From Burkholderiales bacterium (lineage in GTDB: Bacteria > Pseudomonadota > Gammaproteobacteria > Burkholderiales > Burkholderiaceae_C), in contig JAEMQF010000262.1 in assembly GCA_022758925.1 (NCBI GenBank), positions 1 through 33,971 of the forward strand: a DNA stretch of 33,971 bases. Reading direction: 5' to 3'. Numbering within the stretch: the first letter of the stretch is position 1; every line of letters begins with the position of its first letter. The position numbers and the translations under genes were made by a program. This document shows, in pieces, positions 1-33,971 of this stretch. A model generated the notes under the pieces. The model saw only the letters and a list, made by a program, of their open reading frames with translations, made no database searches and had not been told where the DNA came from.

Positions 1-467
1 CCCAGGTCGCGCCGCCACAAGTCCTCGGCAGTGTCTTGCGGGCGGATGAAACACCAGTCCTGGCAGATCACTGGTCCAGCGTCGGCACGGTCGTCCATCC
101 AGTAGACCGAACCGCCGGTGATCCGCTCGCGAAAACGGATCGCCCACTCGATCGCGTCACGCCCTCGGTGCAGCGGCAGCAGGCTCGGGTGGTAGCCGAT
201 CGCGCCCAGGCGTGTTGCCTTGCGTGCGGCTTCACTGATGAAGCAATGTGCGTGGGCACAGACGATCAGATCGGTGCCGGACGGTACGTGTTCGGCCTCT
301 AGGCGTTTGCCGACTTCGATCGCCGCAACCGCCGCTTGTTGCGCCGCGCTCCACAGCCGATCCTGCGGGCTTGGCGCGGCAATCGCAAGCATGTCATGCG
401 CAGCATTGCGCAGGCTGCTGAAGGCCTGTGCGCCCAGCCATTTTTGTCCCACGAGCATGATCTTCAT
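1..467 (-). CDS. Formyltransferase-domain protein (methionyl-tRNA formyltransferase-like N-terminal fold), 3' end cut by window edge
   Basis: Reverse-strand frame from ATG at 467: MKIMLVGQKWLGAQAFSSL...GAIGYHPSLLPLHRGRDAIEWAIRFRERITGGSVYWMDDRADAGPVICQ; the HPSLLPLHRG..P...I motif is typical of formyl_trans_N. Open to position 1. Confidence 0.85.
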   Translation of the reverse strand, partial: MKIMLVGQKWLGAQAFSSLRNAAHDMLAIAAPSPQDRLWSAAQQAAVAAIEVGKRLEAEHVPSGTDLIVCAHAHCFISEAARKATRLGAIGYHPSLLPLHRGRDAIEWAIRFRERITGGSVYWMDDRADAGPVICQDWCFIRPQDTAEDLWRRDL

Positions 468-603
468 TGAGCGCGACCCGCAAAGTTGCCGACGCGCATT
501 CTCGCCGCACTTGCGGTGCGACCCCGCAAAGCAAGTGGCGCCCGCGTCTGCACTGGCGGCGCTGATCTTGAACGGCGCTCGGCGCGCCGTGCGTGCAACT
601 CGA

Positions 604-1032
604 TCAGGACTTCTGCGACGGATGCTGGCAGTTGTCGACCATGCGCTGGCCGGCCTTGGTGTTCATCAGCATCGACTTGTTGGCGATTTGCAGCCACATC
701 ATGCCGGCCTTCTTGTCTTCCAGGCGCACCGCACCGGTGGTCGTGGCTTCGGGCACCATCGTGTACGTCTTGCCCTTGAAGGCGAGGTTGAAGTAGCCCC
801 TCTTGCCGTGCACCTTTTCGACGTCGATCGACTGGTCGAACTCGCAGCTGACCTTGCCGGTCAAGACGCGGTCGGCGGCCGAGAGTTGGCCCGCGCTGAG
901 CGCAGCACCCGGGGCGGCGTGCTTTGGCGCGGATTTGTGGGCTGAATCCGTGGCCGCAAGCGCCGCCGTGGACAGACCGCCGAGCGCCAGACATGCAACC
1001 AGAATTCGAAGCGACAGCGATACTTTCATCAT
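604..1032 (-). CDS. Small secreted protein of unknown function
   Basis: MMKVSLSLRILVACLALGGLSTAALAA signal peptide followed by ~115 aa; start chosen at 1032. Confidence 0.7.
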   Translation of the reverse strand: MMKVSLSLRILVACLALGGLSTAALAATDSAHKSAPKHAAPGAALSAGQLSAADRVLTGKVSCEFDQSIDVEKVHGKRGYFNLAFKGKTYTMVPEATTTGAVRLEDKKAGMMWLQIANKSMLMNTKAGQRMVDNCQHPSQKS

Positions 1033-1424
1033 GTTTCTCCTTGAATGGGGGGGACTGGAAGATTCTGCGAGTGCGGGACCGGCAGCGTGGTTGCAATTTG
1101 CAACAGCGGTGACACGTCTGGCAGGCGTGGCTTGCGCGCTGACGCGTGGCCGTGCTGGCCGGCAGCGATGGGCTGCGCGATGCCGGCGCCGGCGCGCAGC
1201 AAGATGGCGCAGGGTTGCGTCGGGGAAGTCACGCCCGCAAGGCAACGCGATAGTGGCGTGGCCTCAAGTCATGCGCCGACATGAACTGAACCTCGGACCA
1301 GACCGCGCTACAAACGCTTACGAGTGACGGCGAGCATTACGCACGCCCCGCAGTTGCGGGGATTCACGTGCGTCGGGCCTGTGATGCAGTTCACAAAGAG
1401 CGCACGCACGATGTCGGCAGGGTG

Positions 1425-2411
1425 TCAGAGCAGGTGCTTGACGCCCTCTTGTTCTTCCAGCAGTTCCTTCAGCGTCAGGTTGATGCGCTCCTGGCTGAAC
1501 GTGTCGATGGCCAGGCCCTCGACGATGCGGTATTCGCCGCCGGCTGTGGTGACCGGAAAGCCGAACATCACGTCCTTCGGGATGCCGTATTCACCGTTGC
1601 TCGGCACGCCCATCGTGACCCATTTGCCCTGCGTGCCCATGGCCCAGTCGCGCATGTGGTCGATGGCCGCGTTCGCCGCCGACGCGGCAGAAGACAGGCC
1701 GCGTGCCTCGATGATCGCCGCACCGCGTTTGCCCACGGTGGGCAGGAACACGTCCTTGTTCCACACCGGGTCGGCGATCATGTCTTTCACGGGCTTGCCA
1801 GCAATCGTTGCGAAACGATAGTCGGCGTACATCGTCGGTGAATGGTTGCCCCAGACGCAGAGTCTTTCGATGTCCGCCACAGGCCGTCCCGTCTTGGCAG
1901 CGATCTGGCTTGCGGCGCGGTTGTGGTCCAGGCGCAGCATCGCCGTGAAATTCTTTCGCGCCAAATCAGGCGCGCTCTTCATCGCGATGTAGGCATTCGT
2001 GTTCGCCGGGTTGCCGACCACGAGCACGCGAACGGCTCGCGCCGCCGCGGCGTTCAAGGCTTTGCCCTGGGCGGTGAAGATCTGCGCATTCGCCGCAAGC
2101 AGATCCTTGCGCTCCATGCCGGGGCCGCGCGGGCGTGCACCGACGAGCAAGGCGTAGTCCGTATCCTTGAAGGCGGCGGATGCATCGCCAAACGCGTGCA
2201 TGCCGGCGAGCAGTGGAAATGCGCAGTCCTCAAGCTCCATCATCACGCCCTTCAGCGCCTTTTGCACCTTCTCGTCGGCAATTTCGAGCAGTTGCAGGAT
2301 CACAGGCTGATCCTTGCCGAGCATTTCGCCCGAGGCAATGCGAAACAGCAGCGCATAACCGATCTGACCGGCGGCCCCGGTGACAGCAATTCGAACGGGC
2401 TTTTTGCTCAT
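1425..2411 (-). CDS. mdh: Malate dehydrogenase
   Basis: [32 protein letters not shown]...[20 protein letters not shown]...[11 protein letters not shown]...[13 protein letters not shown]; start trimmed from the longer ORF to the ATG at 2411. Confidence 0.97.
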
Positions 2412-2563
2412 GGGGAAATCTCCGGGAAAGAGGGCGTGGGTCGGACAAGGTTCGGAATCGGCCGGCTCAACGCTTGGCGCGCGAGGCACGGGCGGGGCAA
2501 AGTGTAGGCCAGTGCGGCGAATCTCATGGACGCGGCGGGTCGCCTGTGCTGCAATCGCGCCCC

Positions 2564-3331
2564 ATGCCGATGGACAGAAGTGAGCCTGCGCCGCGTTCGA
2601 GTGTTGCCGACGAGACCCCGGCATTCGCGCCGTTGTACCGCCAGATCAAGGCTCTCATGATGCGTGACCTGCAGGCCGGAGTGTGGCGCCCCGGAGCAGC
2701 AATCCCGAGCGAAAAGGACCTGGCGCTTCGTTTTCACGTGAGCCAGGGCACGGTGCGCAAAGCGGTCAACGAGTTGGCGGCCGACAACCTGCTCGTGCGG
2801 CGCCAAGGCAAGGGCACGTTTGTCGCCACGCACGCCGAAGAAAACGTGCAGTTCCGCTTCTTGCGTCTGCGCCCCGACGACGGTGACGCAGGCCGCATGC
2901 AGCGCAGCTTCATCGATTGCCGCCGCTTCGCCGCAAGCGCCGAGGTGGCGCGCTGGCTCGGGTTGAAGAGCGGCGACTTGGTGCTGCAGGTGCGCCGCGT
3001 TCTGTCGTTTCGTGGCCGTCCGGTCGTGTTCGACGACATCTGGTTGCCCGGCAAGCTGTTCAAGGGCCTCACCGGCGAGCGCCTCGCGAGCTACCGAGGT
3101 CCCCTGTACGGCTTGTTCGAAAGTGAATTCGGGGTTCGCATGATTCGCGCCGAAGAACGCATTCGCGCCGTCGCGGCCGGCGCCGAAGCGGCACTCCACC
3201 TGGGTGTTGCGCCGGGTGCTCCGCTGCTCAGCGTCGAGCGCTTGTCGATGACCTATGGCGACGCGCCGGTGGAGTTGCGCCGCGGGCTGTACGACACGAC
3301 GGCACACCACTACCGCAATCAACTGAGCTGA
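2564..3331 (+). CDS. GntR-family transcriptional regulator (winged helix + UTRA-like effector domain)
   Basis: [65 protein letters not shown]; divergent from mdh, upstream of sdhC. Confidence 0.93.
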
Positions 3332-3393
3332 GCTTGTCCGCCGCATTGCAATAAACTCAGCCGTAGTGCGCATCCAAACCAACAGGCCTGGGC

Positions 3394-3819
3394 ATGACGG
3401 ATACGATCAAACAAATGGCGCGAAGACCGGGAACGATGCGATTGATCGACGCGCTTCAATACCGATTGCCGCTTGCGGGTTGGGTCTCGATCCTGCACCG
3501 CGCGAGTGGCGCACTGATGTTTGTGCTGTTGCCCTTCATCGTCTGGATGCTCGACACCAGTCTCAGTACGGAGATCAGCCACAGCCAGTTCATCGCCCTG
3601 TTTCTCGGCGGCGTGGGTTTCCTTCCGGGTTGGGTTTTCAAGTGGGTCGCGCTGGCCCTGATATGGGCCTATCTGCACCACTTCATCGCCGGCTTGCGCC
3701 ACCTTTGGATGGATGCAACGCACTCGGTGGACCTGGAATTCGGCCGCCGCTCGGCCGTCGTGACACTCGCCCTCAGTGCCGCGCTGACCTTGCTGCTGGG
3801 GGCAAAGCTGTTCTTCTAG
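3394..3819 (+). CDS. sdhC: Succinate dehydrogenase cytochrome b556 subunit
   Basis: RLIDALQYRLPLAGWVSILHRASGALMFVLLPF...YLHHFIAGLRHLWMD; stop TAG lies inside CTAG at 3816-3819. Confidence 0.95.
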   Translation: MTDTIKQMARRPGTMRLIDALQYRLPLAGWVSILHRASGALMFVLLPFIVWMLDTSLSTEISHSQFIALFLGGVGFLPGWVFKWVALALIWAYLHHFIAGLRHLWMDATHSVDLEFGRRSAVVTLALSAALTLLLGAKLFF

Positions 3820-3978
3820 TACTGCGTTCCGCCAATGAGCTTACAAATGAAATCGATGCATTCGTTCGCCAGGCGAGGGGCTGGGCCTCAGGCCCAGCGC
3901 GGCCTGCAAGGCTTGCAACGACGCATGGCGGACGAAGGCGCGATTTCATGTAAGCGGTTTGGCGGAACGCAGTACTAG
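3816..3978 (-). repeat. CTAG-bounded inverted-repeat structured element, copy 1 (163 bp, short variant)
   Basis: CTAGTACTGCGTTCCGCCAA (3816-3835) is the exact reverse complement of 3959-3978; the imperfect arm continues inward (..TTAC(AA)ATGAAATCG..TTCG.CCGCCA). 59 nt at 3866-3924 equal the reverse complement of 23271-23329. Internal hairpin CTGGGCC-tca-GGCCCAG at 3881-3897. Confidence 0.93.
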
Positions 3979-3996
3979 GCAGGCACGGACCCAGAC

Positions 3997-4362
3997 ATGG
4001 CAGCAAAGAATTTCGGATCGAAACGCGTTGTCGTCGGCGCGCACTATGGCCTGCGTGACTGGCTGGCGCAGCGCATCACCGCAGCCTTGATGGCACTGTT
4101 CACGTTTGTCTTGCTGGCGCTGATCCTGTTCGGCGGTGAACTCAACTATGAGCGCTGGGCCGGCATCTTTTCGAAGCAGTGGATGCGCCTGCTGACCTTC
4201 AGCACCATCGTCGCGCTGCTGATCCACGCCTGGGTCGGGATGCGCGACATCTTGATGGATTACGTGCACGGCGTGCTGCTGCGCCTGTGCCTGCAAGTGG
4301 CCACCCTGGTCTGGCTGGTGGGTTGTGGCGGTTGGGCGGTCCAGGTGCTGTGGAGACTTTGA
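3997..4362 (+). CDS. sdhD: Succinate dehydrogenase membrane anchor subunit
   Basis: GAHYGLRDWLAQRITAALMALFTFVLLALIL...LIHAWVGMRDILMDYVH. Confidence 0.94.
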   Translation: MAAKNFGSKRVVVGAHYGLRDWLAQRITAALMALFTFVLLALILFGGELNYERWAGIFSKQWMRLLTFSTIVALLIHAWVGMRDILMDYVHGVLLRLCLQVATLVWLVGCGGWAVQVLWRL

Positions 4363-6158
4363 TGCAGATCGCAGCCACTGTTCCCAGGCGCAGGTTCGAT
4401 GTGGTCATCGTCGGTGCCGGTGGCTCGGGCATGCGCGCGTCACTCCAGCTCGCGCGCGCGGGGTTGAATGTTGCCGTGCTGTCCAAGGTGTTCCCGACAC
4501 GTTCGCACACGGTGGCGGCGCAGGGCGGTATCGGCGCGGCGCTGGGCAACATGAGCCAGGACAACTGGCACTATCACTTCTACGACACGGTCAAGGGCTC
4601 CGACTGGCTGGGCGACCAAGACGCGATCGAATTCATGTGCCGCGAAGCGCCGAAGGTCGTGTACGAACTCGAACATTTCGGCATGCCCTTTGACCGCAAT
4701 CCGGACGGCACGATCTACCAGCGGCCGTTTGGCGGCCACACCGCAAACTACGGCGAAAAGCCGGTGCAGCGCGCCTGCGCTGCGGCAGACCGCACCGGCC
4801 ACGCGATGCTGCACACGCTGTACCAGCAAAACATCAAGGCGCGTGCAAATTTCTTTGTCGAGTGGATGGCGCTCGATCTGATCCGTGATGCGCAGGGCGA
4901 TGTGGTCGGCGTCACGGCGCTCGAAATGGAAACCGGCGAGTTGTACATCCTCGAGGCCAAAGTGACGTTGTTGGCCACCGGCGGCGCCGGGCGCATTTTC
5001 GCGGCGTCGACGAACGCCTTCATCAACACCGGCGATGGCCTGGGCATGGCGGCGCGCGCCGGCGTGCCGCTGCAGGACATGGAGTTCTGGCAGTTCCACC
5101 CAACGGGGGTGGCCGGCGCGGGCGTGCTGCTCACGGAAGGCTGCCGGGGCGAAGGCGCGATATTGCGCAACAGCGACGGCGAGCGATTCATGGAGCGCTA
5201 CGCGCCGACCCTGAAAGACCTGGCACCGCGCGACTTCGTGTCGCGCTGCATGGACCAGGAGATCAAGGAAGGGCGCGGGTGCGGGCCGAACAAGGACTAC
5301 ATCCACCTGGACATGACGCACATCGGCTCGGAAGACATTCTGAAGCGCCTGCCCAGCGTCTACGAGATCGGCCACAACTTCGCCAATGTCGACATCACGA
5401 AGGAGCCGATTCCGGTGGTACCGACGATCCACTATCAGATGGGGGGCATTCCGACCACGATCCACGGCCAGGTGGCCGCGCCGAAAGGGAGCGATCCCAA
5501 TGCCGTGGTGAACGGCTTGTACGCCGTGGGCGAATGCTCCTGCGTCAGCGTGCATGGGGCGAACCGGCTGGGCACGAATTCCTTGCTCGACCTGCTCGTG
5601 TTCGGGCGTGCCGCGGGCAATCATCTGGTGGACTCCGGCCTGGGCGCTGTTGCGCACAAGGACCTGCCGCCTGGAGCCGCCGACCCGACGCGTGAGCGCC
5701 TGGCGCGGCTGGACGCGAGCACGAGCGGCGAATACGCACAAGATGTGGCGAACGAGATCCGCGCGACGATGCAACACCACGCCGGAGTGTTTCGGACCCA
5801 GGCCGCAATGGACGAGGGGGTTCGCATGATCGGCGCTCTGGCCGAGCGCTGCAAGGGCATCCATCTGGCGGACAAGTCCAAGGTCTTCAACACCGCGCGC
5901 ATCGAGGCGCTGGAAGTCGAGAACCTGATCGAAGCGGCGCGTGCCACGATGGCGAGCGCGGCGGCGCGCCACGAAAGCCGTGGCGCGCACAGCGTGAACG
6001 AGTATTCAGACAGCCCTGAGTTTCCGAACGGTCGCAACGACAAGGCCTGGCTGCGCCATTCCTTGTGGTACTCGCAGGGCGATCGCCTCGACTACAAGCC
6101 GGTTCGAATGCAGCCGCTCACGACCGAGTCGATCCCGCCCAAAATCCGTACGTTCTGA
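4362..6158 (+). CDS. sdhA: Succinate dehydrogenase flavoprotein subunit
   Basis: FDVVIVGAGGSGMRASLQLARAGLNVAVLSKVFPTRSHTVAAQGGIGAALGN...; start trimmed to ATG at 4362, overlapping the sdhD stop (TGATG). Confidence 0.98.
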   Translation: MQIAATVPRRRFDVVIVGAGGSGMRASLQLARAGLNVAVLSKVFPTRSHTVAAQGGIGAALGNMSQDNWHYHFYDTVKGSDWLGDQDAIEFMCREAPKVVYELEHFGMPFDRNPDGTIYQRPFGGHTANYGEKPVQRACAAADRTGHAMLHTLYQQNIKARANFFVEWMALDLIRDAQGDVVGVTALEMETGELYILEAKVTLLATGGAGRIFAASTNAFINTGDGLGMAARAGVPLQDMEFWQFHPTGVAGAGVLLTEGCRGEGAILRNSDGERFMERYAPTLKDLAPRDFVSRCMDQEIKEGRGCGPNKDYIHLDMTHIGSEDILKRLPSVYEIGHNFANVDITKEPIPVVPTIHYQMGGIPTTIHGQVAAPKGSDPNAVVNGLYAVGECSCVSVHGANRLGTNSLLDLLVFGRAAGNHLVDSGLGAVAHKDLPPGAADPTRERLARLDASTSGEYAQDVANEIRATMQHHAGVFRTQAAMDEGVRMIGALAERCKGIHLADKSKVFNTARIEALEVENLIEAARATMASAAARHESRGAHSVNEYSDSPEFPNGRNDKAWLRHSLWYSQGDRLDYKPVRMQPLTTESIPPKIRTF

Positions 6159-6192
6159 TGCCACCCGAAGCGTCGACGAGCGAAGGAAATTC

Positions 6193-6897
6193 ATGACCCA
6201 GCGCGTATTCCAGATCTACCGCTACAACCCCGATTCCGACGCCAAGCCACACATGCAAAGGCTCGAAGTCGAACTCGACGGCAGCGAACGCATGTTGCTC
6301 GACGCGTTGGGCAAGCTCAAGGCGGTCGACCCCAGCTTGAGCTTTCGGCGCTCGTGCCGGGAGGGGGTGTGCGGGTCGGACGCGATGAACATCAATGGCA
6401 AGAACGGCTTGGCGTGTCTGACCAACATGCTGACATTGAAAGACCCGATTGTGCTCAAGCCCTTGCCGGGCTTGCCCGTGATCCGCGACCTGATCGTCGA
6501 CATGACTCAGTTCTTCAAGCAGTATCACTCCATCAAACCGTACCTGGTGAACGACGAACGCCCGCCCGAAAAAGAGCGTTTGCAAACGCCCGAAGAGCGC
6601 GACGAGCTGAATGGACTCTACGAGTGCATTCTGTGTGCGAGTTGCTCGACGGCTTGCCCCAGTTTTTGGTGGAACCCCGACAAGTTCGTCGGCCCGGCAG
6701 GCCTGCTGCAGGCCTATCGATTCATCGCCGACAGCCGAGACCACGACACATCGGCGCGGCTGGACAATCTGGAAGATCCGTATCGGCTGTTCCGGTGTCA
6801 CACGATCATGAACTGCGTCGAAGTCTGCCCCAAGGGATTGAACCCGACGCGGGCGATCGGCAAGATCAAGGAGATGATGGTGCGTCGCGCCGTCTGA
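6193..6897 (+). CDS. sdhB: Succinate dehydrogenase iron-sulfur subunit
   Basis: RSCREGVCGSDAMNINGKNGLACLT...ECILCASCSTACPSFWWNPDKFVGPA...CHTIMNCVEVCPKGLNP. Confidence 0.98.
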   Translation: MTQRVFQIYRYNPDSDAKPHMQRLEVELDGSERMLLDALGKLKAVDPSLSFRRSCREGVCGSDAMNINGKNGLACLTNMLTLKDPIVLKPLPGLPVIRDLIVDMTQFFKQYHSIKPYLVNDERPPEKERLQTPEERDELNGLYECILCASCSTACPSFWWNPDKFVGPAGLLQAYRFIADSRDHDTSARLDNLEDPYRLFRCHTIMNCVEVCPKGLNPTRAIGKIKEMMVRRAV

Positions 6898-6899
6898 GC

Positions 6900-7202
6900 A
6901 TGGATACGCCGGTCGATGCCCGTACCTTGAGCCGCTTGAAGTGGCGATGCCGCCGCGGCCTGCTCGAAAACGACTTGTTCATCGAGCGCTTCTTCACTGC
7001 CCACGAGGCCAGCATCACGCCGCAACAGGCGCGTGCGCTGGAGTCGTTGATGGACTTGGCCGATCACGAGCTGCTCGATCTTTTCTTGCGCCGCAGCGAA
7101 CCCGATCCCGCATGGCATGACCCCGCGCTGCACGAAGTCCTGCAGCGCATCCGCACCGCCCCACCGCAGGCCACGGTCTGCTCAACGAGGACCCGAACAT
7201 GA
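6900..7202 (+). CDS. sdhE: SdhE/YgfY-family FAD assembly factor
   Basis: [21 protein letters not shown]...[20 protein letters not shown]; position between sdhB and gltA. Confidence 0.9.
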
Positions 7203-8512
7203 CTCCCTCCGATGTGAAAGCGACGCTGACGTTTTCCGATGGCAGCCCGAGCGTCGAGCTGCCGATCTACAAGGGCAGCGTCGGCCCGCAGGTCATCGAC
7301 ATCCGCAAGCTCTACGCGCAGACCGGAAGGTTCACGTATGACCCGGGCTTCATGTCGACGGCGGCGTGCAGCTCGGCCATCACGTTCATCGACGGCGACA
7401 AGGGCGAGCTCCTGTATCGCGGCTACCCGATCGAAGAGTTGGCGGTGAACTGCGATTTCCTCGAGACCTGCCACCTGCTGCTGTATGGCGATCTGCCGAA
7501 CGCTGCTCAGCGCGCCGATTTCACGAAGCGTGTCACGAGCCATACGATGGTGAACGAGCAGATGCAGTTCTTCTTGCGCGGTTTTCGGCGCGACGCGCAC
7601 CCGATGGCCATTCTCACCGGGCTGGTGGGCGGCATGTCGGCGTTCTACCACGACAGCACCGACATCAACGACCCGCACCACCGCGAGATTTCCGCGATTC
7701 GCCTGATCGCAAAGATGCCGACGCTGGTGGCGATGGCCTACAAGTACTCTTGCGGCCAGCCCTACATCTACCCGAAGAACGACCTCTCCTATGCCAGCAA
7801 CTTCATGCGCATGATGTTTGCCACGCCGTGCGAGGAATACGTTCCCAACGACGTGCTGGTGCGGGCGATGGACCGCATCTTCATCCTGCACGCCGATCAC
7901 GAGCAGAACGCCTCGACCTCGACGGTGCGGCTGTGCGGCTCGTCCGGAACGAACCCGTTCGCCGCAATCGCGGCTGGGGTGGCGTGCCTGTGGGGCCCTG
8001 CCCATGGCGGTGCGAACGAAGCGGCGCTGAACATGCTCGAAGACGTGCACCGCACGGGCGGTATCGAGCGCATCGGCGAGTTCATCCGCCGCGTGAAAGA
8101 CAAGAACTCGAGCGTCAAGCTGATGGGCTTTGGGCATCGTGTCTACAAGAACTACGACCCGCGCGCCAAGTTGATGCGCGAAACCTGCCATGAAGTGCTC
8201 GGCGCCCTGGGGATGGGGAACGACCCGATCCTGAAACTCGCGATGGCGCTCGAGAAGATCGCGCTCGAAGACGAATACTTCGTGTCGCGCAAGCTCTACC
8301 CGAATGTCGACTTCTATTCCGGCATCGTGCAGCGCGCAGTCGGCATTCCGGTGAGCCTGTTCACGGCGGTCTTTGCGCTCGCACGCACCGTGGGCTGGAT
8401 CGCGCAGCTCAATGAAATGATCGGCGACCCCGAATACAAGATCGGTCGGCCGCGCCAGTTGTTCAGTGGCGCGGTCAGGCGCCAAGTCAAGCCGCTCGCG
8501 CAGCGGGTTTGA
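7199..8512 (+). CDS. gltA: Citrate synthase
   Basis: [38 protein letters not shown]...[16 protein letters not shown]...[12 protein letters not shown]...[15 protein letters not shown]. Confidence 0.98.
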
Positions 8513-9930
8513 GTCTGACCATGCCGCGCACGCTCTACGACAAACTTTGGGACGAACATGTCGTCCACGTAGAGGATGACGGCACGGCGCTGCTCTACAT
8601 CGACCGCCACTTGGTGCACGAGGTGACGAGCCCGCAGGCCTTCGAAGGCCTCGACCTGGCCGGGCGCAAGGTGTGGCGCATCGCGGCGAACCTGGCGGTG
8701 AGCGACCACAACGTGCCGACGACGGACCGTTCGCACGGAATTTCCGACCCGATCTCCAGACTCCAGGTCGACACACTCGATGCGAATTGCGAACGGCATG
8801 GGGTCACGCAGTTCAAGATGAACGACCTGCGCCAGGGCATCGTGCATGTCATAGGCCCGGAACAGGGCGCGACGCTGCCGGGCATGACGGTCGTGTGCGG
8901 CGACTCGCACACCTCGACGCATGGCGCGTTCGGTGCGCTCGCGCACGGCATCGGCACGAGCGAGGTCGAACATGTGCTGGCGACGCAGACGCTGCTCGGG
9001 CGCAAGGCGAAGAACATGCTGGTGCGGGTTGAAGGTGCGTTGGCCAAAGGGTGCAGCGCAAAAGATCTGGTGCTGGCGATCATCGGCAAGACCGGTACTG
9101 CCGGGGGTACCGGCTATACGATCGAATTCGCCGGCGCGGCGATTCGCAAGCTCACCATGGAAGGCCGCATGACGCTGTGCAACATGGCGATCGAAGCCGG
9201 TGCGCGCTCCGGTTTGGTGGCCGTGGACGAAACGACGCTGGCGTATGTGAAGGGCAGGCCGTTCTCCCCGACCGGTGTCGAGTGGGACCTCGCGGCGCGT
9301 TACTGGCGCACGCTGCAATCCGATGCCGATGCGAAGTGGGACGCGGTCGTCGAACTCGACGCAGGCCAGGTCGCGCCGCAAGTGACGTGGGGCACGTCGC
9401 CCGAAATGGTGGTGCCTGTCGACGGCCGCGTGCCCGACCCGGATCGCGAGAAAGACTCCGGCAAACGCGGCGCGATCGAACGCGCACTGAGTTATATGGC
9501 GCTTACGCCGAACAAGCCGATCACCGACATTCGGATCGACAAGGTGTTCATCGGCTCGTGCACGAATTCGCGCATCGAAGATCTGCGCGAAGCCGCGGCC
9601 GTGGTGCGGCGTCTGCGTCGCAAGGTGGCGGCGAACGTCAAGTTGGCGATGGTCGTTCCCGGTTCGGGCCTGGTCAAGCAACAGGCTGAGCATGAAGGCC
9701 TGGACAAACTCTTCATCGCCGCGGGCTTCGAGTGGCGCGAGCCGGGATGTTCGATGTGCCTGGCGATGAACGCGGATCGGTTGGAGCCCGGCGAACGCTG
9801 CGCGTCGACGTCGAACCGCAATTTCGAAGGCCGGCAGGGGGCGGGTGGCCGCACCCACCTGGTCAGTCCTGCGATGGCAGCAGCGGCAGCCATCGAAGGC
9901 CATTTCATCGATGTTCGCCGCATTGGCTAG
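8509..9930 (+). CDS. leuC: 3-isopropylmalate dehydratase large subunit (start may be 8521)
   Basis: [15 protein letters not shown]...[34 protein letters not shown]...[14 protein letters not shown]...[12 protein letters not shown]; stop TAG lies in CTAG 9927-9930. Confidence 0.97.
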
Positions 9931-9953
9931 TGCAAACCGGCCGAGGACACCGC

Positions 9954-10598
9954 ATGCAACCGTTTCGAATCCACAGGGGGCGGGTCGCGCCGCTGGATCG
10001 GGAAAACGTCGACACCGACGCGATCATTCCCAAACAGTTTCTGAAGTCGATCAAGAAGACGGGCTTCGGCCAGAACCTGTTCGACGCGTGGCGTTTTCTC
10101 GACGCCGGCGAGCCCGGCCAGGACCCGGCCACGCGCAAGGCGAATCCCGACTTCGTCTTGAACCAGTCACGCTACAAGGGCGCGTCGGTGCTGCTCGCCC
10201 GGCGCAACTTCGGCTGCGGCTCTTCGCGTGAGCACGCGCCGTGGGCGCTGCAGCAGTACGGTTTTCGGGCGCTGATCGCGCCGAGCTTCGCCGACATCTT
10301 TTTCAACAACTGCTTCAAGAACGGGCTGTTGCCGATTCAGCTCCCCGAGCATGAAGTCGCGAAGCTGTTCGACGAGGTCGCCGCGTTCGTCGGCTATGAG
10401 TTGAGCATCGACCTGGAGCAGCAGATCGTGATCAAACCCGACGCCACCAGTGTGCCGTTCGAGGTTCAGCCGTTTCGCAAGTTCTGCTTGCTCGGAGGCT
10501 ACGACGATATCGGCCTGACGCTGCGCCACGCCGACAAGATTCGCAGCTATGAGGCGCAGCGGCTGCTGCAAAAGCCATGGCTGACGCGTCGAATCTAG
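9954..10598 (+). CDS. leuD: 3-isopropylmalate dehydratase small subunit
   Basis: [39 protein letters not shown]...[20 protein letters not shown]; start trimmed to ATG 9954; stop lies in CTAG 10595-10598. Confidence 0.96.
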
Positions 10599-10906
10599 GG
10601 ACCACGGCATCGAGCCGCCTTTTCGTCTACCTTTCGCGCCATTGGCTGCTTGCATGGACCCTGCTGGCCATGAGTTTCCTGTTGTTCGGCCTGTTGTCGG
10701 TGAATCTGTTGCACGTGCTCAGCGCGAATCTGAACTTCCTGGCCGAGCACGGCATCGATGCAGTTCGAGACGGCGGGCTGCTGCAACTCGCTGAAATCGT
10801 GCTGACGGTCTACCTCGCCGTGGCCTGTTACGTGGTCTTCAAGTTCTGCGAAAGGATTCTGGTGGACCGTCTCGCACACACATCGAAACAGGAGAGTGCA
10901 TCGTGA
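10577..10906 (+). CDS. Small membrane protein of unknown function in the leu operon
   Basis: 109 aa with two hydrophobic segments ([40 protein letters not shown]); overlaps leuD 3' end and leuB start. Confidence 0.75.
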
Positions 10907-12006
10907 AGATCGCAGTCCTGCCGGGTGACGGCGTCGGCCCCGAAGTCGTGGCGCAGGCGCTGCGCGTGCTGCAGTGCCTCGACTTGAAGTTCGAGACCGA
11001 GATGGCCCTGGTGGGCGGCGCTGCGTATGAAGCGCAGGGTCATCCCTTGCCGCCGGCCACCCTGGCGCTCGCGACCGCGGCCGACGCCGTGCTGTTTGGC
11101 GCGGTGGGCGATTGGAAGTACGACAAGCTGGAGCGCGCGCTGCGCCCCGAGCAGGCGATTCTGGGCTTGCGCAAGCAGCTGGGCCTGTTCGCCAACTTCC
11201 GGCCCGCGATCTGCTACGAGCAGCTCACCCACGCGTCGAGTCTGAAGCCGGAGCTTGTCGCGGGGCTGGACATCCTGATCATTCGTGAACTCACCGGCGA
11301 CATCTATTTCGGCCAGCCGCGCGGTCGCCGCAAGGCGCCCGACGGCGCTTTCGCCGGTGCTGACGAAGCGTTCGACACGATGCGCTATGCGCGCCCCGAA
11401 ATCGAACGCATCGCGCATGTGGCGTTCCAGGCGGCGCGCAAGCGCGGCAAGAAGCTCACGAGTGTCGACAAAGCCAACGTACTCGAAACCTTTCAGTTCT
11501 GGAAAGACGTGGTGACGCAGGTGCACACCGAATATCCCGAGGTGCAGCTCGAACACATGTATGTCGACAACGCGGCGATGCAGCTGGTGCGTGCGCCCAA
11601 GGCGTTTGACGTGATCGTCACCGGCAACATGTTCGGCGACATCCTGTCGGATGAAGCCGCAATGCTCACCGGCTCGATCGGCATGTTGCCTTCAGCTTCC
11701 CTCGATGCAAACGGCAAAGGCCTGTACGAGCCCAGCCACGGCAGTGCGCCCGACATTGCGGGCAAAGACATCGCCAATCCGCTGGCTACAATCCTGTCCG
11801 CTGCCATGATGCTCAGATTCACGCTCAACCAGACCTCAGCCGCCGAGCGCATCGAGTCGGCCGTGCGCAGTGTGCTCGGGTCCGGATTGCGCACCGCCGA
11901 CATCTGGTCGGCGGGTGGCACTCAAGTGGGGACGCGCGCCATGGGCGACGCTGTGGTCGCTGCCCTGGCACGCCCAGGCACCAAGACCATCACCACAGAG
12001 CGCTGA
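10903..12006 (+). CDS. leuB: 3-isopropylmalate dehydrogenase
   Basis: [23 protein letters not shown]...[13 protein letters not shown]...[26 protein letters not shown]...[14 protein letters not shown]. Confidence 0.98.
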
Positions 12007-12093
12007 TCCGCTCGGCTTCGTTTCGCCCCTCTGCAACCGGCGAACCGAGCCAGGGAGCAGGAGGACTGAAGTGTTTCCGAAGGGACGATCGAC

Positions 12094-13221
12094 ATGAAAC
12101 TGACGGGCTTGATCGGGTGGCGCGGAATGGTCGGCTCCGTGCTGATGGATCGCATGCAGATCGAGGGCGACTTCGATTTCATCGAACCAGTTTTCTTCAG
12201 CACCAGCAATGCCGGTGGGGCAGCGCCGTCAATGGCGAAAAATGAGCTCCGGCTGCTCGATGCCTACGACATCGAAGCGCTGAAGCGTTGCGAGATCGTC
12301 GTCACCGCGCAGGGCGGCGACTACACCGCTGACGTGTTTCCGCGCCTGCGCGCCGCCGGCTGGAAGGGCCACTGGATCGACGCCGCATCGACGCTGCGCA
12401 TGAATCAAGACGCAGTGATCATCCTCGACCCGGTCAACATGCCGGTGATTCGCGACGCGTTGGCCAAAGGTGGGCGCAACTGGATCGGCGGCAACTGCAC
12501 TGTCAGCTGCATGTTGATGGGCGTGGGGGCGCTGTTCAAAGCCGGTTGGGTCGAGTGGATGAACACGATGACCTACCAGGCGGCCTCGGGCGGCGGCGCG
12601 GCGCATATGCGTGAGTTGCTGAACCAGTTTGGCGCGCTGCATGCGCCGCTGAAAGCCTTGCTCGGCGACCCGAAAAGCGCCATTCTGGAAATCGACCGTC
12701 GCACCATCGACACACAACGCGGGTTCAGCGCGGATGCCATCGAAAACTTCGGTGTGCCATTGGCAGGCAGCCTGATTCCCTGGATCGACAAGGATCTGGG
12801 TGGTGGCGTCAGCCGTGAAGAATGGAAGGGCTCGGCCGAGACCAACAAGATCCTCGGGCAAGGGGACGGCTTTTCAAAGCCGCTGGTTCCCGTGGACGGC
12901 ATCTGTGTGCGTGTCGGCACGATGCGCTGCCACAGCCAGGCTTTGCTGTTCAAGCTCAAGCGCGACGTGCCGCTGGGCGATGTCGAAGAAGCGATTCGAA
13001 ACGACAACGCCTGGGTCCGATTGGTCGCGAACAATCGTGAGGCGAGCATTCGAGAACTGACGCCGGTGGCAGTCAGTGGAACCATGGCGATTGCGGTGGG
13101 GCGGCTGCGCAAGATGGCGATGGGCCCGCAGTATCTCGGCGCATTCACCATCGGCGACCAATTGCTTTGGGGCGCGGCCGAACCGCTGCGCCGTATGCTG
13201 CGAATGTTGGTTCAGTCGTGA
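12094..13221 (+). CDS. asd: Aspartate-semialdehyde dehydrogenase
   Basis: GLIGWRGMVGSVLMDRMQIEGDFDFIEPVFFSTSNAGG...WIGGNCTVSCMLMG...RVGTMRCHSQALLFKLK. Confidence 0.97.
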   Translation: MKLTGLIGWRGMVGSVLMDRMQIEGDFDFIEPVFFSTSNAGGAAPSMAKNELRLLDAYDIEALKRCEIVVTAQGGDYTADVFPRLRAAGWKGHWIDAASTLRMNQDAVIILDPVNMPVIRDALAKGGRNWIGGNCTVSCMLMGVGALFKAGWVEWMNTMTYQAASGGGAAHMRELLNQFGALHAPLKALLGDPKSAILEIDRRTIDTQRGFSADAIENFGVPLAGSLIPWIDKDLGGGVSREEWKGSAETNKILGQGDGFSKPLVPVDGICVRVGTMRCHSQALLFKLKRDVPLGDVEEAIRNDNAWVRLVANNREASIRELTPVAVSGTMAIAVGRLRKMAMGPQYLGAFTIGDQLLWGAAEPLRRMLRMLVQS

Positions 13222-13455
13222 GGTGCTGCGCGAAACCGGCCGCATGCGATGGTGATTCGCAATCGAAACGCATCGAAACTGTGTCAAACGTGAAACTGTT
13301 CGAATATCAGCCAACGCTTGAGCTTGTCAGCGTATCTTCTTGATGTTATTGTGATTTGTGGTATTACACCGGAATAGTGCCCAAACCGCGGCAAAGCGGC
13401 TGCTGACACTCGCGGGTTTGCACGAGAACCTGCCTGATCCATATTGGGAGACGCC

Positions 13456-16095
13456 TTGAAACGAAGTACGAAATCTGCCAGGCGCTTCGTCTTGACCGGC
13501 GTCGCAGCGGCCGCGATGTGGGTGTCGGTTCCGCAAGCGTGGGCGTTGGGCCTGGGGCGACTCGCGGTGCAGTCGGCGCTCGGTGAAGCGCTGCGCGCCG
13601 AGATCGACGTGACAAGCCTGAGCCCGGAAGAAGCGACGAATATGCGGGTTCGGATCGCCACACCCGAGGCCTACAGGGCGGCCGGGGTCGACTACAACAA
13701 CGTGTTGCAGGGAACGACCGCGGCACTGCTGCGCCGGCCCGATGGCCGCCCCTATTTGCGCTTGACGAGCGAGGCGCCGGTTCAGGAGCCTTTCGTCGAC
13801 GTGATCATGGAGATGACCTGGTCGACCGGCCGTCTCGTGCGCGAATACACCTTGCTGCTCGATCCACCGCTTGCGGGCGGGGCGCAGCCTGCGATGGCCA
13901 CCGCATCGCCGGTCGTGACGGAAACGCCAAGCCCGCCTCCGGTTTCCCAGGCTGCAGCGCCTGCGCCCATGGCCATGCCCGCGCCTGCGCCGGAGGCGTC
14001 AGAGGCGCCAGAGGCGTCAGAGGCGCCAGAGGCGACGACTGCTGCGACGCCATCACCGGTCACCTCGACGCCCGCTGAGGCGCCGGCGCCGCTGCGGGTG
14101 AGCAAGCCGGAACGGGCTTCCGCACCGGCGCGCGCGATCGCGACCAAGAAGGTGGTCCAACCGCGGGCCCCAGCGGCGCAGAGCGCCGACGAATATGTCG
14201 TCAAGTACGGCGACACGTTGTCAGAGATCGCGGTCCAATACCAGCACCGGGGTGTTTCACTCGATCAAATGTTGGTGGCGTTGTTCAACGCCAATCCCCA
14301 AGCATTCGTCAACCAGAACATGAGCCGCATGCGCTCAGGGGTTGTACTCGCACTTCCTGGCGCCGAGTCGGCGAAAGACATTCCGGCGGCGCAGGCGCGT
14401 CAGGTGGTACAGGCACAAAGCGCCGATTTTGCCGCTTATCGGCAGCGCTTGGCCGGTGCTGCCGGGGTGGCGAAAACGGAAACTGCGTCGCGCCAGGCCA
14501 GCGGGCAAGTTCGAACCGCGATTGAAGACCGCGGTCCTTCGTCTGCGCCTACCCCCGACAAACTCACACTGAGCAAAGGCGCGGTCGCCGCGAAGGCACC
14601 GGCAATCGAAGACAGGATCTCGAAGCAAAGCGAAAAGAGGGAAGCTGACACGCGCGTGGCCGAACTGACCAAGAATGTCGAAGATCTGAAGAAACTCTCC
14701 GGCGCGGCGGCAGCAAAGTCAGCAGCCAACACCTCGGCGCGCGGCGCTGCGCAACGTGGCGTCGGCATTGCAGCGCCTCCGTCACCCAAGCTGGTGATTA
14801 CGCCTGCGCCGCCCCCGCCGCCAGCACCACCACCACCACCACCACCACCGCCGCCGCCGCCCGCGCCAGCGCCAGCGCCAGCGCCCGCGCCAGCGCCAGC
14901 GGCCGCGCCCGTCGCGCGGGCTGCTGCGCCCGCATCCGTGCCGGTTGGCGCGGCACCGTCGCCCAAGGCGCGTGCACCAACCGCGGTTGCGACAGGCGGT
15001 GAGCCTGGGGGAATGCTGGAATCGCTGATGGCTGACAACTCCTGGGCGCTTGCCGGGGGTGCGGGGCTGGTCGCATTGCTCGCCGGATTCGGCATTTATC
15101 GATTGACCAAGCGCGGCCGCAAGGACAACCGCGAAACGTCGTTCCTGGAAAGCCGGCTCCAGCCCGATTCGTTCTTCGGCGCCAGCGGCGGCCAACGCGT
15201 CGACACGCGCGCAGCCGGCGCGGCCTCCAGCTCGATGAGCTACTCGTTGAGTCAGCTTGACGCTATCGGCGACGTCGACCCGGTGGCCGAGGCCGACGTC
15301 TACCTAGCCTCTGGCCGCGACTTGCAGGCCGAGGAGATTCTGAAGGAGGCGATGCGCAGCAACCCCGAGCGCCTGGCGATCCGAACCAAGATGCTCGAGG
15401 TCTACGCGAAGCGGCGCGACACGAAGGGATTCGAGTCGCTCGCGTCGCAGCTGCACTCCCTGACGCAGGGGCAGGGCGAAGATTGGCGCAAGGCGCAAGA
15501 GATGGGCGCCGAGATCGACCCGGAGAACAGGCTTTACCTGCCCGGCGGGGAGCCGCAGCACGGGCACGGCCCGACCGGAACGATGGACGAGCCGCTTGGG
15601 GCGAGCACCATGCCGCAGTCGATACTGCCATCGGCGCCTGACTTTGACGTCCCCGGCACCGGCTTGGCAAGTACCGACGCCTACCGCCCCGACCGCACTG
15701 AAGACAACGGCATGCCCGAATTCTCGTCCGGTCTGTTGATGCCGGTCGATTCACCCGACGCACCACCGCCGCCAAGCGGCTCGAATTCGCAGCCGATGGA
15801 GTTCGATCTGTCGAGCATCACGCTCGACCTCGACGCGCCATTGCCACCCGCGTCAACCGCAAACGCCGAAGCCGCAAGCCCGCGCGATTCAAGCTTTGCC
15901 GACCTCGAACTGCGACTCGATGGCGATGAAGGGGGCAGTGACAACGACCCGATGGCCCGCAAACTCGAGCTTGCCGAGGCCTTCAGTCAGATTGGCGACA
16001 TCGAAGGCGCGCGTGAACTTCTGCAAGACGTGATCGCCAACTCCGAAGGCCCAGTTCGGGAGAAGGCGCAAGGCATTCTCGTCGGCCTGAATTGA
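13456..16095 (+). CDS. fimV: FimV/HubP-type LysM-domain polar/pilus assembly protein
   Basis: TTG start preceded by GGGAG; GLGRLAVQSALGEALRAEIDVTSLSPEEA, LysM-like YVVKYGDTLSEIAVQYQHRGVSLDQMLVALFNANP, Pro/Ala-rich linker, single TM, C-terminal KLELAEAFSQIGDIEGARELLQDV. Confidence 0.93.
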   Translation: MKRSTKSARRFVLTGVAAAAMWVSVPQAWALGLGRLAVQSALGEALRAEIDVTSLSPEEATNMRVRIATPEAYRAAGVDYNNVLQGTTAALLRRPDGRPYLRLTSEAPVQEPFVDVIMEMTWSTGRLVREYTLLLDPPLAGGAQPAMATASPVVTETPSPPPVSQAAAPAPMAMPAPAPEASEAPEASEAPEATTAATPSPVTSTPAEAPAPLRVSKPERASAPARAIATKKVVQPRAPAAQSADEYVVKYGDTLSEIAVQYQHRGVSLDQMLVALFNANPQAFVNQNMSRMRSGVVLALPGAESAKDIPAAQARQVVQAQSADFAAYRQRLAGAAGVAKTETASRQASGQVRTAIEDRGPSSAPTPDKLTLSKGAVAAKAPAIEDRISKQSEKREADTRVAELTKNVEDLKKLSGAAAAKSAANTSARGAAQRGVGIAAPPSPKLVITPAPPPPPAPPPPPPPPPPPPAPAPAPAPAPAPAAAPVARAAAPASVPVGAAPSPKARAPTAVATGGEPGGMLESLMADNSWALAGGAGLVALLAGFGIYRLTKRGRKDNRETSFLESRLQPDSFFGASGGQRVDTRAAGAASSSMSYSLSQLDAIGDVDPVAEADVYLASGRDLQAEEILKEAMRSNPERLAIRTKMLEVYAKRRDTKGFESLASQLHSLTQGQGEDWRKAQEMGAEIDPENRLYLPGGEPQHGHGPTGTMDEPLGASTMPQSILPSAPDFDVPGTGLASTDAYRPDRTEDNGMPEFSSGLLMPVDSPDAPPPPSGSNSQPMEFDLSSITLDLDAPLPPASTANAEAASPRDSSFADLELRLDGDEGGSDNDPMARKLELAEAFSQIGDIEGARELLQDVIANSEGPVREKAQGILVGLN
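13995..14036 (+). repeat. In-frame short tandem repeat encoding (S/P)EA units in fimV
   Basis: gaggcgtcagaggcgccagaggcgtcagaggcgccagaggcg, encoding EASEAPEASEAPEA. Confidence 0.8.
14804..14902 (+). repeat. Low-complexity polyproline / Ala-Pro tract in fimV
   Basis: PAPPPPPAPPPPPPPPPPPPAPAPAPAPAPAPAA encoded by (ccaccacc..) and (gcgccagcgcca..) arrays. Confidence 0.9.
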
Positions 16096-16141
16096 TGCCA
16101 CCGAGCTGAGCGCCGCAGCGGCGCGAAGCGGGAGCAAGCTG

Positions 16142-16942
16142 GTGCGAATTGCTCTGGGTGTGTGTTATCGCGGCCAGGGCTACTTCGGTTGGCAAAGCCA
16201 GCCCGGCGGCAACACGGTCCAGGACCGGTTGGAGACAGCGCTGTCGGAGTTTGCAGGGGCGCCGCTGCGCACGATTTGCGCCGGGCGCACCGACGCCGGA
16301 GTGCATGCGCTGAACCAGGTCGTGCATTTTGACACCGGCGTTGATCGCAGTCCTGCTTCCTGGGTTCGCGGCACGAATCGCTATTTGCCAAGAGACATTG
16401 CGGTCCAGTGGTGCCAGCCCGTCGCTGCGCAGTTTCATGCCCGCGCCAGTGCGCGCGGTCGACGCTACGCGTACATGCTGCTCGAGTCACCGGTACGCCC
16501 GGCCCTGGAGGCAGGCGCGGTGGGCTGGAGTTTTCGTGCGCTGAACGGCCCGGCCATGCAGGCCGCGGCGCAGGCACTGATCGGCGAACATGACTTCAGT
16601 GCATTCCGGTCCGCGCAATGCCAGGCCATCTCGCCGCTAAAGACGCTGCGATCGATCAACGTCACCCAGCATGGCGCGTACTGGCGAATCGATTTCGATG
16701 CGAGTGCGTTCCTGCATCACATGGTGCGCAACGTCATGGGTTGCCTGGTCGCGGTGGGAACCGGCGCACGACCCGTGCACTGGCTGGCCGAGGTTCTCGC
16801 CTCGCGCGACCGGACATTGGCCGCACCCACATCCGCTGCGGATGGCCTGTACTTTCTCGGTCCGTACTACGATCGCGACTTCGCCATTCCGAGCCGCACC
16901 CCTGCGCTGGACTGGCTCGTCGGATCGTTTCCAGCATCGTGA
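16142..16942 (+). CDS. truA: tRNA pseudouridine(38-40) synthase
   Basis: GTG start; RIALGVCYRGQGYFGWQSQPGGNTVQDRLETALSEFAG...CAGRTDAGVHALNQVVHF. Confidence 0.96.
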   Translation: MRIALGVCYRGQGYFGWQSQPGGNTVQDRLETALSEFAGAPLRTICAGRTDAGVHALNQVVHFDTGVDRSPASWVRGTNRYLPRDIAVQWCQPVAAQFHARASARGRRYAYMLLESPVRPALEAGAVGWSFRALNGPAMQAAAQALIGEHDFSAFRSAQCQAISPLKTLRSINVTQHGAYWRIDFDASAFLHHMVRNVMGCLVAVGTGARPVHWLAEVLASRDRTLAAPTSAADGLYFLGPYYDRDFAIPSRTPALDWLVGSFPAS

Positions 16943-17595
16943 ACCAGCGCACCCGAATCAAGATCTGCGGCCTGACGCGCGAGGTCGACGTCGACGCCGC
17001 CGTCAACGCCGGTGCTGACGCGGTGGGCTTCGTGTTCTATCGAGGCAGCCCCAGGCATGTGGCCGTTGCGCGGGCCGTCGAATTGGCGCAACGCCTGCCG
17101 CCCTTTGTGATGCCCGTGGGCCTGTTCGTCAACGCCCCGGCGCCAGAGGTGATCGCAGTGCTCGCGGCAATGCCGCAACTGGTCTTGCAGTTCCACGGCG
17201 ACGAATCCCCCGACGAGTGCCGAGCTTATGGCCGGCCCTATCTGCGTGCCGCGCGCATGCGCCCGGGTTTCGATTTGTTAGACTTTGCCGTCGCGCACGC
17301 CGATGCCCAGGCGCTGTTGCTGGATACGCACTTCGAAGGTTTTGGCGGCAGTGGAAGGGTTTTCGATTGGTCACTCGTTCCCGCAAACGTTCCCCTTCCG
17401 GTCGTTTTGTCTGGTGGGTTGCATGCCGCAAATGTGGCCGAAGGCATCGCGCGGGTCCGGCCCTGGGCCGTTGACGTAAGCTCCGGCGTCGAATCCGCTG
17501 CATCCGGTAAAGGCATCAAGGACGCCGCGGCAATTCGTCGATTCTGCGAGGTGGTGCGCGAGGCCGATGCCCGACACGCCGCCGCTCCAGCCTGA
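16939..17595 (+). CDS. trpF: Phosphoribosylanthranilate isomerase
   Basis: GTG start; [38 protein letters not shown]...[14 protein letters not shown]...[16 protein letters not shown]. Confidence 0.96.
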
Positions 17596-17612
17596 ACCTT
17601 TGCGGGACCACA

Positions 17613-18875
17613 GTGAACTACCAGCAACCCGATGCGACGGGGCATTTCGGCCCCTATGGCGGCACGTTTGTCGCCGAAACCCTGATCCATGCGCTCGATG
17701 AACTGAAGCGCGTCTATGCGCAGGTACGCGACGACCCGGCCTTCATGGCCGAGTTTCGTTCCGAGCTGCAGCATTTCGTCGGCCGCCCGAGCCCGGTTTA
17801 CCACGCGGCGCGGCTGAGCCGAGAACTCGGTGGCGCGCAGATCCACCTGAAACGCGAAGACCTGAACCACACCGGCGCGCACAAGATCAACAACACGATC
17901 GGCCAGGCGATGTTGGCGCGGCGCATGGGCAAGCCACGCGTGATTGCAGAGACTGGCGCTGGCCAGCATGGCGTGGCCACGGCGACGATCTGCGCTCGCT
18001 ACGGCCTCGCGTGCGTGGTCTACATGGGCAGCGAAGACATCAAACGGCAATCGCCGAATGTCTACCGCATGCAACTGCTCGGCGCCACCGTCGTGCCGGT
18101 GGAAAGTGGCTCGAAGACGCTAAAAGACGCGCTCAATGAAGCGCTGCGCGATTGGGTCACGAACGTCGAGGACACGTTCTACATCATCGGCACCGTCGCC
18201 GGCCCGCACCCGTATCCAACGATGGTGCGTGATTTTCAGCGGGTCATCGGCGACGAATGTCTGACCCAGATGCAGCAGTCGATCGGCCGCCAGCCCGACG
18301 CCGTGATTGCCTGCGTCGGCGGCGGAAGCAATGCGATGGGTTTGTTCTACCCGTACATCGAGCATGAGGCTACGCGGCTGATCGGTGTCGAGGCCGCGGG
18401 CCAGGGCCTGGGCAGCGGCAAACACGCGGCGTCGCTCAGCGCCGGCTCGCCCGGCGTGCTGCACGGAAACCGAACCTACTTGCTGCAAGACGCAAACGGC
18501 CAGATCATCGAGACCCATTCGGTCGCGGCGGGTTTGGACTATCCGGGGGTCGGCCCCGAGCACGCTTACCTGAAAGACATCGGTCGCGCCGAGTACCTGA
18601 GCAGCACTGACGACGAGGCGCTCGCGGCGTTTCACCGCCTGTGCCGCACCGAAGGCATCATCCCGGCGCTCGAGTCGAGTCATGCGCTGGCCTATGCGAT
18701 GAAACTCGCGCCGACGCTGGGCCGGGACAAACACCTGCTCGTCAACCTCTCGGGGCGCGGCGACAAGGACATCGGCACGGTCGCGGATCTGTCAGGGGCC
18801 GAATTCTTTTGCCGGCCGTCCTGCCGTGGCCAGAGCGTGAAGGGCGGCGACACTGCGCTGCGGGGTCCGCGATGA
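17613..18875 (+). CDS. trpB: Tryptophan synthase beta chain
   Basis: [12 protein letters not shown]...[29 protein letters not shown]...[16 protein letters not shown]...[10 protein letters not shown]. Confidence 0.98.
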
Positions 18876-19669
18876 GCCGAATCGCCGCGACATTTGCAAA
18901 ACTCCAGACGCGCGCGCGCAAGGCGCTCATTCCCTATGTCACCGCAGGCGACCCGTACGCCGATGCGACCGTCGACATCATGCACGCGATGGCGGGCGCG
19001 GGTGCCGACCTGATCGAGCTGGGCGTGCCGTTTTCCGACCCGATGGCCGACGGCCCGGTGGTCCAGAAGGCTTCGGAGCGCGCTTTGGCCAAGGGCATCG
19101 GCATGCGCCAGGTGCTGGGTTATGTGCGCGGGTTTCGCGCCCGCGACTCGGCCACCCCGGTCGTGCTCATGGGTTACGCAAATCCCATCGAGCGCTATGG
19201 CATCGACAAGTTCATCGCAGATGCACAGGCGGCAGGCGTGGACGGCGTCCTTGTCGTGGACTATCCGCCGCAGGAGTGCGAGGCGTTTGTCGGCAAATTG
19301 AAGCTTGCCGGGTTGGACCCGATTTTCATGTTGGCTCCAACCTCGACCGATGCGCGCATCGCCAGCGTCGCCAGCGTCGCCAGCGGCTACGTCTACTATG
19401 TGTCGCTGAAGGGCGTCACGGGTGCCGGTCACCTCGATGTTGCTGCGGTCGCGCAGGCCGTGCCGCGCATCAAGGCGCATGTCAAACTTCCAGTGGGCGT
19501 TGGCTTCGGCATTCGCGACGCACAGTCTGCTCGGGCCGTGGCCGCGGTGTGCGACGCGGTCGTGATCGGCTCGGCCCTGGTTCAGCGGCTCGAGGCGTGT
19601 ACGCGCGACAATGTCGCGGCCGGGGCGGCCGAGTTCATCGCTTCGATTCGAAGCGCCCTTGATTCATGA
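18872..19669 (+). CDS. trpA: Tryptophan synthase alpha chain
   Basis: [55 protein letters not shown]...; start trimmed to ATG 18872. Confidence 0.97.
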
Positions 19670-19792
19670 CATCGAAAGGATGCCAAGTATGAGAGTTTCA
19701 GTGGCGCTTGGGGCCGCCGCGCCGGGCCGCGCCAAACAAGGCCCGATCCTCCCGCAGGGTCGATCGCCCTGCGCGGCGAGCGGGGTGTCGTC

Positions 19793-20665
19793 ATGAGCTG
19801 GCTCGAAAAACTGCTGCCGTCCAAGATCCAGCCCACCGACCCGAGTGAGCGGCGCACGGTTCCGGAAGGGCTGTGGATCAAGTGCCCGGCCTGCGAGACC
19901 GTGTTGTACAAGACCGACCTTGAGCAAAACGTCAATGTCTGCCCGAAGTGCGGCCAGCACCACCGAATCGGGGCACGCCCGCGGCTCGATGCTTTCCTCG
20001 ATGCTGAAGGGCGCTACGAGATTGGCCATGAAGTCCTGCCGGTGGACGCGCTGAAGTTCAAGGACAGCCGCAAATACCCGGAGCGTCTGCGCGACGCGCT
20101 CGAGCAGACCGGAGAAACCGACGCGCTGGTTGTGATGGGTGGCTCGGTGCTGAGCATTCCCATCGTCGCCGCCTGTTTCGAATTCGATTTCATGGGCGGA
20201 TCCATGGGCTCGGTGGTCGGCGAGCGCTTCGTGCGTGGCGTCGAGAGCGCCTGCGAACAGAAGACCCCGTTCATCAGCTTCACCTCCAGCGGCGGCGCGC
20301 GCATGCAGGAAGGGCTGCTCAGCCTGATGCAGATGGCCAAGACGAACGCCTCGCTGACGCGACTGGCGCAGGCGAAGCTGCCCTACATCAGCGTGCTCAC
20401 CGATCCCACGATGGGCGGTGTGTCGGCGAGTTTTGCGTTTATCGGCGATGTTGTCATGGCCGAGCCGAAGGCGCTGATCGGCTTTGCCGGGCCGCGTGTG
20501 ATCGAAAACACGGTGCGCGAAAAGCTGCCCGAGGGTTTTCAGCGGGCCGAGTTCCTGCTCACGACGGGCGCCATCGACATGATCGTCGACCGTCGCGAAA
20601 TGCGCACCACGGTGGCGCGCGCCATTGCAATGCTGCAGCGCCTCAGCTCCGACGCGATGGCCTGA
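19793..20665 (+). CDS. accD: Acetyl-CoA carboxylase carboxyltransferase subunit beta
   Basis: C4 zinc motif [29 protein letters not shown]...[20 protein letters not shown]...[14 protein letters not shown]. Confidence 0.98.
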
Positions 20666-20689
20666 CGGCCCCGGGCTCGCAGTCTCTGA

Positions 20690-22012
20690 GTGGATCGGTC
20701 CACGCCTTCACTTCCAACCACGCTCGACGCCTGGCTCGCGCGTTGCGAGCGTCTCCACGCGAAAGACATCGACCTCTCGCTCGAGCGCGTGAGCGAGGTC
20801 AAGCAGCGCCTGGGCCTGCGCTTCAACGTGCCGGTGATCAGCGTTGCCGGCACGAATGGCAAGGGTTCGACCTGCGCGATGCTGGAGGCGATTGCCCTGG
20901 CCGCTGGCTATCGCGTGGGGGCCTACATCAAGCCGCACCTGGTTCATTTCGAAGAGCGTTGCCGGATCGGCGGTCAATCCGTCGCGGCGAATTCGCTGCT
21001 CGAACATTTTGAGGCGGTCGAGCAGGCGCGCGGCGCGTGGGCGCTGACATCGTTCGAGTTCACGACGCTCGCCATCATGCGCCTGCTGTCGCAGGCGGCG
21101 CTCGATCTGGTGATCCTCGAAGTCGGCCTGGGCGGGCGCTTCGACGCGGTGAACAGCGTCGATGCCGATTGCACCATCATCACCAGCATCGACATCGACC
21201 ACAGCGAATTCCTGGGCCATACGCGCGAGGCGATTGGGTTCGAAAAGGCCGGTGTCATGCGCCCGGGCAAGCCCGTGATCTTGAGCGATCCCGTGCCGCC
21301 CGCGAGCGTGCTCGAGCACGCCGCGGCAATTGGTGCCGATCTGCGCTGCATCGGCCGCGACTTCAGCTACAGCGGCGATGCACAGCAATGGAACTGGGTC
21401 GGCCGGATTCAACGTTTCAGCGGCCTGGCCTACCCGGCTTTGCGCGGCGCGAATCAACTTCTGAATGCTGCCGGTGCGCTCGCGGCGTTCGAGGCGATGC
21501 GTGGCGTGTTGCCGGTACCGGCGCAGGCCGTGCGAACCGGGCTGGCCCAGGTGCAATTGGCGGGGCGTTTCCAGATCGTCGCCGGCCGACCCACGTTGGT
21601 GCTGGACGTCGCGCACAACCCGCATGCCGTCGCCGCGCTCACGCACAATCTGGAGCGCATGGGTTTTCATCCGCGCACCCATGCCGTGTTCGGCGCGATG
21701 CGCGACAAAGACATTGCGGGCATGCTGCAGCGCATCGCGCCGCTGGTCGACGCCTGGTATTTCACCGATCTGGCCACACCCCGCGCGGCACGCGCGGTGG
21801 AGCTCGAGTCGGTCCTGCGCCAGCTGCCCTCGGTGCGGCCACCCGGCGCAGCCGTGCCGGGCTCCTGCCATGCCGACCCGGCGCACGCGCTGCAAGCTGC
21901 CCTTCAAGCGTGCGACCCCGCTGATAGAATCGTCGTCTTCGGATCGTTCCACACCGTGGGCGGTGTGTTGAAGAACGGCCTGCCTCGCCTGAGCGGAACG
22001 CATCTGGCCTGA
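20690..22012 (+). CDS. folC: Bifunctional folylpolyglutamate synthase/dihydrofolate synthase
   Basis: VISVAGTNGKGSTCAMLEAIALAAGYRVGAYIKPHLVHFEER...EVGLGGRFDAVN...DIDHSEFLGHT. Confidence 0.96.
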   Translation: MDRSTPSLPTTLDAWLARCERLHAKDIDLSLERVSEVKQRLGLRFNVPVISVAGTNGKGSTCAMLEAIALAAGYRVGAYIKPHLVHFEERCRIGGQSVAANSLLEHFEAVEQARGAWALTSFEFTTLAIMRLLSQAALDLVILEVGLGGRFDAVNSVDADCTIITSIDIDHSEFLGHTREAIGFEKAGVMRPGKPVILSDPVPPASVLEHAAAIGADLRCIGRDFSYSGDAQQWNWVGRIQRFSGLAYPALRGANQLLNAAGALAAFEAMRGVLPVPAQAVRTGLAQVQLAGRFQIVAGRPTLVLDVAHNPHAVAALTHNLERMGFHPRTHAVFGAMRDKDIAGMLQRIAPLVDAWYFTDLATPRAARAVELESVLRQLPSVRPPGAAVPGSCHADPAHALQAALQACDPADRIVVFGSFHTVGGVLKNGLPRLSGTHLA

Positions 22013-22067
22013 TCGGTCGAACGCCGCGAACCCGGCCGGCCTTGCCCAACGTCACGACACCAGCTCG

Positions 22068-22709
22068 ATGCCCCAATCGAAATCGGCTTCGGCCGACACC
22101 GTGCAACAAGCGCGCACCAAGGCCCGGCAGCGTTTGATCGGCGCCGTGGTGCTGCTGCTGGTGGGCGTCATCGGTTTCCCGCTGGTGTTCGAGACCCAGC
22201 CACGGCCGATTCCGGTCGATGTAGCGATCGAAATTCCGCGCAAAGACACGGCTGCGCCGTTGCCGGCCCCTTCCCCCCGTGCCACGCCGGCAGCGAATTC
22301 GGTTGTTGCCTCGGTGGCCAGTGCCAGTGCCAGCGCCAGCGCTGCGCGCAGCGTTGTGGCTGCGGCACCGGCCAGCGCACCATCGGCCGTCCGTCCGGCC
22401 CCGGTGGCTGGCGCGTCCGCGCCAGCCGAGCCTGTGGCAGCGACAAACACGGCAACTGCGCCCACCACCGAGTCCGAGGTCGGGCGTTTTGTGGTTCAGG
22501 TCGGCGCCTTCGCCGACGCGGCGGCAGTGCAGGCGATTCGAGGCCGGGCCGAAAGGCTCGGCCTGAAGACCTACACCCAGGTCGCCGAAACCGTGGCCGG
22601 CGATCGAACCCGGGTTCGCATCGGTCCGTTCGACACCCGCGAGGCTGCCGACCAGGCCGCCGCCAAGGCCAAGGCGGGTGGCCTGAGCGCCGTGGTGCTG
22701 ACGTTGTGA
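22068..22709 (+). CDS. dedD: SPOR-domain protein (DedD-like)
   Basis: N-terminal TM (LIGAVVLLLVGVIGFPLVF), Ala/Pro linker, C-terminal SPOR-like FVVQVGAFADAAAVQAIRGRAERLGLKTYTQ...RVRIGPFDTREAADQAAAKAKAGGL; between folC and cvpA. Confidence 0.88.
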   Translation: MPQSKSASADTVQQARTKARQRLIGAVVLLLVGVIGFPLVFETQPRPIPVDVAIEIPRKDTAAPLPAPSPRATPAANSVVASVASASASASAARSVVAAAPASAPSAVRPAPVAGASAPAEPVAATNTATAPTTESEVGRFVVQVGAFADAAAVQAIRGRAERLGLKTYTQVAETVAGDRTRVRIGPFDTREAADQAAAKAKAGGLSAVVLTL

Positions 22710-22719
22710 GGGTCGCAGC

Positions 22720-23220
22720 ATGAACCATTCAGGGGTGTGGCTCGACATCTTGCTCGGCGCGACGGTGCTGATCTCGATGACCGTCGGCATCATGCGTGGC
22801 CTGGTGTTCGAGATGCTGTCGGCGCTCGGCTGGGTGGCCGCCTACTTTGCGGCCCAATGGTTGGCGCCGAGTCTTGTGTCTTACGTTCCGGCCGAGGTCG
22901 CGGCTACCGGCATCAGGCGCGGGATCGCATTTGGCGTCATGTTTGTCGCCTTCCTGGTGGGCTGGGGCTTGATTTCGCGCGCGCTGCGTGCCGTGATTCG
23001 CGGCTCGCACATGAGCACCTCCGACCGCGCGCTGGGCGCGGCGTTCGGGATGGCGCGTGGCGTCGTGCTGTTGCTGGCGGTGGTCACCGTAATCCGACTC
23101 ACACCCTTGGCAGAAGCCGCGCCGTGGCGACATTCCAGCGCAGTGGCATGGTTGGAATCGGCGCTGCGCGGGCTCAAGCCGGTGCTGCCACGCGACGTCT
23201 CGCGCCACCTCCCGTCCTAG
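22720..23220 (+). CDS. cvpA: CvpA family membrane protein
   Basis: WLDILLGATVLISMTVGIMRGLVFEMLSALGWVAAYFAAQW; between dedD and purF; stop TAG lies in CTAG 23217-23220. Confidence 0.92.
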   Translation: MNHSGVWLDILLGATVLISMTVGIMRGLVFEMLSALGWVAAYFAAQWLAPSLVSYVPAEVAATGIRRGIAFGVMFVAFLVGWGLISRALRAVIRGSHMSTSDRALGAAFGMARGVVLLLAVVTVIRLTPLAEAAPWRHSSAVAWLESALRGLKPVLPRDVSRHLPS

Positions 23221-23464
23221 TACCGCGACCCAGAGATTTCGATACATGAAACCGCGTCTTCGGCCCGATGGCGTCGTTGCAAGCCTTGCAGGCCGCGCTG
23301 GGCCTGAGGCCCAGCCCCTCGCCTGGCGAGCGCAGTCCGCAGGGACTGCGCGCGTCCGGGCTCGGCCTCGCGATACCACGAGGTATCGCTGCGGTTTGCG
23401 CCTAGCCCTCGGACCGAATCCATCGCTTTCATTTCGTCTCGAAACCTCTGGGTCGCGGTACTAG
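23217..23464 (+). repeat. CTAG-bounded inverted-repeat structured element, copy 2 (248 bp, multi-hairpin)
   Basis: CTAGTACCGCGACCCAGAG-a-TTTCGA at the left pairs with TCGAAA-c-CTCTGGGTCGCGGTACTAG at the right; hairpins 23298-23314 (CTGGGCC-tga-GGCCCAG), 23330-23351 (GCGCAGTCC-gcag-GGACTGCGC), 23370-23389 (GCGATACC-acga-GGTATCGC); 59-nt identical core shared with copy 1. Confidence 0.93.
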
Positions 23465-23490
23465 GCCGGCATCGATCCAGGATCAACACC

Positions 23491-25017
23491 ATGTGCGGCA
23501 TCGTCGGCGTGATCGCCAAAGACCCGGTCAACCAGTTGATCTACGACGCGCTGCTGTTGCTTCAGCATCGCGGCCAGGATGCAGCCGGCATCGTGACGAT
23601 GCAGGGCACCAAATGTTTCATGCACAAGGCGCGTGGCATGGTGCGCGACGTGTTTCGCACTCGCAACATGCGCAGCCTGCTCGGAGCAGTCGGCCTGGGC
23701 CAGGTGCGCTACCCGACCGCCGGCAGCGCCTACAGCGAAGAAGAGGCGCAGCCGTTCTATGTGAATGCGCCGTTCGGTATCGTGCTGGTGCACAACGGCA
23801 ACCTGACGAACGCCGCGGCGCTGAAGCGCGAGTTGATCGCCGTTGACCGGCGCCACATCAACACCGAAAGCGATACCGAGGTCTTGATCAACGTGCTCGC
23901 GCACGAGCTGCAGACCGCTGCGCAGGGGATAGCACTCACTCCCGACGCGGTGTTTCAGGCTGTGGGCGCGGTGCACAAGCGCCTCAAAGGGTCTTACGCC
24001 GTCGTCGCACTGATCGCAGGCCACGGCCTGCTCGCGTTTCGCGATCCTTTCGGAATTCGCCCCCTGTGTTTTGGGCAAGGCGAGGGCACAAATGGACCGG
24101 AATTGATGGTGGCCAGTGAGTCGGTGGCGATTGAAGGAACCGGCCACAAGGTGACCCGCGACGTGGCCCCGGGCGAAGCGATCTTCATCGACCTGCAGGC
24201 CAGGCTGCATGCGCGCCAATGCGCCGACAACCCGAGCCTGAACCCCTGCATGTTCGAGTTCGTCTACCTGGCCAGGCCCGACTCGGTGATGGACGGCGTG
24301 TCGGTCTATCAGGCGCGCCTGAACCTGGGGGAAACTCTGGCGCAGCGTTTGATTTCGACGCTGCCGCCGAACGAAATCGACGTCGTCGTGCCGATCCCGG
24401 AGTCGAGCCGGCCGTCGGCGATGCAACTCGCCCAGCGCATCGGCAAGCCGTACCGCGAAGGCTTCGTCAAGAATCGCTATGTCGGCCGCACTTTCATCAT
24501 GCCGGGGCAAGGGGTGCGCGCAAAGTCGGTGCGGCAAAAGCTGAACGCGATCGGCGTCGAGTTCAAGGGGCGCAACGTGCTGCTGGTCGACGATTCGATC
24601 GTTCGCGGAACGACCTCGAAAGAGATCATCCAGATGGCGCGCGACGCCGGCGCGCGCAAGGTCTACATGGCCTCCGCCGCGCCACCGGTGCGCTACCCCA
24701 ATGTGTACGGCATCGACATGCCCACCCACTCCGAGTTGATTGCGCACAACCGCACTGTCGAGGAGATTCGCAAGTTCATCGGTGCGGATGCGCTGATCTA
24801 CCAGGACGTTGCGGCGATGAAGAAGGTCGTCGCGGCGCTGAACCCGGCGATTCACGGCTTCGAGGCGTCTTGTTTTGACGGCGTCTACATCACGGGCGAC
24901 GTGACCGCGGACGACTTCGCGACGATGGCAGCGCAGCGCAGCGCCCAAGGCGAAGACGAAGACAACCCGGAGCGTTCGCGCCTGGTCTTGCAGGACACGG
25001 CGGAGCACGGCCCGTGA
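23491..25017 (+). CDS. purF: Amidophosphoribosyltransferase
   Basis: [36 protein letters not shown]...[12 protein letters not shown]...[37 protein letters not shown]. Confidence 0.98.
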
Positions 25018-26438
25018 CGCGCCGCGTTCGCACCCGCATCGCGCCTTCGCCGACCGGTTTCTTGCATCTGGGCACAGCGCGCACGGCGCTTTTTTCCTGG
25101 GCCTTCGCGCGCCATCACGGCGGTGATTTCATCCTGCGCATCGAAGACACGGACGAAGCGCGCTCGACTCAAGAGGCGGTCGACCAGATCATCGCGGCCA
25201 TGAGATGGCTGCGTCTGGACTACGACGAAGGGCCATACTTCCAGATGCAGCGTCTGGGCCGCTACCGCGAAGTGATTGCGAAAATGCTGGGCGAAGGCAC
25301 GGCCTACCGCTGCTACTGCTCGCCGCAGGAACTCGAGGCGATGCGCGAGACGCAGCGCGCGCGCGGCGAAAAGCCGCGTTATGACGGGCGCTGGCGCCCC
25401 GAGGCCGGGAAGAACCTGGGGATGCCGCCGAGCGCGGTCGCGCCCGTGGTGCGCTTCAAGAATCCGCGCTCCGGTGTCGTGACCTGGAACGACATGGTCA
25501 AGGGCCCGATCAGCATCAGCAACGACGAACTCGACGATCTGATCATCGCCCGCCCCGCGCCAGGCGGTGCGAAGGACCCAGGGGCCGTGGGCACGCCGAC
25601 CTACAATTTCTGCGTCGTGGTCGACGACCTGGACATGCAGATCAGCCACGTGTTGCGCGGCGACGACCACGTGAACAACACGCCGCGCCAGATCAACATC
25701 TTGCGTGCACTCGGTGCAGAGCTGCCCGAGTACGGCCATGTGCCGATGATTCTTGGCCCGGACGGCGACAAGCTCTCGAAGCGCCATGGCGCCGTCAGCG
25801 TGACGCAGTATGAGGACGCCGGCTACCTGCGCGAGGCGATGGTCAACTACCTCGCGCGGCTGGGCTGGAGCCACGGCGACGACGAATTGTTCGACCGTGA
25901 CCAACTCGTGCGCTGGTTCGACGGCAAACACCTGGCGCGAAGCCCAGCGCAGTGGGACCTGACCAAGCTCAACTGGGTGAACGCGCAGGCGCTGAAAAAG
26001 ATCGACATCAACGTATTGGCCGGGCTGCTCGCCGGCCGCTTGCAGCGCCGCGGACTGATTGTCGAGGCAGACGCGCCGCTGGCCGGCATGTGCACCCTGT
26101 TCCGCGATCGCTGCGTGACAACCGAGGAGCTCGCCGATTGGCTGGCCATGTATTTCTCCGAAGTCAAGCCGAGCGACGCAGATCTCGCGGCGCATGTGAC
26201 GCCGCAAGTCGGTCCGGCATTGGTTGCGCTGGCCGACTCGCTGGCTGAAGTGCCCTGGGACAAGGCATCGATCTCGGAGGCGATCAAGTCGGTGTTGGCC
26301 GCGCATGGGCTGAAGATGCCGCAGCTCGCGCATGCGGTGCGCGTGCTCGTCTGCGGCCGTGCCCAGACGCCTGCGATCGACGCCGTGCTCGAGTTGTTCG
26401 CGCGCGAGAGGGTGCTTGCGCGCCTGCGGCGCAGCTGA
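25014..26438 (+). CDS. gltX: Glutamyl-tRNA synthetase
   Basis: [46 protein letters not shown]...[14 protein letters not shown] start overlapping the purF stop by 4 nt. Confidence 0.98.
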
Positions 26439-26496
26439 AAACGCTGGCTATAATTCCGCTCTTTCCCGAATTGCGCTGGCTTGGATTTGAGTCAAT

Positions 26497-26572
<76 letters not shown>

Positions 26573-26617
26573 ACAAGCTCACGCGATGCAGCGCAATGAA
26601 GGACGAAACGTTTTCCT

Positions 26618-26693
26618 GTCCCCTTCGTCTAGAGGCCTAGGACACCACCCTTTCACGGTGATTACAGGGGTTCGAATCCCCTAGGGGACGCCA
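26618..26693 (+). tRNA. tRNA-Glu (anticodon TTC)
   Basis: GTCCCCTTCGTCTAGAGGCCTAGGACACCACCCTTTCACGGTG...GGGGTTCGAATCCCCTAGGGGACGCCA. Confidence 0.97.
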
Positions 26694-26743
26694 ACAACGC
26701 GGGCGCAATGCGGCCCGTGATGCAGGAAGCAGCGCAGAGATGA

Positions 26744-26820
26744 GGAGTGGTAGTTCAGTTGGTTAGAATACCGGCCTGTCACGCCGGGGGTCGCGGGTTC
26801 GAGCCCCGTCCACTCCGCCA
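26744..26820 (+). tRNA. tRNA-Asp (anticodon GTC)
   Basis: GGAGTGGTAGTTCAGTTGGTTAGAATACCGGCCTGTCACGCCGGGGGTCGCGGGTTCGAGCCCCGTCCACTCCGCCA. Confidence 0.97.
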
Positions 26821-26833
26821 ATGTTCAAGAAAA

Positions 26834-26857
26834 GCGGGCCCTTCGGGCCCGTTTTTC
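26834..26857 (+). terminator. Rho-independent terminator of the tRNA cluster
   Basis: GCGGGCCC-ttc-GGGCCCGT followed by TTTTCTT. Confidence 0.9.
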
Positions 26858-26984
26858 TTCCTACCCCCCTTTGTACCCCCCCCCCCGCTGAAAGCGGTCG
26901 GGTCAAGCCCGGTCAGGCCGCGACATCCTGGGGCGGCTGAAGCTCTGTTCTTGACGCGCCTCTTCCGGCAGTCGAGAGTACGGC

Positions 26985-27350
26985 ATGAGCAAGTCAGCAT
27001 CCTTTCCATTTTTGGGCGTGCCCACGAACGACCGCAACGCTGCGTTCCCGGGCATTGCGGAGTTCTCCTTTGCAGTCGCTCAGGACCCGTACGGCTACTA
27101 CCCAAGCGATGCTTCGCGGCGGTCCGCCACCTACAGCAAGAGCACGCTCCCGTCGCAGATTCGCTGCGCCAACCCGCGGTGCCAGCAGGGCGGTCTTGAG
27201 ACCCAGTAGATCGTGAACTTCCATCCGGACGGCGAGTACGACTTCCCGTGCAACGGTCATGAAGGGACACCAGCAGGACGGCGCAAGGGCGATCCTTGCG
27301 ACAACCGCTTCGCCGTCACGCTGTCCGTGGTCCGCCGTGCATGGCGATGA
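26985..27350 (+). pseudogene. ORF interrupted by a single in-frame amber codon (27207-27209); possible cysteine-rich small protein
   Basis: MSKSASFPFLGVPTNDRNAAFPGIAEFSFAVAQDPYGYYPSDASRRSATYSKSTLPSQIRCANPRCQQGGLETQ-[TAG]-IVNFHPDGEYDFPCNGHEGTPAGRRKGDPCDNRFAVTLSVVRRAWR-TGA; the same frame stays open for 46 codons past the TAG. Confidence 0.55.
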
Positions 27351-27351
27351 T

Positions 27352-27687
27352 TCACATCCGACCGCCAAAGAGCCCCAGCTCACGCGCCACCCGCACATAG
27401 GCGTCGGTCATCGCAGCCTTGCGTTCCACCGGATGCTGGACCGTCAGGGCGGCACAAAAGCAGGCCACGGGGTGCTTTCGCACAGCCCTCGCTTCGACCC
27501 AGGTCAGCACTTCGTCCAGCTCAGCTGAGCGCACGTCGTCATCGACACAGCGCTCGATCGCGGTCGCGAGGATGCCGAGGGCTTCCTTTGCCATCACGTC
27601 GCTGCGGGTTTCGTCCGCCCAGAGGCCGAAATGCGCAACTTTGCCGTCTTTCAAAGATGAGAACATGACAAGAACGTAGCACGCCAT
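27352..27687 (-). CDS. Hypothetical protein
   Basis: 111-aa ORF MACYVLVMFSSLKDGKVAHFGLWADETRSDVMAKEALGILATAIERC...; plausible amino-acid composition, no recognised family. Confidence 0.5.
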   Translation of the reverse strand: MACYVLVMFSSLKDGKVAHFGLWADETRSDVMAKEALGILATAIERCVDDDVRSAELDEVLTWVEARAVRKHPVACFCAALTVQHPVERKAAMTDAYVRVARELGLFGGRM

Positions 27688-27836
27688 CGTTCTCGTTTGA
27701 AGCTCAAATCTTCAGTGGAAGTTTCTCCATGCATTCAGGGAGATAGGGGGAACAGGGGCCTGCGCCCATGCACTTGCGGGAAGTGCGGTACGTCCCGGCA
27801 GCAATCGGGCCGTAGCGGAAGCGGTGAGCAAACCGG

Positions 27837-28799
27837 CTATGTGCCTAAACGCTCTTTCAGAGCGGTGTACTGCTGCGCAAAGACATCGGGCTTCTTCGCC
27901 CGGAGGCTTTCAAGATTGGCGAGCTTCCATCTCAGGGCCGGGAGGTCTTTCAGGTGAGGAAAGGGCATCAGGTCCCAGGCAGGTTCGGCCCTCACCAGCG
28001 ACAGCAGGAAGTCCTTGTGCTTGGCCGTCAGCGCTTTCGGAAGATCGTTCTTCATGGTGGCCCGGACTTGCTCCAAGGTCGCAAGTGAGACCTCTTCGCT
28101 GGTCATCCCCCTGAAGTGGTTTTCGTAGATGCTCTCCAGCGGCAGGTCTGTACTGAAAAGAACTTCATGCACCGGCCGGTTGTGCCCGGCCAGATGGCCG
28201 ACGAAGCAATCGACGAACGCCGAGTCCAGCCCGAACTTCTCGTACATCTTCAACACATCGAAGATGTCCCGCGGATGCTGGCGATCCATCGCCGCGACCA
28301 GTTTGCTGCCGTAGATTTCTGCTGTGTTCAGCATCGGTACGGCGATCTCCGCCGTGAACGTGTCTTGCGCCGTCGGCGTGAGCGGCATGGCTTTCGTCGG
28401 CAGGAGCGTGCCGCGAAAGATGTGATTGACCTCGATCTTCACTTCGGCCAGATCACTCCTCACGAAGAGCTTCACGTCTTCGCCGCCCGGCTTTTTGGGG
28501 AGCGTGACGGAAAGGCCACGTCCTTCAAGCGTCATTGCCGCCGCTTGCAAGTCGCTTTGCATGGCCTGCAGGGCATCGTTCCGCGCCAGCGTGTGGTCGG
28601 TGAACACCACATCGATGTCCACTGAAAGACGCGGCATGTCCTGCACGAAGAGATTGATGGCCGTGCCACCCTTCATCGCAAAGCGGGGTGACGCGAACAC
28701 ATCCGGTGCGATGTCAATCAGCAGGCGAACCGTGTCGATGTACTCCTGCTTCATGGCGTGAGGTCCAGCCTTTCGCCGTTCTTGGATACGGCGATCCAT
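27837..28799 (-). CDS. AbiEii/AbiGii-type nucleotidyltransferase toxin
   Basis: FASPRFAMKGGTAINLFVQDMPRLSVDIDVVFTDHTLARNDALQAM: KGGTA.NL and D.D nucleotidyltransferase signature, plus IYGSKLVAAMDRQHPRDIFDVL. Confidence 0.88.
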   Translation of the reverse strand: MDRRIQERRKAGPHAMKQEYIDTVRLLIDIAPDVFASPRFAMKGGTAINLFVQDMPRLSVDIDVVFTDHTLARNDALQAMQSDLQAAAMTLEGRGLSVTLPKKPGGEDVKLFVRSDLAEVKIEVNHIFRGTLLPTKAMPLTPTAQDTFTAEIAVPMLNTAEIYGSKLVAAMDRQHPRDIFDVLKMYEKFGLDSAFVDCFVGHLAGHNRPVHEVLFSTDLPLESIYENHFRGMTSEEVSLATLEQVRATMKNDLPKALTAKHKDFLLSLVRAEPAWDLMPFPHLKDLPALRWKLANLESLRAKKPDVFAQQYTALKERLGT

Positions 28800-29494
28800 C
28801 GCGATCCTCCGCCTTTGGCTTCGCTGTGTTTCTTCGCAAGCGCGGCCCAGGGCAGGTCGAGTTCTTCAGCAAGCGCGCGCGCCAGGCGGACGACCTTGAT
28901 GCGGGTCGTATGGGTCAGCAAGGTTTCGAGGGTCGTGCTGCGCAGGCTGCGCGTGCTTTCGACAAGCTGTCGCGCATCCTGAAGCGATTCCGTCTTTCCC
29001 ACGTCGCTGAGGAGTTCAAGAAGGGCCCGTTCCGGGACCGAGACAAGGACGCCCTCGTGGCCGGCAGGAAGGGTCCGCACGCCGAAGTTCGGAGGCAGCG
29101 CCGCGTCGAAGAGTCGAGTGGTCTGATAGGTGCAGGGATACCGGCTCACCAGCCATTCAGGAAGGCGAATCGGTTGTTCGCCCCACAGCGAGATCGTTTC
29201 CCGGAACGACATGTTGTGCTTCACGCCCCGCCAGGCGAGAGCCGTCTTCGCCCCGACATGCAAGCCCTCGTGCCGACGCTTGAGATAGGCCAGACATCCG
29301 TCCCGCGTCAGGGTGTCACCGGGCAGCATGTAGGCACCGCGGCCCAGATGGGTGAGCCATCCGCCTTTGGCCAGATGGGAGGCATGGGCGGCGGTCAGGC
29401 CATTCGCCTTCAAGAAGACTACGTCCAGCGGTTCGCCTCGGGGGAGAACCGCCAGTAGAGACTTGAATGAAAAACCATCTGTGCTTGATCTCAT
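28751..29494 (-). CDS. AbiEi-type antitoxin / transcriptional regulator
   Basis: Overlaps the toxin by 49 nt upstream; N-terminal wH-like VFLKANGLTAAHASHLAKGGWLTHLGRGAYMLPGD, then VGAKTALAWRG..., SVPERALLELL typical of AbiEi-like proteins. Confidence 0.82.
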   Translation of the reverse strand: MRSSTDGFSFKSLLAVLPRGEPLDVVFLKANGLTAAHASHLAKGGWLTHLGRGAYMLPGDTLTRDGCLAYLKRRHEGLHVGAKTALAWRGVKHNMSFRETISLWGEQPIRLPEWLVSRYPCTYQTTRLFDAALPPNFGVRTLPAGHEGVLVSVPERALLELLSDVGKTESLQDARQLVESTRSLRSTTLETLLTHTTRIKVVRLARALAEELDLPWAALAKKHSEAKGGGSRWIAVSKNGERLDLTP

Positions 29495-29519
29495 AGATCA
29501 ACTATGACGTGTTTTTCAT
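29467..29519 (-). promoter_or_regulatory. Concentric palindrome over the antitoxin start, candidate AbiEi operator
   Basis: ATGAAAAAC (29467-29475)/GTTTTTCAT (29511-29519) and TTGATC (29485-29490)/GATCAA (29496-29501) are both exact inverted repeats centred on 29493. Confidence 0.65.
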
Positions 29520-29970
29520 TCCTGTTCAAGCGCGTTGTATAGATAACGTGCAAATAATGACTTGATGGATCAGTATTTGGAATACTTTCATACAACCCTC
29601 CGGCGAGCGCCGCCGCTTGGAGAACGCATCCTAGGCCGGTGCCACTTCAACGTACTGCGGCAACGTTGTGCGCACTGCAGAGTGCACCTCATGTGACCGT
29701 GGGCAAACTCCGTGTGCGCTTGTGCCACGCATTTCCCCCTCAAGAGCTGGCGACGTATGGCGCCGGCCTGGGGCGCTGACCACCACCCTTGCGCGCGCGC
29801 GGCTCGGCGAATCGGCACCGAACTTGAGTTGCGTTCGCATGCCGATGGTGCTCAATGGGCCGGCCTGTGATCGTCGTCACGCTGCATGCTGCTGTCTCGC
29901 GTCTGGCCTAAAGCTGGTGTCGCTTCGTCCCGATAGACCCGGACTTGTTCATCCCTTTGTCGGAGTCACC

Positions 29971-30138
29971 ATGCACATTCTTCGTAGTGGCGCGGTTCAT
30001 TGCTGCGCGTGTTTGGCCCTGCTTGCGGGCACGGTCGGTCTGTCGGGCTGCGGTGGTTCGCCCGCCGCCGCGTCGGCACCGATCACGCAGTCCACCATCA
30101 CTTTGCCGTCGTCGGTGCAAGTGGTGAGTGCGAAGTGA
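29971..30138 (+). CDS. Small lipoprotein of unknown function
   Basis: MHILRSGAVHCCACLALLAGTVGLSGCGGSPAAASAPITQSTITLPSSVQVVSAK: lipobox LSGC; stop 17 nt before the next CDS. Confidence 0.7.
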   Translation: MHILRSGAVHCCACLALLAGTVGLSGCGGSPAAASAPITQSTITLPSSVQVVSAK

Positions 30139-30155
30139 GCAGCAAGGTCACAACC

Positions 30156-32375
30156 ATGAACACCAAACTGAAAGCCCTGAGCCTGGTCCTTGGCACGCTC
30201 GTCGTGCCGCTGGCCTTCGCAGCCGCGCCCACCTCGGGCGCCTACGTCACCGACAACCAGAACACCTGGGTCCAGGACCGGGTCGGCGACCGCATCAGCA
30301 CGGTCAACATGATCATGTGCGTGATCGGCGCGATGCGGCCCGACGCGCTCGTGAACCAGGGCGCATACCGCGCGCTCATCGATGAGAACAAATGCAGCGG
30401 TCGCGGCGACAGCAGCAAGTCGGGCAGCACCAACGCGGGCGAGGCGAATGCCACCAACTTCATGTCGGCGGTGGTCGAGTCGACCCAGGCTTCGGCGCTT
30501 GAGCCCTTGATCATGAAGGCGTGGATCACGAGTGAAGGCGAATCCGACCGAAGCCGCATCTACGTCTACGGCGTGGCGACGGCGGGCAAGTCGGACGCGA
30601 ACCCGAACGGCCTGTTCACGATCACCTATTGCGGCAAGCCGATCAGCCTTCCGAATGCGCCCTGCAAGTTCAACGGCGTGCTCAAGTCCGACGCCGACGG
30701 CTTGAGCTTCTACGAGTTGTCGAACGAAGGCAATCAATCCCAGACCACCAAGCTGGCGCTGCAGGCCGCCAGCACCGACAGCGGCCAGGGCCGGGTGCAA
30801 GGCGCCGAGAACGGAAATGCGTTCGATTTCAGCTTCGCCTACAACACCGACAACTTCCGTCGCAGCGACGGCACGATGGACGGCTGCTTTGCGCGCGACA
30901 AGGCGGTTGCCGACTACTCCACCTGGCGCTATGGAACCTACACCGAAGACGGTTCGCGCCTTGACGCCAGCAACCCCGGGTTTCCGGTGAAGTATGTGAA
31001 CGGCAACAGCAACTACTTCGGCTTCTGGGGCTTCTGGGGCCTGTGGTTGCCTGATTCGGCCCTGGCCACTGTGGGCACATCGGGCACGCTGACGCGCCGG
31101 GTCGGCGGTGAAGACCAGGCGCTGACGGTCGTCAAACGCGGCGGCAAGCTATGGAAGCAGGAGCGCCAGGTCTCGACGCTGGGCGCGTTCAAGAGCGTGT
31201 CGATGATGTATTGGGTGAGCAACCCGGTCGGCGCGCTGCAGCAAGGTTCCAACTACGAACTGCAATGGGACGGCACCCGACTGGTCGCGATCGGCACCCA
31301 GTCGTGCAGCCAGAATGGTTGCTCGCAGCAGCCGATTTCGCCAGCGCTTGAAGTGACGGCCGCCAACTTCAGGGCCGCAGGAGTTCGGATGCTGCCGATA
31401 TTCTTCCCGTCGGGTGGCGGCAACGGCGCGATCAGGGTGCCCTTGACAGGGGCCTTCGATGCCGACTCGGTGTTGGCGTTCCGCACCCGCAGCGTGGTGG
31501 CACCTGATGCGAGTGACGCGCCGAGCACGCTCGTCTGCCTGAACAACTGTCTGGCCGGCGACCTTGCCGGCGCGTTTGCGACGCAGCCGCCGCAGGCGTT
31601 CCTGTCCCAGTCATGGGCACCGGTTGTCTCGCCGCCGGAATACCAGTTCAGCAACGGCATGTTGAGCCTGCTCGGCGTGGACGTCGACGCTTCAGCGCTC
31701 GACAAGAGCAGCATGGGTCCGTTCGGCGGTGGCGTGAACAGCGGTGCGATGGTGGTTGCCGATGACCTGCCGGCCGTGCGCTGCGATGTCAACGGCACGC
31801 CGAACGTTGCGGGCAGTCGCATCTGCCCCGGGTTGGCCGACCAAGCCGCAGTGACGTATCAATGGGAAACCGGCCCGAACCAGTGGAACCAGTACTTCGG
31901 CGCGGCGGGCGTGGTCATCGATCCGCCCAAGCAGCTCGCGCTGGCCGTCAATGCCGGCACGGTCCGCGCCGCCGACATCGCCAAATACGATGGCACCACG
32001 GTGCAGCTTCAGTTCAGCGGCTTTGGCGAACTGCAAGGCGTTCCAGGCCACTGCGTAAGCCCGGACACGAATGCCACAGCCGCGTGCGGGCAGAACGTGC
32101 GCTGGGTGCCGGCGTTCGACATCCGCGATGGCGCCGGCGTCACCGGCGGCTCCAGCACCTACTACGTGAAGTACCTGGAACGTGAATTGCGCCTTGCCAA
32201 GCTCAGCGGTTCGCCCGAAACGAGCTGCAAGGCTTCGCTCAGCCTGGCCAGTGCTGGTGCATTGACGCTGCCCGATGCGAGCAGCATCACGGTGGATCCA
32301 GTGGTGACGAACGGCGAAGAGCCGACGCCCGCCAACCCCAAACCCGCTGTGATCGACGGCATCTTGCAGGACTGA
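30156..32375 (+). CDS. Large secreted/periplasmic protein of unknown function (739 aa)
   Basis: Signal peptide MNTKLKALSLVLGTLVVPLAFAAA then long Gly/Ser/Asn-rich mature region; start trimmed from the 30000 ORF to ATG 30156. Confidence 0.85.
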   Translation: MNTKLKALSLVLGTLVVPLAFAAAPTSGAYVTDNQNTWVQDRVGDRISTVNMIMCVIGAMRPDALVNQGAYRALIDENKCSGRGDSSKSGSTNAGEANATNFMSAVVESTQASALEPLIMKAWITSEGESDRSRIYVYGVATAGKSDANPNGLFTITYCGKPISLPNAPCKFNGVLKSDADGLSFYELSNEGNQSQTTKLALQAASTDSGQGRVQGAENGNAFDFSFAYNTDNFRRSDGTMDGCFARDKAVADYSTWRYGTYTEDGSRLDASNPGFPVKYVNGNSNYFGFWGFWGLWLPDSALATVGTSGTLTRRVGGEDQALTVVKRGGKLWKQERQVSTLGAFKSVSMMYWVSNPVGALQQGSNYELQWDGTRLVAIGTQSCSQNGCSQQPISPALEVTAANFRAAGVRMLPIFFPSGGGNGAIRVPLTGAFDADSVLAFRTRSVVAPDASDAPSTLVCLNNCLAGDLAGAFATQPPQAFLSQSWAPVVSPPEYQFSNGMLSLLGVDVDASALDKSSMGPFGGGVNSGAMVVADDLPAVRCDVNGTPNVAGSRICPGLADQAAVTYQWETGPNQWNQYFGAAGVVIDPPKQLALAVNAGTVRAADIAKYDGTTVQLQFSGFGELQGVPGHCVSPDTNATAACGQNVRWVPAFDIRDGAGVTGGSSTYYVKYLERELRLAKLSGSPETSCKASLSLASAGALTLPDASSITVDPVVTNGEEPTPANPKPAVIDGILQD

Positions 32376-32387
32376 TCAGCTTCCCGG

Positions 32388-32408
32388 GGCCGACGCCAAG
32401 CGTCGGCC
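32388..32408. other. Hairpin downstream of the secreted-protein gene
   Basis: GGCCGACGC-caa-GCGTCGGCC perfect 9-bp stem. Confidence 0.75.
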
Positions 32409-32422
32409 GCCACCGGGGGGAC

Positions 32423-32450
32423 GAGCAAAGTGGCAAAGCCACATTTGCTC
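32423..32450. other. Second hairpin, candidate intergenic repeat
   Basis: GAGCAAA-GTGGC-aaa-GCCAC-a-TTTGCTC, interrupted 12-bp stem. Confidence 0.7.
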
Positions 32451-32477
32451 ATCAATTCGGTTCAGTTTGGTCACAGC

Positions 32478-32507
32478 AAGGAAGCGGCGCAAGCCGCTTC
32501 CTTTTTT
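32478..32507. terminator. Bidirectional Rho-independent terminator between convergent genes
   Basis: AAGGAAGCGGC-gcaa-GCCGCTTCCTTTTTT; T-run on + strand; on - strand GGAAGCGGC stem followed by CTTGC. Confidence 0.85.
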
Positions 32508-33364
32508 CATGGCTGGGGCGAGGCCAGGCTGTCGAGGCACGGCGTAGGCGCCACCGTCGCGCCGTTCACCCTGAAACACAGGTGCGCCTGCGCCGCCGGC
32601 ACGGCGCCCGCGACCAGCAGGCCGTGCAACGCACTCCAGGGCGCACCCTGATCGGCAGGATCGGCGCAGTGCACTTCAGCGAACTTGTGCGCGCTGTCCA
32701 CGGCGATCGTGCACTGCATCGCATTGGCGCTCGCGCCTTGCCTTTGCGCCAGATCGTGCAGGCGGCTCGCCAACTTCTGGCGCAGCTCCAGGGCGGCGTG
32801 TTCACGCTGCAGGTTCGCATCGAGTGGCGCCACTGCGTCAGGCGCGAAGCGGCCCCAACTGCTGCGCCCCAGCGGCCGCATGATGACGGGGGCAAAAAGG
32901 CTGGCAAACGCCGCGCCGGGTGCGGCGGCTGGCGGGCTGGGTGGTGGTGCGGGCACCGGAGCGGGTTCCGGCGCGGGCCCAGGCTGTTGCGGAACCGGCA
33001 CGTTTGCAGTTGCCGAAAGCGGCGCGCGCGGCACTGCCGCTGTCGTTCGCCGCGCGACAGGCGCAACGCGCCGCACGGCAGTAGCGGCAGCGACCACCGC
33101 TGCAGGTGCAAGCTTGGGGTCAACTCTCGGCGTGTACAGCTGCACCGTGATCGCGCCGCGAAACCGGCTGGTGTTCGGCGCGGCCAGAGGCTTGTGCGCG
33201 GCCGGCTTCCATGCAGTCACAACGACCAGCGCATGCACCGCAATCGACGCCGCGAGTGCGCTGTACAGCGCCAGGCGCGCAGGCAGGTGCGGTGCGACGC
33301 GGCCTGCAGCGCGGGTGTGCTCGTCCATCACTCCCGATTGCACCACCCTGCGGCGGCGCGCCAA
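32507..33364 (-). CDS. TonB-like proline-rich energy transducer / envelope protein (start uncertain)
   Basis: N-terminal TM (LYSALAASIAVHALVVVTAW), Pro-rich linker PVPQQPGPAPEPAPVPAPPPSPPAAAPG, globular C-terminus; probable start at internal ATG (MDEHTRAAG). Confidence 0.65.
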   Translation of the reverse strand: MARRRRVVQSGVMDEHTRAAGRVAPHLPARLALYSALAASIAVHALVVVTAWKPAAHKPLAAPNTSRFRGAITVQLYTPRVDPKLAPAAVVAAATAVRRVAPVARRTTAAVPRAPLSATANVPVPQQPGPAPEPAPVPAPPPSPPAAAPGAAFASLFAPVIMRPLGRSSWGRFAPDAVAPLDANLQREHAALELRQKLASRLHDLAQRQGASANAMQCTIAVDSAHKFAEVHCADPADQGAPWSALHGLLVAGAVPAAQAHLCFRVNGATVAPTPCLDSLASPQP

Positions 33365-33657
33365 TGGTGAAAAAGACCGTCGTCCCGAGGACAGATCGGC
33401 GTCTCAAGGTCGCCGGGCCCAAGGCAGCGTTGCCAGCGCCACCGCCAGCGCCGCGGCAGGAAGGGCCGGCCAACCCACATCATCCGCACCGCGCTCGGGC
33501 TGCGGTGGCCACGCCGTGCATCGCGACCAGGTTGGCGGTAGGGGCCCCCACCGTGCGCAAAGGCGCCGGGGTCGTACGCCCTTGCGCTGCTGCACTGCCC
33601 CGCGCGCGCCTGAATCAGCGCCCGGCGCGCGCGCGGCTAGACTCCGTGCCAGGCATC

Positions 33658-33970
33658 CGAGAAACCGCAGTTGACCGCTTTCCCCCGCTGGCTACACCGC
33701 ATGAACACTGACATCCATACCCACGACGACCCTCACCTTTTGGGTGAGAGCGCTACGCACCCGATTGAGCCGCGCTGCGGCACGCTGGCCGCGTTGCTCC
33801 ACCTTGCAGGCCGCGCCAAGCCGGGGGCTTGGCCCTTCGCCAGGCACAGCCAGTCCACAGGACTGTCTGTGTCCGGGCTCAGCCTCGCGGGCACGAGCCC
33901 GCCGCGTCGTCGCGCCTTGCCAGCGCACCGCATCACGGCCCACTCGGGCGCGTCCAACTGCGGTTTCTAG
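33658..33970 (+). repeat. CTAG-bounded inverted-repeat structured element, copy 3 (313 bp, divergent)
   Basis: AAACCGCAGTTG (33662-33673) pairs exactly with CAACTGCGGTTT (33955-33966), flanked by CGAG / CTAG; hairpins 33732-33748, 33816-33832, 33846-33870, 33887-33902; conserved ccTTGCAGGCCGCGC and GTCCGGGCTCaGCCTCGC shared with copy 2. Confidence 0.85.
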
Positions 33971-33971
33971 G

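Follow-up and report, generated by a model that had tools for sequence, protein, structure and literature searches.

Hairpin elements with matched arms and differing ends in Burkholderiales: probable MITEs whose ends seem to be exchanged around one core

Previous studies have described small mobile elements built on inverted repeats in several bacterial groups. Transposons of the IS630 family are reported to insert at the TA of CTAG and to duplicate that TA (Tenzen papers, as cited in PMC2170065), and in Neisseria the transcripts of Correia elements (NEMIS/CREE) are cut by RNase III at their inverted repeats (reviewed in PMC10969869). Our literature searches returned no description of the element family treated here, though earlier work on a Polaromonas MITE, referenced in PMC10969869, may cover part of it. 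A preliminary description of the window (i.e., the whole stretch of 33,971 nucleotides analysed here) had pointed to three hairpin copies whose terminal arms match within each copy and differ from one copy to the next. These copies and their parts are as follows.

3816..3978, core strand +: copy 1, family A, 163 nt
3816..3845, strand +: left terminal arm of copy 1, CTAG plus the inverted repeat TACTGCGTTCCGCCAA...
3863..3952, strand +: segment of copy 1 common to family B, 92% to copy 2 on the opposite strand, overlapping inner module M
3949..3978, strand -: right terminal arm of copy 1
23217..23464, core strand -: copy 2, family B, 248 nt
23283..23366, strand -: inner module M of copy 2, about 83 nt
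about 33657..33971, strand -: copy 3, family C, about 313 nt, reaching the contig end

The arms do match within each copy and differ between the three: they are 90% complementary over 30 nt in copy 1 (where the first 20 bp are perfect), 91% over 34 nt in copy 2 and 86% over 22 nt in copy 3, the left end of which is degenerate (CCGAG in place of CTAG). Folded as RNA, the whole 163 nt of copy 1 reach -109.9 kcal/mol, against -56.9 +/- 4.2 for shuffled sequences (z -12.6), and the corresponding DNA fold stands at z -13.7; no curated structured-RNA family in Rfam matches the elements. Copy 1 is flanked by two Sdh_cyt genes (sdhC and sdhD), and copy 2 by a cvpA-like gene with a Colicin_V domain and a purF-like gene. 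At each site the stop codon of the upstream gene (sdhC for copy 1, the cvpA-like gene for copy 2) is the TAG contained in the left CTAG, and insertion at such a CTAG leaves the stop intact. In relatives the sdhC-sdhD junction is without the element, these junctions being only about 70% alike and thus not a true empty site.

Two further observations concern the make-up of the copies. The inner module M consists of two hairpins (about 66-84 nt; 23283-23366 and 33811-33877 in the window, and also L023 and L050) and copies either have it or lack it at one fixed position, with lengths of 248 or 167 nt in family B and 313 or 232 nt in family C, as if it had been lost or gained cleanly more than once. 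Many contigs of the assembly also start or stop inside elements (position 33971 of the window, and G000 contigs C7, C27, C96, C129, C188 and C253), since repeats interrupt assembly.

When the host genome was searched with each copy, copies 1-3 proved to be members of three separate multi-copy families. Family A (arm CTAGTACTGCGTTCCGCC) has at least 6 copies, family B (arm CTAGTACYGCGACCCAGA) about 15 and family C (arm CTAGAAACCGCAGTTG) about 35, all lower bounds because copies were gathered by search, and the same genome holds a fourth family, D (arm CTAGTGTGGTGCGCCAGA). Arms are constant inside each of the families A, B, C and D and different between them. In family B, for example, 96.3% of cells in the 30-bp arms pair, 15 of the 30 arm pairs are invariant and 5 carry a concerted double change, whereas a control in which the partner was slid by 1-3 columns gave no concerted changes. 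One family A copy (L004, 1502-1770 on C284) has a short tandem duplication of GGCTAGGCGCAAACCGCAGCCA in its core. The three copies are thus not one element with diverging ends, as had been supposed, nor are their arms private to each copy; the window happens to hold one member of each of three families, which were therefore read as three divergent copies. Fixed common terminal sequences, which the preliminary description would have counted against its reading, do exist within each family but not across the superfamily, with its many different arm pairs.

All of these elements are short (163-313 nt), non-coding and without a transposase gene, and they form families of about 6 to 35 copies. We compared their arms with the ends of IS630 transposons. 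The single IS630-family (PF13358) transposon found in the host genome is bounded by CTAG sites, and its ends read CTAGTGTCATGAATCATAAGTTACGATACAT; the family B arm agrees with these at 17 of the 28 positions after CTAG and the family D arm at up to 19 of 28. The family A arm resembles the IS630 ends of relatives (CTAGTAGTTCGTTCCATCAATAACATTACAAA) at 21 of 28 positions after CTAG, with none of 4000 shuffles as good, and other IS630 ends of relatives resemble MITE arms elsewhere: CTAGTGYAGTGTTSCATTCT those of L156, L167 and L180 (23/28), and CTAGTGTCTTGAGTTAG that of L172 (19/28). In the shuffling test, the likeness of the A, B and D arms to IS630 ends has p of 0.0005 or below. Family C arms had no match among the IS630 ends collected (p 0.6-0.97), and the analysis brought up no autonomous transposon whose ends are exactly those of A, B, C or D.

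Most intact copies have CTAG at both ends and some have CTGG or CCAG at one end. At L137 (1380-1780), a natural nested insertion, the CTAG of one element's core has taken in an A-like element, which is bordered by CTAG left and right. Three loci (L014, L041 and L065) have CTGG on the left and CCAG on the right, which is the same change read inwards (i.e., an inverted and not a direct match) and could reflect repair acting on CTAG or a concerted change. Annotated plasmids held no related copies, and short arm queries for plasmids gave one plausible record (a Comamonas odontotermitis plasmid), the remainder being noise.

We give a probability of about 0.8 to the reading that these elements are MITEs moved in trans by IS630/Tc1-mariner transposases, which insert at CTAG with duplication of TA. 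The arms would be the terminal inverted repeats of the elements. The two arms of a copy would then agree because the transposase needs two like ends and because each copy is an offprint of one parent, and the arms would differ between the window copies because three families use the ends of different transposase subgroups. Mobilisation in trans, the exchange of ends discussed below and the reason for the strand polarity of the fold are what we infer from these patterns.

Other mobile systems can also produce small hairpins. Elements of the REP/REPIN type, spread by a Y1 (RAYT) transposase, came into consideration since the genome has one Y1_Tnp gene and since hairpin doublets with compensatory changes have been described for REPINs (PMC3116915). 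Here, on the contrary, the element ends match IS630 ends and sit at CTAG, and GTAG-tagged REP units were absent from the element sequences; we regard such an origin as highly improbable. The RAYT locus itself was examined and rejected as a source, as it holds no copy of any element and only matches of chance length (15-16 nt).

If IS630-like ends account for the arms, what lies between them calls for a further step. Families with CTAG arms and families with TNA arms have one core between them (CTAGGCGCAAACCGCAG-hairpin-CGAGGATTTGCAAC). This core occurs at 109 or more loci, almost all in Burkholderiales, with many different arm pairs; a few exact core matches that have no 3' half (e.g., L161, L201 and L257) look like chance. 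A sample of 301 genomes from the taxonomic family gave matches to copy 2 in 61 of them. In Comamonas and relatives, sister elements have arms of the form GA[AG]CNTGTT..., quite unlike those of the CTAG families, and the 3-bp TNA flanks of these IS5/IS1031-like arms are identical in 12 of 17 cases. We take arms of this form with TNA flanks to be of the IS1031 type, in the IS5 family. The retrieved loci, a small sample, contained no autonomous IS5-like element or transposase with Comamonas-type ends.

As one core is found with different pairs of ends, both ends seem, from sequence comparison, to have been exchanged around it. Since the structured core is common to the families, new arm pairs would have been put round the same core more than once, presumably with both ends swapped onto a constant core. 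On one strand, moreover, the closed stem of the whole element would be maintained, and this would make the arms change in concert wherever old copies remain.

Orthologous copies are available in Roseateles, where the core sits within stems of mostly 25-50 bp, many of them adjoining gene ends, and where such copies were recognised by their flanks (mostly 77-97% identical). Two Roseateles elements at L318 (G440:C17:760 and 905) lie 145 bp apart, apparently through a tandem duplication that included the flanks. The preliminary description had proposed comparing arms within and between copies and looking for arm replacement among closely related strains. Made here in another genus, the comparison finds that arms change in concert: in eight sets, represented by one pair each and chosen after the alignments were seen, 36 stem positions carry the same change on both arms against about 5 expected under independent drift. 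This sum leaves out L347/L349, whose common stem is too short, and the sets containing L398 or L355/L393, whose stems are ambiguous or broken. Selection for a closed stem, proposed at the outset as a reason for the matched arms, has support in the wider family through the concerted change in Roseateles and a conserved G.U polarity, the latter pointing to a stem kept on one strand. For the window the original interpretation is not supported, as three families with fixed ends are involved and two of the end types (A and B) resemble IS630 ends.

The same data bear on hairpin-templated strand correction, by which one arm is copied from its partner in replication or repair so that the ends stay matched as copies diverge. 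This mechanism, also put forward in the preliminary description as template-switch or strand correction between arms, is not needed for the window copies, whose arms are fixed by family, but is possible in Roseateles. Besides the excess of concerted over expected changes at the eight loci, 24 of the 36 are transversions and 12 are transitions, and the former count in its favour because transversions cannot pass through a G.U pair. The apical core hairpin, Watson-Crick in nearly all of its 59 distinct versions, is consistent with correction as well, since its pairs 2 and 6 are Watson-Crick in 100% of versions, swap mainly between G-C and C-G and never show G.U. However, the families of the window genome keep fixed arms, one-sided changes are not rare (29 positions in the same eight Roseateles pairs), and the same arms carry G.U mismatches at the same positions in several species, with a fixed polarity, a pattern that correction would erase. 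Because G.U mismatches are kept across species, any correction of the arms is not quick, and we consider it unlikely that strand correction is what keeps the arms matched.

The fold also has a direction: one strand's fold is favoured across families. Among arm mismatches, G.U falls on the core strand 102 times and on the other strand 17 times in Roseateles outer stems, and 266 versus 85 times in the other elements. With elements clustered by their arms to lessen shared ancestry, the core strand had the more stable fold of the two in 32 of 35 arm clusters and in 20 of 21 from Roseateles, and for the arms taken alone in 31 of 35 and 20 of 21, respectively; in the three window copies, too, the core strand is the more stable. 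Both the stability and the G.U counts favour the view that a folded single strand, either an RNA of the element's own or an ssDNA intermediate, is the functional or mobile form, with selection on the fold keeping the arms matched. The elements have no consistent orientation to neighbouring genes (at tandem genes, 38 same and 56 opposite, with gene direction taken from a simple GC-by-codon-position heuristic), and this mixed orientation makes read-through by host transcripts unlikely as the cause.

On the other side, single-step changes in families B and C, counted at pairs predicted on both strands, have no clear polarity (10 G.U versus 7 A.C, not significant), so that the polarity is a between-family signal, and as such may be old. 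Moreover, a folded-strand form has no known promoter, transcript or dedicated protein, and IS630 transposes as double-stranded DNA in the account of PMC2170065. That a folded strand is the functional or mobile form is possible but less likely than not. The reading as IS630-mobilised MITEs has its own gap here: a double-strand transposon needs no one-strand fold, and the MITE model alone therefore leaves the polarity unexplained.

A bolder combination would have a very old core that repeatedly took both ends at once from unrelated transposases (IS630 subgroups as well as one of IS5/IS1031 type) and that lives as a strand-specific folded molecule—a "parasite of parasites"—with arms renewed by arm-to-arm copying. 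We think this rather unlikely.

For MITEs with exchangeable ends, the apparent paradox of matched arms without common ends becomes a testable rule, namely that each arm is an end specific to a transposase and carried on an exchangeable core. Should the exchange prove real, it would offer a natural series of dozens of arm pairs around a single core for asking how a short hairpin comes by two new matching ends. The orthologous Roseateles copies would allow selection on pairing and arm-to-arm copying to be told apart.

Among known systems, the double-hairpin elements of fungal mitochondria offer an analogy of shape alone. Correia elements are likewise described as small, mobile and built on inverted repeats, but the arms here make up many families on one core. 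REPINs, too, are inverted doublets that form hairpins and show compensatory changes in their spacer (PMC3116915), yet they are REP pairs tied to RAYTs, whereas the present elements have CTAG or TNA flanks and IS630-like ends. The Comamonas versions agree with IS1031-type MITEs of the IS5 family in their inverted repeat, GA(A/G)CNTGTT..., and in 3-bp TNA duplications (12/17), but bear the same core as the CTAG families. The IS630/Tc1-mariner MITEs are similarly short, non-coding and multi-copy, with long terminal inverted repeats, CTAG flanks and IS630-like ends; unlike these, the elements described here are paired along nearly their whole length, keep one inner core across differing ends and prefer one strand for their fold. 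A MITE variant in which transposase-specific arms are swapped on a conserved folded core seems to be new.

Follow-up and report, generated by a model that had tools for sequence, protein, structure and literature searches.

How can a mobile repeat lie across the stop codon of a gene in a compact operon and leave the encoded protein whole? The question arises twice in the window, by which we mean the entire 33,971-nucleotide stretch analysed here, contig C171 of a 4.6-Mb Burkholderiales draft genome (G000) assembled in 422 contigs. Both sdhC and cvpA end precisely where a short repeat begins, and the original prediction placed these boundaries exactly, with CTAG at 3816-3819 and 3975-3978 around the first copy and at 23217-23220 and 23461-23464 around the second. 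That prediction suggested that CTAG might be a recognition site or a four-base duplicated target, the latter being known for IS5-group elements. We arrive at a different division between target and element, and it is this division that is used in the following list.

3394-3819, + strand: sdhC, ending TTC TAG; its stop (3817-3819) combines the duplicated TA with element base 1
3817-3818: TA target duplication, left copy, element copy 1
3819-3975, + strand: element copy 1, 157 bp, tip family B, GTACTGCGTTCC...GGAACGCAGTAC
3976-3977: TA target duplication, right copy, element copy 1
3997-4362, + strand: sdhD, downstream neighbour of copy 1
22720-23220, + strand: cvpA, ending TCC TAG; its stop (23218-23220) combines the duplicated TA with element base 1
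23218-23219: TA target duplication, left copy, element copy 2
23220-23461, + strand: element copy 2, 242 bp, tip family A, GTACCGCGACCC...GGGTCGCGGTAC
23462-23463: TA target duplication, right copy, element copy 2
23491-25017, + strand: purF, downstream neighbour of copy 2

A family of short repeats without a transposase gene

Counted between the TA dinucleotides, each window element carries GTAC at both its start and its end. The inner part is common to the two copies, in opposite orientation, and the whole of each element folds into an extended hairpin whose stem has the stop codon at its base (z = -12 for copy 1 and -13 for copy 2). Searches with core and tip sequences recover at least 24 copies in the genome, falling into tip families A (GTACYGCGACCCAGA), B (GTACTGCGTTCCGCC) and D (GTGTGGTGCGCCAG); the tips pair inside each copy and differ among families. 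These elements of 157-242 bp are repeated at many sites and contain no internal transposase gene, and the full-length family-A copies all match over an equal length of ~242 bp. Several contigs terminate within an element copy. Scanning the genome_contigs collection with the family-A tip gave no match, and a literature search on the core sequence turned up nothing relevant. The solitary tip on contig C285 might have marked an autonomous copy, but this reading was rejected, since no paired end lies nearby.

Three further observations concern the same genome. Between lipB and lipA (L061:1699, contig C339) only a short tip remnant, CTAGTACTGCGACCC, is found, at the lipB stop. On contig C139 (L130, ~16090-16122) a minus-strand gene has a copy near its end, and its last dozen or so codons apparently now consist of element sequence. 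Window positions 33663-33971 hold a different repeat family (AACCGCAGTTGACCGC... ...GGTTTCTAGG) that reaches the contig end; it has a stretch resembling the element core, and two of its copies look flanked by 5-bp duplications.

The target, its duplication and the probable IS630 connection

The division between target and element was settled from 40 scored element ends, the totals being a hand count from the copy table. The inner G is kept in all 40, TA stands outside it in 30, and C is the next base out in 36. Where TA has been lost (10 of 40 ends), it has mostly become TG or CA, CTAG having decayed to CTGG or CCAG, and these losses blur the duplication. The prediction that these elements insert at CTAG is thus borne out, both by the 36 ends with C outside and by the TA flanks at both window copies. 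CTAG does indeed stand on both sides of most copies, IS5-group elements use CTAG-like targets, and elements of other genera carry the same inner core with IS5-looking tips (GGCAACGCTGAACAAGTCCCT, as against GGAAGGTGCGAACAAGTCCCT in E. coli IS5) and apparently with 4-bp NTAA duplications, so that an IS5-group miniature duplicating a 4-bp CTAG target had some appeal. The copies that decide the matter are those whose target was not CTAG. With slashes marking the element boundaries, two of these lie in this genome, C391 (CTA/G...C/TAC, target CTAC) and C406 (CTA/G...C/TAA, target CTAA), and two in relatives, L180 (CTA/G...C/TAA, target CTAA) and L199 (TTA/G...C/TAG, target TTAG). A 4-bp duplication, which demands equal 4-mers on the two sides, fails in all four, since the left and right 4-mers are CTAG and CTAC in one copy, CTAG and CTAA in two, and TTAG and CTAG in the last; the fourth base is independent of the target. 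All four are accounted for by a duplicated TA around an element whose first base is G and whose last is C. Because these copies keep G...C whatever the target, the outer G and C are the element's own. IS5 duplicates 4 bp and the window elements duplicate TA, and the tips of the CTAG-type copies match the ends of IS630, not of IS5. We therefore reject the 4-bp IS5 model for the CTAG-type copies, and an IS5-group origin for them now appears very improbable. The best reading is that the target is CTAG, that only its TA is duplicated, and that the outer G and C are part of the element.

The likeness to IS630 begins at the first base. A search for DDE_3 (PF13358) in the draft of 422 contigs finds one IS630 transposase, and the home element that carries it is flanked as C-TA/GTGTCATG...ATGACAC/TA-G, the same target as that of the repeats. 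Family D tips match the right end of this home IS630 at 18 of 28 positions, ungapped from base 1, family A tips match a home IS630 end at 16 of 28 in register, and family B tips match the ends of the IS630 of another genome, G027, at 15-16 of 28, again in register (best shuffle p 0 to 0.0006 with 5000 shuffles, uncorrected for 54 comparisons). The terminal inverted repeats thus resemble the ends of the home and G027 IS630 elements, to which they are similar and not identical. The draft genome yielded no autonomous IS630 whose tips are exactly those of family A or B, the home IS630 ends being related but different, and among the IS630 copies of relatives that were checked for identical tips all were related and none identical. 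Repeated IS elements are often missing from draft assemblies. The reading frame of the home transposase (L066:1380-2560, contig C396) appears to be shifted over its initial stretch, and the gene has an eight-base T run at ~2067; either the frameshift is programmed or the sequence contains an error.

Tenzen and Ohtsubo reportedly stated the CTAG preference of IS630 in the title of their 1991 paper, which PMC2170065 cites. Duplication of TA is established for IS630-family elements, IS630 and ISY100 among them (PMC2170065). The elements described here share the TA duplication with both and the CTAG preference with IS630, and differ from them in lacking the transposase gene that IS630 and ISY100 carry. 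We consider it highly probable that the repeats are non-autonomous IS630-type (Tc1/mariner) elements that insert at the TA of CTAG, and that the copies which happen to be harmless, at stop codons, are those that survive. From the resemblance of the tips we infer that an IS630 transposase moves them in trans.

How the stop is rebuilt can be read from the junctions. Miniature elements (MITEs) moved by a transposase of the IS630 family (Tc1/mariner superfamily) encoded elsewhere would insert at the TA of CTAG and double only the TA, giving C-TA/G...C/TA-G. Read on either strand such an element starts with G, and TA plus G makes TAG at both junctions. When an insertion splits a TAG (or TAA) stop at its TA, whichever the strand, translation therefore still ends at that codon and the protein is unaltered. 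A CTAG-stop gene keeps TAG in its original place because the empty site reads TA plus G and the junction reads TA plus the element's G. This is what the original prediction proposed in its claim that insertion regenerates the stop, and that claim holds at both window copies, where sdhC and cvpA are whole genes terminated by TA + G. In one relative (L183, genome G010) two convergent called genes both terminate exactly at the element.

It had further been predicted that the empty site would prove to be a single CTAG at the stop codon. For sdhC the comparison covered 299 genomes of the same family, all from other genera. The sdhC-sdhD pair was matched in 287 of the 299, and the best alignments mostly cross the junction uninterrupted, without the element; in the closest relatives sdhC ends at the same residue, with the same C-terminal KLFF, and stops with TGA. 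At sdhC, then, the relatives do not show the predicted CTAG. Another genus does show it, at the site of a related element: in G042 a gene on the minus strand has a 159-bp CTAG-type element at its TAG stop, and the sister species G369, with 94% identity in this region, has a single CTAG and no element. The same empty-site result was obtained in three sister species for L184, a TAA-type element of G004. Searches within the genera of G015 and G051 yielded no usable empty site, and that for G013 a single ambiguous one.

Stop codons and the CTAG background

The frequency with which copies sit at stops was judged with a small home-made gene caller, for which 577 kb of this genome served as training sequence. 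One end coincides with the TAG stop of a called gene in 12 of 24 copies, or in 10 of 15 when both flanks are readable; a copy on contig C76, assessed by eye, is a possible thirteenth. The called genes are genuine: those that end at copies outside the window have a Pfam match in 9 of 10 cases, LipB, CdsA, peptide deformylase, an acyl-CoA ligase and an EAL protein among them. In the same 577 kb, unoccupied CTAGs number 27 at stops, 63 between genes and 24 within genes, as compared with 127, 744 and 4633 for all unoccupied TA dinucleotides. Stops thus make up 14.6% (127/871) of unoccupied non-coding sites for any TA and 30% (27/90) for CTAG, and the observed share of 50-67% lies above both the 15% expected from any-TA targeting and the 30% expected from CTAG targeting. 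CTAG as a whole is depleted in this genome, with 159 occurrences against ~432 expected in the 577 kb sampled.

That the concentration of CTAG at stops accounts for the whole coincidence, with zero excess, is a proposal to be taken seriously: nearly a third of the unoccupied non-coding CTAGs are stops to begin with, and 12/24 against 27/90 gives only p = 0.057. On the other hand, the copies with both flanks readable depart from this background (10/15 against 27/90, p = 0.008), as does an independent set in relatives (9/23, counted by eye, against 7/45 unoccupied, p = 0.033). Pooling this genome with the relatives gives an odds ratio of 4.0 and p = 0.0011, or p = 0.006 when counted more conservatively; one of the tests used 13/25 where 13/24 is correct, which makes it slightly conservative, and the size of the excess depends on how one-ended copies are treated. 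A complete absence of excess is accordingly somewhat unlikely. The enrichment at CTAG stops that had been predicted is real, and a good part of it is CTAG background, since genes seldom contain CTAG internally and often end in it. Most, though probably not all, of the stop coincidence follows from the CTAG target, and an excess over the CTAG background is likely, though modest.

What might produce this remainder? CTAG is rare in genes, and in frame NNC-TAG is possible only as a stop, so that stops would form a large share of the harmless targets. Copies landing there would survive, mostly between co-directional genes, and insertions within genes would be lost. All 11 of the occupied stops that could be judged do lie between co-directional genes, as against 16 of 26 unoccupied CTAG stops, in keeping with the idea that these elements land safely inside compact operons. 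The same 11 of 11, taken with the stop excess and with the very stable hairpins that place UAG at the stem foot (z = -12 and -13), might also suggest that the repeats are retained at stops for a useful role, for instance in shielding the end of the mRNA or in uncoupling the gene that follows. We think such a role quite unlikely, as the cvpA copy has no intrinsic terminator, U-run or promoter-like match, the copies are dispersed among unrelated genes, others occupy non-stop sites, and relatives with the same operons lack the element. Survival of harmless insertions, as opposed to active targeting, is the most likely source of the stop excess.

One core, several ends

Many relatives, Burkholderiales-type to judge from their gene content, have elements of 160-163 bp in which this core (TTGCAAATCCTCGC-hairpin-GCTGCGGTTTGCGCC) is joined to different tips. 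In one group (L203 and L184) the tips, GGCAACGCTGAAYAAGTC, are similar to the terminus of IS5 from E. coli (GGAAGGTGCGAACAAGTCCCT) and are bordered by apparent 4-bp NTAA duplications. L178 and L202 likewise combine the core with IS5-like tips and apparent NTAA duplications, and some of these four elements lie at TAA or TGA stops. It appears that one core is carried by the ends of two transposase families. A more ambitious and decidedly tentative extension, which we regard as unlikely, would see here a Burkholderiales-wide hairpin family with one core and exchangeable ends, IS630-like (TA/G) or IS5-like (NTAA), in which the end base and target together restore TAG or TAA, such that landing at stops would be a favoured niche and not a by-product.

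Several known repeats bear comparison. The RUP element of pneumococcus inserts at TA and has ends in common with IS630-Spn1 (PMC2229807). Like RUP and the Correia/NEMIS elements of Neisseria, those described here are short and non-coding with inverted-repeat ends; unlike them, they prefer CTAG, have an end base which, joined to the target, rebuilds the TAG of a gene stop in about half the copies, and share their inner core with elements bearing different tips. For the BOX repeats of pneumococcus, 36 genes are described whose stop codon lies inside BOX, with no clear truncation, and restoration of the stop by target duplication is not stated in the portion of that account drawn on here (PMC3049150). 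BOX differs from the present elements in its ends and in its modular make-up. What seems to be new is the explicit stop-rebuilding rule, together with its frequency set against an appropriate background and a core common to elements whose ends differ.

Taken together, a target that is rare in genes and common at stops, and an end base that rebuilds the stop, amount to a simple and testable rule for the spread of a mobile element through a gene-dense genome. Such junctions are also a place to seek hidden repeats, as gene callers detect no fault there. Finally, the shared core with the ends of different transposases raises the question of how miniature elements switch from one transposase to another.
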